Below, one piece after another: positions 1 through 64,000 of a stretch of 64,000 nucleotides of DNA. This stretch comes from Candidatus Gastranaerophilales bacterium (lineage in GTDB: Bacteria > Cyanobacteriota > Vampirovibrionia > Gastranaerophilales > Gastranaerophilaceae): positions 1 through 64,000 of the forward strand of contig CALVCA010000007.1 of assembly GCA_944325895.1 (NCBI GenBank). Reading direction: 5' to 3'. The stretch's first letter is position 1; each line of letters opens with the position of its first letter. Both the position numbers and the translations under genes were made by a program. The notes under the pieces were generated by a model. That model saw only the letters and a list, made by a program, of their open reading frames with translations. It was not told the DNA's origin and made no database searches.

Positions 1-32
1 AAAAGAAAGTTCCATCTTAAATACTCCGTTTT

Positions 33-510
33 TTATTGAATTAGTGAAAGTGCCATTTTTACACCCGCCTCATAAGCCTTTTGTAAATCTTTCGGGAATT
101 GATCTTCTTTTTGTTTTAATTTTTTATTTTTATCAAATGTTTCTACAACATATTTGTCATAATCGCTGAATTGATATGTATCATAAGCAAAAATTCGCTC
201 AGGTTTTGTGAATACTGTTTCTATCATAAATTCCGTTCTGTTATACATATCAGGATACATTTGATTAGCCAGTTCTTCTGTAACATTCATGGTATAAATC
301 ATTGCTGTTTTAAGCCTTTTAGGAGCAATTGAAGGATAGCCCTGCTTGTATTCAAAAAACGGAAATGTAAGACGCTCAATAAAACATCTCATCATACCAG
401 TTACATCGCCGCAGTATATTGGACTTGCTAGAACAAGCCCGTCTGCTTGTGAGATTTTATCTAATAATGGCGTTAATTCATCAGGATAAGCACATTTGCC
501 AAAGTTCCTT
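33..510 (-). pseudogene. Flavodoxin/NADPH-dependent FMN reductase family protein, 5'-truncated
   Basis: The reading frame encodes the middle and C-terminal parts of a multimeric flavodoxin-type FMN reductase. The conserved CAYPDEL and ASPIYCGDVTGMM segments, which lie around the FMN pocket in this family, are visible near its start. The usual N-terminus (a beta strand followed by a GSPRxxGNT phosphate loop, about 45 residues) is absent. In its place the frame runs into a fragment of an unrelated membrane-protein gene. I see no ribosome binding site for the truncated frame, so it is probably a dead remnant left by a deletion, or an assembly artefact. The family call is fairly sure; the exact junction, near 505-512, is approximate. 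Confidence 0.6.
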
Positions 511-721
511 CGCCAACCCAACCTAAGCCAATACTTGATATAGTAACACCTAATTGTACAGCCGCTATAAATTTATCCAAATCTTTGATTGCTTCAAGAG
601 CTATTTTTGCGTTAAAATTACCTTCTTTTACTAATTGCTCAATCCTGGTTTTTCTAACCTTAACCATTGCAAATTCTGCAGCAACAAAAAAACCATTCGA
701 AAATAACAAAAAAGCAATCAA
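505..721 (-). pseudogene. CNNM/HlyC-CorC (DUF21) transporter, N-terminal fragment
   Basis: About 70 codons match the start of a DUF21/CNNM (hemolysin C-like, magnesium/cobalt efflux) protein: a hydrophobic segment, then GFFVAAEFAMVKVRKTRIEQL, spelled here only in part, and a later TISSIGLGWVGE stretch typical of the first DUF21 helices. Directly after GWVGE the frame runs into the flavodoxin fragment, reads it out of frame, and stops at 473. The DUF21 remainder, the CBS pair and the CorC domain are all missing. The 5' end is also weak: a stop codon lies about 15 bases upstream of the TTG at 721, and no Shine-Dalgarno is visible. It is a gene fragment. Confidence 0.6.
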
Positions 722-812
722 AAATAAATTAAAAACTAAATTTCCCGACTCGTCTATTTTATATCCTCAAAACTATTGTTACAATTATAATATTATTATT
801 AAAAAAATGCAA

Positions 813-1633
813 CTACAATTCCACCTGTTTAAGCTGCGTATATATAATTGGAGAAAATCCATCTTTTGAAACTATATCAATTATTTTATAAACAGGAGGA
901 TTAGAGAGCAAAGAAGGAGAAGTTATATGATAAATACCATCTTTCATAATTTCGCTATTAACATGGAAATGTCCTGATATAATAGCCAAAACATTATCAT
1001 GGTATTTCAACACTTCAAAATACTTTTCAGGTTGGTAAGTTCTGTGAGTTTTTAAGCGTGAGCTGCCAAACTCCGGAGCATCCAAGATTGGATAATGTTG
1101 GAATATTATTACCGACTTCTTTGAATGTTTATTTAGTTGATCATTAAGCCATTCAAGCGTATCTGTCCTATAGTAGCCAACCGGTCCCGGTATGACTTCT
1201 TTTGATCCATCAACAACTATAAATACGTAACCATTTTTTTAAATGTATAATTCCATTTTTTATGAAACCAAAACAAATTGTTATCTCTAACTATTTCATT
1301 GTATTGATCTTTTGAAATATCCTTACTTTTGCAGACATCATGATTACCTAAAACTATATAATAAGGAATTTTAAGTTTATTTATTATTTTTACAAAATCA
1401 TCTAAATCCTCAGGTTGAGGATTATTCAAGTTATCACCTGTAAAAACTACAAACGAAACATTTTTTAATTTATTAATATCCTCTACAGTTTTTTGCAAAA
1501 CATCAACCGAATAAGAATTTTCAGCATCAAAATGTGTATCCGTTACTTGAACAAATTTAATTGAACTATCCAAAGCAAAAGATACCGTTTGCATTAAAAA
1601 TACTGCTAAAAATGTCAAAATAATTCTTTTCAT
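813..1633 (-). pseudogene. Exported metallophosphoesterase, frameshifted
   Basis: A calcineurin-like phosphoesterase split over two frames. The first part (1633-1217) has a signal peptide (MKRIILTFLAVFLMQTVSFA) and the metal-binding motifs TDTHFD, TGDN and GNHD. The second part (about 1240-813) has FQHYP and the final GHFH motif. The break lies in a run of seven A (coding strand; 1234-1240). Adding one A restores a continuous protein through YTFKKNGYVFIVVDG, so a single-base deletion explains it. All metal-binding motifs survive in the two halves, so the event is recent, a sequencing error, or slippage on the homopolymer. The substrate cannot be told from sequence. Confidence 0.75.
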
Positions 1634-1655
1634 ACAACAAATTATAACATAAATA

Positions 1656-1670
1656 TGCTATAATAAATTT
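1656..1670 (+). promoter_or_regulatory. Extended -10 promoter of the S4-domain gene, predicted leaderless
   Basis: TGCTATAAT at 1656-1664 is an extended -10 element. Exactly six bases (AAATTT) separate it from the ATG at 1671, so transcription should begin at or next to the start codon. No Shine-Dalgarno is present. Confidence 0.6.
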
Positions 1671-1916
1671 ATGAGATTAGATAAATTTTTAAAAGTATCA
1701 CGTCTAATAAAACGAAGAACAGTGGCCAACGAAGTTTCCGATATGGGTAGAGTTTTGGTCAACGGGAATAGTGCAAAACCGTCAAAACAATTGAAAATTG
1801 GTGATATTATTACAATAGAATATTCAAACAGAAAAGTTGAAGCCAAAGTCTTAAAAATCCCTGAAAATAATGTCAGCATTCAAGAAGCTCCTACTTTATA
1901 TGAACTTATAAATTGA
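1671..1916 (+). CDS. rqcP: RqcP-like S4-domain RNA-binding protein
   Basis: An 81-residue protein consisting almost entirely of one S4 RNA-binding domain. It opens with MRLDKFLKVSRLIKRR, the signature of RqcP (YabO)/Hsp15-type proteins, followed by VLVNGNSAKPSKQLKIGD, the usual S4 beta-hairpin. RqcP binds the obstructed 50S subunit with RqcH and helps add C-terminal Ala tails to stalled nascent chains; Hsp15 of Proteobacteria is the related rescue factor. The length fits RqcP (about 85 residues) better than Hsp15. The start is fixed by the -10 element six bases upstream. It is transcribed alone, divergently from the broken phosphoesterase. Confidence 0.8.
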   Translation: MRLDKFLKVSRLIKRRTVANEVSDMGRVLVNGNSAKPSKQLKIGDIITIEYSNRKVEAKVLKIPENNVSIQEAPTLYELIN

Positions 1917-2029
1917 AGGACAAACAATTAATAATTGAACTAATTATAAAAGAAGATAAAGTAGTCATAGCATGTTGTTTTCAAACAAATATAAAAGGAT
2001 TCAAATCATTTTTAATTAATTTTAAGCTC

Positions 2030-2058
2030 TTGACAAAATCAGACTTATTAAGTATAAA
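2030..2058 (+). promoter_or_regulatory. Sigma70-type promoter of the first pilin-like gene
   Basis: TTGACA at 2030-2035 and TATAAA at 2053-2058 are 17 bases apart. A GGAGG ribosome binding site follows at 2068-2072, so the pilin-like gene has its own promoter and leader. Confidence 0.65.
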
Positions 2059-2080
2059 TAGTTTGTTGGAGGTTATTTTT

Positions 2081-2791
2081 ATGGAAAAGGTTATTACAAA
2101 AGCGGTTCAGCAAGTCGCCCTCCCGACTTTGGCTCCAGGTTTTATTTTTAGACAATTTATTCATTTACGTTTCTATAATAAAATCTTTAAATTTAAACCC
2201 GCTTTTACTCTCGCTGAAGTCTTGATTACTTTAGGTATTATCGGTGTTGTAGCTGCTTTAACTATTCCTAATTTGATTACAAATTACAAAAAACATACTG
2301 TAGAAACAAGACTTATAAGATTTTATACCACGATGAATCAGGCTTTAAAAATGTCCATAGCAGAAAACGGACAGTTATCCTTTCATCAGGTCTATCAAGG
2401 AGATAGTGCTTATTTAACCGAATGGTACAGGAAATATATTATCAAATACATAAAAACCATAAAAGAAGAAGGACCTGAAGCAAACAACAATTACTACAAA
2501 GTAACTTTTATAGATGGCAGCGGGTTTGCCAGCTATTATGGCGGTCAAAGTGCTGATGGTACATCAGGTTTAGGTAACATAAATATATTTTATTATATAA
2601 ACGGTAATAGTCGTATTCGGCTACCTGATGGTAAAGATTCATTTTTCTTTGTTTTAGATATAAAAAACGCAAAAATAGATACATGGGGATCTAAATCACA
2701 ATGTAGATCAACTACTGATGGTTTAGGATGTGCAGGCTGGATTAAACGAAACGGCTGGAAAATTCCTGAAGACTATCCAATTAAATTTTAA
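2081..2791 (+). CDS. Type IV pilin-like/pseudopilin protein
   Basis: A 236-residue protein with a class III (prepilin peptidase) signal. KPA is followed by FTLAEVLITLGIIGVVAALTIP, spelled here only in part, which gives a conserved glutamate at mature position 5 and a hydrophobic helix. Cleavage before Phe is expected. The start at 2081 is chosen because GGAGG lies eight bases upstream; the frame is open further 5' but has no ribosome binding site there. The leader is unusually long (about 45 residues before the cleavage site, with a hydrophobic stretch). The C-terminal part has two cysteines (SQCRSTTDGLGC) and ends with a GWKIPEDYP motif very like the pilin at 20128. Which pilus or secretion system it serves is unknown. 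Confidence 0.7.
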   Translation: MEKVITKAVQQVALPTLAPGFIFRQFIHLRFYNKIFKFKPAFTLAEVLITLGIIGVVAALTIPNLITNYKKHTVETRLIRFYTTMNQALKMSIAENGQLSFHQVYQGDSAYLTEWYRKYIIKYIKTIKEEGPEANNNYYKVTFIDGSGFASYYGGQSADGTSGLGNINIFYYINGNSRIRLPDGKDSFFFVLDIKNAKIDTWGSKSQCRSTTDGLGCAGWIKRNGWKIPEDYPIKF

Positions 2792-2911
2792 ATAAGTTGA
2801 CTTTTAAACAAAATCCATTAAATACATATAAAAGCCCATACAAACGGATGATTTTTTGTAACTTTATTGAGTAAATACTAAAAATAACCGAAAGTGTAAA
2901 TAGAGGTATAT

Positions 2912-3094
2912 ATGAGAATAAATGGCGGAATAAGATTTGTAGAAAACGGTATAACATCGTCAATAAGGGCGATGCACGTAGACAGTGAACTTATTTCAAT
3001 TGCAAATGAAAACGTAACCGGATTTGACAAAGTAGGTTATCAAAGAAAAGACGCAGTTGTATCTTCCATGACAGAATTTTTATTGTTTCATTAA
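2912..3094 (+). pseudogene. Flagellar rod/hook family protein, N-terminal stump
   Basis: Sixty residues, resembling the N-terminal flg_bb_rod region of FlgF/FlgG/FlgE-type proteins: a helix with a NGITSSIRAM segment, then ISIANENVTGFDKVGYQRKD, the place where these proteins carry an ANNIANxxTxGFK-type motif. A GAGG ribosome binding site precedes the ATG. The protein stops after about 60 residues instead of the usual 250 or more, just where a small convergent ORF begins to overlap. No other flagellar gene is in the window. It is most likely a stump of a lost flagellar gene; a short functional derivative cannot be excluded. Confidence 0.5.
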
Positions 3095-3190
3095 GTTACA
3101 GCCTTTTTTAATTAATTTATTAGTTTTTTTAGACAAATTGTTTTCACCATTAAAATAATAGCCTGTGAATGATAAATTTTGTATTTGCAT
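3080..3190 (-). CDS. Small hypothetical protein (36 residues)
   Basis: A short frame beginning MQIQNLSFTGYYFNGEN and ending CNLMKQ. It has a strong Shine-Dalgarno (GGAGGT, six bases before the ATG), which is the main reason to call it. The middle is lysine rich. Its 3' end overlaps the last bases of the convergent flagellar stump, so it may itself be cut short by the same rearrangement. The product is not recognised. Confidence 0.4.
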   Translation of the reverse strand: MQIQNLSFTGYYFNGENNLSKKTNKLIKKGCNLMKQ

Positions 3191-3281
3191 GTAATACCTC
3201 CGATATGTATTTAAAATCCCTGAAAAAATTTTTTGCTATTAACTGCAAAATAAAAATATGGTGTTACTAAATAAATTTTTA

Positions 3282-5438
3282 TCAAGGTTTTAATAAATAT
3301 TTGAGATCTTGTTTATTGAGTTTTCTAGGATTGTTATTTAATCTTTCTATATTAACGGCATTAATAATATCGTCAATATTTATAATTTGTTTTTTTACAA
3401 GATTTATATCCAAACCTATATCATTAAATAATTTGCGGAAATATTCTTCAGCATCGTTAAATCCTAAAATTTCATATACTTCTTTTACTTTTTCTAAGGC
3501 AAAAGCAGCACCTCGGTAGTCCTGAGAATTATTATCATTTATTTGGCTGTTTAATTTTGTTAATTTCGCAATTGTAACTGCACAAGCTATGCCATGAGGA
3601 ATTTTATATTCACTTGTCATTTTATAAGACAGTGCATGAGAGGCTGTTGTACGTGAAATATTTATTGCTTTGCCTGCCAAATTTGACGCAACAGACATTT
3701 TTTCAGCTATAGCAGGATTTTCAGAGTTTATATATTCGACAATATTGTCTTTTATTAATAACATTGCTTTTTTTGCATAATATCTGCTTATAGGTGTTGA
3801 TTGAACTGCCCAAAAACTTTCTATTGCCTGACAAAAGGCATCCATTACAGTACAAATTTTTAAATCTTTAGGATTTTTTTCTATAAATTGACTGTCAACT
3901 ATTGCATATTCAGGTAAAATATTTTTTTGATCTAGAGAATATTTTTTGCCGTCTTGATAGTAAACTGCAAATTGAGTCGCTTCTGAACCTGTTCCGCATG
4001 TGGTAGGTATTGCTATTAATGTTTTTATTCCGGTTTTATATTTATATACTTTTGCAAAATCGATAACACTGCCGCCGCCTATTGCAATTATTAAATCATT
4101 TTTATGACGGATTTTGTTTATAGCTTGTTCAATTTCTTCTATCTTCGGGTTTGTGGAAAAATTATTGTAATATTCAAAATTATAGCCGTTTAATTCTTTT
4201 TCTATATGCCCTTTTATAGCATCATAGGATTTTTTACCGGTAAAAACTAAAATATTTTTTGGGTTTTCAATTTTTAATATTTTTGATAAATTTGTTATTG
4301 TTCCTCGTTTAACAAATTCAATTTGGTTTAAGTTCTGCATAAAGATTTTTTTATTTTCCCAAGGTTTTTCTTTCGGTCGTCCTAAATCTTTTCTTGCCCC
4401 GCATTTAACTTTTATTTCTAACAGGCAAGTGCATTTATTGTTTATAAATTCCGATAAAATACTCTCTAATTCATCTTTATTTTTTACGGAATAAGTTTTT
4501 TGATATCCTGAATTTAAAACGAGTTTATCAATTTGAGCATTATTAACGGCGGTTGGTTGTGAACCTACAGAATCGTGAGCTTCATTGTTAAAGACAATAT
4601 GTTTGAAATTGGTTAATTTTTTTGAGGCATTAACAATAATAGCACCTTGATGCATTAGAAAAGCTCCATCTCCGTCAAAGCAGTATATATTTCTGTCAGA
4701 TTTTTCTAATGCTATGCCAAGTGCTATTGAGCTTGAGTGTCCCATTGAACCGACTGTCAAAAAATCTTGTTGGTGTGATTGCCCGAGCTGTTCTCTTATT
4801 TCATAAACTTCTCTTGATATATGACCTGTAGTTGATACGATTATATCTTTAATATCTAAATGTTTAATTACGCATTTAATAGCTTCTTCCCGGCTTAATT
4901 CATAATTATTATAATTTTTAAATTCATATTTTTCAAATAAACCTTTTTTAATAATAAAAGCAAAAGGTTTATTTGTTTCTTTCATGTAATTGAAAGCTTT
5001 TGTAATAAGAGGTTTTGCTTTTTCAAATTGTTCGGGCAATATTTCATATTGTATTCCAAGAGTATCCAATAATTTGTCGGTAAGTTTGCCTTGCTTTATA
5101 TGCTGCGGTTCATCTTTTACTCCAGGCTCACCACGCCAGCCGATAATCATTAATAACGGAATATTATATACTTCTTCGTCTGTTAAAGATAATAAAGGGT
5201 TTACGCAGTTACCTATACCGGAATTTTGCATGTATACTACAGCCGGATTGCCGGTCGCTAAATAATGACCTGCCGCTAACGCAATGGCATTACCTTCATT
5301 GGCGGTTATAGTGTGTTCTTTGTTTGTGGTATGTTCTGTAATATAAGCACAAAAGTCTTTTAATAAACTGTCAGGAACTCCGCAGAAACAATTTACATTA
5401 TTTTCTTTTAATATATTAAAAAAATCTTGTACTTTCAT
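3282..5438 (-). CDS. Phosphonopyruvate decarboxylase-phosphonoacetaldehyde reductase fusion
   Basis: A 718-residue fusion. Residues 1 to about 360 are a ThDP-dependent phosphonopyruvate decarboxylase: a substrate-side ANEGNAIALAAGH motif early on and the cofactor motif GDGAF...FNNEAHDS later. Residues from about 385 are an iron-type (group III) alcohol dehydrogenase with GGGSVIDFAK for NAD and a metal-site region ending in KIPHGIACAV. Together they should convert phosphonopyruvate to phosphonoacetaldehyde and reduce it to 2-hydroxyethylphosphonate without releasing the unstable aldehyde. The start used (5438) overlaps the upstream stop codon as TAATG, implying translational coupling; the 16 extra upstream codons have no ribosome binding site. 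The corresponding steps are separate enzymes (Fom2 and FomC) in fosfomycin producers. Confidence 0.85.
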   Translation of the reverse strand: MKVQDFFNILKENNVNCFCGVPDSLLKDFCAYITEHTTNKEHTITANEGNAIALAAGHYLATGNPAVVYMQNSGIGNCVNPLLSLTDEEVYNIPLLMIIGWRGEPGVKDEPQHIKQGKLTDKLLDTLGIQYEILPEQFEKAKPLITKAFNYMKETNKPFAFIIKKGLFEKYEFKNYNNYELSREEAIKCVIKHLDIKDIIVSTTGHISREVYEIREQLGQSHQQDFLTVGSMGHSSSIALGIALEKSDRNIYCFDGDGAFLMHQGAIIVNASKKLTNFKHIVFNNEAHDSVGSQPTAVNNAQIDKLVLNSGYQKTYSVKNKDELESILSEFINNKCTCLLEIKVKCGARKDLGRPKEKPWENKKIFMQNLNQIEFVKRGTITNLSKILKIENPKNILVFTGKKSYDAIKGHIEKELNGYNFEYYNNFSTNPKIEEIEQAINKIRHKNDLIIAIGGGSVIDFAKVYKYKTGIKTLIAIPTTCGTGSEATQFAVYYQDGKKYSLDQKNILPEYAIVDSQFIEKNPKDLKICTVMDAFCQAIESFWAVQSTPISRYYAKKAMLLIKDNIVEYINSENPAIAEKMSVASNLAGKAINISRTTASHALSYKMTSEYKIPHGIACAVTIAKLTKLNSQINDNNSQDYRGAAFALEKVKEVYEILGFNDAEEYFRKLFNDIGLDINLVKKQIINIDDIINAVNIERLNNNPRKLNKQDLKYLLKP

Positions 5439-6754
5439 TATTTTGCTCCGGGAATTAAAGTTATTATATCTTTTATTTTCATACAATATTCATCTGATGC
5501 TTCTTTGCATCTATGATTTTTTAAGATAGATTTTGCAGTATTTACCATTGCAGGATAAGCAGCTCTTAAAAGATGGTTCGCATAAATTACAACATTGATA
5601 TTGTTTTCAATTAATTCCTGTTCTTTTACCTGATCATATGAAGATGGTACAACAACTAATGGTTTCCGATTTGGTAATTGATTATACATAGCTGCGAATT
5701 CTTTAATTTCATCAAAAGTTTTTTGGCGTGAATGAATCATAATTCCGTCTACACCTGCATCAAGGTATGTTTTTGCTCTTGAAATAGCATCTTGCATTCC
5801 TTGTTCTAAAATTAAGCTTTCGATTCTTGCAATTATCATAAAGTCATCACCTACTTGAGCTTGTTTGCCGGCTTTAATTTTTAATGCAAAGTCTTGTGGT
5901 GAATCTTGTTCCTGAAAAACATCTGTTCCAAATAGAGAATTTTTCTTTAAGCCAACTTTATCTTCAATAATAATTGCTGATACCCCTAGTCTTTCAAGCG
6001 TTTTTACGGTAAAGATAAAATGTTCTTGAGGACCTCCGTTATCGCCGTCATAAATAATAGGTTTTGTTGTAACTTCTAAAATATCGTTTAAAGTTTCCAT
6101 TCTGGATGTTGTGTCTAAATATCCTATATCAGGTTTTCCTTTTGCTGCCGATTGCGTTAATGAAGATATCCAAATCCCGTCAAACTCTACTGTTTTATTA
6201 TCTTCAACTATATTTGTATGTTCTACTATTAATCCGGACAAACCGTTATGGGCTTCACAAATGGTTACAAGATTTTTTGAATTCAATAGTCGTCTTAATC
6301 GGTGGCATCTTACTTCAGGAGTTGTTCCTATTTCTTTGAGAACTTTATTTAATTTTGTCGACGATATGCCTTCTGTATAAGGAACATCAATAACTTTGCC
6401 GCCCCATTGGTTCATTGTTTCTATAACTCGTTGTCTTGTTTGTGCTTGAACTCCTGTTTTCCAATCATCACCGTGTAAAACATAATCAGGTTTTATTTTT
6501 ATTAAATTTGGAACATAATCCAAAGTTTCTTGCGGAACAACTTTTGTCACTCCTTTAACATTTTCTATTATAATTTTTCGTTGTTCCCAATTCATATAAG
6601 GAAGACGTTTGTAGCTTGCAATAGCTTTATCGGTTAATAATCCTATAATCAGTTCATCATCTTTTTCTATTAATTTTCTTGCTTCGTTGATAATATTTAA
6701 ATGTCCCGGATGTAATAAATCTGCACTCATTCCGATATATATTTTTTTTGTCAT
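5438..6754 (-). CDS. pepM: Bifunctional phosphonate cytidylyltransferase-phosphoenolpyruvate mutase
   Basis: A 438-residue, two-domain enzyme. Residues 1 to about 140 form a cytidylyltransferase domain with the LHPGH motif and a distal EGISSTKL motif. The remainder is phosphoenolpyruvate mutase with the diagnostic [10 protein letters not shown] loop (EDKx5NS), which separates true mutases from isocitrate lyase-like relatives. The mutase makes phosphonopyruvate, the entry to almost all C-P bond synthesis; the first domain should load a finished phosphonate onto CMP. The same domain order occurs in Fom1 of fosfomycin producers, whose cytidylyltransferase acts on 2-hydroxyethylphosphonate. The next gene supplies the two intermediate steps. 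No transaminase for 2-aminoethylphosphonate is seen. Confidence 0.9.
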
Positions 6755-6764
6755 AACTATTCTC

Positions 6765-7847
6765 CTAACAGTATTCTTTTAAATTTTGATATATATAATC
6801 TATAGTATTTTGATCTTTAAAATCTTTATATATGCCAATATTTTTAGCTGAAATTTCAGGTTTTAAGCAGGTTTGAGGGTTTATGTGGTGTGTTTTATCT
6901 ATTTCAAGAAATTTTTCAATTTTCGATTTTGTTTCATCATAGTTTAATATTAAATCTTCAAATTTAATCATCAGAAAGTTTTTATGTTTTATGTCTAAAT
7001 AACGAGGGATTATCATTTTGTACCAATTAACAAAAGCCTCAGGTGAGCGTGGAATATAAGGGATATTTTTTCTTGTTGTTTCAACGTATATATCTCTAGG
7101 ATCTCTATATACGGCAATGTTTTTGAATTCTCCAAAATATTCCGTTAACTTGTCAATATCAGTACAGCCGTTTGAAAATACTTGATCTAATAATAAAAAC
7201 TCTTTGGAATCAATTGTTTTTAAAAATTTTTTGATAAATTTTTGAGCAAGTAATCTATATTCTTTTGTTGTTATATTTTTGGGAAAATAAATGATGTTCC
7301 CTTGCTTTTTATCTTTAACAAAAGGTGCTGATAAATTTTTATATTTTTTGAAATAAATATTTTTATGTAAATATTCTTTGTATATTCCAAGATAAGATTC
7401 TGTTTTTTGTTTGCAATCAACGATTGAATTTATGAATTCCCAAACCAATTTCATATATTCATCGTTAAAAATACCGCCTTTTTTATACATGTATTCTGCC
7501 GATGTAATAAACATTTTTATGTGCAAATCGTTTAGATACGGATAGTAAAACATAAAACTTTGTTCTAATTCTAATACTCCGCCAAAGCTGCTGAAAAATT
7601 CTACTTCTTGTTGTAATTTTTGTTTTTTAGCACTTTCTTTGTCGGAATATGCTATTGTTGTTATGTTATCGTATTCTGACAGTAAATCGATGACAGCTCC
7701 GGAGCCGCTGTATAAAAAACCGGTTACACAAATTAATTTTTCATAAACGGATTGAGGTTTTTTGTATGGAACTGAATAGGACGGCAGAAAAACAGTTGCA
7801 TTTTCTCTTATAAAGTCAATTGTTTTTTGAATTGGTTTGATTTTCAT
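6765..7847 (-). CDS. Sulfotransferase-like P-loop protein
   Basis: A 360-residue protein with the hallmarks of PAPS-dependent sulfotransferases. A P-loop-like [14 protein letters not shown] lies near residue 43, a 3'-phosphate-binding segment [13 protein letters not shown] around residue 245, and KFEDLI further on. It has no signal peptide or membrane helix. It sits 10 bases upstream of the cytidylyltransferase-mutase gene, after an AGGGGAAAT ribosome binding site, so it belongs to the phosphonate operon. It may sulfate the same glycan or lipid that receives the phosphonate; alternatively the fold may have been adapted to another transfer. The substrate is unknown. Confidence 0.65.
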
Positions 7848-7877
7848 TATTTCCCCTGCTAAATTTTGTAGTTAATT

Positions 7878-8222
7878 TTATTTTTTATGGTTTTTTGTCC
7901 ATTTTTGTGCCTGTTTTATAAGAGAATAATAGTATTCTAATTCTTTTTCTGTTGCACTGTTTAGAATTTGTAAAAGTTTTGTATAGCAATGGGGCTTGGA
8001 TATTCCTTTATTGTTATCTATTTCCTGTTCAATATTTTCAATTTTAATGTCCAAAACCTGTAAAATTTTATTTAATGTGGAATAATTAGGGAAATAGACC
8101 CCTGTTTCAATTTTAGAAATATGTTTTTCACTGCGACCTATTTTTTCAGCCAATTGGGCTTGTGTAAGACCTTTGGCTTTTCGTACAGACTTTATTTGTT
8201 TCCCAAAACTGTTTTTTGCCAT
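7878..8222 (-). CDS. XRE-family helix-turn-helix regulator
   Basis: A 114-residue protein. Residues 5 to about 62 form a Cro/CI-type helix-turn-helix (RKAKGLTQAQLAEKIGRSEK followed by a recognition helix and a KIETG turn). The C-terminal 45 residues are helical with no recognised sensor. An AAGGAG ribosome binding site precedes the ATG. It is the first gene of the phosphonate operon, with the sulfotransferase-like gene 30 bases downstream, and probably controls that operon. The 117-base gap behind it contains imperfect inverted AACTA/TAGTT repeats (about 8312-8333) that could be its operator. Confidence 0.75.
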   Translation of the reverse strand: MAKNSFGKQIKSVRKAKGLTQAQLAEKIGRSEKHISKIETGVYFPNYSTLNKILQVLDIKIENIEQEIDNNKGISKPHCYTKLLQILNSATEKELEYYYSLIKQAQKWTKNHKK

Positions 8223-8339
8223 TATCTATTCTCCTTTTTATTTTAAGGGTTAAAGGATTAATAATGAACAATGCATATAATTCTAAATTGTAATAAAAAA
8301 CTAGTTGCAAACGATTAGTTGGAAATATATTTTGTTGGA

Positions 8340-9455
8340 TTAGATATTGTAAAATTCTTTTTTCAAAATGTCTTTAAGGTCATAATTTTTAAGTATATTC
8401 AAAATATTATCTGCGGTATTCGGTTTATAGTAAGGCGAAACAATATCGGAACAATTTGTTTTAAAGGCTTTGTCAATAGCTTTTAGAATATCATCCTTTT
8501 GAGGTTTACAATTGATAATAGAATTGCATTGCAGGCGTCCTTTTTGACGGTTGCCTATATTAACAGTCGGTTTATGAAACGCAGGCACTTCATATATGCC
8601 GCTTGATGAATTTCCAACAGCCATGTCAACAAATTTTAGACAGGAAAGGTATCTGAGCATACCGAGCGACTTATATGATTTAACATTTTTATGTGATTTT
8701 TCAAATTCTTTTATCAGTTCAAATATTTCTTCGTTGCCTTTATCGGAATTAGGGCAGGTAATGATTATATTTGTATTTTCAAGTTTTTCCAAAGCTTGTA
8801 AAAGCTCATTGAACTGCTGTTTTGAATTACCTTCAAGAGTTACCGGATGAAATGTAACTAAAAGATTTTTCTGTGCGAAATGAAAATCAAGTGATTTTTC
8901 CAGTTCTTCTTTTGAAAGCAGCGGAATAGTTTTTATGTTTTCAAGAGCCAAGGAGCCAAAGTTAAAAACTCTATCCGGATTTTCACCGAGCTGGATTACT
9001 CTTTTCCTTGATTCTTCGCAGCTTGTAAAATGCAGGTGGCTCATTTTGGTTATGGAATGTCTTATAGCTTCATCAACAGCACCTTCAGTTGTATCGCCTC
9101 CAAAAAGATGTGCAATAGGTACATTGCTAAGCATAGCTGCCTGAGCAACCCCCATAATTTCATATCTGTCACCTAACAGAACAACGAGATCAGGTTTAAG
9201 CTCCTGAAATGTTTGGTAAAATTTTTCTATACAAATAGCTAGTGTATGTGCCGGCTCTTTTTCTATTTCTATATCAATCTTTTTAGTTATTGGATTTTTT
9301 ATTTCATTGATTGTTTTTCCAAACTTGTCGGATAAATGCATGCCTGTTACCAAAAGCTGCAATTCTAAATCGGAATCATTTTCGATTTTTTCAATCAAAC
9401 GGCTCATTATACCGTATTCTGCACGTGTTGAGGTTACGAGTGCTATTTTTCGCAT
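8340..9455 (-). CDS. legG: LegG/NeuC-type hydrolysing NDP-sugar 2-epimerase
   Basis: A 371-residue UDP/GDP-N-acetylglucosamine 2-epimerase of the hydrolysing type (GT-B fold). It starts MRKIALVTSTRAEYGIMSRL, typical of NeuC/LegG. LLGDRYEIMG, HLFGGDTTEG and the C-terminal VGNSSSGIYEVPAF segment, which binds the nucleotide, are all visible. In legionaminic-acid synthesis this enzyme removes the nucleotide and inverts C2, giving 2,4-diacetamido-2,4,6-trideoxymannose. The start at 9455 overlaps the 3' end of legI by 13 bases and has GAGG nine bases upstream; the 19 upstream codons lie inside legI. The LegG rather than NeuC assignment rests on the LegB/LegC/LegH neighbours. Confidence 0.85.
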   Translation of the reverse strand: MRKIALVTSTRAEYGIMSRLIEKIENDSDLELQLLVTGMHLSDKFGKTINEIKNPITKKIDIEIEKEPAHTLAICIEKFYQTFQELKPDLVVLLGDRYEIMGVAQAAMLSNVPIAHLFGGDTTEGAVDEAIRHSITKMSHLHFTSCEESRKRVIQLGENPDRVFNFGSLALENIKTIPLLSKEELEKSLDFHFAQKNLLVTFHPVTLEGNSKQQFNELLQALEKLENTNIIITCPNSDKGNEEIFELIKEFEKSHKNVKSYKSLGMLRYLSCLKFVDMAVGNSSSGIYEVPAFHKPTVNIGNRQKGRLQCNSIINCKPQKDDILKAIDKAFKTNCSDIVSPYYKPNTADNILNILKNYDLKDILKKEFYNI

Positions 9456-10435
9456 ATCAATTCGTCCTCTAGGTAGTCTTTTGTTGCAACAGTTCCGACT
9501 ATTTCGTCCCATTTCATCGGTGAAATGCCGTTTCCTGGACGCTTGGTTGTAAGATTTTTTTCCGTAAAAATTTCACCTTTTTTTATATTACATTTTGCAA
9601 TAATGGATTTCCTGGCAATTGCAATATTTTTTATCTCGGCAGGCTGAGGCTCTTTTTTACCGTTACCGAAAGCTTTTTCAACATTTCTTATTGCTTTAAC
9701 CATTTGTTTTAATTCATCCGGCTCAAGGCTTGCTTTATGATCAGGACCTTCCATGTTTTTATCGAGCGTAAAATGTTTTTCTATTATCTCAGCTCCCATA
9801 GCCGCAGCCATTATAGGAATTTCAATTCCCTGCGTATGATCTGAATACCCGACAGGCAGATTGAATTTTGCTTTCAAAGTAAGCATGGCATTCATATTAA
9901 CAGCATCATAAGGACACGGGTACTCGGTTGTACAATGCAAAAGGCTGACGTTGCAGTCTTTTAACACATCCAGTGCAGCTTGAATTTCATCTAAAGCCGC
10001 CATGCCGGTTGAAAGTATAACATCTTTTTTAAATGAATTGATTTTTCTCAGATAAGGAAGATTAGTAATTTCGCCTGACGGAATTTTGAAAACATTAAGT
10101 CCGAGATTATTTAAAAAATTACAGCTTTCAAGGTCAAACGGAGTAGACAGGAACATTAATCCTTTATCTTCCGTGTATCTTTTCAATTCTTCAAAATCCT
10201 CAAAAGACAGTTCAAGTTTCTTTAACATTGTCGACTGATTATCATGATTTTTTGTATTTTCTATTTGATATTCAGCTTTTTGAGCAGATTTATTAACTAA
10301 ACTTTCTGTTTTGAAAGTCTGAAACTTAATACAATCAACACCGGCATTAACTGCATTGTCAATAAGCTGTTTTGCAATTTCTTTTGAACCGTTATGGTTT
10401 ACACCGGCTTCTGCTATTATAAAGACTTTATTCAT
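9443..10435 (-). CDS. legI: Legionaminic acid synthase (NeuB family)
   Basis: A 330-residue NeuB-type synthase. The N-terminal TIM barrel opens with FIIAEAGVNHNGS and contains KFQTF, PSGEITNLP, ILSTGMA and GYSDHTQGIE. The last 60 residues, after AIARKSI, form the antifreeze-like SAF domain. It condenses the LegG sugar with phosphoenolpyruvate to give the nine-carbon legionaminic acid. Two ATGs lie six bases apart. The second (10435) is chosen because TATAAT ends exactly six bases before it, whereas the first ATG would directly abut the -10 hexamer. legG follows with a 13-base overlap, so the two genes form one transcription unit separate from legH upstream. Confidence 0.88.
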   Translation of the reverse strand: MNKVFIIAEAGVNHNGSKEIAKQLIDNAVNAGVDCIKFQTFKTESLVNKSAQKAEYQIENTKNHDNQSTMLKKLELSFEDFEELKRYTEDKGLMFLSTPFDLESCNFLNNLGLNVFKIPSGEITNLPYLRKINSFKKDVILSTGMAALDEIQAALDVLKDCNVSLLHCTTEYPCPYDAVNMNAMLTLKAKFNLPVGYSDHTQGIEIPIMAAAMGAEIIEKHFTLDKNMEGPDHKASLEPDELKQMVKAIRNVEKAFGNGKKEPQPAEIKNIAIARKSIIAKCNIKKGEIFTEKNLTTKRPGNGISPMKWDEIVGTVATKDYLEDELICEK

Positions 10436-10450
10436 AAACATATTATAACA
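10436..10450 (-). promoter_or_regulatory. Extended -10 promoter of legI, predicted leaderless
   Basis: On the minus strand TGTTATAAT (10450-10442) is followed by six bases (ATGTTT) and the legI ATG at 10435. It decides between two adjacent start codons and splits the legionaminic-acid genes into two transcription units. Confidence 0.6.
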
Positions 10451-10494
10451 CAGTATTTGTTTTAATAAAATTTTCCCTTTTTGCAGGTTAATCC

Positions 10495-11076
10495 TTAAAT
10501 TTTTATTAGACTACCGGCTTTTAAAAAACTGTTTTCTTTAACGATAACTCCCTGCACAATCGTTGCGGAGCTTCCGACAAAGCTGTTTTGTTTGACTGTT
10601 ACATTGCCGTTTAATATTGCCCCGGTTGATATGTGGCAGTTATCTTCAACAATAGAATCATGTTCTATGAGAGCTTTTGAATTTATAATACAGTTACACC
10701 CGATTTTAACGACAGCGTTTATTTCAGCCCCGTGCATAACTATTGTCCCTTCACCGATTTCACTGTATTTTGAAACATATGCATGCGGCGAAATTACTGT
10801 TGCAATGTTTGCATTGAGTTTTTTTAATATATTAAAAAGTTCTATCCTTTTAAATGGTGATTGGATTTGACCTAATGTTATCAGAAAATAGTTATCATTT
10901 GATATATAGTTTTTGATATTATCATCGCAGTCAATAATTTTATACCCTAAAATGTTCGATCCTATTTTTTCTTTTAAATCAATAAGCCCTAAAATATTAT
11001 ATTGTTTTGTTGATTCAATGACATCAATACATGATTTGGCATGACCGCCTGCACCTATAAGTATTAAATTTTTCAT
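10495..11076 (-). CDS. legH: LegH/PglD-type sugar N-acetyltransferase
   Basis: A 193-residue NeuD/PglD/LegH-family acyltransferase. The N-terminal Rossmann-like half begins NLILIGAGGHAKSCIDVI, and the C-terminal half is a left-handed beta-helix of hexapeptide repeats (IGCNCIINSKALIEHD, GNVTVKQNSFVGSSATI). PglD-like enzymes acetylate the 4-amino group of NDP-4-amino-4,6-dideoxy-GlcNAc. The partner aminotransferase, LegC, is directly upstream and its stop overlaps this start as ATGA. The 54-base gap to legI downstream carries the legI promoter. Confidence 0.82.
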   Translation of the reverse strand: MKNLILIGAGGHAKSCIDVIESTKQYNILGLIDLKEKIGSNILGYKIIDCDDNIKNYISNDNYFLITLGQIQSPFKRIELFNILKKLNANIATVISPHAYVSKYSEIGEGTIVMHGAEINAVVKIGCNCIINSKALIEHDSIVEDNCHISTGAILNGNVTVKQNSFVGSSATIVQGVIVKENSFLKAGSLIKI

Positions 11077-12170
11077 AACCTGACTCCGCTTGGGATGTTG
11101 ACAATTCGTTCTTCAAGCCATTTAGCGTTTGTTAAATCGCCGCAGGTGCAGTTTTTATACATATCAAGTTCATTCATCAGTGTCCAAATAGGTCTTGTCA
11201 TTACCCCGTTATCATTTGTGTATGTCAAAAATTCATCACGTTCTTTTTTATTTTCACATTTTATGGCTTGCAGCCAATAGTTTGATTTACAATTTTCAGG
11301 TTCGGATACAAATCTGTCTTTGAAATAATTTTTGTAAATTTCAGCCAATTCTCTTTTGTTGGCAAGAATTTTGTCGATTTTTTCAAGTTGTGCAAGCCCT
11401 AATGCTGCATTCAAATTAGGCATTCTGTAATTATACCCGACTGCATCATGTCTAAATTCCCACCTGTGCGGAATTTTAGCCTGTGTTGAAAGGTGTTTGG
11501 CACGGTCGGCGAGTTTTTCGTCATTAAACAGAAGCATCCCGCCGCCTCCGGTTGTAATTGTTTTGTTACCGTTAAAACTCATTGCGGCTGATTGCCCCCA
11601 GTTGCCTGTATGAATACCTTTATAGAAACTTCCGATACTTTCTGCACAATCTTCAATCAGAATAACCCCATGCCGGTCGGATACTTCCTTAATCTCATCT
11701 ATTCTGCAAGGATGACCGAATGTGTGCATCGGAACGACAGCTTTTATGTCTTTGTTTTTTTTCAAAAAATCATCTAATTTTTCAGGACTCAAGCCCATTG
11801 TATCTTTGTCAACATCAACAAAAACAGGTTCTGCCCCGCAATATTTAATTGCGTTTGCCGTTGCAATAAAGGTCAGAGGCTGTGTAACAACTTTATCCCC
11901 CGGTTTTATTCCGGCAATAATCATGCATAAATGCAGTGCGTTTGTACCGTTAACGCAAGCAACAGCTCTTTTTACACCGCAAAATTCTGCAATTTTGTTT
12001 TCAAAATCCACAACAAATTGCCCGACACTTGAAACAAATGTTGATTTAATACATTCTGTAGTAAGTTCAATTTCACGGTTGTCGAAATAAGGCGGATGAA
12101 GAGGCAATACTTCCGCTCTAAAAACATTTTTTATAAATTCAACATCTTGCTTAAACATTTGCGACATCAT
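11073..12170 (-). CDS. legC: LegC-type PLP-dependent aminotransferase
   Basis: A 365-residue DegT/DnrJ/EryC1-family sugar aminotransferase. SFNGNKTITTGGGG carries the PLP lysine, and VVPMHTFGHPC and LIEDCAESIG are the usual cofactor-side motifs. It should aminate the 4-keto sugar made by LegB. The ATG at 12170 has GGAG about eight bases upstream. A nearby feature matters for expression: if the G tract in the upstream amidotransferase gene lost one base, that frame would read about 20 bases into legC and stop at 12151, changing how the two genes are coupled. Confidence 0.88.
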   Translation of the reverse strand: MMSQMFKQDVEFIKNVFRAEVLPLHPPYFDNREIELTTECIKSTFVSSVGQFVVDFENKIAEFCGVKRAVACVNGTNALHLCMIIAGIKPGDKVVTQPLTFIATANAIKYCGAEPVFVDVDKDTMGLSPEKLDDFLKKNKDIKAVVPMHTFGHPCRIDEIKEVSDRHGVILIEDCAESIGSFYKGIHTGNWGQSAAMSFNGNKTITTGGGGMLLFNDEKLADRAKHLSTQAKIPHRWEFRHDAVGYNYRMPNLNAALGLAQLEKIDKILANKRELAEIYKNYFKDRFVSEPENCKSNYWLQAIKCENKKERDEFLTYTNDNGVMTRPIWTLMNELDMYKNCTCGDLTNAKWLEERIVNIPSGVRL

Positions 12171-12184
12171 ATTTTAATCTCCAT

Positions 12185-13291
12185 TTATACGCATGCGGCA
12201 AGGGGGGGGGTGAGTATCTGAGCCGCTTCGAACAAGTCTTTGTTATAAAATTTGTCAATAATCGCCCAAAATTCTTCTTCTGTATAGCCGCAAAATTCGC
12301 AAAAATCTCTGACGCTCAGCGGGTCTAAAAATGCGTCGTGGTGTTTTACAAGTTCTACAGCTTCTTCACGTGTAATCATGCCGTATCGTACCATTCTTGC
12401 GGCATAGTCAGTTGCAAACTGGTGTCCGAATTTTGGATATTTTAACCATGAATGTACAAGGTATGCTCTTGAATCAACCTGATCAAAATCTTCTACATGA
12501 TGTTGTCTTCTCCATTCATCACTTAAATCCTTGAAACCTAAACTTTTAGCAATCTCAAGATTTGTAAAACTGTTCCAAGGGATAAAGTATGAAACGTAAA
12601 TAGGATCTATTTCATCCAAATCTTTATCACTTAAAGAATTTGTTAAATACAATTCATGTTTTGAGACACCTGTTTCTCGGATTATTTCATCTATGTCCAT
12701 ATCAGAGGCAACACCGTTTTTAAGAATTCCTCTTGCACTGTAGGTGTCATTGTCATCACTGCCGCCGTATTCATAGCTTACATTTTCTCCGTAAACCAAT
12801 AACGGTGTATTAAATTTTTTAGCCATCATCAAAGGATATGTATAAATTAATCTATCGATATACCAGGTCGGTTTGCCAAATTTTTCAAAGGTATAACGCA
12901 TAATTTTCTTTTGTGCTCTGATATTTGGTTTTAAACTTATTAATTCACAGCCAAAAGCTTCTGAAATATTTCTTAAATTATGTTTTCCGGCCTCTGTCAT
13001 AGGAAAATTATCTTCTACTGTAAAGAGTATGGGATTCATTTTCAATTTATTTTTAAATAAGTCGACCTGATAATGCGAATCTTTTCCGCCGGAAACAGCT
13101 ATGGCACAATCCCATCCGTCACCGTTCATTCCTCTGTATTTGTCACACAGAGCTTCTAATTCTTTATATCGTTTGTCCCAGTCTATTGTTTTTCTTTTTT
13201 CATATGCCTGACAAGCAGAACAAATACCTTCTTCGTTAAAACTAATTCCCGGTCTTGTATCCGGCATAACACATTTTTTACAAAATTTCAT
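12185..13291 (-). CDS. N-acetyl sugar amidotransferase (PseA/WbpG family), possibly phase-variable 3' end
   Basis: A 368-residue amidotransferase. The four N-terminal cysteines (FCKKCVMP and ICSACQAYE) form a zinc-binding cluster. IAVSGGKDSHYQ is the PP-loop of ATP-pyrophosphatases. Family members (PseA, WbpG) convert an N-acetyl group of a nonulosonic acid or diamino sugar to an acetamidino group, usually with glutaminase partners encoded elsewhere; none is seen here. The last codons cross a run of nine C (coding strand; 12202-12210), giving the tail ILTPPLAACV. With eight C the frame would continue to a longer tail containing YKWRLKYDV, which looks more like a normal C-terminus. The gene precedes legC with a 14-base gap. 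Confidence 0.85.
   Translation of the reverse strand: MKFCKKCVMPDTRPGISFNEEGICSACQAYEKRKTIDWDKRYKELEALCDKYRGMNGDGWDCAIAVSGGKDSHYQVDLFKNKLKMNPILFTVEDNFPMTEAGKHNLRNISEAFGCELISLKPNIRAQKKIMRYTFEKFGKPTWYIDRLIYTYPLMMAKKFNTPLLVYGENVSYEYGGSDDNDTYSARGILKNGVASDMDIDEIIRETGVSKHELYLTNSLSDKDLDEIDPIYVSYFIPWNSFTNLEIAKSLGFKDLSDEWRRQHHVEDFDQVDSRAYLVHSWLKYPKFGHQFATDYAARMVRYGMITREEAVELVKHHDAFLDPLSVRDFCEFCGYTEEEFWAIIDKFYNKDLFEAAQILTPPLAACV
12202..12210. repeat. G9/C9 homopolymer tract
   Basis: Nine consecutive G on the plus strand, striking in an AT-rich sequence, at the 3' end of the amidotransferase gene. The three possible lengths (modulo 3) give three different C-termini with stops at different distances from legC. 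Such tracts drive phase variation in surface-glycan genes of other bacteria. Confidence 0.8.
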
Positions 13292-13299
13292 ATAACCTC

Positions 13300-14289
13300 T
13301 TATACATTATAAATATCTGCTTTATATTTCTTTAAATTATCTTTGTTACTGAACCATCTAACGGTTTCTTCAAGTCCTCGTCTTATATCGTATTCCGGTT
13401 TGAAATTAGTTAATGTCATAATTTTTGAATTATCACACCACAGGCGGTTTACTTCGGAATTTTTTGGTCTGAGTCTTTGTTTATCCGTTACAAATTCAAC
13501 ATCACTGTTCATAATTTCTTTAATCAGGTTTAAAGTATCACCGATTGAAATTTCAAAGTTTGATCCTATATTTATTTCTTCACCTATTGCCTTATCGCAA
13601 TTTGCAAGAGCTACAAATCCTGAACAGGTATCTTTTACATAGTTAAAATCTCTTGTCGGAGTTGTATCGCCGAGTTTAATTTGTTTTTTACCTGCGGCAA
13701 TTTGTGTAATTATGGTCGGAATAACTGCCCTTGCGGATTGTCTTGGACCGTAAGTATTGAAAGGTCTTGCAATTATAACCGGCAAATCAAATGCATTGTT
13801 AAAACTTTTTGCAATTGCATCAGCACCGATTTTGGTTGCTGAATACGGTGATTGCGGCTGTTTAGGGTGTTTTTCATCAATCGGAACATATTGAGCCGTT
13901 CCGTAAACTTCGCTGGTGGATGTGATAATAACTTTTTCAACATTATTATCAAGTGCTGCCTGACAAACATTCAAGGTACCTTTAATATTGGTATCCACAT
14001 AACTTTCAGGAGCAATATATGAATAAGGAATTGCGATTAATGCCGCAAGGTGAAAAATTATATCAACATCTTTTGAAATATGTCTTATGTAATTGTTATC
14101 CCTTACATCTCCGCAAAGAACTTCAATATCGTTTTTGCATTCCACATCTTCAAGCCATCCCCAGTTGTTAAAAGAATTATACTGAGATAAAGCCTTAACT
14201 TTAGCACCTTCTTTTACTAATCTTTCGGTTAAATGTGATCCGATAAATCCGTCTGCACCTGTTATTAATACTTTTTTGTTTCTTAACAT
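13300..14289 (-). CDS. legB: LegB-type NAD-dependent NDP-sugar 4,6-dehydratase
   Basis: A 329-residue extended short-chain dehydrogenase. KVLITGADGFIGSHL is the dinucleotide-binding glycine motif, TSTSEVYG carries the active-site threonine/serine region, and YSATKIGAD holds the catalytic Tyr-x3-Lys. RPFNTYGPRQSARAVIP is typical of LegB and related dehydratases. It should convert GDP- or UDP-GlcNAc to the 4-keto-6-deoxy sugar that LegC aminates. It has an AAAGGATAAAT ribosome binding site and lies five bases after the DUF115/Maf-like gene, so it is in the same operon. Confidence 0.88.
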   Translation of the reverse strand: MLRNKKVLITGADGFIGSHLTERLVKEGAKVKALSQYNSFNNWGWLEDVECKNDIEVLCGDVRDNNYIRHISKDVDIIFHLAALIAIPYSYIAPESYVDTNIKGTLNVCQAALDNNVEKVIITSTSEVYGTAQYVPIDEKHPKQPQSPYSATKIGADAIAKSFNNAFDLPVIIARPFNTYGPRQSARAVIPTIITQIAAGKKQIKLGDTTPTRDFNYVKDTCSGFVALANCDKAIGEEINIGSNFEISIGDTLNLIKEIMNSDVEFVTDKQRLRPKNSEVNRLWCDNSKIMTLTNFKPEYDIRRGLEETVRWFSNKDNLKKYKADIYNV

Positions 14290-14293
14290 TTAT

Positions 14294-15133
14294 TTATCCT
14301 TTAATAATTTCTACATTCTTTAATTCAGGATGTTCATCTACATAGTTTTGTGTATAAACATCTTTAAATAAACCTTTTAATTTGACCGGATTAATTGAAA
14401 TTATTTCTGTATCTTTAAAATACATGTTTTTATATTCCGCAAATTGCAGCCAATAATTATATTGACTTATTATTTCCGTATTATCAGAGTTTTTATCGAA
14501 TGCATGTCCCCAGTTGCAATCAAATCCGACTAAATAAATATTTTTTATATTAGTCAACAGCAAAAATTGTAATACTGCAAAAACAGTTCCGCAAAAATAA
14601 ATAAAAGGTTCAGCGGTAATGTCAATCGGATAAAATGTTTTTTTCGGACGTCTGCAGTTCAGTACATAAAATTCTTTCTTTTTTATTCTTGAAATTGTAG
14701 AATAGCTGATTCTAAAATTATTATTGCAAGTGTGCAAACCTAAAAATTTTATACATGTTTCAGGTTTGTAGTTTATAAATTCTTCATTTTCTTCTTGCAG
14801 CGGGAAGTTATCTTGTGCAAATAAATAGTCAAAATTTATGTAATCTAATTTGTATGCTCTGTTTATACCGATATGTATAACGTCAGATAACGGTTTATAA
14901 TATTCCAAACTCAGACCTCCGCCGATAATTACAGCTGATTTACCGGTATAAATTCCTCTGTATTTCTCCAAATCAGGATGAAATTTTGCTGCCAATGTAT
15001 AAGCACGTAAATCGTTTAATGTAACCTGCTTATCTATTTTTCTTTTGAACTTAAATTTAACATTACATATTTTATATATGGCGTGTTTATTTGTATATGT
15101 GATAGTTACAAATTTATTTAACAGTTTGTTCAT
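14294..15133 (-). CDS. DUF115/Maf-like protein, candidate nonulosonate transferase
   Basis: A 279-residue protein. The region SAVIIGGGLSLEYYKPL near residue 66 and the later CGTVFAVLQFLLL...NIYLVGFDCNWG resemble the nucleotide-binding core shared by DUF115/MptE-like proteins, Maf flagellin glycosyltransferases and GT42 sialyltransferases. Maf proteins transfer pseudaminic or legionaminic acid. Because this gene lies between the LicD/TagD pair and legB, it is a reasonable candidate for the enzyme that attaches legionaminic acid, but that is inference. It overlaps the cytidylyltransferase gene by 20 bases. It has no signal peptide; the N-terminus is lysine rich. Confidence 0.5.
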   Translation of the reverse strand: MNKLLNKFVTITYTNKHAIYKICNVKFKFKRKIDKQVTLNDLRAYTLAAKFHPDLEKYRGIYTGKSAVIIGGGLSLEYYKPLSDVIHIGINRAYKLDYINFDYLFAQDNFPLQEENEEFINYKPETCIKFLGLHTCNNNFRISYSTISRIKKKEFYVLNCRRPKKTFYPIDITAEPFIYFCGTVFAVLQFLLLTNIKNIYLVGFDCNWGHAFDKNSDNTEIISQYNYWLQFAEYKNMYFKDTEIISINPVKLKGLFKDVYTQNYVDEHPELKNVEIIKG

Positions 15134-15515
15134 TTTTTAAATATTCCTTTGTTTGCGTGCTTGAAACATCAGGTGTTCTAGGCAGATATACAACTTCACA
15201 ATAATCTTTCAAAAAATCAAATTTTCCCTGCCAATCATCACCCATTACAAAAATATCAGCTTGATATTTTTTAATATCATCTATTTTTTGTTCCCAGTTG
15301 TCTTCCGGTATGACTAAATCAACATACCGGCATGCTTCTAAAATAGTTTTTCTTTGTTCGTATGTATAATACGATTTCTTATTTTTTATTGTATTAAATT
15401 CATCGCTTGATAACGCTACTATCAAATAATCTCCTAGAGCTTTTGCTCTTTTTAAAAGATTAATATGTCCGTAGTGCAATACATCATATGTCCCGTATGT
15501 TATAACTCTTTTCAT
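15114..15515 (-). CDS. tagD: Glycerol-3-phosphate cytidylyltransferase (TagD-like)
   Basis: A 133-residue protein, the full length of TagD-type enzymes. It begins RVITYGTYDVLHYGHINLL with the HxGH motif, has MGDDWQGKFD, and ends with the RTPDVSSTQTK segment corresponding to the RTEGISTT signature. It should make CDP-glycerol from CTP and sn-glycerol 3-phosphate. It overlaps the stop of the LicD gene as ATGA, so the two are translationally coupled, and CDP-glycerol may be a donor for that LicD. Related short cytidylyltransferases use other phosphorylated alcohols, so the substrate is inferred. Confidence 0.8.
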   Translation of the reverse strand: MKRVITYGTYDVLHYGHINLLKRAKALGDYLIVALSSDEFNTIKNKKSYYTYEQRKTILEACRYVDLVIPEDNWEQKIDDIKKYQADIFVMGDDWQGKFDFLKDYCEVVYLPRTPDVSSTQTKEYLKNEQTVK

Positions 15516-16441
15516 TTTTTTATTAATCCTTGTATTAATTTTTTCTCTTCCGGCTCCAGCGGGATGTACATTATATGTCCTAAAGAAATTTTTTTGGGAT
15601 ATGCTAAATAATTTCCGTATACGTCTTTTAAGTATTTTTCGTGATTATTTATGCATGGATATAATTTGCCTTCAAATTCAATTTGTTTAAGCGGAAATAT
15701 AGTTTCATAATTATGTATAAATTTTTTCCACATATGCCTGAAATCACATCCCCAAATTACATCCATATTTTGTAAATTCGGATTGTTAAAATCTTTTCTT
15801 AAAGTTTTATATTTTTCATATACTTCAGCTTCAGTTGTAAAGTTAATTTTTTTGATAAAATTTTTTCTGATTTTTTTACAAACTTCAGTATATTTTAGTT
15901 GTTCATCTTCTGATAATTTTTTATTAAAGAAGTCATAAGGAAATATATCCAAAAACAGATGAGAAAATTTTTTGTGGTACATTTTTAATAATACACTTTT
16001 GGACGAGGGATTATAATGAAGCTTTACATATAAGTCATCATCTTTTTTTACGGAATCAAATTTTTCCATTAAGATTTCATAATTTTCTCTCATCATGCCG
16101 ACATCAATATCATCATCCCAAGGAATAAAACCTTTATGTCTGACAGCCCCTAATAACGCTCCAAAATCAAGCCAATATTCCAGGTTTAATTGTTTACATA
16201 CATAGTCCAGTTCGTTTAATAAATATAATCCTGCCAATTGTATTTCTCTAACTTGTCCGGTTGCAGGCGGCAGCTTTGTTGTATCAAAATTTTCTTTTTT
16301 GAATTTGAGATAAGGGTTTTGTTTCCGCTGCTTAAGATAATATAATTTAGGGAATTTTATTTTAAAACCCAATAATTTGATTAATTTACGTTTTTCGGAA
16401 TCATTACTTATTGAAAAAATATTTTTTAATAAATTAATCAT
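15512..16441 (-). CDS. LicD-family phosphotransferase
   Basis: A 309-residue LicD protein. The signature LDFGALLGAVRHKGFIPWDD followed by DIDVGM contains the metal-binding acidic residues of this nucleotidyltransferase-fold family. LicD proteins move phosphocholine, or other phospho-alcohol groups, from a CDP-linked donor to a glycan. Two donors could be made by this locus: CDP-glycerol from the coupled TagD-like gene, and CMP-hydroxyethylphosphonate from the neighbouring phosphonate operon. The tight coupling with TagD favours the first; the second is the more interesting possibility. It overlaps the GT2 gene upstream by eight bases. Confidence 0.82.
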   Translation of the reverse strand: MINLLKNIFSISNDSEKRKLIKLLGFKIKFPKLYYLKQRKQNPYLKFKKENFDTTKLPPATGQVREIQLAGLYLLNELDYVCKQLNLEYWLDFGALLGAVRHKGFIPWDDDIDVGMMRENYEILMEKFDSVKKDDDLYVKLHYNPSSKSVLLKMYHKKFSHLFLDIFPYDFFNKKLSEDEQLKYTEVCKKIRKNFIKKINFTTEAEVYEKYKTLRKDFNNPNLQNMDVIWGCDFRHMWKKFIHNYETIFPLKQIEFEGKLYPCINNHEKYLKDVYGNYLAYPKKISLGHIMYIPLEPEEKKLIQGLIKK

Positions 16442-17354
16442 TTTTAGTCCTCCATAATGCTATTAAACCAAATAAAGTAATCTTTTTTTTGTATTTCCCT
16501 GAATAAATTTTAAATAAAGGGGTTTTCCAATAACTTGTTTCATAATTTAATTTGTCAGGTAAAATGATATTTTTTTCATGAGCAAATTCTATCATATCAG
16601 AATATGTCCAGGCTTTATCTGCTTTTTTCTTTCCGTCAATATCTTTTGATTTTACTATGGAATTACTTCTTTCTATATAGTGATATTTAGTGCCGGGAAC
16701 AGATACAATACTTTTTGCATAATAAATTGTTCGTATACAAAACGGAACGTCTTCAAATACTTTCCCTGCAGGAAATCTTAGATTATTATCTTCTATCAAA
16801 CTTCTTTTATAGAGTTTATTCCATACATAAAATATCCGATGAGTTTTGTCCTCACATATTTTGACTTTATCTTTTAATGATGTGACACATTTTTCTTTTT
16901 TGTATAATATGTTGTATTTTTTATATTTTATTTTATGTTTTAATATGCTGGTAACTCCAAAGTCTGCATTATATTTGCAAACAGCATTGTATAATTTTTC
17001 GTAATAATTTTCATCAACCCAGTCATCTGAATCAATAAATCCGATATATTCACTTTGGGCAATGTTAAGTCCCGCATTTCTTGCTTCTGATAACCCTTTA
17101 TTTTGCTGGGTAATGACTTTTACTCTTTTATCTTTTTCAAATAATTTTATTATTTCTCCTGTTTTGTCAGTTGAACCGTCATTTATAACGATTAATTCTA
17201 TATCTTTAAAAGTTTGTTTTATTAAGGATAAAAGGCAATCTCCTATATAAGATTCAACGTTATACGCAGGAATAATTACAGAAATAACAGGTTTTGAAAC
17301 AGGTTCTTTAATTGCAAATTTATCTATTTCCAGTTTTAATGATTCAATATCCAT
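16434..17354 (-). CDS. GT2-family glycosyltransferase
   Basis: A 306-residue family-2 glycosyltransferase. KPVISVIIPAYNVESYIGDC opens the GT-A domain, NDGSTDKTGEI and GFIDSDDWVDE (with the DxD-like metal site) follow, and EDVPFCIRTIY contains the expected ED of the acceptor-side region. No membrane anchor is visible. It is the promoter-proximal gene of the large minus-strand operon running through LicD, TagD, DUF115, legB, the amidotransferase, legC and legH. AAGGG lies seven bases before the ATG, and TGCTAAACT further upstream is a possible extended -10 element. The transferred sugar cannot be predicted. Confidence 0.8.
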   Translation of the reverse strand: MDIESLKLEIDKFAIKEPVSKPVISVIIPAYNVESYIGDCLLSLIKQTFKDIELIVINDGSTDKTGEIIKLFEKDKRVKVITQQNKGLSEARNAGLNIAQSEYIGFIDSDDWVDENYYEKLYNAVCKYNADFGVTSILKHKIKYKKYNILYKKEKCVTSLKDKVKICEDKTHRIFYVWNKLYKRSLIEDNNLRFPAGKVFEDVPFCIRTIYYAKSIVSVPGTKYHYIERSNSIVKSKDIDGKKKADKAWTYSDMIEFAHEKNIILPDKLNYETSYWKTPLFKIYSGKYKKKITLFGLIALWRTKND

Positions 17355-17431
17355 GAAAGCCCTTAAAAATTATGTCTTTAGTTTAGCACAAATATGATTT
17401 TTTGAATATTTACGGACATAAATTTTAACAA

Positions 17432-17503
17432 AGCGGACGACGGGACTCGAACCCGCGACGTCAACCTTGGGAAGGTTGCATTCTACCACTGAATTACATC
17501 CGC
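17432..17503 (-). tRNA. tRNA-Gly (anticodon CCC)
   Basis: The minus strand folds as a cloverleaf. The acceptor stem GCGGATG pairs with CGTCCGC. The anticodon stem CAACC/GGTTG encloses TTCCCAA, giving anticodon CCC (glycine, GGG codons). The T arm contains GGTTCGAGTCC. The 3' CCA is not encoded. The gene lies between the PtmE-like gene and the glycosyltransferase operon, both on the same strand. Confidence 0.9.
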
Positions 17504-17552
17504 TTAATTCTTTTATTATTATAACACAACTCTGTAATTTTGAAGTCTAATT

Positions 17553-18620
17553 CTAAAATTTTATAAACCTTATATCATCCTGAGCTTTTGCATAATTTTG
17601 TGCATTACCGATATCAAGCCAGTAGCCGCGTATCGGGAAATGGCTTACCTTTTTACCTTTTTCAATAAGTTTTTCCATTAAATCGGTAGAATCAAATTTT
17701 TCACCGGACGGAATATATTTGAGCATATCTTTGTTAATCAGATAGATACCGGCATTTGAGTAGTATGTAAAAGACGGTTTTTCTATTAATGAATTAATTT
17801 TCTTGTCTGTAGTATCTAAAATCCCGTACGGGATATTAATTCTTATATTAAAAGTTGCGATTGACATATCATCTTTGAAATTTTTATAATTTGTAAAGAA
17901 ATCATAAAAATCTATATTTGTTAATATATCTGCATTCATAACAAGAACATCATTGTTTTTAAATTCATCTATAAGTTTAACAGAACCGATTGTTCCGAGC
18001 GGTTGATTTTCTTCAATAAACTGTATATTGCAATCGCTGTAATGCTTCTCTATATAGCTAATAATCTTTTCCTTCAAGTGATTTACGGAAATGTATATAT
18101 TTGTTATTCCATAACTTAAAAGTCTGTCAATATTATGTGCTATAATCGGCTTGCCGTTAAGTTCAAGCAAAGGTTTTGGGGTATCATTTGTGTATGGTTT
18201 AAGTCTGACACCTTTGCCGCCTGCCATAATAACTGCATCAACAGGAACTACTGCCTTTAATTTCCTTAAGTCAATAAATTCTATCAATTGAAAATCTTCT
18301 GTAACCAAAGGAATCATCTTAAGATCCATATCTTTGTATAAATTAATTTTTTGGTAATCAGAGAGATTTTTTACATATTTAAAATCCCTGTGCATAACGC
18401 TTGTTACAGGATGGTTAAGAGTAATACCCTTAACCAGTCCGCGTCTTATATCTCCGTCAGTTAAAGAACCTACTATTTTTTGATTTTTATCAACGGCAAA
18501 CAGAACAAGCGGATGGCTTATGCCAAAACAGTTGATTTTCTCAATAGCTGTTTTAATAACATCACTGTCTTTTATAATATGTTGTGATATTAATTCTTGT
18601 TCACAAATGCCGTATTTCAT
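17553..18620 (-). CDS. ptmE: PtmE-like sugar-1-phosphate nucleotidyltransferase with tandem CBS domains
   Basis: A 355-residue protein. Two CBS repeats fill residues 1 to about 118 (SLTDGDIRRG is typical). The C-terminal domain is a nucleotidyltransferase starting at VDAVIMAGGKGVRLKPYT, with the pyrophosphorylase motif, and including ADILTNIDF with the metal-binding aspartate. The same architecture is PtmE of Campylobacter, the glucosamine-1-phosphate guanylyltransferase that starts the GDP-based legionaminic-acid route. No CMP-legionaminate synthetase (LegF) is seen in the window. TATAAT ends seven bases before the ATG, so the transcript is nearly leaderless. It is separated from the main glycan operon by tRNA-Gly. 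Confidence 0.78.
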   Translation of the reverse strand: MKYGICEQELISQHIIKDSDVIKTAIEKINCFGISHPLVLFAVDKNQKIVGSLTDGDIRRGLVKGITLNHPVTSVMHRDFKYVKNLSDYQKINLYKDMDLKMIPLVTEDFQLIEFIDLRKLKAVVPVDAVIMAGGKGVRLKPYTNDTPKPLLELNGKPIIAHNIDRLLSYGITNIYISVNHLKEKIISYIEKHYSDCNIQFIEENQPLGTIGSVKLIDEFKNNDVLVMNADILTNIDFYDFFTNYKNFKDDMSIATFNIRINIPYGILDTTDKKINSLIEKPSFTYYSNAGIYLINKDMLKYIPSGEKFDSTDLMEKLIEKGKKVSHFPIRGYWLDIGNAQNYAKAQDDIRFIKF

Positions 18621-18665
18621 ATTTTTGATTATACTATTTAATTATTTTTTGTCTATATATCAAGC

Positions 18666-19265
18666 TTAGTTGTGACAATGGTGATGTGCACCATGGCAAT
18701 GATGATGTTCACCTTGACAGTTATTTTGTCCTGTTGTAAGTGACGAATTCATATATGCTTTAACTGCTTCTTCTATATCCATTTCCGGACATCCTGCAAT
18801 AACTTTTACACCGTTTTGGGCGAAAATCCCTAAAGGTCGTCCGCCAATGCCTCCTGCAAGAACTATGTTTGCTCCTTGTTCTGATATCCAGCTTGCACTT
18901 TGGCAGCTTATACCTTCTTCAGGAATTTTATTTTCTATATTTAAAATTTCTTTTGTTTCAGGATTAACATCAACAAAAGTAAAAGATTCACAGTGTCCAA
19001 AATGTGAACATAACTTACCTTGTTCTGTAGGAATTGCAATTTTCATAATTTTATCTCCTTTAAATTTATCAATATTTGATTGTAATAAAATAGCACTTTC
19101 TAATGCTTCTGTTTCGCTTATATTGTGCTCTTTTGCATATGTTTTTAAAATGTTTATTATATTTGCATTTATTCTGCGATTATATGGTATTTTTTGCCGG
19201 CAAGATTTTTTCCTGCCTGCATTTAACCGTTTTCCGCCCCATTGTTTACTGCATTCATTTTTCAT
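18666..19265 (-). CDS. Ribbon-helix-helix/NifX-NifB-like domain fusion with His-rich tail
   Basis: A 199-residue protein. Residues 1 to about 73 begin KNECSKQWGGKRLNAGRKK and continue as a small ribbon-helix-helix-like region. From residue 74 (MKIAIPTEQGKLCSHFGHCE) it is a dinitrogenase-cofactor (NifX/NifB C-terminal, PF02579-type) domain. It ends in HHHCHGAHHHCHN, a likely metal-binding tail. The outer start is supported by TATAAT six bases upstream. A strong Shine-Dalgarno (AAAGGAG) sits just before the internal ATG at 19046, so a shorter 126-residue NifX-like protein may also be made. No nitrogenase genes are seen; such stand-alone domains are common in anaerobes and usually of unknown role. 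Confidence 0.65.
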   Translation of the reverse strand: MKNECSKQWGGKRLNAGRKKSCRQKIPYNRRINANIINILKTYAKEHNISETEALESAILLQSNIDKFKGDKIMKIAIPTEQGKLCSHFGHCESFTFVDVNPETKEILNIENKIPEEGISCQSASWISEQGANIVLAGGIGGRPLGIFAQNGVKVIAGCPEMDIEEAVKAYMNSSLTTGQNNCQGEHHHCHGAHHHCHN

Positions 19266-19277
19266 AGTGTAATTATA
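19266..19277 (-). promoter_or_regulatory. -10 element of the RHH/NifX-like gene, predicted leaderless
   Basis: Minus-strand TATAAT (19277-19272) is followed by TACACT and the ATG at 19265: six bases again. Confidence 0.55.
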
Positions 19278-19318
19278 AATTATATTTTTGATTTTGTCAA
19301 TACAAATTCAAAAATATT

Positions 19319-19675
19319 TTAAGAATTTTTGGTATTAGTTTTTTTATTTAAAATTTTCAAATATTCTTTATATGCACTTCCCCATTCAGCCATGCTGTCT
19401 AGTATGCTTGCCAAACTGTAACCGATATCTGTCAGAGTATACTCTACTTTTGGAGGAATTTGCTGATAAACTTTTCTTGTGACCAGTCCGCTTTCTTCCA
19501 TACTTCTTAAATTTGTGGTCAAGACTTTTTGAGTTATTGTTCCGAGGCTGTTTTTCAGCTCATTAAAGCGTTTTGTCCCCGCTAATAAATCTCGTATAAT
19601 CAAAACTTTCCATTTATTGTTTAAAAGTTTTAAAGTTGTTTCGACAGGACAAGCCGGCAATTCTTTTAAATTCAT
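19319..19675 (-). CDS. HxlR-family winged-helix regulator
   Basis: A 118-residue MarR-like HxlR protein. CPVETTLKLLNNKWKVLIIR is the family hallmark (an N-terminal cysteine followed by a xxxGxKWxxxIL-type helix). RFNELKNSLGTITQKVLTTN is the DNA-binding helix-turn-helix, and PPKVEYTLTDIG forms the wing. The single N-terminal cysteine often senses redox or electrophilic stress in this family. It is preceded by GGGAG and lies between a parvulin gene and the NifX-like gene on the same strand; its target is unknown. Confidence 0.85.
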   Translation of the reverse strand: MNLKELPACPVETTLKLLNNKWKVLIIRDLLAGTKRFNELKNSLGTITQKVLTTNLRSMEESGLVTRKVYQQIPPKVEYTLTDIGYSLASILDSMAEWGSAYKEYLKILNKKTNTKNS

Positions 19676-19689
19676 TTGTAACTCCCGGG

Positions 19690-20040
19690 TTATTTTTTGT
19701 CTGTTACTTTAATTAAATGCCAACCGAATTCAGTACCTACGGGTTCTGAAACTTCTCCTGCATTCATTTCAAAAGCAGCGTCTTCAAAGGGTTGAACCAT
19801 TTGTCCCCTGCCGAAATACCCTAAATCTCCGCCGTTTTGTCCGGACGGACAAAGAGAATAGGTCTTAGCATAGTATGCAAAATCTCCGCCGTTATCAATA
19901 TCTTTTTTAATTTGTAGTGCTTCAGAGCGGGTTTTTACTAAAATATGGCTTGCTCTGACTTGTTTTACGTCTTCAAATGCAAATGCTGTTGTGCATAAAA
20001 GCATAAAAATTGTTAATATTTTAGAGATTGTTTTCATCAT
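19690..20040 (-). CDS. Exported parvulin-type peptidyl-prolyl isomerase
   Basis: A 116-residue protein. Residues 1-21 form a signal peptide ending TTAFA. The rest is one parvulin domain: VRASHILVKTRSEALQI, GGDFAYYAKTYSLCPSGQNGG spelled here in part, LGYFGRGQMVQPFEDAAF and EPVGTEFGWHLIKV are all standard. It should catalyse proline isomerisation during folding of exported proteins in the periplasm. It lacks the SurA/PrsA chaperone arms, so it is a minimal PpiC-like enzyme. The HxlR gene begins 15 bases downstream, suggesting co-transcription. Confidence 0.88.
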   Translation of the reverse strand: MMKTISKILTIFMLLCTTAFAFEDVKQVRASHILVKTRSEALQIKKDIDNGGDFAYYAKTYSLCPSGQNGGDLGYFGRGQMVQPFEDAAFEMNAGEVSEPVGTEFGWHLIKVTDKK

Positions 20041-20127
20041 ATAATAATTCTATACTATTTTTTTAATAAATGCAATTAGTAAAAAAAATATAAGTTTGGC
20101 TATTTTTAAAATAAATTTGAAAAAATT

Positions 20128-20802
20128 TTAAATTTTAAACGGATAATTATTAGGGATCTTCCATCCGTTACGTGATATTAATGCTACGCAGCCTCGAGAA
20201 CCTGTGTTTTTACATTGTTCTAATTGTTGAGTTTCAGTATATGGATAAAAACTGTCAAATGGTATTATCCCGCCTCTTTCATTACTTGGATCCCTCGATA
20301 TTGTTCTTTCAAATACAAAAAGCTCTTTTCCATAAGGCATTGAGTTTGAAATTTCACTACCGCTCATTAACGCAGTATATGCTTTGTAATATTTTTTTTG
20401 ATTTGTATATGTAAAAACCCGACTATAAGAAAGCACTGCCATATCGCCGGAAGGGAAATATATCCCAACAAACATGTTTTGATTTACTTTGTTGGGTTTT
20501 TGCCCTTCTGCAATAATATAATACCCGCATTCATATTCAGCCTTTAAATACGGGGCAAGATATTTTTTATAAAAACTGCAGGAATCTTCACCGAAATCTG
20601 TCCATTGTCTTTCATCCCCATTTTCAGCGGCTGATAATTTAAATGCCTGATTAATTGTGCTGTAAAATCTTACCAAACCTGTTTCCAAACTCTTTTTACG
20701 ATATTCATATATCAAATTCGGTATTGTTAAAGCCGCAATTATTCCTATTATCCCAAGAGTTATTAATATCTCTGCCAAAGTGAAAGCTTTTTTAGTAATC
20801 AT
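20128..20802 (-). CDS. Type IV pilin-like/pseudopilin protein
   Basis: A 224-residue protein with a short leader (MITKKA) before FTLAEILITLGIIGIIAALT, a prepilin-peptidase site with glutamate at position 5. The globular part has paired cysteines (EQCKNTGSRGCVALISRNGW) and ends in KIPNNYPFKI, closely matching the pilin at 2081, so the two are paralogues. AAAGG precedes the ATG. Its likely -10 (TATAAT, minus strand 20848-20843) lies inside a perfect 22-base palindrome, so expression may be controlled by the divergent XRE gene. Confidence 0.75.
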   Translation of the reverse strand: MITKKAFTLAEILITLGIIGIIAALTIPNLIYEYRKKSLETGLVRFYSTINQAFKLSAAENGDERQWTDFGEDSCSFYKKYLAPYLKAEYECGYYIIAEGQKPNKVNQNMFVGIYFPSGDMAVLSYSRVFTYTNQKKYYKAYTALMSGSEISNSMPYGKELFVFERTISRDPSNERGGIIPFDSFYPYTETQQLEQCKNTGSRGCVALISRNGWKIPNNYPFKI

Positions 20803-20835
20803 TTTTGACCTTTAAATAATCATTTTAATATTTAT

Positions 20836-20857
20836 AATAATCATTATAATGATTATT
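20836..20857. promoter_or_regulatory. Perfect 22-base palindrome, candidate operator
   Basis: Two halves, AATAATCATTA and TAATGATTATT, are exact reverse complements. TATAAT occurs on both strands at the centre; the minus-strand copy is well placed for the pilin gene. It resembles Fur/PerR-type boxes in general form, but the adjacent XRE regulator is the nearer candidate binder. Confidence 0.5.
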
Positions 20858-20872
20858 TTTTATATTGTCAAA

Positions 20873-20887
20873 TGCTATCATGAATAA
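20873..20887 (+). promoter_or_regulatory. Extended -10 promoter of the XRE gene, predicted leaderless
   Basis: TGCTATCAT (20873-20881) is followed by six bases and the ATG at 20888. There is no Shine-Dalgarno. Confidence 0.5.
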
Positions 20888-21115
20888 ATGAAATATCCAA
20901 AATTAGTTGAATTTGGAAGAAATTTACGAATAGCAAGGTTAGTCAAAGGTTATTCAATGGAAAGATTAGCATCTCTTGCTAATTTAAATCCTACTCATAT
21001 CGGGAAAATTGAACGTGCTGAAATGGCACCGACTTTATTGACTATTTTATCTTTACTTGAAGCTTTGGAAGTGGACTTTAATTCACTTGTTTCTTATAGA
21101 AAGCCGCAATCTTGA
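20888..21115 (+). CDS. Small XRE-family helix-turn-helix regulator
   Basis: A 75-residue protein that is little more than one Cro/CI helix-turn-helix: NLRIARLVKGYSMERLASLA, then the recognition helix LNPTHIGKIERAEMAPT. It has no effector domain. It is divergent from the pilin gene, and the 22-base palindrome lies between them, so it may regulate the pilin and itself. The downstream 210 bases hold no gene I can support. They include complementary segments TAAGCC/GGCTTA (about 21138-21168) and GGGCA/TGCCC (about 21225-21290) that could form RNA hairpins of unknown meaning. Confidence 0.75.
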   Translation: MKYPKLVEFGRNLRIARLVKGYSMERLASLANLNPTHIGKIERAEMAPTLLTILSLLEALEVDFNSLVSYRKPQS

Positions 21116-21312
21116 TAAGCTTAAAAAAGGTAGGGGTAAGCCCCAAACTAACTTGATTGAGGCTTAGTACCCTATAACCAATGATAATTTGTAAAATCGT
21201 TATAATTACCATTAGGTTTTTACTGGGCATATTTTTGTTTTTCTAATTATTACGAGTGTGTGGATCGGGTTGTGACTGGTACTGCCCTTTTTAACTTATA
21301 ATAAATTTTTTG

Positions 21313-21327
21313 TGCTAAAATAGAATT
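21313..21327 (+). promoter_or_regulatory. Extended -10 promoter of the Nudix gene, predicted leaderless
   Basis: TGCTAAAAT ends at 21321. Six bases (AGAATT) precede the ATG at 21328, and no Shine-Dalgarno is visible. Confidence 0.6.
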
Positions 21328-21855
21328 ATGAATTTTGAAGAAAAGACATTGGATTATGAATATGTTTATGAGGGGAAAGTAATTGATGTTCGTCGTGATA
21401 ATGTTGAAATTTCAACCGGCAGAAAATCGGTCAGGGAAGTTGTTGAGCATTCAGGCGGAATTGTTATAGTAGCTCAAAAATCATCGGATTCGATTTTGAT
21501 GGTAAAACAATTCAGATATCCTATAAAAAAGACAGTCTTAGAGCTTCCGGCGGGTAAGCTTGAAAAGGGTGAAGAACCTTTTCCTGCCGCAAAAAGAGAA
21601 TTGGAAGAAGAAACAGGTTATAAGGCAAATTTTTGGCAAGATTTGGGTTATATCAATACAACCCCCGGATTTTGTAACGAAAAGCTTTATCTTTATTATG
21701 CATCGGATTTAGAATTTGTAGGAGAGCATCCGGACGAAGGTGAAATTATTCAATGTTTTGAATATAAACTTAATGAAATTTATGAAAAAATTAAAACAGG
21801 TGAAATTAATGATGCAAAAACGATTTGTGGTCTTATGAGGGCATTTAAATTATGA
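21328..21855 (+). CDS. nudF: Nudix hydrolase, ADP-ribose pyrophosphatase type
   Basis: A 175-residue Nudix protein. The Nudix box is GKLEKGEEPFPAAKRELEEE followed by TGY (Gx5Ex7REUxEExGU form). The N-terminal strands (YVYEGKVIDVRRDNVE) and VVEHSGGIVIVAQ match ADP-ribose pyrophosphatases, as does the proline-containing TTPGFCNEKLYLYYA segment about 15 residues after the box. It should hydrolyse ADP-ribose to AMP and ribose 5-phosphate. The next gene starts within its stop codon (ATGA overlap), so the two are co-translated. Confidence 0.85.
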   Translation: MNFEEKTLDYEYVYEGKVIDVRRDNVEISTGRKSVREVVEHSGGIVIVAQKSSDSILMVKQFRYPIKKTVLELPAGKLEKGEEPFPAAKRELEEETGYKANFWQDLGYINTTPGFCNEKLYLYYASDLEFVGEHPDEGEIIQCFEYKLNEIYEKIKTGEINDAKTICGLMRAFKL

Positions 21856-22655
21856 TTAAAATGGTCGCAACCGATATTGACGGTACTATATTAAAATGGA
21901 GTTTTCAGTTTAGTCCTTATGTAAAAAAATGTATAAAAGAGCTTGATGAATACGGAATTAAAGTAGTTCTTGTAACCGGAAGAATGCATTGTGCAACGGT
22001 TCATGTCGCAAGGGAATTAGGACTTCATACTCCGATAGTTTCGTATCAGGGAGGTTTGATAAAAGATGAAACAGGTAAAACGCTTTATCAAAAAGACTTA
22101 AGATCGGATTATGCAGTTCAAATAATTGATTGGGCAAGAAAAAATAACGTTCATTTAAATTTGTATTTGGATGACAAGTTATATGTTGAACATGATAATG
22201 AAATTGTTAAAGAATACACCGACGGCAGGTTTATAGATTATACGGTTTGTTCATTTGATGATTTAAAGATTGAAAACGTAAACAAACTTCTTGCAATAGA
22301 TTTAAAAGATGCGAATAAAGTTACAGGTTGGGTCAATGAATTAAGTGAAAAGTATCCTGGTTTGTATATTGTAAAATCAACACCGTATTTTTGTGAGATA
22401 GGCTCAAAAGAGGCGAAGAAATCTTCCGGAGTCAAATTTTTAGCTGATATGTGGGGGATTAAGCAGGAAGAAATTTTGACAATAGGTGATCAAAATAACG
22501 ATATTGAACTTTTAAAAGCCGGCGGCATTAAGGTTGCCATGGGTAATGCAACGGAAGAATTGAAAGAATGTGCTGATTATATAACAGACACTGTAGAAAA
22601 TGACGGTTTTGTAAAAGCGATTGAAAAGTTTATCCCTGTTATATCCGTAAAATAA
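21852..22655 (+). CDS. Cof-type HAD-superfamily phosphatase
   Basis: A 267-residue HAD hydrolase of the Cof/YidA (type IIB cap) group. Motif I is VATDIDGTIL, motif II VTGR, the motif III lysine lies in the EAKKSSGVKFL segment, and motif IV is TIGDQNNDIELL. These enzymes dephosphorylate small sugar phosphates and flavin or vitamin phosphates; the exact substrate is not predictable. It shares an ATGA overlap with the Nudix gene, so it may act on products of nucleotide-sugar turnover. Confidence 0.85.
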   Translation: MIKMVATDIDGTILKWSFQFSPYVKKCIKELDEYGIKVVLVTGRMHCATVHVARELGLHTPIVSYQGGLIKDETGKTLYQKDLRSDYAVQIIDWARKNNVHLNLYLDDKLYVEHDNEIVKEYTDGRFIDYTVCSFDDLKIENVNKLLAIDLKDANKVTGWVNELSEKYPGLYIVKSTPYFCEIGSKEAKKSSGVKFLADMWGIKQEEILTIGDQNNDIELLKAGGIKVAMGNATEELKECADYITDTVENDGFVKAIEKFIPVISVK

Positions 22656-22721
22656 CTTAATACAAATTATTTGTCATGACAATTTTTTTAAATTTATATT
22701 TTTTAAGTAAATATAGGGAAA

Positions 22722-25307
22722 ATGACAAATTTAATTTCAGATTACGTAAGTAAAGCTCATACTAATATTACAAATAATGAAGTACATGGTAAACCTGTAA
22801 ATGCCGGTGTTATCAATTCTCAAAATTTACGTGATGAATTTGTAAAATAGCACAAGAAAAACGGACTTTTTGAACGATTTTATAATTTTTTGAAGAATAA
22901 AACACACTTTGGCAGCGGTTCCCAAAAAGTTGAACAAAGTATACAAGATTATGAAAACGGTGTAAAAACAGAAGAAGAAATAAAAGAAGAAATACAAAAA
23001 TACAGAACTTCTCAAAAGAACAGCCAGCAGCTTTTAGGAGATGTTGTTGCAGCAACAACTGCTGCAGGTTCATATTTTGCTGTTACTAACGGTTTAAATA
23101 AGTTAAGAACAGTGACTGCGATTAATAAAGGCAAATTGACCGGATTAGTCGGAGCTGTGCTGAATGAAGGAGATAGTGAATCAAAATTTATTGGTAAGAT
23201 AAGTAAAATATTGAAAGGGTTAAATAAACGTTCAATTATCGGATTAGGTGCATTGATTGCTGCACTTAGTGCCGGAATTATGAAGCAGTTTGTTCTTGGT
23301 ATAAATCGTATCGGTTCAAAAGAATTCAAATTTGATAAAAAGAATAAACCTCCAAAGGAAGAAAGAAAACAAATACGAAAAGCTAAACGCAAAGAAAGAA
23401 CGAAGAATTTTTTGACCGGTGCTTTGAGCGGTGTATTTGCTCCGTTGATAGGTATTGCCGGAGGAATTGTAGGTGTGCCGGCATTTTTGGCAGCGAATTT
23501 TGGTACAAGATATTTAACTCAAAATAAGGATAAAAAATCTTTAAATGATTTTGCTGAAAAATATAAAGATAATGCTGTGATAAATACTGTTACCGCAGGT
23601 ATTATGGCAGTGCCGCTTTTGAAAAAAGCAAATTATTCAAAAGTTCTGAATAAAAATCTTGAAAAAGTTTTTGCCAAATTAAAAGATGTAAAACTTGAAA
23701 GTCCGTTTGAAAATAGTAAAACAGCTTATACTCAGCTTGAAGATACATTATTAAAATCAGAATCAATTAAAAGAATTATAGATGATAGGGCGATTAAAGA
23801 TGCCGATAAAATTCAACAACTTACAGAAGAAAATATTTTTGCAGCTAAATTTATACAAATATCGGATGCTTCGAAATATTCCAATCTGAGTTCCGCTTTA
23901 AGAGAAAATTGTCCTCCAACTAGAACAGTTGAAGAAGCAGCTGAATTTATTTCTAAAACTTTTGGTAAAAAATATGATGTAACAAAACAGCTCGGTGTTG
24001 GTACGGTTGCCGAAACTTATCTTGCAAAAGATACTGAAACAGGTAAAGAAGTTTGTATCAAGATTTTGAAAAAAGGAATTAATGCCGAAAAAATTGACAG
24101 GGATAAACTTAAATTTGCCGAATTAGTTAAATCTCAGGTTCAAGATCCTAAAGAACAGGAATATTTGTTGAGGAATCTTGATGATCTGGCAGAAGGTATA
24201 AGAAAAGAAGTTGATTTCACAAATGAAATGGAAGCTGCTAAAAATCTTAAACCTTATACAAAAATGGCAAATGTTGTTCAGCCTATTGAGGTAAAAGATA
24301 ATATTTATGTAATGGAAAAAGCAAACGGTATAAGTTTAAAAACATTACAGGAATTTATATCATTAAACTCTAAAAAGAAAAATCTTGAAAAACAGCTTAA
24401 AGAAGCTGAAGAAGGTATGAGTGCTTTTTTGCAATACGATATTAGAGAAATAGATGAACAATTAAAGGCATTACGGGCAAAATCACCTGATTTTAATTTG
24501 GACGGGTTGACCAGTAAAGAACTTAAAAAGCTTTTGTATGAATATATTCTTGTGAATACGGAACAATTCCATGCAATTAACAAAAACGGAAAAGTTTTGC
24601 ATGCGGATATTCACCCGGGTAATATATTTATTGATTTGGATGCTTTAAAATCCGGTAAAGGCAAACTTTTGATGCTTATTGATACCGGTAATACCGTTAA
24701 TATGTCTAAAGTTCAATCATTAAATGCCCTCAAGCTTACTCAATATATAAATAGAGGTAATGTTAAAGATATCACAAAATACGTTCTTGACGGGGCAGTC
24801 TTACCGGACGGTATGACAAAAGAGGCTGCTGTTGAGATTATGGAAAAAGAACTTAATAAATTTTTCTTTGACAATAATACAAAAATTGAATTAATGACAA
24901 ATGACAGTATGCTTAAATTAACATCAAATATTATGAGAAAATATAATATATTCCCGTCTGATACCCAGTTGAATTTTGAAAAAGCTAAAAAATCAGCCTT
25001 GAATTCATTCCAATCTTTCTTACAATCTTTCTTCCAAAAGAAATATTCAGGTATAGACGGTGATTCAAAAGTTGAAGTCGGTATAACAGCTGCAAAATTG
25101 ACTAAAGACGCGGGTGAAATGTTCTATAAATATGTATTAGCCGGAAAACTTCAGGATATGAGAAATTTGGGACAAATCGGCTTCAAAGAATTGTTAAGAC
25201 AAAATAAAAATATGTTAAAAACAAATAGTGAAGATTATTTAGTCTATAAGTTTAAACAACAGTTGAATGGTAAAACTCCTGATTTAGATACGATGTTCGA
25301 TGTTTAA
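22722..25307 (+). pseudogene. ABC1/AarF-type kinase-like protein with an in-frame amber codon
   Basis: From the ATG at 22722 (GGGA just upstream) one frame runs to 25307 with a single TAG at 22848-22850 (codon 43). The sequence on both sides reads as one protein (DEFVK, stop, HKKNGLFERF). Without the stop it is about 861 residues. Three hydrophobic segments lie in the N-terminal third. The ABC1/UbiB-like kinase domain shows VCIKILKKG (lysine strand), VMEKANGISL, HADIHPGN (usually HADPHPGN) and LLMLIDTGN. A TTG at 22890 could restart translation but has no ribosome binding site. ABC1 kinases are ATPases linked to quinone or lipid metabolism. Whether it is a fresh pseudogene, readthrough or two products is open. 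Confidence 0.7.
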
Positions 25308-25332
25308 TTATTTGTGTTAAAATATAAATGTT

Positions 25333-25806
25333 ATGTATAGAATCGGCTTAGGATATGATATTCATAAATTAACAGAAGGACGTGACTTGATTATCGGCGG
25401 GGTTAAAATCACCCATGAAAAGGGGCTTTTAGGGCATTCCGATGCGGATGTTTTAATCCATGCAATAATTGATGCAATGCTCGGAGCACTTGCACTTGCT
25501 GATATCGGAACGCTTTTTCCGGATACTGATAAAAAATATAAGGATATTGAAAGTACTCTGCTGCTAAAAGAGGTTTATGAAAAAATATCTGAAAAAGGCT
25601 GGCAGATTGTGAACATTGACAGCAATATTATTGCTCAGGAACCCAAAATGATGCCTTATATTCCGAAAATGAAGAAAGTTTTATGTAAGATTTTGGAAAT
25701 TGAGCCTGATGAATTGTCTATAAAAGCAAAAACAAATGAAGATATGGATGCTGTCGGTCAAAAACTTGCAATAGAGGCGCATGCGGTTGTAATGCTCAGA
25801 AAATAA
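25333..25806 (+). CDS. ispF: 2-C-methyl-D-erythritol 2,4-cyclodiphosphate synthase
   Basis: A 157-residue IspF, the full usual length. It opens with RIGLGYDIHKL (the Asp-x-His zinc ligands), then GLLGHSDADVLIHAIIDAML with the third zinc ligand His, and DIGTLFPDTD. The C-terminal KAKTNEDMDAVGQ matches the conserved TTxExLGfxGR position in a divergent form. It makes MEcPP in the non-mevalonate isoprenoid pathway in the cytoplasm. TGTTAAAAT ends nine bases upstream of the ATG, so the leader is at most a few bases. Confidence 0.93.
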   Translation: MYRIGLGYDIHKLTEGRDLIIGGVKITHEKGLLGHSDADVLIHAIIDAMLGALALADIGTLFPDTDKKYKDIESTLLLKEVYEKISEKGWQIVNIDSNIIAQEPKMMPYIPKMKKVLCKILEIEPDELSIKAKTNEDMDAVGQKLAIEAHAVVMLRK

Positions 25807-25813
25807 CCTACGG

Positions 25814-25841
25814 TTGACAAACTCAAAAAACGAGTTATAAT
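25814..25841 (+). promoter_or_regulatory. Consensus promoter firing antisense to the small hydrophobic ORF
   Basis: TTGACA (25814-25819), 16 bases, TATAAT (25836-25841): a near-perfect sigma70 promoter with no coding sequence directly after it. Transcription would begin near 25848 and run antisense to the ORF at 25885-25959. Confidence 0.75.
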
Positions 25842-25847
25842 GAATAT

Positions 25848-25945
25848 ATAGGGTGGCTGCCCTGCACGGCAGCCTTTACAGACCCTAAATGAAATTAGCA
25901 ATTATTTGCAAAAAATGTCCTATTACCAGTAGGGCATTTTTAATA
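25848..25945 (+). ncRNA. Predicted small antisense RNA, candidate type I antitoxin
   Basis: The span between the promoter and a terminator-like hairpin is about 95 bases and highly structured. The first element nests GGCTGCC/GGCAGCC inside TAGGGT/ACCCTA (25850-25887). The second pairs AAAAATGTCCTA with TAGGGCATTTTT (25911-25940), with one G-T wobble, and runs into a T-rich tail. The RNA is complementary to the second half of the small ORF on the minus strand. The boundaries are estimates from sequence only. Confidence 0.5.
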
Positions 25946-25959
25946 ATTTGCCTTTTCAT
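25885..25959 (-). CDS. Small hydrophobic peptide (24 residues), candidate type I toxin
   Basis: Twenty-four residues: MKRQIIKNALLVIGHFLQII, then ANFI. A basic N-terminus is followed by one hydrophobic helix long enough to enter a membrane, the general look of type I toxins. The Shine-Dalgarno (AAAGGAGGTGA) is among the strongest in the window, five to six bases before the ATG. A consensus promoter lies upstream on the same strand, leaving a leader of about 65 bases. The stop codon TAG is the first part of the stem-loop formed by TAGGGT and GGCTGCC with their partners. A convergent promoter produces antisense RNA over the 3' half. A leader peptide for something unrecognised is the alternative. 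Confidence 0.55.
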   Translation of the reverse strand: MKRQIIKNALLVIGHFLQIIANFI

Positions 25960-26033
25960 GCTCTCACCTCCTTTCCGCCTTTTTTACAGTAAAGTTGTTG
26001 TGCGGTGGAGTGAAAGAGGTCTACCCCGTAATT

Positions 26034-26062
26034 ATTATATAGGGTTGTTTGATTATTGTCAA
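26034..26062 (-). promoter_or_regulatory. Consensus promoter of the small hydrophobic ORF
   Basis: On the minus strand TTGACA (26062-26057), 17 bases, TATAAT (26039-26034). Transcription should start near 26027, giving a leader of about 65 bases before the peptide start at 25959. Confidence 0.75.
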
Positions 26063-26128
26063 TAAAATGAGGAAATATTATTAATAATCACAATCTATTT
26101 AAAAATCAAAAGAGTTTCAATATTATAA

Positions 26129-26140
26129 ATGTTATAACAT
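26129..26140. repeat. 12-base palindrome ATGTTATAACAT
   Basis: An exact palindrome 16 bases upstream of the small ORF at 26156. Its core GTTATAAC also occurs in the MarR operator at 43199-43216. It may be an operator or the -10 region of that ORF. Confidence 0.35.
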
Positions 26141-26155
26141 AATAAAGAGGACGAA

Positions 26156-26260
26156 ATGGATTTAAGTAAAAGATTTTCGCAGATTTTGTATGATTATATG
26201 AAAATACGTATGTTGTCGAAAGAAGGTTATTGTTATGCAAACCGGATGCTGAAAACATAA
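26156..26260 (+). CDS. Small hypothetical protein (34 residues)
   Basis: A short frame beginning MDLSKRFSQILYDYMKIRML, followed by a cysteine- and tyrosine-containing tail ending in RMLKT. AGAGGA lies seven bases before the ATG. It is positively charged and probably helical. No family is recognised. It sits between the antisense locus and ffh, in an otherwise empty stretch of about 85 bases on its 3' side. Confidence 0.35.
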   Translation: MDLSKRFSQILYDYMKIRMLSKEGYCYANRMLKT

Positions 26261-26346
26261 GCTATATATTATATTTCCTTAGAAAAATAAACAGTCTGAA
26301 CTGTAAACTTTATAATAAAATTGACAGAGTTTCGTTGGATTGTTGA

Positions 26347-27723
26347 TTATCTGAATTTACGCATCATTGACATGGCTTTTGTGATGGCATGTTTGCCCAT
26401 TTTTCCGCCAAATCCGCCCATCATTTTTTTCATATCATTCATACCTTTCATCATCATCCGCATTTGTTCAAACTGTTTGATGTAAAGGTTTATATTGTGC
26501 ATATCAATGCCACAGCCTTTTGAGATACGTTTTTTTCGGCTTGTATTTAAAAGAGCGGGGTTAGCACGTTCTTCGGGGGTCATGCTTTGAATAAATACCT
26601 CTATTTTTTTAAATTGTTTTTCGCCTTCGTGAGAGAGTTTTTCACGGTCGTCTTTTGAAATCTTCATCCCGGGCAGCATTCCGAGGATTTGATCCATAGA
26701 GCCAAGCATTTTCATTTGTTTTTGCATTTTTAAAAAGTCATCAAAAGTGAATTCAGCTTTAGCCATTTTAGCTTCAAGTTCTTTAGCTGATTTTTCATCA
26801 AATACTTCCTGTGCACGTTCTACCAGTGAAACGATATCGCCCATGCCGAGAATTCTTGTTGCCATGCGTTCAGGATAAAAATCCTCCAAGGCATTAAGTT
26901 TTTCACCTGTACCGGTTAATTTTATAGGTTTGCCGGTACAGTGAACAATGCTTAATGCTGAGCCGCCGCGGCTGTCACCGTCAAGTTTTGTCAGAATTAA
27001 TCCCGTCAGACCTATTTGAGCATCAAAATTTTCCGCAACATGAACAGCTTCTTGACCTGTCATTGCATCAATTACAAGCAGTTTTTCGTTTGGTGCAAAC
27101 ATTCTGTCAATTATCAAAAGTTCAGCCATCATATCTGTATCAATTTGCAAACGTCCGGCTGTATCCAGGATTAATACGTTAAATCCTTTTTCTTTTGCAT
27201 AATCAATTGAACTTTGTACAATATTTTTGACATCTTTTGAATTGTCAATTGTAAAAACTTCTACCCCGATTTCATTTCCGAGAGTTTTTAACTGTGTAAT
27301 GGCAGCCGGTCTGTATACATCACATGCGACCAAAAGCGGGTTTTTACCTTCTTTTTTAAGTTTTACGGCAAGTTTTGCGGATGAAGTCGTTTTACCCGAA
27401 CCTTGCAAGCCGAGCATCATAATTAATGCCGGATTACCGTTTAAATCTAATGGTTTTTGTTCTTTACCCAAAAGTTCAATCAATTCATCATGAACTATTT
27501 TAATAAGCTGTTGGGAGGGATTTACACCTTCCAAAACTTTTTCGCCTTCAGCTTTGTCTTTTATTGCCGAAATAAAGGATTTTACTACCCGTAAATTTAC
27601 ATCCGCTTCCAAAAGAGCACGCCTTATCTCACGTAAAGCTTCTTGCATGTTGTCTTGAGTCAGTTCTGCTCCACGGGTTTTGCTTATTATATTTTGTAAT
27701 CTTTCGCTTAAACTTTCAAACAT
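26347..27723 (-). CDS. ffh: Signal recognition particle protein Ffh
   Basis: A 458-residue SRP54. The N domain covers residues 1 to about 90. The G domain has GLQGSGKTTSSAKLA (P-loop), DVYRPAA, DTAGR and TKLDGDSRGG. The methionine-rich M domain runs from about residue 300, with KGCGIDMHNINLYIKQFEQM and a Met-rich C-terminus (MMMKGMNDMKKMMGG). It binds signal sequences on ribosomes and delivers them to FtsY. No SRP RNA is seen nearby. TAATAT with an upstream TGT lies seven bases before the ATG, so the mRNA is nearly leaderless. Confidence 0.97.
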   Translation of the reverse strand: MFESLSERLQNIISKTRGAELTQDNMQEALREIRRALLEADVNLRVVKSFISAIKDKAEGEKVLEGVNPSQQLIKIVHDELIELLGKEQKPLDLNGNPALIMMLGLQGSGKTTSSAKLAVKLKKEGKNPLLVACDVYRPAAITQLKTLGNEIGVEVFTIDNSKDVKNIVQSSIDYAKEKGFNVLILDTAGRLQIDTDMMAELLIIDRMFAPNEKLLVIDAMTGQEAVHVAENFDAQIGLTGLILTKLDGDSRGGSALSIVHCTGKPIKLTGTGEKLNALEDFYPERMATRILGMGDIVSLVERAQEVFDEKSAKELEAKMAKAEFTFDDFLKMQKQMKMLGSMDQILGMLPGMKISKDDREKLSHEGEKQFKKIEVFIQSMTPEERANPALLNTSRKKRISKGCGIDMHNINLYIKQFEQMRMMMKGMNDMKKMMGGFGGKMGKHAITKAMSMMRKFR

Positions 27724-27745
27724 ATATTCAATATTAACACAAAAA

Positions 27746-28201
27746 TTATAATGAGGACGTACAATTTGGACATTTTGTTGCTCTTATGTCAATATTTGAA
27801 AAACAATAGGGACATGTTTTTGTTGTAACGGCATTTTGTGAACGAAGTTTATTAATTATTTTTATCAGTAAAAATACTGAAAATGCAACAATTAAAAAAC
27901 TTATTAAAGTATTAATAAAAATACCGTAATTAATTGTTACAACACCTGCATTTCGAGCAGCTTCAAGAGAAGGATATTTAATAATTTCGCCTTCATAATT
28001 AGGTAATATTAAGTAAAGATTTGAGAAATCAACTTTACCCATAATCCAGCCTAAAGGCGGCATTATAATATCTTTTACCAATGAATCTATAATCTTTCCA
28101 AAAGCAGCTCCGATTACAATACCGACCGCCATGTCTATAACATTGCCTTTCATTGCAAAAGCTCTAAATTCTTCTAAATTTTTCTTTAATTTTTCTATCA
28201 T
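27746..28201 (-). CDS. mscL: Large-conductance mechanosensitive channel MscL
   Basis: A 151-residue MscL. It starts [20 protein letters not shown], then [20 protein letters not shown] (TM1), with TM2 around [20 protein letters not shown]. Unusually, the C-terminus carries two CxxC pairs (CPYCFSNI and CPNC), a zinc-ribbon-like tail. The start at 28201 is fixed by AGGAG seven bases upstream and a TGCTACAAT promoter at 28231-28223; the longer open frame has no support. The channel opens at high membrane tension to release solutes. The convergent side is ffh. Confidence 0.92.
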
Positions 28202-28238
28202 TTGTTTACTCCTTATATATTTATTGTAGCAAAATATA

Positions 28239-28270
28239 TAAAAAAAAGCTATGTACTGAGGTGCATAGCT
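28239..28270 (-). terminator. Rho-independent terminator upstream of mscL
   Basis: On the minus strand AGCTATG, a 10-base loop, and CATAGCT are followed by a run of seven or eight T. It ends some minus-strand transcript arising between about 28280 and 28440, where no gene is recognised; mscL has its own promoter below it. Confidence 0.65.
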
Positions 28271-28404
28271 GTTGATTAGGGATATGTGTATCTTTGTCTC
28301 TAAGGAGTATAGTGTTATATTAGCAGAGGTTTTTAAAAATAAAATCATTCATTTTGTTGATGTTTTAAAAAATTTTATAACTTTTTTTAAATGCATAGTT
28401 TTAC

Positions 28405-28433
28405 TTGAACAAATAAAATTTCAGTGTTAGAAT
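28405..28433 (+). promoter_or_regulatory. Promoter of tRNA-Glu
   Basis: TTGAAC (28405-28410), 17 bases, TAGAAT (28428-28433), ending 10 bases before the tRNA. Confidence 0.6.
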
Positions 28434-28443
28434 AAAGTTACTT

Positions 28444-28518
28444 AGCGGCATCGTCTAGGGGTCAGGATAGCAGATTCTCATTCTGTTGACACGGGTTCAA
28501 ATCCCGTTGCCGCCGCCA
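28444..28518 (+). tRNA. tRNA-Glu (anticodon CTC)
   Basis: A cloverleaf with D arm TCGTCTAGGGGTCAGGA, anticodon stem GCAGA/TCTGT around TTCTCAT (anticodon CTC), and T arm GGTTCAAATCC. The CCA end is encoded (28516-28518), unlike the other tRNAs here. The first acceptor pair reads A1 opposite C72, a mismatch; the remaining six pairs (GCGGCA/TGCCGC) are perfect. Confidence 0.9.
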
Positions 28519-28681
28519 GTATTTGGAAAAAATTATTTGGCGGTATATGCCTTAAATGTATTTTCCCCCTTTTAAAGTCTAAAGAATTTTTAAATTATTT
28601 TTGCAGGGGACTTTATCTTTTTTAATAAAAATTAATATAGGAGGGGAATGTTTTTTTATTTTTATTTTTAATAATTATTTT

Positions 28682-29071
28682 ATGAAGGATGCATTTTGGT
28701 ATTATTCATTAAATAAATCTCCGCTAACCCCGCCTAATTGGGTTTTTCCTGTTATATGGACTATCCTTTATCTTATGATTGCTTTGTCTTTTTTGTTTTA
28801 TATTAAAGGTGGTTTTAACAAAGATAAAGTCATACCGTTTATTATTTTTATAATTCAGCTTGCTTTAAATTTCAGCTGGGCACCGGTTTATTTCGGAAAG
28901 CATAATATTCTTTTGGCTTTTTGGATAATAATTTTTCTTATAGTTTTTGTATTTGTTAATATAATTCTTTTCTATAAAAAATCTAAAATCGCCGCATATC
29001 TTTTAATCCCTTATTTTATTTGGATAGTTTTTGCAGCGTATCTTAATTTTGAGATAGTTATGCTTAATTGA
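28682..29071 (+). CDS. tspO: TspO/MBR family protein
   Basis: A 129-residue integral membrane protein with five predicted helices. SPLTPPNWVFPVIWTILYLM is the TspO signature (PPxWxFxxxWxxLY), and LALNFSWAPVYFG matches the second conserved stretch (LNxxWxxxFF). TspO proteins bind porphyrins and other hydrophobic ligands. The start is the ATG at 28682. It lacks a nearby ribosome binding site: a good one (AGGAGG, 28639-28644) instead serves an out-of-frame ATG at 28648 that stops after seven codons, so translation may be reinitiated or the 5' end may be disturbed. Confidence 0.85.
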   Translation: MKDAFWYYSLNKSPLTPPNWVFPVIWTILYLMIALSFLFYIKGGFNKDKVIPFIIFIIQLALNFSWAPVYFGKHNILLAFWIIIFLIVFVFVNIILFYKKSKIAAYLLIPYFIWIVFAAYLNFEIVMLN

Positions 29072-29085
29072 AAAATTTTAAAAAA

Positions 29086-29156
29086 CTCCCGGAGATGGGT
29101 TCGAACCACCGTCGGAAGATCCAGAGTCTTCAGTCCTGCCACTAGACGATCCGGGA
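29086..29156 (-). tRNA. tRNA-Gln (anticodon CTG)
   Basis: Minus-strand cloverleaf: acceptor TCCCGGA/TCCGGGA, anticodon stem GAAGA/TCTTC around CTCTGGA (anticodon CTG), T arm GGTTCGAACCC. No encoded CCA. Confidence 0.9.
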
Positions 29157-29220
29157 ATACATATCAATATTACTACAAATTTTTATTTGTTGTCAAATAT
29201 GTCAAAAAAATTTTGCTAAT

Positions 29221-29919
29221 TTATTTGTTAAATATATATTTTGGCGAACATCCCCACCCTGAACCTGTTTCGCAGTCTTGTAAATAATTTTGCGAATTAA
29301 TAAGAGTACTGTATTCTGAGTTACAAGCATTTATAATATTTCCATGTGCGTTTTCCCAAAATGTAAGCCCATTTTCGGTTAGTAGAAAATAAAATATATC
29401 TTTGCCAACGGTATTTGGTTTTTTAAATCCGTTTACATCTATAAATACTTGATTCAAACAACCGTAATTTATTAATGTTCCATCCTGTAATTGGAACGTA
29501 TTTGAGTTATATCCAGGGTTCAAATAAATCGGTTTTGTATCTTTTTGATACCATTCATTATGCCATTTGAAATCGGTTTTAAAAGAATTGTCGTTTGTCG
29601 GGTCAAATTCATCTGATAATACTATTGAGCAGTCAAGTCCGTTTTTGACTGCTTTCAGATGTTGTGCCAGTTTGCATAAATATATAGGCAAATTTGTCCA
29701 GTTTTCTTCTTTTTGAAAAACCATGTTATCTTCTATTTCAACCATTTTCATAGCTTGTGCAAAAACAGAGTAATTTTTTTTGAAAGCAGCTTTATATTGT
29801 AAATCAGTAATTTTATTGATTAAACTAGGTATTGTCAAAATTGCTATAATTCCTATAATCCCGAGGGTGATTAGAACCTCTGCCAAAGTGAAGGCGGTAC
29901 GACGATTTTTGTCAAACAT
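29221..29919 (-). CDS. Type IV pilin-like/pseudopilin protein
   Basis: From MFDKNRRTAFTLAEVLITLG the protein is 232 residues. It has a prepilin-peptidase site (Ala before Phe, Glu at position 5), a hydrophobic helix, and a globular domain with cysteines near the end (QDCETGSGWGCSP). The frame is open 29 codons further (to 30006), but those codons come from an interspersed repeat (they read RHSERSEES), so the ATG at 29919 is preferred. Neither start has a convincing ribosome binding site; AGGT touches the ATG. The repeat may supply the promoter, or may have displaced the original 5' region. Confidence 0.65.
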   Translation of the reverse strand: MFDKNRRTAFTLAEVLITLGIIGIIAILTIPSLINKITDLQYKAAFKKNYSVFAQAMKMVEIEDNMVFQKEENWTNLPIYLCKLAQHLKAVKNGLDCSIVLSDEFDPTNDNSFKTDFKWHNEWYQKDTKPIYLNPGYNSNTFQLQDGTLINYGCLNQVFIDVNGFKKPNTVGKDIFYFLLTENGLTFWENAHGNIINACNSEYSTLINSQNYLQDCETGSGWGCSPKYIFNK

Positions 29920-29921
29920 AC

Positions 29922-30056
29922 CTACGTGCGTAGCACCCTGAGGCTTTAGCCGAAGGATCTCATTAAGAGATTCTTCGCTCCGCTCAGAATGACGTGTAGA
30001 AGACAATGCAAAATCTAATGTGTCTACGTGCGTAGCACCGCTCCGCTCAGAATGAC
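29922..30056. repeat. Interspersed repeat, one long and one internally deleted copy
   Basis: Copy A (29922-29993) begins CTACGTGCGTAGCACC and ends GCTCCGCTCAGAATGAC. Copy B (30024-30056) has exactly the same two ends joined directly, lacking the 39-base middle. CTACG/CGTAG and AGGATCTC/GAGATTCT form short inverted repeats. The sequence is G+C richer than its surroundings. It is the kind of repeat that yields HSERSEES when translated. Confidence 0.75.
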
Positions 30057-30062
30057 TCTCGG

Positions 30063-30086
30063 AAGGGAATAAGGGAATAAGGGAAT
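30063..30086. repeat. Three tandem copies of AAGGGAAT
   Basis: An 8-base unit repeated three times, immediately beside copy B of the interspersed repeat. Its length is not a multiple of three and it lies outside any gene I can support. The following 160 bases (to about 30250) hold no feature I can assign. Confidence 0.7.
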
Positions 30087-30252
30087 AAGTTCGTTAAAAC
30101 GTTATTTTTGTGTAATGTCCTAACAACATTATTAAAAAAGCTACCCTTTATTTTTTCAACCCAATTTACCCTTTTATAATTCATAATACTAGAATTATAG
30201 TTTGGAATAAAAAAGAAGTCAATAAACTTAAAAAATGCCGGAAAGTGTTCAG

Positions 30253-30309
30253 CTACTTTAATTTCAGGAGGGGGACTATCTTATCCGCTTTTATTTCAAT
30301 TGTTTTCAT
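30253..30309 (-). CDS. Very small ORF (18 residues), possibly a truncated gene
   Basis: MKTIEIKADKIVPLLKLK, with a good AAGGAG ribosome binding site eight bases upstream. The frame one base over stays open for about 70 codons beyond the CCCCCTCC stretch (about 30268-30275), so this may be the start of a longer protein broken by a frameshift. The product is unrecognised. Confidence 0.25.
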   Translation of the reverse strand: MKTIEIKADKIVPLLKLK

Positions 30310-30364
30310 TTCTTAACTCCTTTTTCTTTTTATTAAATATTATTTTACACTTTTTGTCAATTAT

Positions 30365-31525
30365 TTACATGGCTCTTATTATTGACTTTATATTTTCATC
30401 GGTAATTTTCAATAGTGCAACTGTTTTTGCAGTATCGTCCAAATTACCAAGCGATTTTAAAATTTCTGCCGTTTTTAGTATGATAGTTTGGTTATTACAT
30501 TTTAAAAGTTCACGTATCGCTGTCAAATTCGTTGAAAAATCCAATGCTGTATATACAAATGGACTTTCTTCTTTTAGTTGAAAATTTACTTTTGAAAGCA
30601 ATTCTTTTTTGTCAATATTAAACAACAGTTTTTTGATGTCATTGATTTCATTTTTCGTGTTTTTGTCTTCATCAAACAGATATTCGTCGTTTTCCGTCAG
30701 AGTTTCAAACTTTTCACGTGCGTTTAGTAATACAACGGCGGCACGGCTGTCTTCAAATTCGGTTTCAATATATTCAAGGGCATCATAAAGTTCAAAATCA
30801 AAAATTTGCGAAAGTCCTAAAATTTCTCCAAGTCCGTTTATTATACAATTTACAATTAAAAGTCCGTTTTCAAAATCGTTTTCTAAGATCTTGAGAATAC
30901 TTTCCAAATAAGGAATTTCGCCGGCAATATTTTCTGCCAAAGCCGATTGTTTCATTGCTTCAATTATATTGGCTAAGGCATCTTTTTTTCCGTATGATAC
31001 CAAAAATTTTACGGCGGAAAGTTTTTCAAAGTCATCGTCTGATTTGAGTTTTTCTATAGCTTCAAAATAAGAGTTTTCCTCTTTCATTGCGGATAATGCT
31101 ATGGCACAATTTGCGTTTAAGTATTCATTTTCGGTGTAAGAATTTTTTTTCAATAAATCTATTGAAATTGGATCTTGTATATATGAAAAAAATTTTGCTG
31201 CATATGTTTTTTCATTGTCAGTTCCATTTTCGAGTAATTCAAGCATTTTATCCGTTAAGTCTTCGTCAGCATATTTTGCCAAAGTTGATACAATAAAATC
31301 TTCATAAGAAGGTGAATAGTATTTCAAAAATTTTAAAACGGTTTTCCAATTGTTGATATTAGTTGCTTTTTCAAGTCTTTCGGCAACATTTTGTTTTACA
31401 AAATCAAATAAAAAGCTGTCTTTGTCAACTAATTCCGCAAACAATTTTTCATCTGAGTTATCCATGATATATTTTGCCGCATACTCATAATCACGCGGGT
31501 TTTTTCCGGTTAATTTTTTAAACAT
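30365..31525 (-). CDS. HEAT-repeat-like protein
   Basis: A 386-residue, acidic, all-helical protein. Repeated helix pairs such as DNEKTYAAKFFSYIQDPISI, LNANCAIALSAMKEENS and FEKLSAVKFLVSYGKKDALA, at roughly 32-residue spacing, look like HEAT or HEAT-like repeats. Such proteins are scaffolds; no catalytic motif is visible. It starts 14 bases after the stop of the DprA-like gene and is probably co-transcribed with it. A partner or function cannot be named. Confidence 0.6.
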   Translation of the reverse strand: MFKKLTGKNPRDYEYAAKYIMDNSDEKLFAELVDKDSFLFDFVKQNVAERLEKATNINNWKTVLKFLKYYSPSYEDFIVSTLAKYADEDLTDKMLELLENGTDNEKTYAAKFFSYIQDPISIDLLKKNSYTENEYLNANCAIALSAMKEENSYFEAIEKLKSDDDFEKLSAVKFLVSYGKKDALANIIEAMKQSALAENIAGEIPYLESILKILENDFENGLLIVNCIINGLGEILGLSQIFDFELYDALEYIETEFEDSRAAVVLLNAREKFETLTENDEYLFDEDKNTKNEINDIKKLLFNIDKKELLSKVNFQLKEESPFVYTALDFSTNLTAIRELLKCNNQTIILKTAEILKSLGNLDDTAKTVALLKITDENIKSIIRAM

Positions 31526-31539
31526 TTTTTATCTCAAAT

Positions 31540-32127
31540 TTAATCTAAATAAAATACAGTAATTACTTTGTGCCCTTCTTCTGCGTATTGAACAGCATTA
31601 TGCAAAGTTTTGCTTGTATGAGATAAGAAGCATATTAATTGATTGCAATCATCAATAATTTCTCTGTTGCATACACGGGAAGCATCAGCAAGCGTCATCA
31701 TTGCACGGTCTGCATGCTCAACTATGTTGGGAACTCCGATTAATTGATCCTGAACGTCAGATGGCTGCTGACCTATTGTTTGAGGTAAAATAACTTTTAA
31801 TTTTTCGGGGTTTGCTTTCATTGCACCTCTAATTGCAGCGGCATTTGTACCTGAAGAACCGCCTGAGGTGATAATTATGTTGCCTTGTCTGACTAAAGCT
31901 GTAGCAAGTGTTTCTATCATTTGTTGATGCGTAATAGGAAGGTTACGGCTGCCGATTATCGCTATTCTTTTTGCTGATTGTTGGATTGTAGCAAGCTCCA
32001 TTGCAAGTTCATCTACAGTGTTCGGCGAATTCGATTTAACTGTATCCATATCGTCATCTATCGGAACAACTATTGAACTTTGTTTATCAGTGTCTTCATC
32101 CTTCGAATTCATTAAAAATTGAGCCAT
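31540..32127 (-). CDS. DprA/SMF-like Rossmann protein
   Basis: A 195-residue protein. After about 55 polar residues comes a Rossmann-like domain: RIAIIGSRNLPITHQQMIET and NIIITSGGSSGTNAAAIRGA match the GSR and SGGAxGxD motifs of the DprA/SMF and LOG superfamily. It is shorter than true DprA and lacks the C-terminal winged helix. Cyanobacteria carry similar proteins annotated as DNA recombination-mediator protein A. The start at 32127 is chosen because AGGTAGG lies just upstream, within the first codons of the longer frame. It is divergent from pcrA. Confidence 0.65.
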   Translation of the reverse strand: MAQFLMNSKDEDTDKQSSIVVPIDDDMDTVKSNSPNTVDELAMELATIQQSAKRIAIIGSRNLPITHQQMIETLATALVRQGNIIITSGGSSGTNAAAIRGAMKANPEKLKVILPQTIGQQPSDVQDQLIGVPNIVEHADRAMMTLADASRVCNREIIDDCNQLICFLSHTSKTLHNAVQYAEEGHKVITVFYLD

Positions 32128-32207
32128 TTTACCTACCTTTTGCATTTAATATTTTTTTCGCTTATGATGTATTATATCATGAAAATCAGATTTTGGGAAT
32201 AGGGTTT

Positions 32208-34670
32208 GTGGAAAATATATTAGAAAATCTTAATAGAGAGCAAAAAGAGGCGGTCGAAACCGTTAAAGGACCGTTGTTGATATTGGCCGGTGCAGGTTCC
32301 GGAAAAACTAAAGTTTTAACGACACGTATTGCTTATTTAATTAAAAATAATTTTGCACGGGCACGTGATATTTTAGCGGTTACATTTACAAATAAAGCTG
32401 CACGTGAAATGAAAGAACGGCTCGGGAGTATTTTGGGTGAAGAAACTGTTAAATATATGTGGGTAGGTACATTTCACGGAATTTGCGGCAGAATTTTGCG
32501 TGAAAATATTGAAAATTATAATTTCCAATCGGGCAAAAAATTGGATAGAAATTTTACCATATATGATGAAACAGATTCAATTTCAGTTATTAAGCAGGCT
32601 GTAAAAAAGCTAAATCTTGATGATAAAATTTATCAGCCAAAACTCGTTAAAGCTGTTATTTCTAATGCAAAAAATAAAATGCAGGATGCTTATACATTTT
32701 CAACGTTTGCACGAGATTTTAAATCCCAAAAAATAGCATCAATTTTTGAAGAATATGAAAATATATTAAATAACAATAATGCTATAGATTTTGATGACAT
32801 GCTTTTATTGACGGTAAAACTTCTTGAACAGAATTCTCAGGTAAGAGAGTATTATTATAATAAGTTTAAACACATTTTGGTTGATGAATATCAAGATACG
32901 AATTTAGCTCAATACAGGTTAGTCAACTTGTTATACACTAATTTGCAGCCGAATGTTCCGCCTGAAAGATCTTTATGTGTTGTTGGTGATGTTGATCAAT
33001 CTATATATAGCTGGCGTGGGGCAGATTATACAATTATTTTGAATTTTCAAAAAGATTTCAAAGACGCCAAGTTAATCAAGCTTGAGCAAAATTATCGTTC
33101 TACCGCTAATATTTTGAATGTTGCAAATGCGATTATAGAAAATAATGAAGAACGTGTTGAAAAATATTTATATTCTCAAAAAGGCGACGGTGAGCTGATT
33201 GATTATTATGAAGCTCAGGATGAGGCTGACGAAGCTAATTTTATCGTAAGTAAAATCAGACAAAACAGCGGCGGAGATTATAATCGTTATGCTATTTTGT
33301 ACCGTACAAATTCGCAATCCCGTGCATTGGAAGAAGCTTGTATGGCGGCCGGCATACCGTATAGAATATATGGCGGACTTAAATTCTATGACAGAAAAGA
33401 GATAAAAGATATAATTGCATATCTAAGATTAATCTATAATACGGATGATTCTCAGAGTTTAAGACGTATAATTAATGTTCCGAAACGTGCAATTGGTGAA
33501 ACTACGGTTAAAAATCTTCAAAAATACGCTGATGAAAAAGATTTAAATCTTTTTCAAGCTATTTTGGAACTGGATGAAGATAGTGAAATTCCTGTTAAAA
33601 CCCAAAATAAGTTAAAAGATTTTGCCGCTTTGATTTTACGATTTAGAGATGCACAAAAAAGTTATAATTTGCGTGAATTTGTAACGCTTGTTATTGAAAA
33701 AACAGGCTATTTAGCCGAATTAAGGCTGCAAAATACACCGGAGGCAGATGCTGATATTGAAAACCTTCAAGAATTGGTTAACGTTGCGGAAGAATTTGAA
33801 CCGGAGGAATTGGATAACGCTTTAGGAGAATTTTTACAGCAGGTTGCACTTGTATCTGATGTGGATGGTATGGATAATATCGCAAATAATGTTACACTTA
33901 TGACACTGCATTCCGCTAAAGGGTTGGAATTTCCTGTTGTGTTCCTTGCCGGCATGGATGAAGGTGTTTTCCCTCATCAAAGAACATTTAATATCCCTTC
34001 TGAATTGGAAGAAGAACGAAGGCTTATGTATGTTGGTGTTACTCGTGCTGAGGAAAAATTGTATTTGATTTCCGCAAAACGCCGTCAAATGTGGGGTGAG
34101 TATAAATATTATAATCCTTCACGTTTTATTGAAGAAATCCCGAGAAAGCTTCTTGAAATATCTACATTCGAAGGCAGATCAGAAAGTTCATCAACTTTCA
34201 GAGATGCTGTGTCTAAGGCAAAAACGGGAGATTCCGGCAGAAGTTATTCAACGGCACAATCTGACAGCTTCGGTTATGTAAAACCTTCAACGTCTTTCGG
34301 TAAAGGGTTTGTAGCACCTAATAGAACACCTGCCCGTACTATTCTTGTTAAATCCGAGGCACATAAAAAGCGGGACGATGAGCATGTTAAGGAGCTTTTT
34401 AAAGACAATGCCATTAAACGCATGATTGAAGAACGCCAGCGTAAAAGCCAAGAAGACTTGTTGATTGAACAAGAAAAACAAAGACAACGTGAAAATAAAA
34501 CCGTGGATTATGTTTTTAATGTTGGTGAGAGAGTTTTTCATGAAAAACTAGGTGTGGGGCATATTGATGACGTAATTATTGACGGCAGCAGTATTATTTA
34601 TTCTATAGATTTTGGCAAAATGGGCAAAAAAGCTATGGCTGCCGAATATGCTAAATTAAAAAAATTTTAA
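32208..34670 (+). CDS. pcrA: ATP-dependent DNA helicase PcrA/UvrD
   Basis: An 820-residue superfamily-1A helicase. Motif Q/I reads LNREQKEAVE...AGAGSGKT, motif Ia TFTNKAAREMKERL, motif II VDEYQDTN, motif III GDVDQSIYSWRGA, motif IV QNYRST, motif V TLHSAKGLEFP and motif VI VGVTRAEEKL. The C-terminal 60 residues (NVGERVFHEKLGVGHI...) form the PcrA Tudor-like tail that contacts RNA polymerase. It unwinds DNA 3' to 5' in repair and replication. The start is taken as GTG at 32208 (VENILENLNREQ) with AGGG four bases upstream; the longer open frame 5' overlaps the divergent gene and is not conserved. Confidence 0.95.
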   Translation: MENILENLNREQKEAVETVKGPLLILAGAGSGKTKVLTTRIAYLIKNNFARARDILAVTFTNKAAREMKERLGSILGEETVKYMWVGTFHGICGRILRENIENYNFQSGKKLDRNFTIYDETDSISVIKQAVKKLNLDDKIYQPKLVKAVISNAKNKMQDAYTFSTFARDFKSQKIASIFEEYENILNNNNAIDFDDMLLLTVKLLEQNSQVREYYYNKFKHILVDEYQDTNLAQYRLVNLLYTNLQPNVPPERSLCVVGDVDQSIYSWRGADYTIILNFQKDFKDAKLIKLEQNYRSTANILNVANAIIENNEERVEKYLYSQKGDGELIDYYEAQDEADEANFIVSKIRQNSGGDYNRYAILYRTNSQSRALEEACMAAGIPYRIYGGLKFYDRKEIKDIIAYLRLIYNTDDSQSLRRIINVPKRAIGETTVKNLQKYADEKDLNLFQAILELDEDSEIPVKTQNKLKDFAALILRFRDAQKSYNLREFVTLVIEKTGYLAELRLQNTPEADADIENLQELVNVAEEFEPEELDNALGEFLQQVALVSDVDGMDNIANNVTLMTLHSAKGLEFPVVFLAGMDEGVFPHQRTFNIPSELEEERRLMYVGVTRAEEKLYLISAKRRQMWGEYKYYNPSRFIEEIPRKLLEISTFEGRSESSSTFRDAVSKAKTGDSGRSYSTAQSDSFGYVKPSTSFGKGFVAPNRTPARTILVKSEAHKKRDDEHVKELFKDNAIKRMIEERQRKSQEDLLIEQEKQRQRENKTVDYVFNVGERVFHEKLGVGHIDDVIIDGSSIIYSIDFGKMGKKAMAAEYAKLKKF

Positions 34671-34671
34671 T

Positions 34672-34700
34672 AAAAAAAGAGTCTGATTTCTCAGACTCAA
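34672..34700 (-). terminator. Rho-independent terminator of the galM operon
   Basis: On the minus strand GAGTCTGA, the loop gaaa, and TCAGACTC are followed by TTTTTTTATT. It lies 85 bases beyond the galM stop and directly after the convergent pcrA stop. Confidence 0.8.
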
Positions 34701-34782
34701 TGGAATTAAGAATAGCTGGAAGTATGAAAAAGATTAATTATATTAAACGGTTTTCATATAAAATTTGCAATTATCCATATGG

Positions 34783-35949
34783 CTATTTATAAAAAGAATA
34801 AATAATTTCTCTTTTATAGTGTTCTCCTTTTTTCAAAATAGGTTTTTCTTCAAATGAATTTATTGCGTCAGGGAAAAATTGCGGTTCCACACACAGTGCT
34901 GAGTGTTTTTCGTATTTCTTTCCGTCTTTGCCTAAAGGTTGTTCGGATTTTCCTAAATTATTTGCTGTATAAAATTGAAATCCCGGCAGGTTTGTTAATA
35001 CGTCCATGCAAATGCCGCTTTTATCTGATTTAATTTTAGCGGCAGTAATCATTGTTTTACCGTCGTATCCGTCTATACAATAGTTTTGGTCATATTCAGC
35101 GGATAATTTTTTCGGTGTTCTAAAATCAAATAAAGTGTTTTCAACAGATTTAATTTCGCCTGTTGGAATTGCATTTTCATTAACAGGTGTATATTTGGAT
35201 GAGTTCGGTAATTGGACCGTATGATTTTTAATAGAGCCTTCCTGAGCATTCTCTGAACCGTTCAGGTTGAAATAAGAATGGTTTGTCAAATTTAATATAG
35301 TATCTTTATCTGTTTCAGCTTCATATATTATGTGTAATTGGTTTTTATTATCAAGTTTATATATGACGGAAGTTTGTACATTGCCCGGATAACCTCCGTC
35401 CATGTCTTTTTTAATGTATGTAAATTTTATTCCGTCTTTTAATATTTCTGCATTCCAATTTTTTCTGTCAAGACCTGCTGATCCGCCATGAGAATGTGTG
35501 CTGCCTTTGTTGCATTCTAATTGATATTCTTTATTGCCGATTTTGAATTTTCCTTTGTTAATTCTGTTGGCACACGGTCCGATTGTACCTCCGGCATGTC
35601 CTATGGAAGATTTTTCGTAAGGAGTTACCGAATCATAACCTTGCACAACGTCAATTATTTTTCCGTTTTTATCAGGAATTTTTATGGAAGTTATTGTTGC
35701 TCCGTATGTAGAAATATCAACGCTTGCTCCGTTTTTGTTTGTTATTGTGTATAATGAGGCATCCTCATTGGTTTTTTCAATCTTGCCGAAAAATTTTTTT
35801 TCTATTTTTATACCATCATATGAATTATTTTCAATTGTTTTTTCAAAAGAATCTTTTGTAAAAGTTTTATTTACAGTTGTTTGCTGCTGTGCTACACGTG
35901 GTACAAAAGGTTTGTTTATCCAAAAATTTGAATGAAAGTCTATTGTCAT
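34783..35949 (-). CDS. galM: Aldose 1-epimerase (galactose mutarotase)
   Basis: A 388-residue GalM. GPCANRINKGKF (substrate-binding NxxR), NLTNHSYFNL (catalytic His) and CVEPQFFPDAIN (catalytic Glu) are all present. The first 45 residues, up to about KIEKKF, are an extra polar segment not needed for the fold and not a signal peptide. The enzyme interconverts alpha and beta sugar anomers. AGGAG, overlapping the TAG stop of the upstream EndoQ-UvrD gene, is its ribosome binding site; it is the last gene of a four-gene operon closed by the terminator at 34672. Confidence 0.9.
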   Translation of the reverse strand: MTIDFHSNFWINKPFVPRVAQQQTTVNKTFTKDSFEKTIENNSYDGIKIEKKFFGKIEKTNEDASLYTITNKNGASVDISTYGATITSIKIPDKNGKIIDVVQGYDSVTPYEKSSIGHAGGTIGPCANRINKGKFKIGNKEYQLECNKGSTHSHGGSAGLDRKNWNAEILKDGIKFTYIKKDMDGGYPGNVQTSVIYKLDNKNQLHIIYEAETDKDTILNLTNHSYFNLNGSENAQEGSIKNHTVQLPNSSKYTPVNENAIPTGEIKSVENTLFDFRTPKKLSAEYDQNYCIDGYDGKTMITAAKIKSDKSGICMDVLTNLPGFQFYTANNLGKSEQPLGKDGKKYEKHSALCVEPQFFPDAINSFEEKPILKKGEHYKREIIYSFYK

Positions 35950-35959
35950 TTCTATACTC

Positions 35960-38833
35960 CTAAAATAAGCTTAGTTGATTTACAGGTTCTTTTTGATGAA
36001 ATTTTTTTTCAGACTGTGAATATGTCAAAAGTTCGTCTTTTATTTTAGTTAAAAACGGTGAAATTTCAGGATGCGTTATTTCTCCGAAAATTACTCTTTT
36101 TAATGAATGGCTTAAAAATAATTTTTGTTTGGCTCTCGTCATCCCGACGTACAAAAGCCGTCTTTCTTCTTCAATTTCTTCGGGAGTTTCTGCTTTATAT
36201 ATAGGTAATATACCTATTTCAAGTCCTGTTATAAATACACAGTTAAATTCCAATCCTTTTGAAGAATGTAAGGTCATTAAAGATATCCTGTCAGCTCTTG
36301 AATCAATTGTGTCAGATTCTTTTAAGAGCGAAACCTGATGGATAAAGTCATTTTTACTGCTGCAATTTTTTGCCAAATCTTTTAAATATTTTAATATATA
36401 ATCTTCACAATTAACGGAGTTTAGTTGTTCTTGTAACGGGGTATCGTTTGTTAAATTTTTCAGCATATCACGTATCGGTTTTTTGTTGCAAAGCATGTCA
36501 TCCGAGAGTTTTACATAAGGCATTCCTGATCTTTCCAGTGCTTCAATGAGCGGTTTTAGCTGGGCTGAAGTTCTATAAAGAATTGCAAAATCCGAAAAAG
36601 ATAAATCATTTTTTTCACCGTTTGACCTTTCGGAGTCAATTGAGAAAAAGCTGTGACCTCCTATCATATTTTCAATTGTACTCACTACAAATTCAGCTTC
36701 AGCTTTGTCTGATTGTGCTGTATAGATTGTAATTTTATCCTGAATATTTGTATCAGATGAAGTCAGGTTAAAAGAGTTAATCATTTGGTTGGAAGCATTT
36801 ACAATGTTTGAGCTTGAACGATAGTTATTTTTTAGTGTTATTTTTTGGGTATTAGGATAATCCAATTCAAAGTTGTTGAAAAATTTACAACTGCCGCCGC
36901 GAAATCCGTAAATAGCTTGATTAGGATCTCCTATTACGCAGATATTACCATTTTGTGGAACCAAAAGTTTTATAAAATTATACTGATTTTCGTCAATATC
37001 CTGATATTCATCCACAAATACATATTTATATTTTTGCCGGTACAATTCTTTAATTTCAGGATAATTGTTAAATAATTGTATTGTTAAAGTTATTAAATCG
37101 TCAAATTCAATAAAGTTTGCCGGCAGTTCATCATATAATTTTTTTTCTTCTTCTGAAATAACTTCAAAATTTTCAGCAATTCCTGCTTTTTCATTATTTT
37201 CTTTTAAAATGTTAAGGCAAAGAGCGTGGAATGTGAATATATTAACATTGTTACCGGGGATAAGACGGTTTAATCTTTCACGCATTTCCTGTGCGGCTTT
37301 GCGGGTAAAGGTTATTGCAAGACAGTTGTCAGAAGGTATATTTTTTTCTTTTACAAAATATGCGATACGGTTGGTTAATACTGTTGTTTTACCGGAACCC
37401 GGTCCTGCAACTATTAATAATTTATTATTCGGGTTAGTTATTGCGGCTTTTTGATATTCATCAAAACCGGTAGTTTGTTTATATTCATCATGTACAGTAT
37501 TAATTATTTTTTGTTTAATTTCGTATTTAATAGGGTCTTGTTTAATTTGTTGAGGGATTTCTATATTTAATTTTAAATTAATAAAATTTTTTTTCTTTAT
37601 TTCCTGATCTTCAAAAAGTCTGATAACACCGTATTCGCCGTCAAATCCGGCATGTTTTATGACCTGTCCTTTTCTCAGTCTTATTAAAGCTTCCGTAAGC
37701 AGTGGATTTTCTTTTGAAAATTCTTCCGGAGGAATATTTTGTAAAATATCCAGTTCCGAACCGTATTTTTTAATGAGTTTTTCATATTCATTTATGACGG
37801 ATTTGCTTGCAGAGCCAACTTGCATAATTTCTGAAATGATTTCGGTCAACGGAACCAAACTGAATACTTTACCGCCTGTTTTTGGCATATAAGTATCGGA
37901 AAAATCTCTGTCGGCTAATTCGCAAACTCTGTTTAAAACACCTATTGTTAAAGGCTTTCCGCATACCGGACAAATCCCGTTATATTTTTTTGTTTCATCA
38001 GGTGTCAGACAAATATTGCATTTTCTGTGTCCGTCTTCATGATACTTTCCTTCTTCAGGAAAAAATTCAACTGTCCCGACATACCCTTCTCCTGTTTTTA
38101 AAGCATTCATAATACTGAAATAGTCAGGTATTGTATCAAAGACGGTTGCTTCACGGGCAAGTTTTGACGGGGAATGAGCATCAGAATTTGACACAAGTCT
38201 GTATTTGTCAAGTTTTGAAACTTTCCAATTCATCATAGGATCTGATGACAACCCGGTTTCTACGGCAAAAATATGATCGGATAAATCTTCGTAACATTCT
38301 TCTATTGAATCAAATCCTGATTTTGAACCTAATACTGAAAACCAGGGTGTCCAAATATGTGCAGGAATAATATAACTGTTATTACCTGATTCCAAAACCG
38401 TTTCAAGCAAATTTCTTGAATCTAAGCCTAATATCGGTCGGCCGTCAGATTTTATGTTGCCTATTGCATCAAGTCTGTTTCTGAAGTTTTGTGCTGTTTC
38501 TAAATTCGGACAAAATACAACGTGGTGAACTTTTCTTGTTTTATCTCCTTTTTTGTATATTGTCGAAATTTCAACGGATAAAATAAATCTTACGGGCGTA
38601 CCTTCTTTTAAAAACGATTTTTCAATTTCAGGTTTTAATTTATATATCCCGTTTCCGGCAGGAATAAGTTTTTCGTTAATTTCATTGAACCAGGCAGGAT
38701 GAGTAAAATCACCTGTGGATATGACACTTAATCCTTTTTTTTGTGCCCAAAGGGCAAGTTGTTCAAGGTTGCAGTCTTTGCTGGTGGCTCTTGAATATTT
38801 TGAATGTATATGTAAATCAGCATAAAAAAACAT
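35960..38833 (-). CDS. Endonuclease Q-UvrD helicase fusion
   Basis: A 957-residue fusion. Residues 1 to about 415 are EndoQ-like: a PHP-domain start MFFYADLHIHSKYSRAT, STGDFTHPAWF, HVVFCPNLE, SNSDAHSPSKL and a four-cysteine zinc site (KCNICLTPDE and CPVCGKP). From about residue 445 it is a UvrD/PcrA helicase: AGPGSGKTTVLTNRIAYF, FVDEYQDIDENQ, GDPNQAIYGFRGG, NNYRSS, TLHSSKGLEF and YVGMTRAKQKL. EndoQ nicks DNA 5' to deaminated bases, so this protein may nick at uracil, hypoxanthine or AP sites and then strip the strand. It starts 14 bases after the CoA-transferase gene and ends with a TAG stop. Confidence 0.88.
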   Translation of the reverse strand: MFFYADLHIHSKYSRATSKDCNLEQLALWAQKKGLSVISTGDFTHPAWFNEINEKLIPAGNGIYKLKPEIEKSFLKEGTPVRFILSVEISTIYKKGDKTRKVHHVVFCPNLETAQNFRNRLDAIGNIKSDGRPILGLDSRNLLETVLESGNNSYIIPAHIWTPWFSVLGSKSGFDSIEECYEDLSDHIFAVETGLSSDPMMNWKVSKLDKYRLVSNSDAHSPSKLAREATVFDTIPDYFSIMNALKTGEGYVGTVEFFPEEGKYHEDGHRKCNICLTPDETKKYNGICPVCGKPLTIGVLNRVCELADRDFSDTYMPKTGGKVFSLVPLTEIISEIMQVGSASKSVINEYEKLIKKYGSELDILQNIPPEEFSKENPLLTEALIRLRKGQVIKHAGFDGEYGVIRLFEDQEIKKKNFINLKLNIEIPQQIKQDPIKYEIKQKIINTVHDEYKQTTGFDEYQKAAITNPNNKLLIVAGPGSGKTTVLTNRIAYFVKEKNIPSDNCLAITFTRKAAQEMRERLNRLIPGNNVNIFTFHALCLNILKENNEKAGIAENFEVISEEEKKLYDELPANFIEFDDLITLTIQLFNNYPEIKELYRQKYKYVFVDEYQDIDENQYNFIKLLVPQNGNICVIGDPNQAIYGFRGGSCKFFNNFELDYPNTQKITLKNNYRSSSNIVNASNQMINSFNLTSSDTNIQDKITIYTAQSDKAEAEFVVSTIENMIGGHSFFSIDSERSNGEKNDLSFSDFAILYRTSAQLKPLIEALERSGMPYVKLSDDMLCNKKPIRDMLKNLTNDTPLQEQLNSVNCEDYILKYLKDLAKNCSSKNDFIHQVSLLKESDTIDSRADRISLMTLHSSKGLEFNCVFITGLEIGILPIYKAETPEEIEEERRLLYVGMTRAKQKLFLSHSLKRVIFGEITHPEISPFLTKIKDELLTYSQSEKKFHQKEPVNQLSLF

Positions 38834-38847
38834 TTCTAAAACTCCGA

Positions 38848-39531
38848 CTATATTTCCATAAGCTTTAGATTATCACTGACTTTAAAATCAGCTGTAACGG
38901 AATTTTTTATATCTTCAATCGTAAACATAGGGTTTATGTCTGTTAAAACCAAACCGTTATCCATAACTTCAAACACGCATCGTTCTGTTATTATTAAATT
39001 AACCTCTCGATATGCGGTTAAAGGCAGATTACAGTCTTTTACGATTTTTATCTGTCCTTTGGACATATGCTCCATAGTTACGATAACTTTTTTAGCTCCG
39101 ACAACCAAGTCCATTGAACCACCCATTCCGGGAACAAATTTCCCAGGGATAAGCCAGCTTGCGAGGTTACCTTTTTCATCAACCTGCAGTGCACCTAAAA
39201 CAGTTGCATCTATATGTCCCCCACGCATCATTGTAAATGCCATTTGAGAATCATAAAAACTTGCACCTTCTTTTGTTTCTACGTAACCGCCGCCGGCATT
39301 TATTATCCTTTTATCAGGAATTTCTCTTTTTTGGCTTTTGCCGACACCAAGTAATCCGTTTTCGGATTGAAATGTAACTTTTATTCCTTCCGGAATATAA
39401 TCTGCTACAGCCGTTGGCAACCCTATACCCAATGTTACCACATCACCGTCTTTAAATTCCTTGGCAGCTCTTTTTGCAATTATTTCACGTATTTTTTCTT
39501 TAGTTAATGCTTTATCCATTAAAACTTCCAT
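38848..39531 (-). CDS. 3-oxoacid/acetate CoA-transferase, beta subunit
   Basis: A 227-residue CoA-transferase family I beta subunit (AtoA/ScoB/CtfB type). VVTLGIGLPTAVADYIP and QSENGLLGVGK contain the catalytic glutamate (SENG). NAGGGYVETKEGASFYDS and GKFVPGMGGSMDLV are the other family blocks. With the alpha subunit it moves CoA between short-chain acids such as acetate, acetoacetate or butyrate; the exact pair cannot be told. It starts one base after the alpha subunit stop, so the two are translationally coupled. Confidence 0.9.
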   Translation of the reverse strand: MEVLMDKALTKEKIREIIAKRAAKEFKDGDVVTLGIGLPTAVADYIPEGIKVTFQSENGLLGVGKSQKREIPDKRIINAGGGYVETKEGASFYDSQMAFTMMRGGHIDATVLGALQVDEKGNLASWLIPGKFVPGMGGSMDLVVGAKKVIVTMEHMSKGQIKIVKDCNLPLTAYREVNLIITERCVFEVMDNGLVLTDINPMFTIEDIKNSVTADFKVSDNLKLMEI

Positions 39532-39532
39532 T

Positions 39533-40177
39533 TTATGAACCTCTTACTACGTAATCTATAAAAAGACCGGGTATTACAACATCGTTTGGATCCAAGCAAT
39601 CTACAATTTCATCTGCTTGTATTATTACGGTTTCAGCTGCCGTTGCCATAATCGTGTTGTGGTTTCGTGTTGTGCCGTAAAAAGCAACATTGCCGTATTT
39701 ATCTACTTTTGATCCGTATATTAATGCAAAATCCGCACCCAACGGTTTTTCAAAAATGTATTTCTTTCCGTCTACTTCCATCGTGTCTTTATTTTCTTCT
39801 ATAATAGTGCCGACACCTGTAGGTGTTAAAACTCCGCCTAAACCGGAACCTTTTGCTCTGATTTTTTCTATTAATGTCCCCATTGGTATCAGTTCAACTT
39901 CCAATTCTCCGTCGTGCATTTGTCTGCCGGTTTCGGGATTTGTTCCGATATGGGAGGCTATTACTTTTTTTACCTGTTTGTTTTCTATAAGTTTCCCTCT
40001 GTCATTACCGGGAGTTGATGTATCATTACATATCATTGTTAATTCTTTTACATTTTGGTTTATTAATTCGTCTATCAAAATATCAGGGGTTCCGCAGCTT
40101 AAAAAGCCGCCTACCATTATTGATGCACCATCTTTTATCATATTTATTGCTTCTTTTGCAGATACTATTTTTTTCAT
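39533..40177 (-). CDS. 3-oxoacid/acetate CoA-transferase, alpha subunit
   Basis: A 214-residue alpha subunit (AtoD/ScoA/CtfA type). GASIMVGGFLSCGTPDILID is the CoA-transferase glycine-rich motif; IASHIGTNPETGRQMHDGEL and GSGLGGVLTPTGVGT are typical. It is the first gene of an operon that continues with the beta subunit, the EndoQ-UvrD fusion and galM, a mixture of fermentation and DNA-repair functions. AGGGG lies before the ATG. About 80 bases upstream are AT rich with no clear -35/-10 pair. Confidence 0.9.
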   Translation of the reverse strand: MKKIVSAKEAINMIKDGASIMVGGFLSCGTPDILIDELINQNVKELTMICNDTSTPGNDRGKLIENKQVKKVIASHIGTNPETGRQMHDGELEVELIPMGTLIEKIRAKGSGLGGVLTPTGVGTIIEENKDTMEVDGKKYIFEKPLGADFALIYGSKVDKYGNVAFYGTTRNHNTIMATAAETVIIQADEIVDCLDPNDVVIPGLFIDYVVRGS

Positions 40178-40256
40178 AAATTTCCCCTGTTAAAATTTTA
40201 TTATAAAAATACTTAAATTGTAAATCTTATGCATATTCTGTTACAATTGGTATTTT

Positions 40257-40844
40257 TTATATTTGTGTTGCTTCAATGACCCAGTTCGGATAATATAAAA
40301 GTTCTATCTTTTGTCCTTTTTTTATTTTAGCATGACCGCCTTTGATAAAATTTGTAAAAGAACCGGTCGGCGGCAGAATTGTTAGTGCCCACTTTAGCGG
40401 AAATACCAATAAACTCCAATCCAAACCTCGTATTTCATGATAATCCGTTAATTGCCCCTTTTCTACACCGTCAATTTGAAAATTGCCGATGATTATACTT
40501 GCAGGAATTCCATTCATACCGTTTTTTACAATAGTTTCTATTCTCGCAGGTACTACTGTTCCGCTTTTTACAATTAATTCCCCTTTATAATATAGGTTAT
40601 TGTCAGTAATAAAATGAACGGTTTCTCCTTCGTAAGCTTTTTTTTCGGATGATATTTCGTCTAAAGATTTAAGTTTAATAACATATCTTTCAGTATTCTC
40701 AAAATTATAGTTTAAGTTAGTTTCGGGTTTTTCAATGATTTTATCTTTTAATATATTATCTTTAATATTATCAGAAAGTGTTTCCGCTGATGTTAAATTA
40801 CAGGCGAAAAATATTATTAATACTGTCAAAAAGATTTTATTCAT
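40257..40844 (-). CDS. Exported hypothetical protein
   Basis: A 195-residue protein with a signal peptide (MNKIFLTVLIIFFACNLTSA). The region after residue 55 is beta rich (VIKLKSLDEISSEKKAYEGE, GELIVKSGTVVPARIETIVK) and reads like a small barrel or SH3-like module. A hydrophobic stretch around LLVFPLKWALTILPPTGSF may associate with membrane. No family is recognised. Its start overlaps the upstream M48-like gene by eight bases, so the two exported proteins are made together. Confidence 0.6.
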   Translation of the reverse strand: MNKIFLTVLIIFFACNLTSAETLSDNIKDNILKDKIIEKPETNLNYNFENTERYVIKLKSLDEISSEKKAYEGETVHFITDNNLYYKGELIVKSGTVVPARIETIVKNGMNGIPASIIIGNFQIDGVEKGQLTDYHEIRGLDWSLLVFPLKWALTILPPTGSFTNFIKGGHAKIKKGQKIELLYYPNWVIEATQI

Positions 40845-41532
40845 AATCTAATTCCTCAGTTGAATTATTTTTAATCTTTTCTTCAAGTAATTTTCTGTTG
40901 TGTGCAGAATTTAATAAAAAATTTTGGTAGCTTTCGGTTTCCAAATAAGGATTATTTGCAATGAAATAAGGATATTTTGTATAAATATATTCATATATTA
41001 TTGCCAGTCTTTTTGATGTTAGATTTTTGCTTGAAAAAGTATCAAATCTTTTTTGCGGAAAGGCTTTATTTAAATATGTGATTAAACCAATCGGGTTATA
41101 ACCTGCAGTTACCATAAAATCAACAGCCCTTTTATCAGCATAAACTTCATATAATTTAGGGGCTGCTTTTATTTGAATTGCTGACAATCCTCCATTCCAG
41201 GTGCCTTTGAAAGATTTTAATGCCAAAGATATTCCACGGGATAAAAATGCCGCAAGTTCATCTTCATTCGCAATGAATTTTATATCGTTTCCATATAAAA
41301 CAACTTGTCTTTTGGTTACATCTTCAGTCGATTTTAAAAGCGATGCTTTTTCGGATTTGTCATAAACAAAGATTATTCTTTTATCTATTTTATTAGCATT
41401 TAAAACCCTAAATCCGGTATCATTTATTTTTTCTTGAATAGTTTGTTCTCGTTCAATGGCTGTATCTTCTGCTGCAAATACACAAAATGTTGACATCAAT
41501 AATGCCAAAAGTAAAAATAAAATCTTTTTCAT
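40837..41532 (-). CDS. Exported M48-peptidase-like protein lacking the zinc motif
   Basis: A 231-residue protein with a signal peptide (MKKILFLLLALLMSTFCVFA). The rest follows an M48 (Htpx/YfgC-like) peptidase outline: NEDELAAFLSRGISLAL stands where these enzymes have a DELAxVLAHExxH helix, EVYADKRAVDFMVTAGYNP stands at the E-x3-AD third-ligand helix, and LTSKRLAIIYEYI at the distal segment. The HExxH histidines and glutamate are replaced by SRGIS, so catalysis is unlikely. It may be a scaffold or inhibitor-like relative of a periplasmic protease. It overlaps the following exported protein gene. Confidence 0.6.
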   Translation of the reverse strand: MKKILFLLLALLMSTFCVFAAEDTAIEREQTIQEKINDTGFRVLNANKIDKRIIFVYDKSEKASLLKSTEDVTKRQVVLYGNDIKFIANEDELAAFLSRGISLALKSFKGTWNGGLSAIQIKAAPKLYEVYADKRAVDFMVTAGYNPIGLITYLNKAFPQKRFDTFSSKNLTSKRLAIIYEYIYTKYPYFIANNPYLETESYQNFLLNSAHNRKLLEEKIKNNSTEELDYE

Positions 41533-41543
41533 ACTTTTTCCCT

Positions 41544-41744
41544 TTAGCTTTCGGCAACTATTGTAGTTACTAATTCTCCGTAACTATTAAAGTGTCCGTC
41601 AGTTTCTTCAACTATATATCTTAATTCAGGTTTGCCCTCAACGGCATTTTCTGCACAGTCCATTGCTTCGTCATAATCTTTAAATTCGCCTATTAATGTT
41701 TTTGTTAAGCTGGAATGATTTTTTTCTGTGTATACACTATACAT
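41544..41744 (-). CDS. Small conserved-looking hypothetical protein (66 residues)
   Basis: A compact, acidic, 66-residue protein (YSVYTEKNHSSLTKTLIGEF at the start) with alternating beta and helix character, no signal peptide and no cysteines apart from one. AAAGGAG precedes the ATG at good spacing, so it is very probably translated. It lies 11 bases upstream of the M48-like gene and is likely the first gene of that three-gene unit. No family is recognised. Confidence 0.55.
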   Translation of the reverse strand: MYSVYTEKNHSSLTKTLIGEFKDYDEAMDCAENAVEGKPELRYIVEETDGHFNSYGELVTTIVAES

Positions 41745-41789
41745 ATAGATCTCCTTTCATGTTTATATAATAACACATAATAATTTCGG

Positions 41790-43175
41790 TTAAATATTTT
41801 GTGTGTTTATTTTATATAAATCTATGCCGCCTACAGCTTTATAAAGTGATATAGTAGAAATTAAATAGTTAATTTTGTTTGAAATCTGTTCTTTTTCAAT
41901 TAATAATTGGGCTTCTTTGCTATATAGGATATCAATATCACTGGCAGCTCCTATGTTTTTTTTGCTTACTGCCAAATTGTAAATTTGATTTTGTACTTTT
42001 AATCGTTCGGTGCTTTCATCATAATTTTTCATAGCTGTTTTGTATTCCGATAATCCTAAATTGATTTCTTTTATGGAGTCTAATATGGTTTTTTGATAAT
42101 TATTTAAGGCTTCTTCATATTGTAGTTTCCTTAATTTTAAAAATGCCATTTTGCGGCCGCCTGAGAATAAATCAATTGACGGCAGAATACCGGCATTAAA
42201 AAGTTGTGAATAGCTGTTAAATAGTTTCCCTAAATCATAAGCATTCAATCCTATTTGACCGTATATTATAAATTTTGGTAAAAATTCTTTTTTAGCTATT
42301 CTTACATCAAATCCCATACGTTTGATATTTGCTTCTTCCTGTATATAATCAGGTCTGTTTTCAATGACACTTGTGTCATATTCCATTGGAATATTGGTTA
42401 ATAAGACCAGTTTTTCGTAACTTGTTCTTTCGGGTATGCCGTCACGCATGGATAAATACACTCTTAGGCTGTTTATTAATGTATCTTGTTTATCTTCAAG
42501 GTTGTTTTTTTCTTCTTTCAATTGGGTTAATAGTTTTTGTTCCGCCAAAACTTCATTTATTGTACATAAACCTGTGTCATATTTTTTTGTTGTTTTTTCA
42601 ACGATTTCTGTTTGAAGTTTTATTAACTCATTTTGTATTTCTAAAAATTTATCGGTCTTGATTAAATTAAAATAATCAGACGTAAAATCAGATGTTAATG
42701 AAATATATGTTGCACGTTCAGCTTGTTTTATAATATCTAATTGCTGTTCAATGCTTTTTGTCTTGAGTCTGTTTTCTCCCCAAATATCAATTTCATATGA
42801 CATGGTTAATGGTAATTGATAGTTGTATTGTGCAAAACTCGGGATTACTAAAGAACCGAATTGTTGATTTGAAGATCTGAATTGTCTGCCTAATGATCCG
42901 CTAAAATTTAAATTAGGCAATTCATTTGCAAATTGTACTTTTACAATTTGTTCATTTTCTTTTACTTTTAAATCTGTATTTTTTAAATCATAATTTACTT
43001 CGTAAAGTTTTTTAATATTTGTTGTTAAAATTGGGTCTTGATATTTTTCCCACCACTCTATATTTAAATAATGAATTTTATCTTGTTCATGTTTTATTTC
43101 ATTTTTATTTTGTTTAGCACATGCCGCAGGCACAGTAATAACAAGGGTTAAAAGTATAATTAAAAATTTCTTCAT
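41790..43175 (-). CDS. TolC-family outer membrane efflux protein
   Basis: A 461-residue outer-membrane factor. A signal peptide (MKKFLIILLTLVITVPAACA, a possible lipoprotein-like AAC end) is followed by two long coiled-coil TolC halves. NLNFSGSLGRQF and PSIDLFSGGRKMAFLKLRKL mark the strand-helix transitions, and ENRPDYIQEEANIKRM is the conserved RPD motif of the second half. It provides the exit duct for the EmrAB-type pump encoded divergently. Its -10 (TATAAT, minus strand) is inside the MarR palindrome, with TTGTAT 16 bases upstream, and GGAAG precedes the ATG. Confidence 0.88.
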   Translation of the reverse strand: MKKFLIILLTLVITVPAACAKQNKNEIKHEQDKIHYLNIEWWEKYQDPILTTNIKKLYEVNYDLKNTDLKVKENEQIVKVQFANELPNLNFSGSLGRQFRSSNQQFGSLVIPSFAQYNYQLPLTMSYEIDIWGENRLKTKSIEQQLDIIKQAERATYISLTSDFTSDYFNLIKTDKFLEIQNELIKLQTEIVEKTTKKYDTGLCTINEVLAEQKLLTQLKEEKNNLEDKQDTLINSLRVYLSMRDGIPERTSYEKLVLLTNIPMEYDTSVIENRPDYIQEEANIKRMGFDVRIAKKEFLPKFIIYGQIGLNAYDLGKLFNSYSQLFNAGILPSIDLFSGGRKMAFLKLRKLQYEEALNNYQKTILDSIKEINLGLSEYKTAMKNYDESTERLKVQNQIYNLAVSKKNIGAASDIDILYSKEAQLLIEKEQISNKINYLISTISLYKAVGGIDLYKINTQNI

Positions 43176-43198
43176 ATTTCACTTCCATTATTTTTTTT

Positions 43199-43216
43199 GT
43201 GTTATGATTATAACAC
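43199..43216. promoter_or_regulatory. MarR-type palindromic operator spanning two divergent promoters
   Basis: GTGTTATGATTATAACAC has halves matching at eight of nine positions. On the minus strand it contains the TATAAT of the tolC-like gene (TTGTAT 16 bases upstream). On the plus strand TATGAT overlaps the presumed marR -10. One dimer bound here would block both directions. Confidence 0.7.
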
Positions 43217-43242
43217 AAGAAAATTTTAATACAAATAAAAAT

Positions 43243-43698
43243 ATGAAAAATAACCCCTTGAGAAAAAGAGTAGGTGCAATGCTTGTTGCTACGGGAATTT
43301 TATCCCGTGTTCTTGCGATGCAGATATTTGCCGAAAAAGAATTTGAAATAACTTCGGAACAGTATTTGATATTATCATTACTTGTTGAACACGGGGAGTT
43401 GTATCAAAGGCAAATATCTGAATTAACGTATAAAGACAGACCAAATGTCAGCAGAATAATAAATATTCTTGAAGAAAAAGGATTAGTTAAAAGGGTAAAC
43501 AGTTCAAACGGCAGACAGATTTATAAAATAGTTGTTACTGAAAAAGGTAAAAAATTAAGAGAAATTATCCACCCGATTATTGTTGATATAAGAAAGACAA
43601 TTACGAAGGGGATTTCAAAAGAAGAACTTGAAAATTGTTTGTTAATTCTTGAAAAAATGCTTGATAATATGAAAGATAAAGTAAAATTACAAATTTAA
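43243..43698 (+). CDS. MarR-family transcriptional regulator
   Basis: From the ATG at 43243 it is 151 residues. The winged helix-turn-helix is clear: EITSEQYLILSLLVEHGELY, RQISELTYKDRPNVSRIINI (recognition helix), and LEEKGLVKRVNSSNGRQIY (wing with the usual DxRxxx-like turn). The frame opens at 43204, but that ATG lies inside the palindromic operator and -10 region, so the later in-frame ATG is preferred. It should repress the EmrAB-like pump it precedes and the divergent tolC-like gene, released by a small hydrophobic compound. Confidence 0.85.
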   Translation: MKNNPLRKRVGAMLVATGILSRVLAMQIFAEKEFEITSEQYLILSLLVEHGELYQRQISELTYKDRPNVSRIINILEEKGLVKRVNSSNGRQIYKIVVTEKGKKLREIIHPIIVDIRKTITKGISKEELENCLLILEKMLDNMKDKVKLQI

Positions 43699-43711
43699 GG
43701 GAGAAATATAA

Positions 43712-44701
43712 ATGGAAAACATAGATCATCATGGAACAAATACTATTGAAGAAAATATTGATACACGTCCTGAATATATGAAAAAAAGAGTTATAGTTCC
43801 GTCTGTAACAGCTATAATATTTTTGTTATTCGGAATTTATTTTACAATTCATTCTATATTTTATCAATCAACTGACGATGCTTTTGTCGAAGGACATATA
43901 GTATCTATTGCTCCACGGGTGGAAGGTCCTGTTTTAAATTTGTTGATTGATGATAACCAGTTTGTAAAAAAGGGAGATTTACTGCTTGAAATTGATCCGA
44001 AAGACTATGAAGTAAAGCTTCAACAGGCAAAGGCAAAACTTGATGAGGCAAAGGCTGCTCTTATTAATACCGAAAATCAAGTCGAAAAAACTTTATCTGA
44101 TTTAGAATTTGCAAAAGCTGATTATGACAGATATTCTAAAATGTATAAAGAAGGAATATCTTCAAGACAGGATTATGATTCAAGTTTAAATAAATTAACA
44201 GCGGCACAATCAAACAGTAATTCTGCAAAAGCCAGATACGATGAAATAACTGCTTCAATAAAAAGATTGGAAGCTGAGGTTGAGCAGGATGAATTAAATC
44301 TTTCTTATACAAAAATATATGCTCCTCAAGAAGGTTTGATAACTAATCGTTCGGTAGAACAGGGAAATTATGTTCAGGTTGCACAGCCTATGTTTGCAAT
44401 AGTGCCTGAAAAAATGTGGGTTGTTGCAAATTTTAAAGAAACGCAGCTGGCAAATATGAAGCCGGGTCAGCCTGTAGAAATTAAGGTTGATACCTATAGA
44501 GGTAAAAAGTTTAAAGGTAAAGTAGATAGTATTCAAAGAGCAAGCGGAGCAAAGGCAAGTCTTTTTCCGCCGGAAAATGCTGTCGGAAGTTATGTAAAAA
44601 TTGTCCAAAGGGTTCCGGTTAAAATAGTATTTACTGAAGATATTTCAGAATATAATATTGTCCCGGGTATGTCCGTAGTTCCGGAAGTGAAGGTTAAATA
44701 A
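43712..44701 (+). CDS. emrA: EmrA/HlyD-type membrane fusion protein
   Basis: A 329-residue periplasmic adaptor. One N-terminal transmembrane helix (VTAIIFLLFGIYFTIHSIFY) is followed by STDDAFVEGHIVSIAPRVEG, the typical first lipoyl half, then a coiled-coil hairpin (KLDEAKAALINTENQVEKTL), the second lipoyl half (IYAPQEGLITNRSVEQGNYV) and the beta-barrel domain. It links the EmrB-like inner-membrane pump to the TolC-like duct. GGGAG precedes the ATG, and the pump gene follows after two bases. Confidence 0.9.
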   Translation: MENIDHHGTNTIEENIDTRPEYMKKRVIVPSVTAIIFLLFGIYFTIHSIFYQSTDDAFVEGHIVSIAPRVEGPVLNLLIDDNQFVKKGDLLLEIDPKDYEVKLQQAKAKLDEAKAALINTENQVEKTLSDLEFAKADYDRYSKMYKEGISSRQDYDSSLNKLTAAQSNSNSAKARYDEITASIKRLEAEVEQDELNLSYTKIYAPQEGLITNRSVEQGNYVQVAQPMFAIVPEKMWVVANFKETQLANMKPGQPVEIKVDTYRGKKFKGKVDSIQRASGAKASLFPPENAVGSYVKIVQRVPVKIVFTEDISEYNIVPGMSVVPEVKVK

Positions 44702-44703
44702 TA

Positions 44704-46254
44704 ATGGCTGAACAAGTAACTGCAGTAAAACCTAAATCCCCTTTATGGCTTATATCAATATCAATTCTTGTGCCGACTGCGTTTGCAATGCTTGCAACAT
44801 CTGCAACAAATGTTGCCATTCCTCATATTGCAGGATATTTCGGTTCTACTATTGATGAAGCCAATTGGGTAATTACTTCATATATGATTGCCAATGCCTG
44901 TCTTATTTTGATGACAGGCTGGCTCGAAAATTTTATGGGTAGGAAAAATTTTTTAAAAGTCTTTATTTCTATTTTTACTGTCGGTTCTTTGATTTGTGCC
45001 GTAGCTCCAAATTTGAATTTTATGGTTTTAGGACGTTTGATACAGGGTATTGGCGGTGGTCCTATGATGCCTATATCACAGGCAATTTTGTTAGAGAGTT
45101 TTCCTTTTGAAAAAAGAGGTTTTGCAATGTCTTTGTTCGGGCTTGCCGTTATGGTATTTTCAATCCTTGGACCTTCTTTCGGCGGGTTTATTGTGGATAA
45201 TTCCGCATGGCAGTGGATTTATTATATAAATATACCTATAGGTATTATATCAGTAATTCTTGTACATTGTAATATTCCTGAATTGGAATTTCGTAAAAAA
45301 ATTGAAAAAGTTGATTTTTTGGGAATGATTTCACTTGTAATATGGCTTTTGACTATGCAGGTTGTGCTTGATAAGGGGCAACAATATAATTGGTTTGATT
45401 GTGCCTGGATATCCTGGCTTGCCGGTATTTCAGCTTGTGCTATGGCATTTTTTATTGTTTGGGAACTTGAATGTAAGCATGCATTGATTAATTTGAGAAT
45501 TTTTAAAGATAAAAATTTCTTTATCGGAACGATTTTAGGTTCTTCTGTTAATGTGATAATCTATGTAACCATCCTTTTATTGCCTCAGTTTTTACAGAAT
45601 ATGATGGGATATACGGCAATGCTCAGCGGTTTTTCTTTGGCACCACGTGTTATTTCATGTGTTATAATGCTTTTAATTATCGGTCCTTTGATGAATGTTG
45701 TGGATAACAGATTTTTAATATCTTCAGGATTTTTCTTTTTGGGTTTGTCTACAATTATGTTTATGAATCTTAATTTATCAGTTTCGTTTAACTATGTTGC
45801 AATACCTAATATAATTATGGGTATTGGTGTAATTTTGGTCTTTATTCCTGTTTCGTCTTTAGTGTTGGGTACACTTCCGAAAGCTGAATTGTCAAACGGT
45901 GCAAGTTTGCACAGTTTGTGTAAATGCGTTGCAACGGCATTTGTTATTTCAATGTCGTCAACACTTGTTGCAAGACATTCTCAGATGCATCAGGTTTATT
46001 TGGTAAGACATTTGTCTAATTTTAATCTTGTTTTTCAACAAAAATTTGCTGCAATGGTTCATACTTTTATGGCATCAGCTTCAAATATTTTTGCTCAACA
46101 TAAGGCTAATGGATTTTTTTATAAACAACTCGTGCAGCAGTCTAGATTAATGGCTTTTGTTGATGTTTTTGAATTGTTTGCTCTGCTCGCTTTTATTTTG
46201 ATACCTTATGCTTTTGCTTTAAAAGTTAATATTAAAAGCCGCAGAGAAAATTAA
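44704..46254 (+). CDS. emrB: EmrB/QacA-type (DHA2) major facilitator drug exporter
   Basis: A 516-residue 14-helix transporter. TNVAIPHIAGYFGSTIDEAN and WVITSYMIANACLILMTGWL match DHA2 helix 1-2 (the motif D1 region). GRLIQGIGGGPMMPISQAIL is motif B, and FGLAVMVFSILGPSFGGFIV motif C, the antiporter signature. It should expel hydrophobic drugs or bile-type compounds by proton antiport through the EmrA/TolC-type conduit. It is the last gene of the marR-emrA-emrB operon. Confidence 0.92.
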   Translation: MAEQVTAVKPKSPLWLISISILVPTAFAMLATSATNVAIPHIAGYFGSTIDEANWVITSYMIANACLILMTGWLENFMGRKNFLKVFISIFTVGSLICAVAPNLNFMVLGRLIQGIGGGPMMPISQAILLESFPFEKRGFAMSLFGLAVMVFSILGPSFGGFIVDNSAWQWIYYINIPIGIISVILVHCNIPELEFRKKIEKVDFLGMISLVIWLLTMQVVLDKGQQYNWFDCAWISWLAGISACAMAFFIVWELECKHALINLRIFKDKNFFIGTILGSSVNVIIYVTILLLPQFLQNMMGYTAMLSGFSLAPRVISCVIMLLIIGPLMNVVDNRFLISSGFFFLGLSTIMFMNLNLSVSFNYVAIPNIIMGIGVILVFIPVSSLVLGTLPKAELSNGASLHSLCKCVATAFVISMSSTLVARHSQMHQVYLVRHLSNFNLVFQQKFAAMVHTFMASASNIFAQHKANGFFYKQLVQQSRLMAFVDVFELFALLAFILIPYAFALKVNIKSRREN

Positions 46255-46303
46255 TATTGCTTTTTTATGATTTAGCTTTTATAATTATAAAAAAGGAGTT
46301 TTA

Positions 46304-47182
46304 ATGAAAGATTTAAGATTGAAAATTGACAAGGATAAATGTATACATTGCGGACTTTGTGTTAATGATTGTATTGCAAATGTTTTAAAATTTGACGATA
46401 ATAAAATTCCGCAGGCTGTAAATCCTGATAGATGTATTGAATGCCAGCATTGTCTTTCAATATGTCCTGTAGGTGCTTTGTCAATTTTGGGTAAATTACC
46501 TGAAAATTCCGTATCCGTTCAAAATCATAATCCTGATGATATTTTGAATTTGATTAAAACTAGAAGAAGTTACAGGCATTTTAAACAGGAAAATATTCCG
46601 TCCGATATTATGGAAAAGTTAAAAAATATGCTTAATTGGACTCCGACAGGTGTTAATGATCATAGACTCCATTTTTCAATTATTGATGATATTGATGTCA
46701 TGAATGATTTTAGAGATTATACAAATAAAAAATTAATTGATATATTGTCGAAACCGATTTTTAATAATGTTGCTAAAAAGTTCGGTCATTATAAAAATGC
46801 ATTATTAAAAGGTAAAGATGTAATTTTTAGAGGTGCTCCCCATATGGTTGTTGTGTCATCACCTGTTGATGCTCCTTGTAAAGACATTGATCCGGTTATA
46901 GCTCTTAGTTATTTTGAACTTTATGCTCAAAGTTTGGGTATAGGTACTTGCTGGTGCGGTTTGGCTTATGGGGTTTTAAGGTTTATGCCGGAACTTTGTA
47001 AACAGCTTGAAATACCTGATAATTATAAATTATCTTATGTAATGCTTTTCGGTATGCCGGATGTTAATTATAAAAGAGCTGTTCAACCTGAGCCTTTTAA
47101 AATTATTTCTGTTAAAAAAGGTAACAGAAATTTGTCACGTTTAGACAAGCTAAAGAGATTTTTTGTAAATTCATTTAAATAA
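46304..47182 (+). CDS. Nitroreductase with N-terminal 2[4Fe-4S] ferredoxin domain
   Basis: A 292-residue protein. Two clusters of cysteines (DKCIHCGLCVNDC and DRCIECQHCLSICPVGAL) form a bacterial ferredoxin domain in residues 1-60. From about residue 75 (TRRSYRHFKQENIP) it is a nitroreductase-fold flavoprotein with GIGTCWCGLAYG near the FMN site. Such fusions occur in anaerobes and take electrons from ferredoxin to reduce nitro compounds, quinones or flavins. AAGGAG lies six bases before the ATG. It is transcribed alone after the efflux operon. Confidence 0.88.
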   Translation: MKDLRLKIDKDKCIHCGLCVNDCIANVLKFDDNKIPQAVNPDRCIECQHCLSICPVGALSILGKLPENSVSVQNHNPDDILNLIKTRRSYRHFKQENIPSDIMEKLKNMLNWTPTGVNDHRLHFSIIDDIDVMNDFRDYTNKKLIDILSKPIFNNVAKKFGHYKNALLKGKDVIFRGAPHMVVVSSPVDAPCKDIDPVIALSYFELYAQSLGIGTCWCGLAYGVLRFMPELCKQLEIPDNYKLSYVMLFGMPDVNYKRAVQPEPFKIISVKKGNRNLSRLDKLKRFFVNSFK

Positions 47183-47243
47183 TTGTTGAACAAATTTAAT
47201 TATTATTGTATATTGATTTATATATCAAATAAGTTGATTTATT

Positions 47244-48071
47244 ATGGTAAAAGTAAAGAAAATAAAAGTAAATAACATATTCACAAAATCATCATTTAAG
47301 GGTTACAGTTTTGTTATTAATCCGTATACAGGTTGTACTCACAGCTGTAAGTATTGTTTTGCTTGTTTTATTCAGCAGTTTACCAAGCATATAGGCGAAG
47401 ATTGGGGCAGTTTTATTGATATTAAGCAGTGGAAAGGTAAGATTACCAAAAATATTTATGATAAAAATATTTTGATGGCATCAATAACGGATCCTTATAT
47501 ACCTGAAGAAGAAAAATATAAAAAGACAAGATTTATACTTGAAAAATTAAAAGATACTGACTGCAATTTGACTATTTGTACACGTTCGGATTTGGTTTTA
47601 AGAGATTTGGATATTATAAAAGAAATGCGTGCGAAAGTTTTGATTGCAGTGAACATGTTTGATGAAAATTTTGTTTCGCAAATTGAAAAAACTCCTTCAA
47701 TAGAACGAAGATTAAATGCTCTTAAAAAGTTACGTGAGGCAGGAATTTATACTATACTTTCTATTGCACCTATTTTCCCTTATCTTACTGATTTTAAGGA
47801 AATAATTGAAAAGACTCGCGGCTTTGTTAGAGAATATTGGTTTGAAAATTTGAATTTGCGGCAGCCTTATAAAAATAATATTATGAATTTTATTAAAGAT
47901 AATTATTCAGAATTATATGATAAATATTATAATATCTTTGTAGATAAAGACACTGAATACTGGTATAATTTAAAAAATGAAATTATTGAATATTGTGATA
48001 AAGAAGATTTAAGATATAAAATTGATTTTAGATTTGGACAAATCCGTCTTCCTTTAATTCAAAAACCTTAA
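47244..48071 (+). CDS. Radical SAM protein (SPL/Rv2578c-like)
   Basis: A 275-residue radical SAM protein. The cluster motif is GCTHSCKYCFACF (CxxxCxxC). VINPYTGC upstream of it and MASITDPYIPEEEKYKKTRF after it are typical of the spore-photoproduct-lyase-related family of uncharacterised radical SAM proteins. ITDPYQPxE-type motifs recur in this family. No substrate is known. The last 44 bases overlap the convergent phosphopantetheinyl transferase gene. No clear Shine-Dalgarno precedes the ATG. Confidence 0.82.
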   Translation: MVKVKKIKVNNIFTKSSFKGYSFVINPYTGCTHSCKYCFACFIQQFTKHIGEDWGSFIDIKQWKGKITKNIYDKNILMASITDPYIPEEEKYKKTRFILEKLKDTDCNLTICTRSDLVLRDLDIIKEMRAKVLIAVNMFDENFVSQIEKTPSIERRLNALKKLREAGIYTILSIAPIFPYLTDFKEIIEKTRGFVREYWFENLNLRQPYKNNIMNFIKDNYSELYDKYYNIFVDKDTEYWYNLKNEIIEYCDKEDLRYKIDFRFGQIRLPLIQKP

Positions 48072-48555
48072 ATTTTTCATCAAAATTCCCTGCAACAGTC
48101 AGCATAAAATTATTAAGGAACGGAATTGTTATTTTTGTTTTTGGTGTGCCCTGAAGTTTTATTCCTGCTTCATATTGGGTCCAAAATTCATAAAATTGTT
48201 CTTTTGTTGCATTAAGGTTTTTGAAATTGTATCTTTTAAGTATTTCTTTAAAGTTTCTTTCTTTCATAAATTCAATATCTGCACCTACCGGATTGTTATC
48301 AAAGGCAGCAAGAACAATGTTTTGACTGTGTGAGATACTGAATTCCAGTTTTGAATATTTAAATTTCGGTTTATTATTTATAATTTTTAATTCAGTATTT
48401 TCAATATCGAAAAATTCTTTTGCTACTTTATCTATCAGGTAACGACCCAAAAGATGTTGTTTTTCTTTTTGTTGTGATGAAAATTTTTTTTCAGAGGGTA
48501 ATAATTTTTTTTCATCTATTTGAATTTTGTCAATATTAATATAAAAAATATCCAT
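48028..48555 (-). CDS. 4'-Phosphopantetheinyl transferase (Sfp-type)
   Basis: A 175-residue Sfp/AcpT-family enzyme, somewhat shorter than typical Sfp. FSISHSQNIVLAAFDNNPVG followed by ADIE is the first metal-binding motif, and FYEFWTQYEAGIKLQG the second (WxxxEaxxK). It transfers phosphopantetheine from CoA to carrier proteins. Its start codon overlaps the last base of the upstream large gene. No carrier-protein or synthase genes are in the window, so its target may be the general fatty-acid ACP. Confidence 0.85.
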   Translation of the reverse strand: MDIFYINIDKIQIDEKKLLPSEKKFSSQQKEKQHLLGRYLIDKVAKEFFDIENTELKIINNKPKFKYSKLEFSISHSQNIVLAAFDNNPVGADIEFMKERNFKEILKRYNFKNLNATKEQFYEFWTQYEAGIKLQGTPKTKITIPFLNNFMLTVAGNFDEKFKVFELKEDGFVQI

Positions 48556-50384
48556 TAGTGTTCAGCCTCATATAATCTTGCAAAAAAGCAGGCAACGTGT
48601 TGAATTGAATCAACACGTATCCATTGACGAGTCATTTTAAATCTAAATGTATATTTAGATTTGTCAGGATTTTTGTGAGCATAAGAATTTTGTTCACAGT
48701 TAAAAAGATAGAATTGGCTTTTTGCGGCTTTTTTACATGCTTCAAGAAATTTTTCGGCTAAAGTTGTGTGCCCCATTTTTTTTGCCAAATAATATGCTGA
48801 AATCAAACCTTCCGAGCGAGCTCCGTCAGGATAAAAGTGATCGCCGTATTGGTAATAGTATCCTCCTTCATAATCAAGATAAGGGTTGTTATTATTTGTA
48901 TACATCTTTTCAACCATTGTATTTGCATCTTGGTATACAAAATTTAAATAATCATCTTTAATAAATTTTTCATTGTTTACCCATTCTTGTATTGCTTGCA
49001 TAAGCCACGCATCAGATGGGAGAGCAGTAAACAAATCTTTATAAATTTTAGGGCGTTCATTTACGATCCAATCCATTGCAATTTCACATTTTTGGCAAAC
49101 TTCTTGAACAAGCTGCTTATCATCTTCAAAGTGGTTTGCAAAAAGCCCAAGTCCCAAAAGTGCTTCTCCGGGATAATAAAAAGAAAAAGTTTCTTTGCGT
49201 TCTTTATCTGTCATATTTATTAACGGTTGACCGTCATGATAGCCGGGATGGATATAATATCCTAAAAATTCACCGTTATAAATTCTTGAGATAAGGTGTC
49301 TGGCATAACCTTTTATATAATCATCATAAGATTTATCAGCGGTTATAATCCTATATTGCATCATAGCTGTCAGGGCAAGTCCGGTTCCGCCGAGTTTTGC
49401 TTTTTTGTTATAAAAAACATAACAAGTATTTTCATTTTGTTGTCTTGTATTTGATACGGTATAATCTATTGATTTTTTTGCGGCTTCAAGATATTTTTTA
49501 TCTTTGGTTTGAGTATATGCTTTTAAAAGAGTTATAGTACCTCCGCTATGACGTAGAATGTTATAGTACAGGTTTGGTTCTCTTCTTGTCGGATGTTCGT
49601 GGTCTATATAATTATCTTGTGCTGCATCATAATAATATAAAAAACGTCCGTCTTCATGCATAAAATTAACGAGCCAATCACTTGATTTTATAAATTGATA
49701 TAACAAGGTGTCATAATTGAAATCGTCATATAAAATATTCCCTCGATAAAGCGGAATAACATCATCTTTGTAAGATATAAAGGCATGGCTTTCAACCAAA
49801 GAACATTTATATTCTTCAGAATTTCTTAAGATTTTTATTCTCTCCGGAATTTTATCTGTCATTTTGGCTATTGGTGTTTTTTTAACCAAATGACTTAATG
49901 AAGAATTTATGCCGTTATGACTGTATATAAAAGAGTCTGTGGGCATATAATAATATGATTGGTCTTTTGTGCGTAAGAATATTCCTGTTACACCCGGTTC
50001 AAAACGAGTTCGGTTGAATGTTCGTGTTTGAAGTTCATTTATATCTACAGGAGTTTCTTTTGTAACATATTCAATCATAATCCGGCATTTTTCGGAATTT
50101 AATATATCAAAATTTTTAAAATTTTTGTTTTCTCTTAGTTTTTCAATATCTCTGTTTAAAACGGATTCAAAATCGTTTCTTTTGCTTCCATATCGTATTA
50201 AATCAGTTCCTTTTTGAAAAAGTGTTATATATGTCAAGGAAAGTTTTGGATCATAGTCCGGTAATTCTAAATTTGATATATTAAGTTTTTTGCCGCTGAA
50301 TAATGAATCCCGTATCCTTTTGATTAATTCGGCTTCTTTTGAAAAATCTTTTTTGTAAAATGTTGTATCGTTATTAAATATCAT
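48555..50384 (-). CDS. Large hypothetical protein with an (alpha/alpha)-barrel-like C-terminal half
   Basis: A 609-residue protein without signal peptide. The first 200 residues (KLSLTYITLFQKGTDLIRYG) are unassigned. The second part, from about residue 225, reads as repeated helical hairpins with aromatic and acidic residues (WLVNFMHEDGRFLYYYD, TYVFYNKKAKLGGTGLALTA-like, YYPGEALLGLGLFANHF, RSEGLISAYYLAKKMGHTTL), as in six-hairpin glycosidases, C5-epimerases and terpenoid-cyclase-like folds. A polysaccharide-acting enzyme is a guess. TGATAAAAT ends nine bases before the ATG. It is translationally linked to the phosphopantetheinyl transferase. Confidence 0.5.
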   Translation of the reverse strand: MIFNNDTTFYKKDFSKEAELIKRIRDSLFSGKKLNISNLELPDYDPKLSLTYITLFQKGTDLIRYGSKRNDFESVLNRDIEKLRENKNFKNFDILNSEKCRIMIEYVTKETPVDINELQTRTFNRTRFEPGVTGIFLRTKDQSYYYMPTDSFIYSHNGINSSLSHLVKKTPIAKMTDKIPERIKILRNSEEYKCSLVESHAFISYKDDVIPLYRGNILYDDFNYDTLLYQFIKSSDWLVNFMHEDGRFLYYYDAAQDNYIDHEHPTRREPNLYYNILRHSGGTITLLKAYTQTKDKKYLEAAKKSIDYTVSNTRQQNENTCYVFYNKKAKLGGTGLALTAMMQYRIITADKSYDDYIKGYARHLISRIYNGEFLGYYIHPGYHDGQPLINMTDKERKETFSFYYPGEALLGLGLFANHFEDDKQLVQEVCQKCEIAMDWIVNERPKIYKDLFTALPSDAWLMQAIQEWVNNEKFIKDDYLNFVYQDANTMVEKMYTNNNNPYLDYEGGYYYQYGDHFYPDGARSEGLISAYYLAKKMGHTTLAEKFLEACKKAAKSQFYLFNCEQNSYAHKNPDKSKYTFRFKMTRQWIRVDSIQHVACFFARLYEAEH

Positions 50385-50510
50385 TTAGTTTCTATTTTAT
50401 CATATTTTTTTAAAATAGTCTATAATTGCCCATGTATTTATATCCAATCGGGCAATTTTGTTTTAGCCACTTGCAGTATAAGATAATTATACTTTCAGAA
50501 AGGCGGATTT

Positions 50511-51284
50511 ATGTATAAAGAGGTACAGCTTAACAGCTCTAATTTGTGCACTGGAATTATAAGTATTTCTGATCTGCAGAGTTTGAAAAAAGGATTTATT
50601 GAAATATTAAATCATGATTTAAAAACTCCAATTATTGCTCAAATCAGGGCTTTAGAATTGATGTTAAAAGGAAATTTCGGAATGTTGAATAATGAACAAT
50701 CAGAAATTGTTCAACTTACATTGGAATCTTGTAATCATATGTATGAAATGGTTTCGACTTTAATTTCAAATTATAAATTCGATAATGAAGAACTTAAGTT
50801 ACATTATTCTTATTTTGATATTATTAGTTTAATTGAAGAAAATATAAAAAAAATGGAACAAGAACTATTAAGCAGTAATATTAAAATTGTAATTATTCCG
50901 AAAGTCACTAATCCGTTTATAACAGCGGATTTTATAAGAATAGAAAAGGTTGTACAAACCTTGTTGTTTAATTCCGTAAATTCTGCATTTAAAAATTCAA
51001 TAATTAAAGTATATGTTTCTGATAGGAATAAGATGTTATCTGTTAAAATAGAAAATCACAGTTGTCATATTTCACAAGATAAAATAAGACAATTGTTTGC
51101 AACGCATACATATCACAGTAACAAATTTCATAAAATAGGAACAGGTATAGGCTTATACTTTGTAAAAAAAATTGTCGAAAAACACGACGGGCAAATAATA
51201 GCAGAAAGTTTTATTGATCAAAGAAATATTTTGGGTTTTAAAATTCCTTACAGCGATGAAATAATTTATAAGAATTGTATTTAA
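50511..51284 (+). CDS. Soluble sensor histidine kinase without sensory domain
   Basis: A 257-residue kinase core. The phosphoacceptor helix has LNHDLKTPIIAQIRALELML (H-box, HDLKTP), the N box region reads VQTLLFNSVNSAFK, and GTGIGLYFVKKIVEKHDGQI is the G box. Only about 25 residues precede the H-box region and there is no membrane helix or PAS domain, so the signal must come from a partner. No response regulator is adjacent; the nearest is at 60506. AAGGCGG precedes the ATG. Confidence 0.85.
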   Translation: MYKEVQLNSSNLCTGIISISDLQSLKKGFIEILNHDLKTPIIAQIRALELMLKGNFGMLNNEQSEIVQLTLESCNHMYEMVSTLISNYKFDNEELKLHYSYFDIISLIEENIKKMEQELLSSNIKIVIIPKVTNPFITADFIRIEKVVQTLLFNSVNSAFKNSIIKVYVSDRNKMLSVKIENHSCHISQDKIRQLFATHTYHSNKFHKIGTGIGLYFVKKIVEKHDGQIIAESFIDQRNILGFKIPYSDEIIYKNCI

Positions 51285-52114
51285 ATTTGTCCATAAATAA
51301 CTCTTGCAATATTTGCTAAATCGTTAATTATTTTTATATTTGAAAAGCCGTTAGCTTCCATAATATTTTTAACGTCTTTAAATTGTCCCATGCCTAGTTC
51401 AAATATTAAATAGCCCCTTGAGTTAAGGATTTTTTTTGAATCTTGTGTAATTTTTTCATAAAATTCCAATCCTTTTTCGTCATTTGTAAACAAAGCTTGT
51501 TCAGGATCAAAGAGTACTTCTTTTTGGAGGTTTTGTTTTTCTTTTTCAGGAATATAGGGCGGGTTAGATATTATTATATCAAATTTTTCGCCAGGTTTAA
51601 CGTTTGAAAATATATCTGATTTTCTGAAAATTGCTTTGTTGAATAAGTTTAGTTTAGAGGCATTGTCTAAAGCCGTATTTAGGGCATCTGTAGAAATATC
51701 AACCCCTATAATTCTACAGTCAGTATATTTTGCTATCATGCAGGCAATGCAGCCTGAACCTGTACCTACATCAATAGCTGTTTTTAAATTATTTTCATTA
51801 ATTAAGTCTATAGTTGTTCTTACAAGTATTTCTGTTTCATCACGCGGGATTAAAACATTTTTATTCACAATAAATTTTTCACCCATAAAATCAGCAAACC
51901 CGATTATATGTTGTATAGGCATATGAGTTTTTGCCCGAAGCTCAGCTTTTTCTTTTACAATATCAAGTTTTTTCTTGTCGAGCTTTTTGCCCATGATTAT
52001 TTCTTTTACACCAAATCCCGCAAAATGTTCAATAAGCATTTTTACTTCTATATTTGCTTCGTTAAGCTCAATACCGTTATTCGTTAAAATTTTTACTATA
52101 TCCTGTATTGTCAT
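51281..52114 (-). CDS. prmC: Release factor glutamine methyltransferase PrmC
   Basis: A 277-residue HemK/PrmC. An N-terminal helical domain is followed by IGFADFMGEKFIVNKNVLIP, then RDETEILV, the SAM motif AIDVGTGSGCIACMIA, and the catalytic ISNPPYIPEKE that binds the substrate glutamine. It methylates the GGQ glutamine of peptide-release factors. The usual partner prfA is not adjacent. The start overlaps the upstream helical protein by 38 bases. A four-base overlap with the convergent kinase gene ends it. Confidence 0.93.
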   Translation of the reverse strand: MTIQDIVKILTNNGIELNEANIEVKMLIEHFAGFGVKEIIMGKKLDKKKLDIVKEKAELRAKTHMPIQHIIGFADFMGEKFIVNKNVLIPRDETEILVRTTIDLINENNLKTAIDVGTGSGCIACMIAKYTDCRIIGVDISTDALNTALDNASKLNLFNKAIFRKSDIFSNVKPGEKFDIIISNPPYIPEKEKQNLQKEVLFDPEQALFTNDEKGLEFYEKITQDSKKILNSRGYLIFELGMGQFKDVKNIMEANGFSNIKIINDLANIARVIYGQI

Positions 52115-52592
52115 TTGAATGCTCTGTTAAAATTTTATCTATTTCATCACGTGCTTCAAGTTTTGATGTTAGTTCTTTTTTTTCTATATTATATTTTTTG
52201 CATAAACGTTCATAATAGTAAAGTTGTTTTTTTGTCGGTTCTTCTTTTGACATTTTTACTTCTTGTAAAAATTTTCTTTTTTTCTTCTCAAATTCTTTTT
52301 GAGATTGGATTATCGGTTCTTGTGACTTTTTATAATCATAGTATTTTTTACATTCTTTTAAGTATTTTTTTGTATCTTGTAAAAATTGTTCATTTTCTAA
52401 TAAATTTTTTAAAAATTCAAATCTCGAATTATTGATTTCAAGATAATATTTTTCATCTTCAATAAATTTTTCCAAAATTTGTTCAACCGTAAGGTTTGGT
52501 GATTTTTTTACCAAAGCACGCAAAAAATTACACAGTGCTGATTTCTGTGTTTTTGTAAGTTCTATATAAATTTGTTTTTTAATTTCATACAT
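52077..52592 (-). CDS. Lysine/glutamate-rich helical hypothetical protein
   Basis: A 171-residue charged protein. It begins MYEIKKQIYIELTKTQKSAL and is almost entirely predicted helix, with coiled-coil-like stretches (EFEKKKRKFLQEVKMSKEE). There is no signal peptide and no known motif. Its 3' end overlaps the prmC start by 38 bases, implying coupled translation. TATACT ends four bases before the ATG, so this mRNA may also have a very short leader. Confidence 0.55.
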   Translation of the reverse strand: MYEIKKQIYIELTKTQKSALCNFLRALVKKSPNLTVEQILEKFIEDEKYYLEINNSRFEFLKNLLENEQFLQDTKKYLKECKKYYDYKKSQEPIIQSQKEFEKKKRKFLQEVKMSKEEPTKKQLYYYERLCKKYNIEKKELTSKLEARDEIDKILTEHSNDNTGYSKNFNE

Positions 52593-52661
52593 ATAAAGTA
52601 TAACGAAGTATAACTTTCAAGATTTCACAAACCGGCGAATCATTTTGTCGCCGTGCGATCC

Positions 52662-52862
52662 TCATAAAACCGTGTGCGTATCTCTAACGAACAAATCTTT
52701 GACCGAAAATTTGTGTGTTAATTCAGACTTGCCAAATTTCAACAACTTTCTAACAATAGGATTTGTATGGCGAGACAAACGAATTTGATCAGAAACTTCT
52801 TTACCTCTCGTCTCTTGAGAATTTTCTATTACTCTTAAGTTTTGATTGTTTCTCTCATCCAT
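52662..52862 (-). CDS. Small hypothetical protein (66 residues)
   Basis: Begins MDERNNQNLRVIENSQETRG and continues with a basic, helical segment (IRLSRHTNPIVRKLLKFG). It has the composition of small DNA- or RNA-binding proteins, but no family is recognised. The start is supported by a TATAAT exactly six bases upstream (52874-52869) and no Shine-Dalgarno. It is flanked by non-coding DNA on both sides. Confidence 0.45.
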   Translation of the reverse strand: MDERNNQNLRVIENSQETRGKEVSDQIRLSRHTNPIVRKLLKFGKSELTHKFSVKDLFVRDTHTVL

Positions 52863-52874
52863 AACGTAATTATA
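52863..52874 (-). promoter_or_regulatory. -10 element of the 66-residue protein gene, predicted leaderless
   Basis: Minus-strand TATAAT, six bases (TACGTT), then ATG at 52862. Confidence 0.5.
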
Positions 52875-52994
52875 CCTCGTTATATTTTATTTAAAAAATT
52901 TGTTAAGATAAAATTGCTTAAAAATTATATAATCTTTATATATTGTTACAATTATTTTATTCGGTTACAGAAAAGTTGATGTTTTATTTAAAAT

Positions 52995-53708
52995 TTATAT
53001 TTCAAGTTTGGCAATTTTTACATCAAAAACGCTTTCAATATCAATACCGGTCAAAACATTAGAAATAAGATCATTAGGATTTATAAGATTATCAATATGC
53101 GGCATAATGCCTAATATTTTACTGTCCGTATATTTTTCAATTAATTTAGGCATAGATTTAATACTTATATCTTGAATAATTTCAGGGCAGTCGTTTATTA
53201 TAATGCCTCGAAGTTTAACACCTGCTGATGTCGCCTGATTTATATTTGCAATAGTGTTATTAACGGAGTTTTCTGTAGGGTAAACTACTATTAGCACAGG
53301 TATATTTAGTATTTTAACTAAATCTTGTTCTAAAAAATTTTCGCCTAAAGGAGTTGCAAGACCTGTTGTTCCGTCAGTTAAGATACATTCATATTTTTGT
53401 TTGATTGTTTTATAATCCTGATAAATAGTTTCTTTATTTATATATGTATGTTCAAGTTCGGCTGCTATTGCAGGAATTGCATCGTTTTTTAAAAGATAGG
53501 AAAAATAAGTTTTAATGTAAGGATCTATAAATTTAACAAAAGCTAAATCAGGAGCTTGTATAAATCCATTTTTTTCAATTGCTCCGGTTTGAACAGGTTT
53601 ATAAACACAGGTTGAATAACCTAAGCTTTGCATTGTTGCGGCAAGTCCTGCCGTGATAAATGTTTTGCCGCTGTTTTTTTCTGTACCGGATACAAATAAC
53701 TCTAACAT
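52995..53708 (-). CDS. bioD: Dethiobiotin synthetase
   Basis: A 237-residue BioD. LFVSGTEKNSGKTFITAGLA is the ATP-binding P-loop with the characteristic GTxTxxGKT form, and CVYKPVQTGA holds the conserved Lys/Pro/Thr. DGTTGLATPLGENF (usually VEGAGGxxxP) and GIIINDCPE follow. It closes the ureido ring of dethiobiotin. No other bio synthesis gene is in the window except the start of bioY at 63586, so biotin genes are dispersed. An extended -10 lies six bases before the ATG. Confidence 0.88.
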   Translation of the reverse strand: MLELFVSGTEKNSGKTFITAGLAATMQSLGYSTCVYKPVQTGAIEKNGFIQAPDLAFVKFIDPYIKTYFSYLLKNDAIPAIAAELEHTYINKETIYQDYKTIKQKYECILTDGTTGLATPLGENFLEQDLVKILNIPVLIVVYPTENSVNNTIANINQATSAGVKLRGIIINDCPEIIQDISIKSMPKLIEKYTDSKILGIMPHIDNLINPNDLISNVLTGIDIESVFDVKIAKLEI

Positions 53709-53723
53709 AGCTTTATAGTAGCA
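53709..53723 (-). promoter_or_regulatory. Extended -10 promoter of bioD, predicted leaderless
   Basis: Minus-strand TGCTACTAT (53723-53715), six bases (AAAGCT), then ATG at 53708. No BirA-type operator is evident. Confidence 0.55.
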
Positions 53724-53902
53724 TAAAATAATTTTTGTAAGAATTATTGACCGGCATGATTTATAATTGTAACAAAATATTAAAATTGGTTAATTTTCTG
53801 TTTATTTGGGCTTTTTAGGTTATGCAATTTTTATTTTAGGCAGCTTCAGGGCAATTTTTAGTATTACATATATTTTATATATATAACACGAAAGGAATTA
53901 TT

Positions 53903-54568
53903 ATGAGCGGAGAAGTTCAGAATAATAGACAGAAATCCGATATTTATTTGGGTTTTGGAGGCGGATTACTTCATAGTAACAGCAAAAATCATGTTCCGGG
54001 AAAGATTGAGCATGGTGTTATGTGGCCGTTGAAAGATTCTCCGCATAATGCCGGATATTTTTTGGATATTCATATGGGTGAATCTGTAATTGGCGGCAGT
54101 GTCAAAGGTAAATATTCATATGATTTAAATGAAAAAGTTTCAATAACAGGCGGTTTAGGTGCTGAATATAATAAATTTAAGCAATTAAAGGATCCTCAAT
54201 TTATGCCGAAATCGTCTAAATATGATGTTTTTATTTCACCGGAAGTTTATGATCGTAATGCTAAGGTTAAAGGTGTTAATTATTCCGAGACAACGGTATT
54301 TGGTTCTGTCGGAGCAAATTATAATTTAAGTAAAGATTTACAGCTTTCAGGAAGTTTGGATTTAGGTTGTAAATTATCGGAACTTCCTTCTGATTTAGAA
54401 AGCTCGGAACGTTCAAAAGAACCTTTGAAACCGACATTCAGCGGTAAGCTTAATGTTGGTGCTTCATATAATATTACTGAAATTTTAAGCATCGGGGTTA
54501 ACGGCAGTGCTCCGTTAAGTAAAAAATCAGACGGCTACGTTGGTTTAAGTTTAGGATTGCGGTTTTAA
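53903..54568 (+). CDS. Beta-barrel-like hypothetical protein without signal peptide
   Basis: A 221-residue protein made of alternating strands and ending SDGYVGLSLGLRF; a terminal Phe is the usual C-terminal signature of outer-membrane barrels. DIYLGFGGGLL, VSITGGLGAEYNKFK, GSVGANYNLSKDL and SGKLNVGASYNITE look like transmembrane hairpins. Yet the N-terminus (MSGEVQNNRQKSDIY) is hydrophilic, with no export signal, and AAAGGA fixes the start. Either export uses another route, or the N-terminus has been lost. The gene stands alone and is followed by a clear terminator. Confidence 0.55.
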   Translation: MSGEVQNNRQKSDIYLGFGGGLLHSNSKNHVPGKIEHGVMWPLKDSPHNAGYFLDIHMGESVIGGSVKGKYSYDLNEKVSITGGLGAEYNKFKQLKDPQFMPKSSKYDVFISPEVYDRNAKVKGVNYSETTVFGSVGANYNLSKDLQLSGSLDLGCKLSELPSDLESSERSKEPLKPTFSGKLNVGASYNITEILSIGVNGSAPLSKKSDGYVGLSLGLRF

Positions 54569-54628
54569 GCTTTAATTAAGTATTAAATTTAATTGTTTGG
54601 ATAAAAAATTTATGAGATTGTCTTGACC

Positions 54629-54660
54629 GTTCGCATTTAACGGGTTTGCGGACTTTTTTT
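54629..54660 (+). terminator. Rho-independent terminator of the beta-barrel-like gene
   Basis: GTTCGCA (54629-54635) pairs with TGCGGAC (54647-54653), with one G-T wobble, and seven T follow. Confidence 0.8.
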
Positions 54661-54840
54661 GGAGTTATGCTTCTTTCAAAGCTGCCCTCAGCTCGCTCCC
54701 GTTGTCTTTCCTCCATGCTTGAATTTCGCCTTTAAGCCTGACGGCTTAGCAGGCTCAATATTCTCGCTATCCGGACTAACTCGCTTGCACTCGTGGCGTC
54801 CGTACGGAAATCTGCTCGAACGCAAAATGCGTTCTCATCG
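54661..54840. repeat. G+C-richer intergenic element, probable dispersed repeat
   Basis: About 180 bases with roughly half G+C, against about 30% around it. It reads openly on the plus strand but with a cysteine- and proline-rich product of no plausible fold and no Shine-Dalgarno, so it is treated as a repeat rather than a gene. It leads directly into the long hairpin at 54841. Confidence 0.4.
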
Positions 54841-54886
54841 CTATGTAAATAAAAAGGACGAAACCCGTCCTTTTTATTTACCATAG
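54841..54886. repeat. Long inverted repeat, bidirectional terminator-like
   Basis: TAAATAAAAAGGACG, a short loop, and CGTCCTTTTTATTTA pair perfectly, extended by CTATG/CATAG across one bulged base: about 20 pairs. Its right arm overlaps the first 55-base direct repeat. Confidence 0.75.
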
Positions 54887-54925
54887 AGTTTACGAGTTCA
54901 GAACCCAGCTGATTGAAAATGTTGC
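54871..54925. repeat. 55-base direct repeat, copy 1
   Basis: TTTTTATTTACCATAGAGTT at its start; 49 of 55 bases match copy 2 at 55646-55700. The two copies bracket the HigBA module. Confidence 0.8.
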
Positions 54926-54955
54926 GTAATAATTATAATAAATCAACAATTATAG

Positions 54956-54986
54956 TTGACATATTGTAGTGAAAACGCTACAATAT
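54956..54986 (+). promoter_or_regulatory. higBA promoter with embedded inverted-repeat operator
   Basis: TTGACA (54956-54961), 17 bases, TACAAT (54979-54984), six bases, ATG. Between and over the hexamers ATATTGTAG and CTACAATAT form a perfect 9-base inverted repeat (8-base gap), well placed for HigA or HigBA binding. Confidence 0.75.
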
Positions 54987-54990
54987 AAAT

Positions 54991-55323
54991 ATGAAACAAA
55001 TCAAATTTTATCAACTTGAAAACGGAAAGGAACCCGTAAAAGATTGGCTTATATCTTTGGATTATACAACAAGGGTGAAAATAATCAAAAGACTTGAACG
55101 GTTATACGATGATAATTTTGGAGATTATAAGCAAATTGCTTCAAATCTTTATGAATTAAGATTCTTTTTCGGTAAAGGTTATAGAATTTATTATACAATA
55201 GAAAATAATATTGTCGTAATTCTTTTATATGCTGGAGATAAATCTAATCAGCAGAAAGATATTAAAATTGCCCAATGTTATTTACAAAATATGAAGGGAA
55301 ATAATGATGACAGAATTAAATGA
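54991..55323 (+). CDS. higB: HigB-type toxin (RelE/ParE superfamily)
   Basis: A 110-residue protein of the phage-derived Gp49-like HigB group. EPVKDWLISLDYTTRVKIIK forms the helical pair, and LYELRFFFGKGYRIYYTIEN the central strands with the conserved ELR and RxxY residues used for mRNA cleavage on the ribosome. The toxin precedes the antitoxin and the genes overlap by 20 bases, the normal HigBA order. The predicted mRNA is leaderless, starting at the ATG. The unit lies between two 55-base direct repeats. Confidence 0.9.
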   Translation: MKQIKFYQLENGKEPVKDWLISLDYTTRVKIIKRLERLYDDNFGDYKQIASNLYELRFFFGKGYRIYYTIENNIVVILLYAGDKSNQQKDIKIAQCYLQNMKGNNDDRIK

Positions 55324-55594
55324 TTTTATTATAGAACAACTAAAAGATGAAAAATTTCAAAAAGAATATATGAATGAAAGTCTTGCTGAATATATTAACG
55401 ATGGAGATTTTAATGCGTTCTTCCGTTCTTTAGAACTGGTAATAAAATCTAGAGATAGTATTTCCGGTTTCTGTGAAAAAGCAGGAATTGACAGAGCTAT
55501 GTTATATCAAATTTTCAATGGAAAAAGAGTCCCAAAAGTTGATACTCTTGCTAAGATTTTAAAAACTTTAGGTTATAATCTAAAAATTGCATAA
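55304..55594 (+). CDS. higA: HigA-type antitoxin (XRE family)
   Basis: A 96-residue protein. The N-terminal 45 residues (LNDFIIEQLKDEKFQKEYMN) are helical and probably cover the toxin. The C-terminal half is a helix-turn-helix: SISGFCEKAGIDRAMLYQIF then NGKRVPKVDTLAKILKTLGY, the addiction-module antidote form. Two adjacent ATGs (55304, 55307) are possible starts. It neutralises HigB and should repress the operon through the inverted repeat at 54961-54986. A terminator hairpin follows at 55615. Confidence 0.88.
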   Translation: MMTELNDFIIEQLKDEKFQKEYMNESLAEYINDGDFNAFFRSLELVIKSRDSISGFCEKAGIDRAMLYQIFNGKRVPKVDTLAKILKTLGYNLKIA

Positions 55595-55614
55595 AACTTT
55601 TATAATAAATTAAT

Positions 55615-55650
55615 AAAAAGAGGATTAGGCTTAAAACCTATCCTCTTTTT
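55615..55650 (+). terminator. Rho-independent terminator of higBA
   Basis: AAAAAGAGGAT and ATCCTCTTTTT pair around an inner AGG/CCT stem, with the T run merging into direct-repeat copy 2. Confidence 0.75.
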
Positions 55651-55700
55651 ATTTACCATAGAGTTTACGAGTTTAGAACCTGGTTGCTGGAAAATGTTGC
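55646..55700. repeat. 55-base direct repeat, copy 2
   Basis: 49 of 55 bases match copy 1 (54871-54925); the first 28 bases are identical. Differences cluster in the second half. The next 100 bases, to 55800, hold no assignable feature. Confidence 0.8.
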
Positions 55701-55800
55701 ATGAAAAGATTGAAAGTACGAGCAAAAGAAATGTTTTGCATTCTGATAAAATTTAGTTGTACCGAATATGAGATTGAAATGCTGTAACAAATCGCTTGTT

Positions 55801-55862
55801 CTTATTTCAATTTTAGTTGCAAAATTGAAATAAGAGTGTTATAATGAACATGTTATTTCAAT
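55801..55862 (+). promoter_or_regulatory. fic promoter with repeated inverted half-sites
   Basis: CTTATTTCAATTTT (55801-55814) and AAAATTGAAATAAG (55821-55834) are a perfect 14-base inverted repeat. A third half-site TTATTTCAAT (55853-55862) lies at the predicted transcription start. TTGCAA (55818-55823) and TATAAT (55840-55845), 16 bases apart, form the promoter between them. A weaker ATTGAAAT occurs at 55773-55780. Confidence 0.75.
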
Positions 55863-55874
55863 TTCGGAGTTGCC

Positions 55875-57017
55875 ATGGACAATAGAGCAGGAATATACAA
55901 AAATAATTTATCAGGAGATATGGCATATAAATCATTTATGCCGAGTTTATTGCCTCCAAATCCGCCAATAGAACTTGACAAAGATATTGTAGATTTATTA
56001 GTAAAAGCCAATAAACAGCTTGCAATACTTGAAGGAATTTCAAGCAGAATTCCTAATATTCATTTGTTTATTTCTATGTATGTCAGAAAAGAAGCACTTA
56101 TGTCCTCTCAAATTGAAGGTACTCAGGCAACTTTAGAAGATATCTTAGACCCATGCTTGGAAGAAAATACAAACAGACCAGTTGGTGATGTTGTAAACTA
56201 CATAAAAGCAACTGATTATGCAATTAATAGATTGAAAGAGTTACCATTGTGTAATCGCTTAATTAAAGAGGCTCATGAAGTTTTATTATCAGGAGTTAGA
56301 GGACAAAATAAAAGCCCCGGCGAATTTAGACATTCTCAAAACTGGATTGGTGCAGCAGGTTGTAATTTACAAAATGCACGCTATATTCCGCCTTCTGTTG
56401 AAGATATGATTCAAGCGATGTCTGATTTAGAAAAATATATTAATGGTGATGATGACCTCGATGTTTTAATTAGAGCAGCTTTAATTCATTATCAATTTGA
56501 AACTATCCACCCGTTTTTGGATGGTAACGGCAGAATTGGACGCCTTTTAATAACCTTGTTTTTAATGGAAAAGAAAATTTTAAGTACTCCGGCATTGTAT
56601 ATTTCTTATTTCTTGAAAAAAAATAGAATTGAATATTATGACAGAATCAATGAAGTACGCTTAAAAGGAAACTACGAACAATGGATTAAGTTTTTCTTAG
56701 AAGGTGTTTATGTATCAGCAAAAGACGCTGTTGAAACGATTGATAAGTTAACATCATTGCATGATAACTATTGCCTAAAAATTGAGAGTTTGGGACGCAG
56801 AGCTAAAAACGCAATGCGAGTATTTGAATACTTAGAATCAAATCCTATTATTGAAATTCAAAAAACGGCTAAAGAGCTTGATATAGCCTTCAATACTATG
56901 TCAAGCATAGTCAAAGACCTGATTAGTATCGGCATCCTTGAACAAACTTCAACACAAAGCAGAAATAGAACTTTTGCGTATAAAGAGTATTTGGAAATTT
57001 TAAAAGAAGGGACATAA
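55875..57017 (+). CDS. Fic-family protein with N-terminal inhibitory motif and winged helix
   Basis: A 380-residue Fic protein. SSQIEGTQA near residue 78 is the inhibitory helix motif (S/TxxxEG), which makes it a class II, self-inhibited enzyme. HPFLDGNGRIGRLL carries the full catalytic HxFx(D/E)GNGRxxR set. The last 70 residues (EIQKTAKELDIAFNTMSSIV) form a winged helix-turn-helix. It should transfer AMP from ATP to a target protein hydroxyl. The DNA-binding end, together with the triple half-sites at its promoter, suggests autoregulation. GGAG precedes the ATG. It belongs to the accessory island beside tRNA-Arg. Confidence 0.92.
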   Translation: MDNRAGIYKNNLSGDMAYKSFMPSLLPPNPPIELDKDIVDLLVKANKQLAILEGISSRIPNIHLFISMYVRKEALMSSQIEGTQATLEDILDPCLEENTNRPVGDVVNYIKATDYAINRLKELPLCNRLIKEAHEVLLSGVRGQNKSPGEFRHSQNWIGAAGCNLQNARYIPPSVEDMIQAMSDLEKYINGDDDLDVLIRAALIHYQFETIHPFLDGNGRIGRLLITLFLMEKKILSTPALYISYFLKKNRIEYYDRINEVRLKGNYEQWIKFFLEGVYVSAKDAVETIDKLTSLHDNYCLKIESLGRRAKNAMRVFEYLESNPIIEIQKTAKELDIAFNTMSSIVKDLISIGILEQTSTQSRNRTFAYKEYLEILKEGT

Positions 57018-57046
57018 ACGAATAACGTTAATTCTCTTAAAACAAT

Positions 57047-57083
57047 AAATAAGACAGGATAACAAAAGTCATCCTGTCTTATT

Positions 57084-57084
<1 letters not shown>
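57047..57084. terminator. Hairpin between fic and tRNA-Arg
   Basis: AAATAAGACAGGAT and ATCCTGTCTTATTT form a perfect 14-base stem around a 10-base loop. It can serve the fic transcript and, on the other strand, the tRNA transcript. Confidence 0.65.
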
Positions 57085-57157
<73 letters not shown>

Positions 57158-57374
57158 TTATATTTCAATCTTATCATGAAAAAATTTTCTTGCAACTTTC
57201 TTTGATATAAAATTCTACCTTTTTTAATTTTTATTTGTGTAACAAAATGTAAAATTAATTTTTTTAGGTTCAAAGTCTTTTATAATCTCTATTTATGCCA
57301 AATGGCTTAAATCTTATTAGCAATTAATTAATAAATATATACTTTATATATATAAGGATTGAAAGAGTATAACT

Positions 57375-58412
57375 ATGGGTTTAGAATTAAATTCGTTAAT
57401 GATGCAGCCGGCAATACCCAAAACTACCACTGCTAAAGCATCAAAAACATCTAAAAAAGACATTGTAATTGATTTTTCAGCAAAGCCATCACAGCCTGAT
57501 AATATGGTTAAAACTGAAACTTCGGCTCCTGCCGCTTCTGTTGAAGTAATTACATCCGCTTTAAGTCCTGATATTGATGTTAATACAGCACCGTGGGAGA
57601 TTACAAGTCTTGATCCAAATCTTAATTGTAAATCTCCAGACGATTTTGTTAAAGAAAATAATTTAATTTTAGATGAAATAGAAGATGGTTTATTTGAATT
57701 TGATAGTTCCGGCGGATTGCAAATATTATGTAAAAATCCTGAAACCGGTCAAGTGTACAGCGATATAAACCGTAACGGAAAACTTATAAGCAGAGTTTAT
57801 TATTATGAGAATTCGGATGGTACTATAATATACAATAAAGGTGAAAAGGTATTGTATGATTATCCTAGTGAAGACACAATTGTGACAACTGTTTTAAAAC
57901 CGGGCACATTACCTGTTAAAATTTATTATAATAAAACTACAGGAAAAAATTTTCGTCAGGATGTTATAGAAGAAAATAAAATAACTGAAATTTATTATGA
58001 TGAATTAGGAAATCAAATTAAACAAAATGTTGTTGAAAAATCAGGCACAGATCCTGTAAAAATCAAAGAAACAAATATTGATTTTATAGAACCTGAAAAA
58101 AGTTCATCTGTTGAACATATATTGGATTTGACAACCGGGAAACCAAGATCGTCAATTTATTATGATAATAAAGGAAGAAAGCTTTCTGAAAGTCAGGTTT
58201 TATATGACAGTTACGGTCGGATTTATATCGAATCAATAACAAATTTTGATAAACGCGGCAGAGTTGATAGTACGGAGTATACAAAACAAAATACTTTTGG
58301 ACGTCTTTGCTGGGTAAAATCAATTACAAATTACGATTCTAAAGGTCAAGTTACCGACACTAGCAGGTTTATAGTGGATGAACACGGAAATTATTTAGGT
58401 GATGCTTTTTAA
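57375..58412 (+). CDS. Hypothetical protein with YD/MORN-like text repeats
   Basis: A 345-residue protein. A low-complexity Ala/Thr/Ser/Lys N-terminal 60 residues is followed by a beta-rich part with loosely repeated YYDxxGxxI/L elements (ITEIYYDELGNQIKQN, RSSIYYDNKGRKLSESQVLY, SITNFDKRGRVDSTEY, SITNYDSKGQVTDTSRF). These resemble YD, YwqK or RHS-type strand repeats. There is no signal peptide. The start lies after a gap of about 215 bases with AT-rich DNA and a weak AAGAG. The function is unknown; a surface or export-dependent protein is possible. Confidence 0.5.
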   Translation: MGLELNSLMMQPAIPKTTTAKASKTSKKDIVIDFSAKPSQPDNMVKTETSAPAASVEVITSALSPDIDVNTAPWEITSLDPNLNCKSPDDFVKENNLILDEIEDGLFEFDSSGGLQILCKNPETGQVYSDINRNGKLISRVYYYENSDGTIIYNKGEKVLYDYPSEDTIVTTVLKPGTLPVKIYYNKTTGKNFRQDVIEENKITEIYYDELGNQIKQNVVEKSGTDPVKIKETNIDFIEPEKSSSVEHILDLTTGKPRSSIYYDNKGRKLSESQVLYDSYGRIYIESITNFDKRGRVDSTEYTKQNTFGRLCWVKSITNYDSKGQVTDTSRFIVDEHGNYLGDAF

Positions 58413-58417
58413 GAATT

Positions 58418-58849
58418 TTATTGTGAGCTATTCTCTCTTAAAATTTTAAAATAATTTTTTAAAATTTCATCACACTCTTTTTCCATAATGCCGCCATATA
58501 CTGTGGTTTTTGAATTGATTAATTTTCTTAAGTCAATTTTAGAGCCTAAAGCTCCGTATTTTGGGTCATATGAGCCAAAATATACAGTTTTTATTCTAGA
58601 ATTTATAATAGCCCAGGCACACATTGGGCACGGTTCTAATGTTACATATAATTCGCAGTCGTCTAAACGCCATCTGCCAAGTATTTTTTCAGCTTTGCGA
58701 ATTGCAAGTATTTCTGCATGGCCGGTAACATCTTGACTTTTTTCTTTACAATTTACAGCTGAGGCTATAATTTCTCCGTTTTTTATAATAATGGCTGCTA
58801 CAGGGATTTCATCCTTAATTGTTTTTGCAAGATTAATCGCTTGCTGCAT
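58418..58849 (-). CDS. tadA: tRNA-specific adenosine deaminase
   Basis: A 143-residue TadA. HAEILAIRKAEKILGRWRLD contains the catalytic HAE, and LYVTLEPCPMCAWAIINSRI the zinc-binding PCxxC. VYFGSYDPKYGALGSKIDLR is the usual downstream segment. It deaminates A34 of tRNA-Arg(ACG) to inosine. The start at 58849 overlaps the 3' end of the histidine kinase gene by 17 bases, so it is the third gene of the two-component operon. Confidence 0.92.
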   Translation of the reverse strand: MQQAINLAKTIKDEIPVAAIIIKNGEIIASAVNCKEKSQDVTGHAEILAIRKAEKILGRWRLDDCELYVTLEPCPMCAWAIINSRIKTVYFGSYDPKYGALGSKIDLRKLINSKTTVYGGIMEKECDEILKNYFKILRENSSQ

Positions 58850-60503
58850 CTTTGTATACCCCTATAACTACTTCTGCACAAAATCCGCAATCTTGTGATG
58901 AGTACAATTCAATTTTTCCGTTCATTGCTTCAATTAATCCTTTTACAATAAAAAGACCAAGACCTGTTCCTCTAGTTGTACGTGTTGTATTGTCATCCAT
59001 GCGGATAAATTTGCCGAAAAGCCTCTGTAATTTATCTTTTGGTATAAAGTCACAATCGTTTTTTACATAAATATGGGCATCGTCTTTTTTTATTTCGGTT
59101 TCTACTTTAATAGTTGAATCAGGATAGGAATATTTAACAGCATTTTCCAGTAAGTTCACAAAAACTTGTTCCAATCTTCCTTTATCAGCATATATTAAAG
59201 GGAAGTTTTTATCTATATCGATAATAATCTCGTGTCCGTCTTTTTTGCGTAAAAGCATTTCTGAACGCTCTAAAACTTCAGAGAGATTAACAGGTTCGTT
59301 TACTGTTTTTAATCTCATTCTTTCTATGTCAGGTATAGTTAATAAATCTTCAATTAACCGTTGAAGTTTTTCTGATTGTTCTTTTATTATCCTTAATGAT
59401 TTTTGTTTAGTTTCTTCATCAATTATAATATCTTGTCTTAAAAGTCGTGAGGTATATCCTTGAATACTTGTTAAAGGAGTTCTTAATTCGTGGCTTACAG
59501 TATCAATCAGGTTGGAGCGAAATTCATTCAGCTCTTTTAATTCTTTATTATTTTTTTGTAGTTGCAAATAAGATTTGTGTATAGCATTTGCCATTTTGTT
59601 AAATTCAAATGCCAAAAAAACTATTTCATAAGGTGTAAATGTAGTTGTTAAAAGCCTTATTTGACGGTTGTAGTTACCTTTTGAAATTGCTATTATGCCT
59701 TTGAATAACTGTCTTATGTTTATATATAAATAGTATGTATATAAAGCTGTGATAAAAATTATTGTTAGTGTGGCAGCAAGTACTGACAGAATAATTTTTA
59801 TCCGGTTATCAGTTATTGCAGTTTTTGTAACACCTTCTGTTGTATTAACAATAATTGTAATATTTGGATCCGGTTTTGTAACATAGACAAGAGGCTGGTT
59901 TTTGACATCACCGAAGATTACGGGTTCATCAAATCTGCGATATTTGGGCAAAAGTTCCATTGTTTTTTGGAAAGTTTTTTCGGTATAATTGTGTGCAGCC
60001 AAAAGTTTTCCGTTATCTTCCAACACATAGATTTGCCTGTCATCTTCGTCTAACGATTTGAATAAATGATTTTTTAATTCGTCAATATCATAAGTAATTG
60101 TCAGATAATCACCGTTTTTGAGTTTTGTATAGAGAGTTGCTTTTTTTGCCTGTCTGCTTTGTTCTATCAGCTTATCAAGTTCTGCCTGGTACTTTACTAT
60201 GGAAATTCCTTCACAGCCGGGATATTTTTCTTTTACCATATTAAAAAAATCCTGTTTTTGTGCTTGTTCAGGGAAATAATCTAAAGTATATGCTATTTGA
60301 TTAAGTGTCATATTATTTTGTTCAATAAAAAAATCGATTTCATCAGAAACCATATTGGCAATCAAAACAGCGGATTGCCTTAGTTGAGAACGTACGGATT
60401 GCTGGTTAATATTGTTTATAATAAAACCGCTTATTGTCATAGGAATAAGTACGGCAAAGAAAAATACAATTGTAATTTGTTCAACTATTTTCAGACGTTT
60501 CAT
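58833..60503 (-). CDS. Membrane sensor histidine kinase
   Basis: A 556-residue kinase. TM1 is near residues 9-30 (TIVFFFAVLIPMTISGFI) and TM2 near 232-255 (IILSVLAATLTIIFITALYT), enclosing about 200 extracytoplasmic residues with a Cache-like look. A HAMP region follows (GIIAISKGNYNRQIRLL), then DTVSHELRTPLTSIQGYTSR (H box), NLLENAVKYS (N box) and TRGTGLGLFIVKGLIEAMNG (G box). It starts two bases after the response-regulator stop and should phosphorylate that regulator. The signal is unknown. Confidence 0.92.
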   Translation of the reverse strand: MKRLKIVEQITIVFFFAVLIPMTISGFIINNINQQSVRSQLRQSAVLIANMVSDEIDFFIEQNNMTLNQIAYTLDYFPEQAQKQDFFNMVKEKYPGCEGISIVKYQAELDKLIEQSRQAKKATLYTKLKNGDYLTITYDIDELKNHLFKSLDEDDRQIYVLEDNGKLLAAHNYTEKTFQKTMELLPKYRRFDEPVIFGDVKNQPLVYVTKPDPNITIIVNTTEGVTKTAITDNRIKIILSVLAATLTIIFITALYTYYLYINIRQLFKGIIAISKGNYNRQIRLLTTTFTPYEIVFLAFEFNKMANAIHKSYLQLQKNNKELKELNEFRSNLIDTVSHELRTPLTSIQGYTSRLLRQDIIIDEETKQKSLRIIKEQSEKLQRLIEDLLTIPDIERMRLKTVNEPVNLSEVLERSEMLLRKKDGHEIIIDIDKNFPLIYADKGRLEQVFVNLLENAVKYSYPDSTIKVETEIKKDDAHIYVKNDCDFIPKDKLQRLFGKFIRMDDNTTRTTRGTGLGLFIVKGLIEAMNGKIELYSSQDCGFCAEVVIGVYKDAASD

Positions 60504-60505
60504 AA

Positions 60506-61216
60506 TTATCCTTCAGCAAACGGTGTTAATTTATATCCTACATTTGTTACCGTATGAAGGTATTTCGGGTTTTTAGGATCAGGTTCAATTTTATTCCTTA
60601 AACCGCCTACATGTACCCTCAGCATTCTTACATCTTCATTACTGTCATATCCCCAAACTTCATCAAGCAGTGTTGCAAGTGTTACGGGGTTATTAAAATG
60701 CTGCATGAGGCTGTATAAAATTTCAAATTCTGTCGGAGTCAGTTTAATTTTTTTGTTAACAACTGTTGCCTCAAGCGTTTCCGGTGATATTGAAATATCT
60801 CCGGCATTTAAAATTTCGTCGGATAATGAATTTTTTTCTTCTTCCATGTTATTGCGGCGTAATAATACTCTTATCCTTAAAAGAACTTCTTGTATATCAA
60901 AAGGTTTTACCAAATAATCATCAGCACCGCAGTCAAAGCCTTCTGTTTTATCATCAATAGTACCTTTTGCTGTTAACATTAAAATTGGAATGGCGAGTTT
61001 TGCCTGCCGAATATTTTTACATACATCAAACCCGTTCATTTTGGGCATCATTACATCAAGCAGTATTAAATCATAAGTGTTGTTTAATGCTTTATTAAGA
61101 CCTTCTAAGCCGTCTTTTGCCGTATCAGTAAAATATCCGCTTTGACTTATGTCAAATTCTAGAAGTTCTCTGATTTCATCATCGTCATCTACAATCAAAA
61201 TTCTTTTTTCAGACAT
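60506..61216 (-). CDS. OmpR/PhoB-family response regulator
   Basis: A 236-residue regulator. The receiver domain has the acidic pair IVDDDDEI, the phosphoacceptor in LILLDVMMPKMNGFD, TAKG and the KPF lysine. The C-terminal winged helix is of OmpR type (KLTPTEFEILYSLMQHFNNP, VWGYDSNEDVRMLRVHVGGL followed by RNKIEPDPKNP). AAGGCGGG precedes the ATG. It opens the operon with the histidine kinase and tadA. Confidence 0.94.
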   Translation of the reverse strand: MSEKRILIVDDDDEIRELLEFDISQSGYFTDTAKDGLEGLNKALNNTYDLILLDVMMPKMNGFDVCKNIRQAKLAIPILMLTAKGTIDDKTEGFDCGADDYLVKPFDIQEVLLRIRVLLRRNNMEEEKNSLSDEILNAGDISISPETLEATVVNKKIKLTPTEFEILYSLMQHFNNPVTLATLLDEVWGYDSNEDVRMLRVHVGGLRNKIEPDPKNPKYLHTVTNVGYKLTPFAEG

Positions 61217-61315
61217 AATCCCGCCTTTTTTTCTATTTTACTAAAACAAATAAGCTTTAGCAAGTGTTTTTGAATATATGTTTATCAGAATTTAATTGAT
61301 ATATGAAATATTTAT

Positions 61316-61330
61316 TGCTAAAATAATTGT
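61316..61330 (+). promoter_or_regulatory. Extended -10 promoter of the TIGR02757-like gene, predicted leaderless
   Basis: TGCTAAAAT (61316-61324), six bases (AATTGT), ATG at 61331. Confidence 0.6.
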
Positions 61331-62092
61331 ATGATAACAAAAGAAGAGCTGGATAATTTAGTAAAAATTTATGAAACAGATGAATTTATAAAAGATGATC
61401 CTGTAAGATTTCCAAATAGATTTAAAGATAAAAAAGACATAGAAATAGCAGGTTTTATGGCATCTTTGGTTGCTTATGGCAGGCGTGATGTTTTTACAAA
61501 AAAATTGGATCAACTTTTTTGTTTGGCACAGAATGAGCCTTATAATTTTATAGTGAATTTTGAACCCGAAATTATCGGTGATTTTAATTACAGGTTCGGC
61601 AAGCCCGGTGATTTTATAGAGATTTTTTCTGTTTTGAAAAGTTTATATTTAAAAGACGGAGGGTTAGAAGAGCTTTTTAAATACGGGTATGAAAATTCGT
61701 CAGAAAATCTTTTCATACCTGTTACTGATTATTTTTACTCAAGAGTACAAAATGCTGGGCAGGGATTTTGTTTTATGATTCCTAATGCCAAAAAAGGCAG
61801 TGCAATGAAGCGAATGTGTATGTATTTAAGATGGATGGTCAGAAAAGGACCTGTAGATTTTGGGATTTGGGAATTTATGCCTGCATCTGATCTTTTAATA
61901 CCTTTAGATGTTCATGTTGCAAGAATTTCTCGAGAAATGGGACTTTTAAAACGGACTTCTAATGACTTTAAGGCAGTATTGGAGTTAACGGGGAATTTGA
62001 AAAAGTTTGATCCGTCAGATCCTGCAAAGTATGACTTTGCGATGTTTGGTTATGGTGTAAATAATAAAAAGACGGTGGAGGGCACCGTCTGA
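61331..62092 (+). CDS. TIGR02757/DUF2400 family protein
   Basis: A 253-residue protein of the uncharacterised DUF2400 family. DDPVRFPNRFKDKKDIEIAG followed by FMASLVAYGRR is the family hallmark, and PASDLLIPLDVHVARISREM and DPAKYDFAMFGYGV complete it. The middle resembles the helix-hairpin-helix architecture of base-excision glycosylases. No function has been settled for the family to my knowledge. The last codons (KTVEGTV) double as a hairpin that can terminate the convergent diguanylate cyclase gene. Confidence 0.85.
   Translation: MITKEELDNLVKIYETDEFIKDDPVRFPNRFKDKKDIEIAGFMASLVAYGRRDVFTKKLDQLFCLAQNEPYNFIVNFEPEIIGDFNYRFGKPGDFIEIFSVLKSLYLKDGGLEELFKYGYENSSENLFIPVTDYFYSRVQNAGQGFCFMIPNAKKGSAMKRMCMYLRWMVRKGPVDFGIWEFMPASDLLIPLDVHVARISREMGLLKRTSNDFKAVLELTGNLKKFDPSDPAKYDFAMFGYGVNNKKTVEGTV
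62066..62090 (-). terminator. Terminator of the diguanylate cyclase gene, embedded in a coding 3' end
   Basis: On the minus strand AGACGGTG, loop ccctc, CACCGTCT, then TTTTTATTATTT. It lies wholly within the last codons of the plus-strand TIGR02757-like gene. Confidence 0.75.
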
Positions 62093-62124
62093 TAAATACA
62101 CTTTCGTGTTCAGAAAGGATCTTG

Positions 62125-62997
62125 TTATTCTCCTAAATTTAGTTTTGAGAATTGAACAATTTTGTTTTTACCGCGTTTTTTAGCGTTATATAAAGCGTGT
62201 TCTGCATAACGTATGATAGTGTTTGCATCTTCTTCAGCACCTTCTATGCATGGATATGTTGAAATACCGCCTGATATTGTAATCGGGTGTCTTTCTTCTT
62301 CTCCGGCAGGAATGAATTCCATTTTTTCAATTTCACGTCTGAATCTTTCCGCAAATATGAAAGCATTATCTTCAGAAGTATTTGGTAATATGACCAAAAA
62401 TTCTTCATCACCATAACGGGTTAGAACATCTTCTTTTCTTATTAGTTGTTTTAATTTGTCAGCTATTGAACGAAGAAGTACATCTCCCCATTCATAACCG
62501 TAAATATCATTTACTACTTTGAAGAAATCTAAATCAAACAGCAGGCATGAAAGTTTTGTACCGTAACGTCTTGCACGGGAAATTTCTTGTTCAAGGCGTT
62601 CATTCAGATATCTTCTGTTGTGTAATCCGGTTAATTCATCCGTTGTGGAAACAACTTTTAATTTTTCACGTAAATCTCTTATTTTCAATAAACAGTTTGC
62701 ACGGATCCGTAATTCGTTATTGTCAACAGGTGTTCTTACAAAATCATACGCAACTGAACGGACGGTAGTGCCGTTGAATACGTCTCCGATAAATAAAACA
62801 GGAACTTTAAATTTTGTTACCATTAGAACATCTTTAATATCAGGGACACTTTCTATTACCAAAAGAGCCGGATTTAAAGTTTCATAATCTTTTAATTTTT
62901 CGGCATTTTCTATTCTGACGTTAACATTATCTATTGTTGCCAAAACATCTGCTAAAGCGGACGAATTTTTGTCTGTGTATACAATTATATTTCTCAT
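62125..62997 (-). CDS. Diguanylate cyclase with receiver-like N-terminal domain
   Basis: A 290-residue protein. The first 120 residues have a receiver-like fold (IIVYTDKNSSALADVLATID, a central VIESVP, and VRTPVDNNELRIRAN) but lack the usual acidic pair, so phosphorylation is uncertain. The GGDEF domain begins STTDELTGLHNRRYLNERLE and has RYGDEEFLVILP as its signature: GDEEF instead of GGDEF. The inhibitory I-site RKED lies five residues before it. It probably makes cyclic-di-GMP, though the altered second glycine should be checked. AAAGGA precedes the ATG. Confidence 0.85.
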   Translation of the reverse strand: MRNIIVYTDKNSSALADVLATIDNVNVRIENAEKLKDYETLNPALLVIESVPDIKDVLMVTKFKVPVLFIGDVFNGTTVRSVAYDFVRTPVDNNELRIRANCLLKIRDLREKLKVVSTTDELTGLHNRRYLNERLEQEISRARRYGTKLSCLLFDLDFFKVVNDIYGYEWGDVLLRSIADKLKQLIRKEDVLTRYGDEEFLVILPNTSEDNAFIFAERFRREIEKMEFIPAGEEERHPITISGGISTYPCIEGAEEDANTIIRYAEHALYNAKKRGKNKIVQFSKLNLGE

Positions 62998-63073
62998 AAT
63001 AATATCCTTTATAAAAAGTTTATCATAGCTGTTTTTTCAAATCAAAATTGTAACATTTATTTAACAAACTTTG

Positions 63074-63088
63074 TGTTAAAATTAATAT
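63074..63088 (+). promoter_or_regulatory. Extended -10 promoter of rimI, predicted leaderless
   Basis: TGTTAAAAT (63074-63082 with the upstream T), six bases (TAATAT), ATG at 63089. Confidence 0.6.
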
Positions 63089-63586
63089 ATGGATATAAAA
63101 ATTTTACCTATGAAAAAATCTGATGTAGATGCCGTTATAAAAATAGAAGAAAAGGCATATGGCGAACATCATTGGTCAAAAGAGTCTTTTTTAAACGAAT
63201 TGTCAAATAATTTGGCACGATATTACAGTGTGTATGCTAATACCGGAGAGTTAGTTGCATATGCAGGCTGCTGGCAAATTTTGGAAGAAGTTCATATAAC
63301 AAATATAGCTGTTTCGCCGGATTTTAGAAGGCAAAAAATTGCTGAAAGGCTTTTGAGGCAGCTTATTGATGATTGTTATAAAAATAAAGCAAAATATTTA
63401 ACACTTGAAGTAAGAGTATCTAATATTGCGGCTATTAATTTGTATAAAAAGTACGGGTTTAAATCTTTAGGTGTCAGAAAAGGTTATTATCAAAATAATA
63501 ATGAAGATGCTTTAATAATGTGGACAGAAAATATATTTTACGATAAATTTAAATTAAACTACGAAAAGGTTACAGGGAAAAATTAA
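63089..63586 (+). CDS. rimI: Ribosomal-protein-alanine N-acetyltransferase
   Basis: A 165-residue GNAT acetyltransferase. IEEKAYGEHHWSKESFLNEL, ITNIAVSPDFRRQKIAERLL (motif A, with the acetyl-CoA RRQxIA loop) and EVRVSNIAAINLYKKYGFKS are the RimI signature, followed by VRKGYYQNNNEDALIMW. It acetylates the N-terminal alanine of ribosomal protein S18. The stop overlaps the next start as TAATG, so it is coupled to the bioY-like gene. Confidence 0.9.
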   Translation: MDIKILPMKKSDVDAVIKIEEKAYGEHHWSKESFLNELSNNLARYYSVYANTGELVAYAGCWQILEEVHITNIAVSPDFRRQKIAERLLRQLIDDCYKNKAKYLTLEVRVSNIAAINLYKKYGFKSLGVRKGYYQNNNEDALIMWTENIFYDKFKLNYEKVTGKN

Positions 63587-64000
63587 TGTCAGATGATGAG
63601 GCTCTAGTTCCTCGAATAAAGAGGATTAAAAAAGAAAAGAAAAAGTTAAAAATACCGGTATTAAATATACTTTTGGTTTTATTTTGTTCATTTTTTTTAA
63701 TGACTGCAACATTTATACAGTTTGATATTACGCATTTTATAATTCCTTTGGATATATTTTCAAATAAAAATTTAGTAAGAGAGAATTTTTTCTACACATA
63801 TTCTATAATTCCGCAAATTCCGGCAGTACTTTTTGTAGTTGGCTTTTTAGGCAGAAGGCTCGGTCTAACCAGTGTTATTATATATATTTTGACAGGTTTG
63901 CTTTTATTGCCTATTTTTGCGTTGGGCGGGGGGCTGCATTATGTAGCGGAATGCGGATTTGGTTATATTCTTGCATATATTCCGGCGGTATTTTTTGCCG
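63586..64000 (+). CDS. bioY: BioY-family biotin transporter, partial (cut by the window end)
   Basis: The first 138 residues are visible. A basic N-terminus (VPRIKRIKKEKKKLKIPVLN) is followed by hydrophobic helices. GFLGRRLGLTSVIIYILTGL followed by LLLPIFALGGG matches the BioY signature (GxRxGxxsvllYlllGxxGLPvFagG), and GFGYILAYIPAVFFA is the conserved next helix. BioY is the substrate-binding membrane subunit of ECF biotin transporters. The insertion before the first helix is longer than usual. With bioD at 52995 it points to active biotin use; the C-terminus lies outside. Confidence 0.75.
   Translation, partial: MSDDEALVPRIKRIKKEKKKLKIPVLNILLVLFCSFFLMTATFIQFDITHFIIPLDIFSNKNLVRENFFYTYSIIPQIPAVLFVVGFLGRRLGLTSVIIYILTGLLLLPIFALGGGLHYVAECGFGYILAYIPAVFFA

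Follow-up and report, generated by a model that had tools for sequence, protein, structure and literature searches.

The phase-variable genes of Neisseria include some that affect pili. Large sets of repeat-controlled surface genes make up the phase-variable repertoire of this genus, as described in two reports (PMC5084427, PMC5953494). In Campylobacter, surface and flagellar glycan genes act as contingency loci through G/C homopolymers, and legionaminic-acid glycans are cited among the phase-variable products (PMC8355987). Similar to the present case is the C-terminal phase variation of Helicobacter canadensis, in which G10-14 tracts near the 3′ end of genes exchange the last residues of the product, length variation was shown at the level of reads, and one of the genes concerned is rfbB, a sugar-nucleotide epimerase/dehydratase gene (PMC2823697).

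The locus described here lies in a 64,000-nt stretch of DNA from a Candidatus Gastranaerophilales bacterium (the window), and it resembles H. canadensis in having, close to the 3′ terminus of a gene, a G/C homopolymer whose length exchanges the last residues, and Campylobacter in the occurrence of G/C homopolymers within the AT-rich DNA of a gut bacterium. Unlike the H. canadensis tracts, the run is a C9 known from one assembled length and can be traced to prepilin leaders. In contrast to Campylobacter, such tracts stand here mainly in prepilin leaders, and the sampled Campylobacter amidotransferase homologues end in the native tail. The difference from Neisseria is that pilin structural genes are concerned, tens per genome, each with a run that follows the start codon and precedes the cleavage site.

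The run, G9 on the plus strand at 12202-12210 and thus C9 in the coding direction, is located within the 3′ end of wbuX (12185-13291, minus strand), which encodes an N-acetyl sugar amidotransferase of 368 amino acids at this length. The first-pass annotation had called a nine-G run very unusual in AT-rich DNA, and for the window (32% G+C) this was borne out, since no other C/G run longer than six bases occurs there; a search with a seven-base run pattern gave three overlapping matches, each from the wbuX run, vs. 0.84 expected from shuffled sequences. The run belongs to the G/C homopolymers of about eight bases or more that exceed chance expectation within an open reading frame, and a change in its length would lead to alternative frames and products. 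Computed translations at C9 gave a protein ending in ILTPPLAACV with a stop ending at 12185. At C8 or C11 the product has 379/380 amino acids and the tail ...PLPHAYKWRLKYDVANV (for C8 also written ...YKWRLKYDVANV), with a stop ending at 12151, i.e., 20 bases within legC, which starts at 12170. At C7 or C10 the tail is ...CRMRINGD and the stop ends at 12174. All three tails had been predicted in the first reading of this DNA, including the native-looking YKWRLKYDV terminus at one base fewer and its overlap with legC, and our translations agree with each of them.

WbuX scored 347.9 bits against TIGR03573 (cut-off 203.2), with residues 1-345 aligned to positions 1-343 of the 344-position model, so that the assignment to the WbuX/PseA-type family rests on the whole model. 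The SGGKDS ATP-pyrophosphatase loop (S67-S72) and cysteines C4, C7, C24, and C27 were invariant in an alignment of 14 sequences, and the closest solved structure by sequence was PDB 8wex_A (E=3.6e-30). The run is placed downstream of the conserved core (residues 1-345), which it leaves unaltered, and affects only the last ~13-25 residues. It is in this part that the relatives carry a common tail, G-x-W/F-x-L and the residues following it, a trait of the relatives that stands outside the TIGR03573 definition; its G-x-W/F motif was seen again in homologues as distant as 33% identity, and the tail is absent from the assembled C9 protein. A 96% identical homologue from another genus (G032, the same record as L120) ends in DIFEKQPNGKWRLKYDVANV / FEKQPNGKWRLKYDVANV and an 88% identical one (L121) in ELFEKQKNGKWKLRYDVKDF / FEKQKNGKWKLRYDVKDF, both without the tract. 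The family tail, KWRLKYDVANV, is regained in WbuX at C8 or C11; in the C8 state most of the native tail is back, behind a 13-residue insert replacing KQPNG. AlphaFold predicted a beta-hairpin for the native end (strands 354-356 and 362-364) with modest confidence (pLDDT of about 60-70), and disorder for the C9 tail (pLDDT < 50 at 352-368). Because the tract-less homologues end in the C8-type tail, the assembled C9 length is, as judged by this comparison, the non-native one.

The wbuX gene sits between genes for a legB-type NAD-dependent 4,6-dehydratase (13300-14289, minus strand; TIGR04180, 525 bits, cut-off 475) and a legC-type aminotransferase (11073-12170, minus strand; TIGR04181, 501.9 bits, cut-off 420), with NeuD-, NeuB-, and NeuC-type genes farther along. 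While LegB and LegC are above their cut-offs, the synthase of the cluster scores as NeuB_NnaB (505.5 vs. 399.65) and the epimerase as NeuC_NnaA. The sugar made by the cluster is probably of the legionaminic or neuraminic type, and it is the neighboring genes that point to a legionaminic product. At 3282-6754 (minus strand) a fusion of PEP mutase with a cytidylyltransferase-like domain lies beside a 734-AA open reading frame that reads like a phosphonopyruvate decarboxylase combined with an alcohol dehydrogenase. Together they would make up a phosphonate branch adjoining the sugar genes.

Comparison at the DNA level with the 96% identical homologue showed that a segment of about 40 nt, GCGGCTCAGATACTCA-C9-TTGCCGCATGCGTAT (12187-12226, minus strand), has taken the place of a native stretch of about 15 nt, AAACAACCCAATGGC. 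This replacement nets +25 nt and so shifts the frame of wbuX by one base. The 18 nt immediately 5′ of the run, AAGCGGCTCAGATACTCA (12211-12228, minus strand), share homology with motifs in the prepilin leaders of this genus: 16 of 18 positions match, at the same place, the leaders of the sister species G002 and G006, a score that random positions reach about five times per million. The best leader match, in G009, agrees in 17/18 positions, or 25/26 with the run, and reads MKTNTTKAVQILTPPP...AFTLAEVLITL. A search of 383 genomes of the family for the motif followed by eight C (up to 3 mismatches) gave matches in 11, all belonging to the genus of the window, and a reversed-motif control gave no matches in the same 383 genomes; an intact prepilin open reading frame followed the motif in 26 of the 30 loci read. 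An exact DNA scan of genome contigs for the leader motif of the genome itself, with own and near genomes excluded, returned nothing.

Judged by these comparisons, the wbuX run is a recent insertion from a prepilin leader and not an old feature of the amidotransferase. An old phase-variation tract of legionaminic genes was rejected, as the homologues are tract-less and the insert matches prepilin leaders. A tract carried within a long mobile element was not supported, since the pilin homology spans ~27 nt only and native sequence returns within ~40 nt; we also found no phage match for the WbuX protein. A chance run was rejected because similar runs recur genome-wide. The gene itself is present in 7 of the 383 family genomes and in no further genome of the window's genus, and wherever its 3′ end was read elsewhere it had no tract. 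As wbuX is rare and the leader motif is limited to the genus, wbuX would have come from outside the genus and then gained a genus-specific leader tract. Short gene conversion or template switching may account for the capture step.

Across the whole genome such runs are common, and the one in wbuX is not unique. The 1.69-Mb assembly (G000; 47 contigs, 99.8% complete, AT-rich) contains 37 C/G runs of eight bases or more, 33 of which precede a PF07963 match, read in the same direction, by 36-550 bp, where about 3% would be expected. The remaining four comprise two at contig ends, the run of C41, and the wbuX run, which is the outlier. PF07963 matches in this genome number 66, all over the cut-off. 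Pilin numbers and tract numbers rise together across family genomes: prepilin/tract counts were 66/36 in G000, 76/72 in G002, 62/48 in G010, and 69/115 in G024, against 9/0 and 15/0 in the tract-less G020 and G040. In G000, 34 of the 37 runs have C on the plus strand of the contig, despite the random orientation expected of draft contigs; so strong a strand bias is absent from other genomes of the genus.

The tracts occur in long translated leaders of tens of prepilin genes per genome (G000; L006-L061, L167-L206, L241-L270). The C-type runs encode ..KAVQIVAPPP or ..ADKIVAPPP and the G-type runs ..NGGGASLLGR or ..GGGRLAQS; the leaders end in A or G before FTLAE, and the distance from run to FTLAE is 13-187 codons, repeat-filled in many of them. 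In 33 unselected leaders (3576 codons) we counted 6 stops in the pilin frame vs. 438 and 253 in the other two, so the leader region is translated in that frame. The six stops fall two each in the near-identical L036, L037, and L044, and 30 of the 33 leaders are stop-free, for which reason we rejected the alternative that the leader is an untranslated 5′ UTR of short prepilins. These three prepilins, with G9 in AGGGGGGGGG context and two leader-frame stops, represent a different arrangement class. The leaders of L009, L047, and L048 contain 100-190 codons of repeats (TRHSERSEESLNEILRLKPQGATHV, AFTLAEGATHVGMFDKNRRAAFTLAE) open in the pilin frame, and leader types are swapped among similar bodies. 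In L006 (G000:C1:11388) a G10 prepilin is in frame, MRISYRGGGASK...GFTLAEMMVVMLV, and its body runs on into NTAIGYTALQNNTSG repeats resembling trimeric adhesin heads.

The comparison of run lengths covered paralogues and species representatives. Among 117 tract-pilin loci, which do not count as independent samples, 18 have the start codon in the pilin frame, 73 lack one base, and 26 lack two (or have one too many). The assembled run length thus puts the start codon out of the pilin frame in 99 loci (~85%). Of the C-type loci, 45 lack one base, 2 lack two, and 4 are in frame; for the G-type loci the numbers are 28, 24 (one too many), and 14. Neither tract length nor register is constant among paralogues whose bodies are ~82% identical. 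Since similar bodies vary in this way and carry either C-type or G-type leaders, leaders and bodies are exchanged. Outside the pilins, L095 (G017) has a G12 in frame inside a membrane-acyltransferase-like gene, which may make it a second contingency locus of this family beyond the pilins.

Two prepilins with interrupted runs are found in the window itself. The one at 2081-2263 (plus strand; MEKVITKAVQQVALPTLAPGF...KPAFTLAEVLITLGIIGVV), recognized by the leader motif and a PF07963 score just above the cut-off, has the same motif with a shorter interrupted run, CCCTCCC, and leads in frame straight into FTLAE; we read it as a putative locked-ON relative. The other (30310-29836, minus strand; leader MKTIEIKADKIVPLLKLK, closed by a stop, with the interrupted run CCCCCTCC) stands in the OFF register, and its start is cut off from FTLAEVLITL by a further frameshift within the leader, the second one. 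We read it as a locked-off, decaying relative.

The reading that we favor, and to which we give an even chance of being correct, is that a slippage-prone contingency tract from prepilin leaders of the genus was copied into a horizontally acquired wbuX and toggles its C-terminus. In prepilins, where it would have arisen, the run lies behind the start codon and ahead of the FTLAE cleavage/methylation motif. To judge from the motif, prepilin peptidase should cut the leader off and the products should assemble into pili, so that gain or loss of a base in the leader would turn each pilin cleanly ON or OFF. With about 18 nt of leader the run would then have been copied into the 3′ end of wbuX. Here C8 and C11 would give the KWRLKYDVANV tail and the expected active form, and C9, C7, and C10 foreign tails, with stops predicted to fall before or at the legC start. 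By analogy with Campylobacter and H. canadensis, DNA slippage is the most likely working principle, and run lengths would vary in living populations. As in H. canadensis (PMC2823697), the wbuX run would act as a C-terminal switch, not necessarily an ON/OFF one. We infer that the tail has a bearing on the activity of WbuX and that the cluster makes a derivative of legionaminic acid; yet C9 WbuX might be fully active, with the TIGR03573 core intact and only the last ~13 of 368 residues altered. The first-pass proposal of phase-variable legionaminic-acid modification, modeled on Campylobacter surface loci, therefore stands in part: the run alters the C-terminus, C8 restores the family tail, and the genome is rich in surface-gene runs, but the tract is a recent insertion from a prepilin leader, and the main home of such tracts is the pilin repertoire.

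The main weakness of the slippage reading is the uniformity of the C-class, in which 43 of 44 off-by-one loci over many species have exactly C9, more than frequent random switching would lead one to expect. Because the C-type runs are so uniform, there is room for slippage at the RNA level, in which C9 or G9-G13 runs would make RNA polymerase or the ribosome slip at a fixed rate, the DNA staying unchanged and the pilins and the native WbuX tail being minor products. That C-class leaders need exactly one extra C in 45 of 51 cases, across more than ten species, speaks for such recoding, as do the interrupted runs of L068 and L085, which keep the off-by-one register with the pilin frame open downstream. 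It would be hard to reconcile under a single rule, however, with leader classes that need different shifts (+1 in the C-class and most of the G002 G-class, -1 in the G-class of G000 and G024), with truly in-frame lengths in every class, and with the decay of the interrupted copy at 30310, and we consider it improbable.

Another alternative, to which we give a minor but real share of belief, is that the piece of leader reached the end of wbuX by chance recombination and has been inert since, the tail being tolerated or the gene decaying and the run not switching. This would fit a tract that is present in this wbuX copy alone and falls beyond the conserved core, with pilin homology as short as ~27 nt and 15 nt 3′ of the run that have no other exact match in the genome. 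Against it, the run has stayed an uninterrupted C9, with the length typical of the genus and one base from the native tail, and the interrupted copies elsewhere indicate that such purity is not automatic. The possibility that the run length or the insertion is a metagenome artefact is very slight. Homopolymers are prone to error, and in this 47-contig draft contigs often end near such repeats (C11 starts with a run); but the foreign segment of ~40 nt with its native flanks is shorter than ordinary reads, the sequence on both sides runs smoothly into a 91%-identical relative, and these runs also turn up in genomes that were assembled independently.

The prepilin-leader tract system is larger than the wbuX finding, and we found no description of it. 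In the literature searched there was no published account of pilin structural genes each carrying a leader run and none joining Gastranaerophilales with phase variation; for Gastranaerophilales/Vampirovibrionia and pili, no title or abstract concerned phase-variable pilins. A termite-gut genome paper reports ordinary type IV pilus genes (PMC5877343).

The wider proposal, that genomes of the Gastranaerophilaceae hold tens of phase-variable type IV pilin-like genes, mostly OFF, and that their leader tract is portable, passing between pilin bodies and captured in one case by wbuX as a new C-terminal switch, seems to us equally balanced between right and wrong. Were it true, a gut lineage that is uncultured would owe the variation of its pili to a large set of contingency loci. 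The leader of a prepilin ends at the prepilin peptidase site; a switch placed in this cut-off leader would therefore leave no mark on the mature pilin. The wbuX locus would then show a route by which switches spread, a ~27-nt tract having passed from one family of genes into a foreign glycan gene.

Follow-up and report, generated by a model that had tools for sequence, protein, structure and literature searches.

A candidate new family of chromosomal type I toxin-antitoxin modules in Gastranaerophilales, with a predicted antitoxin terminator inside the toxin codons

What is encoded between two perfect promoters that point toward each other between ispF and ffh in a Candidatus Gastranaerophilales genome? 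The locus lies in a stretch of 64,000 nucleotides (the window) from an assembly of 1.69 Mb in 47 contigs. The original prediction, a candidate new type I toxin-antitoxin locus, is supported: the comparative predictions that were run all came out in its favor, and the locus is probably a chromosomal type I module of a new family, where we infer both transcription and toxicity from the sequence. Sequence and comparison among relatives show coding selection, conserved promoters, selection on the antisense-strand hairpin, anti-Shine-Dalgarno pairing and pairing between the mRNA ends. The features are as follows.

25814–25841, plus strand: candidate antitoxin promoter, TTGACA-16-TATAAT, 12/12 consensus
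25848–25941 (approximate), plus strand: predicted antisense RNA, candidate antitoxin, about 94–95 nt (fold -38.3 kcal/mol, z -5.7)
25849–25887, plus strand: 5' hairpin of the antitoxin, AGGGUGGCUGCC...GGCAGCC...ACCCU, seen in the fold, with a counterpart of altered stem sequence visible in relatives
25911–25941, plus strand: antitoxin terminator hairpin and U-tract within the toxin reading frame, with compensatory changes in relatives
26034–26062, minus strand: candidate toxin promoter, TTGACA-17-TATAAT, 12/12 consensus
25848–26027, minus strand: predicted toxin mRNA, about 175 nt, its ends placed from the promoter position and the 3' hairpin (fold -60.9 kcal/mol, z -4.8)
26018–26024, minus strand: 5' arm GUAGACC of a long-distance 5'-3' interaction (pairing in cis exceeds pairing between loci)
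26002–26020, minus strand: leader anti-Shine-Dalgarno ACCUCUUUCACUCCACCGC, paired with the Shine-Dalgarno in the predicted fold
25964–25974, minus strand: Shine-Dalgarno AAAGGAGGTGA, present upstream of essentially all family ORFs
25885–25959, minus strand: ORF of a 24-residue hydrophobic peptide, candidate toxin, MKRQIIKNALLVIGHFLQIIANFI, under purifying selection among relatives
25878–25885, minus strand: 3' arm GGGUCUGU of the long-distance interaction, beginning at the final stop-codon base (own-partner versus permuted pairing)
26070–26083, minus strand: TAATAATATTTCCT element 5' of the toxin promoter, recurring in the genus

Both promoters are of the sigma-70 type and exact, with the spacers of 16 and 17 originally read. 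The plus-strand promoter begins 8 nt past the ispF stop codon, and its 28-mer occurs once within the window and in none of 100 shuffles. From the minus-strand promoter (26062–26034) the order is a leader of about 68 nt, the ribosome site and the 24-codon ORF. Of the 109 related loci collected from Candidatus Gastranaerophilales, 103 have an antisense-strand promoter that matches at least 10/12 positions and lies 37–79 nt beyond the stop, against 1.8% of shuffles. A toxin-side promoter of at least 10/12 stands upstream of the ORF in 38 of the 109 loci (3.9% of shuffles); the predicted toxin promoters are weak in many relatives, which counts against the type I reading. An ACTC...GAGT inverted repeat in the plus-strand promoter spacer was considered as an operator and rejected: among the fetched loci only orthologues at the ispF site keep it, and since copies away from that site have lost it, it is taken as chance.

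The TAATAATATTTCCT motif has 25 copies in six genomes of the genus, mostly beside family copies, and none in two genomes that lack the family; a few copies flank other genes. It is possibly a cassette edge or an upstream promoter element. Two other TAATAATATTTCCT sites in the source genome are not additional copies of the module. The segment at 26094–26261 holds what is left of an XRE-type regulator (C-terminal ETLLIFK) and a small ORF. The two look intact between ispF and ffh in two relatives (G011 and G015; loci L157 and L156) and possibly represent an unrelated decayed gene pair. Elsewhere the window encodes two prepilin-like proteins with the N-terminus AFTLAE(V/I)LITLGIIGI (20128–20802 and 29221–30006, both minus strand).

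Is the short ORF a genuine gene? Its presence behind a strong ribosome site agrees with the original prediction, as does its conservation when the peptide is searched for among relatives. Across the 109 loci its length is 23–32 residues, 24 being commonest, and the consensus reads M-[KN]-R-x-I-I-K-x-A-L-x-x-L-x-x-L-L-Q-I-I-x-x-F-L. In 123 close locus pairs the differences at the three codon positions number 535/221/600, and the approximate omega is 0.41 overall, 0.66 in the hairpin codons and 0.25 in codons 18–24, beyond the hairpin; these are estimates without a formal test, as the 123 pairs overlap phylogenetically. The peptide is under purifying selection and hence, on this comparative evidence, genuinely coding, while the freer amino acid changes in the hairpin codons are probably due to the same bases serving two products. 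By sequence it is N-terminally basic, amphipathic and hydrophobic: the C-terminal 17 residues have a mean Eisenberg hydrophobicity of 0.66 and a helical moment of 0.35, the latter above that of about 96% of shuffles. A small hydrophobic peptide, encoded and under selection, as in the type I class, is thus present.

The peptide matches no named family, as was first supposed. Searches of Pfam, NCBIfam and PADLOC with 26 members, and of PHROGs with five peptides, gave no toxin-family match at E<=1, at a sensitivity lowered by the very short peptides. A 26-peptide profile against PDB chains returned a lone chance match (E 4.5, an unrelated molecule), a weak test for AapA, which is covered there only by deposited chains. 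Pfam, NCBIfam, PHROGs, PADLOC, PDB and Rfam thus gave no identity. In five loci (L032, L046, L068, L080, L170) the same RNA chassis carries a second peptide type of 32–33 residues, whose end resembles P-x-L-E-L-L-E-L-F-L-x-S; this suggests that control RNA and toxin evolve partly independently.

The opposite strand was predicted to make a short structured RNA ending in a terminator-like hairpin, and this holds. The predicted RNA is far more stable than its shuffles, as the fold listed above indicates, and the family mean z is -4.6. The complement of its 5' hairpin forms the 3' hairpin of the predicted toxin mRNA. The terminator, a 14-bp hairpin followed by the U-tract inside the minus-strand ORF, was missed by a simple terminator scan and is supported by folding and by conservation in relatives. 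Covariance analysis, proposed at the outset as a check, found strong compensatory change in two independent alignments. Changes on both sides of a pair occur at 10 of 15 pairs in one register (41 loci) and at 9 of 16 in the other (34 loci), and the covariation scores (0.368 and 0.371, versus 0.174 and 0.170 shuffled) are reached by none of 500 shuffles; registers slid along the hairpin score 0.04–0.142 at most. Which strand is being folded? Among wobbles in the core pairs, 52 are G-U on the antisense strand and three are A-C (that is, G-U on the mRNA), so selection folds the antisense RNA, not the mRNA. Judged from these substitutions, the hairpin constraint acts on the antisense transcript, as a terminator would predict.

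The antisense RNA was thought to be complementary to the 3' half of the ORF. The complementarity stands, whereas its extent is different: it takes in codons 7–24, the stop codon and the 3' UTR of the mRNA, ending short of the Shine-Dalgarno. At the level of sequence, then, the toxin mRNA is matched by a complementary antisense RNA that has a promoter to itself, as in type I systems.

The predicted mRNA appears to be silenced by its own structure as well. Over the 109 loci the leader-Shine-Dalgarno duplex has -11.7 kcal/mol versus -8.6 with shuffled leaders, and the predicted openness of the Shine-Dalgarno is 0.16 versus 0.36. In addition, the 5' end pairs with the sequence immediately beyond the stop: GUAGACC faces GGUCUGU in the window, and in relatives the partners co-vary (AGUACC/GGUACU, GUUCCC/GGGAAC, CACGCCC/GGGCGUG, CAGGCU/AGCCUG). 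Own partners outpair swapped ones and no permutation reaches the own-partner value; when each of the 57 distinct 3' segment types is represented by a single locus, the pairing lies about 7 s.d. beyond permuted pairings. The mRNA is thus predicted to be held shut by the leader anti-Shine-Dalgarno and a 5'-3' clamp, and a primary mRNA made non-translatable by Shine-Dalgarno sequestration, another type I trait, is found in prediction. Predicted 3' truncation leaves the openness at 0.164, the same as in the full form, and the clamp may therefore differ somewhat in operation from that of aapA.

How widespread is this arrangement? By DNA search, 25 of 99 relatives have matches. A sequence-only model built on 21 loci found them in 82 of 146 sampled family genomes (28 of 41 genera, up to eight copies per genome) and, for the sample of the whole order, in 120 of 241. 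Candidatus Gastranaerophilales is an order of Candidatus Melainabacteria, in the Cyanobacteriota/Melainabacteria group; outside the order, model matches are marginal only (E 3e-4 to 8.5e-4). A pattern search of genome contigs returned 13 stretches, titled Gastranaerophilales or uncultured bacteria, and among mobile carriers there was no match in plasmids or phages and none in viral contigs (exact pattern). The source genome carries two copies, that in the window and one at G000:C35:7264-7359. Other copies sit away from ispF/ffh, and some stand in tandem at a spacing of about 300 nt (L008, at 601, 894 and 1200). Orthogonality of the copies within one genome was considered and found inconsistent: three paralogues of one genome (G150; L094, L116, L118) have similar hairpins, so cognate specificity is not strict. 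On the whole we lean, with less assurance than for the locus itself, toward a large, fast-diversifying family confined to Gastranaerophilales, in which toxin helix and antitoxin terminator occupy opposite strands and must co-evolve; the second, unrelated peptide type would mean that toxin parts can be swapped on a retained control RNA.

The ispF-ffh site itself records gain, loss and decay. The module is intact in G008 and G012 and absent in G011 and G015. In G009 and G010 the toxin promoter, leader and Shine-Dalgarno are lost while the whole antitoxin is kept, with the junction at a shared GCCTTTTCATGC; in G007 the Shine-Dalgarno is altered and a palindromic insert lies at the toxin promoter. 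Loss of the toxin expression signals with retention of the antidote fits a harmful peptide, as a pattern in sequence that falls short of proof. At the same site, a repeat element with terminal inverted repeats AGTTATGTAGCAAATT lies between ispF and the antitoxin promoter in L152 and L153 (G009 and G010), and L158 has a different palindromic element at the toxin promoter.

Could the same signals arise without a toxin? Selection and RNA structure show only that both the peptide and its antisense control are important; toxicity does not follow from them, and they would equally suit a small non-toxic membrane peptide, regulatory or signalling, with a cis-antisense RNA tuning its expression. Some toxic-looking peptides indeed prove non-toxic when tested, which counts against the toxin reading; E. 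coli was unaffected by four of the six candidates in the Microcystis study (PMC12390103). Nevertheless, type I toxins typically show such a multi-copy, patchy, tandem and site-variable spread and such twofold silencing of the mRNA, and decayed copies without toxin expression signals retain the antisense RNA, which makes a benign peptide unlikely.

A mobile structured-RNA element (MITE/REP-like) or a trans-acting sRNA, with the ORF incidental, would be in keeping with a short, multi-copy, hairpin-rich unit that has TAATAATATTTCCT at one edge in the genus. It is nonetheless very unlikely, given the codon-position bias and the omega outside the hairpin reported above, and the invariance of the strong Shine-Dalgarno and peptide pattern across very divergent RNAs; terminal inverted repeats were not noticed at the module edges on casual, unsystematic inspection. 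Least probable of all is that a known structural RNA, 6S or small SRP RNA, accounts for the hairpins, tempting as the stable fold and the adjoining ffh (26347–27723) might make it, since other copies of the module lie away from ispF/ffh. No credible Rfam match appeared at the locus with either the gathering or a relaxed threshold (the best, below threshold, was a histone stem-loop with an E-value of 0.087), and within Rfam's coverage the 6S and small SRP RNA models were unmatched, so that this way of overturning the original prediction did not materialize.

For the type I module that we favor, the following sequence of events is proposed. A strong constitutive promoter would supply the short, structured, terminator-ended antisense RNA, and the opposing one the mRNA of about 175 nt encoding the 24-residue peptide. 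The primary mRNA would be silenced twice, its Shine-Dalgarno paired with the anti-Shine-Dalgarno of its own leader and its 5' end clamped just past the stop codon. The antisense RNA would then pair with it through exposed loops, over most of the ORF and the 3' UTR, and the mRNA would most likely be removed by double-strand cleavage of the RNase III type; degradation of the duplex is likelier than direct blocking because the antisense RNA leaves the ribosome site uncovered. Should the antisense supply drop, the peptide would be made and insert into its putative target, the inner membrane, depolarizing it and stopping growth. The pairing, degradation and membrane steps are modelled on known type I systems (PMC12390103, introduction; PMC6733600).

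Reports of type I systems had been limited to Proteobacteria, Firmicutes and Tenericutes before a candidate from Microcystis appeared in 2025 (PMC12390103). Among open-licence papers, weak evidence of novelty as such, none connects Vampirovibrionia with toxin-antitoxin systems or Melainabacteria with type I systems, and two papers that name Gastranaerophilales and toxin-antitoxin once or a few times are unrelated by title and abstract. The candidate family occurs in uncultured gut bacteria related to cyanobacteria, and its multi-copy presence across most sampled genomes in this gut Melainabacteria group suggests that the known type I range reflects search bias. Moreover, the more than 100 loci form a covariation data set for studying the sharing of bases between a peptide-coding sequence and an antisense terminator.

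Which known system does the module resemble? The original prediction pointed to txpA/ratA or fst, and the type I layout does recur, in about 109 loci, whereas the nearest analogue lies elsewhere. The fst/RNAII pair (par, Enterococcus) likewise has a short membrane peptide and convergent small RNAs and depends on a shared bidirectional terminator and dispersed repeats; the Gastranaerophilales peptides have no Pfam match. The txpA/ratA and bsrG/SR4 peptides of Bacillus are longer than those of the 24-residue family. These pairs are likewise convergent, with an antisense RNA that overlaps the toxin transcript in its 3' part (general knowledge and the introduction of PMC12390103), but here the antitoxin terminator sits within the toxin codons, and there is no Pfam or NCBIfam match. 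The msoT1/msoA1 pair of Microcystis aeruginosa is also a type I candidate from the cyanobacterial lineage (PMC12390103). By their description the Microcystis candidate peptides stand apart, with 39–81 residues versus 23–32 here and two transmembrane helices predicted for MsoT1, which is not shown as a widespread multi-copy family (PMC12390103).

In organization the module is most like aapA/IsoA of Helicobacter and related Epsilonproteobacteria, rather than txpA/ratA or fst. The two belong to different phyla and their peptides have no detectable relation (by the PDB profile search, a weak test); moreover, here, with the anti-Shine-Dalgarno in the leader, 3' truncation does not open the Shine-Dalgarno in prediction. 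They share a small hydrophobic peptide, a cis-overlapping antisense RNA and multi-copy chromosomal loci, together with a leader anti-Shine-Dalgarno and a long-distance 5'-3' interaction in the mRNA (PMC6733600).
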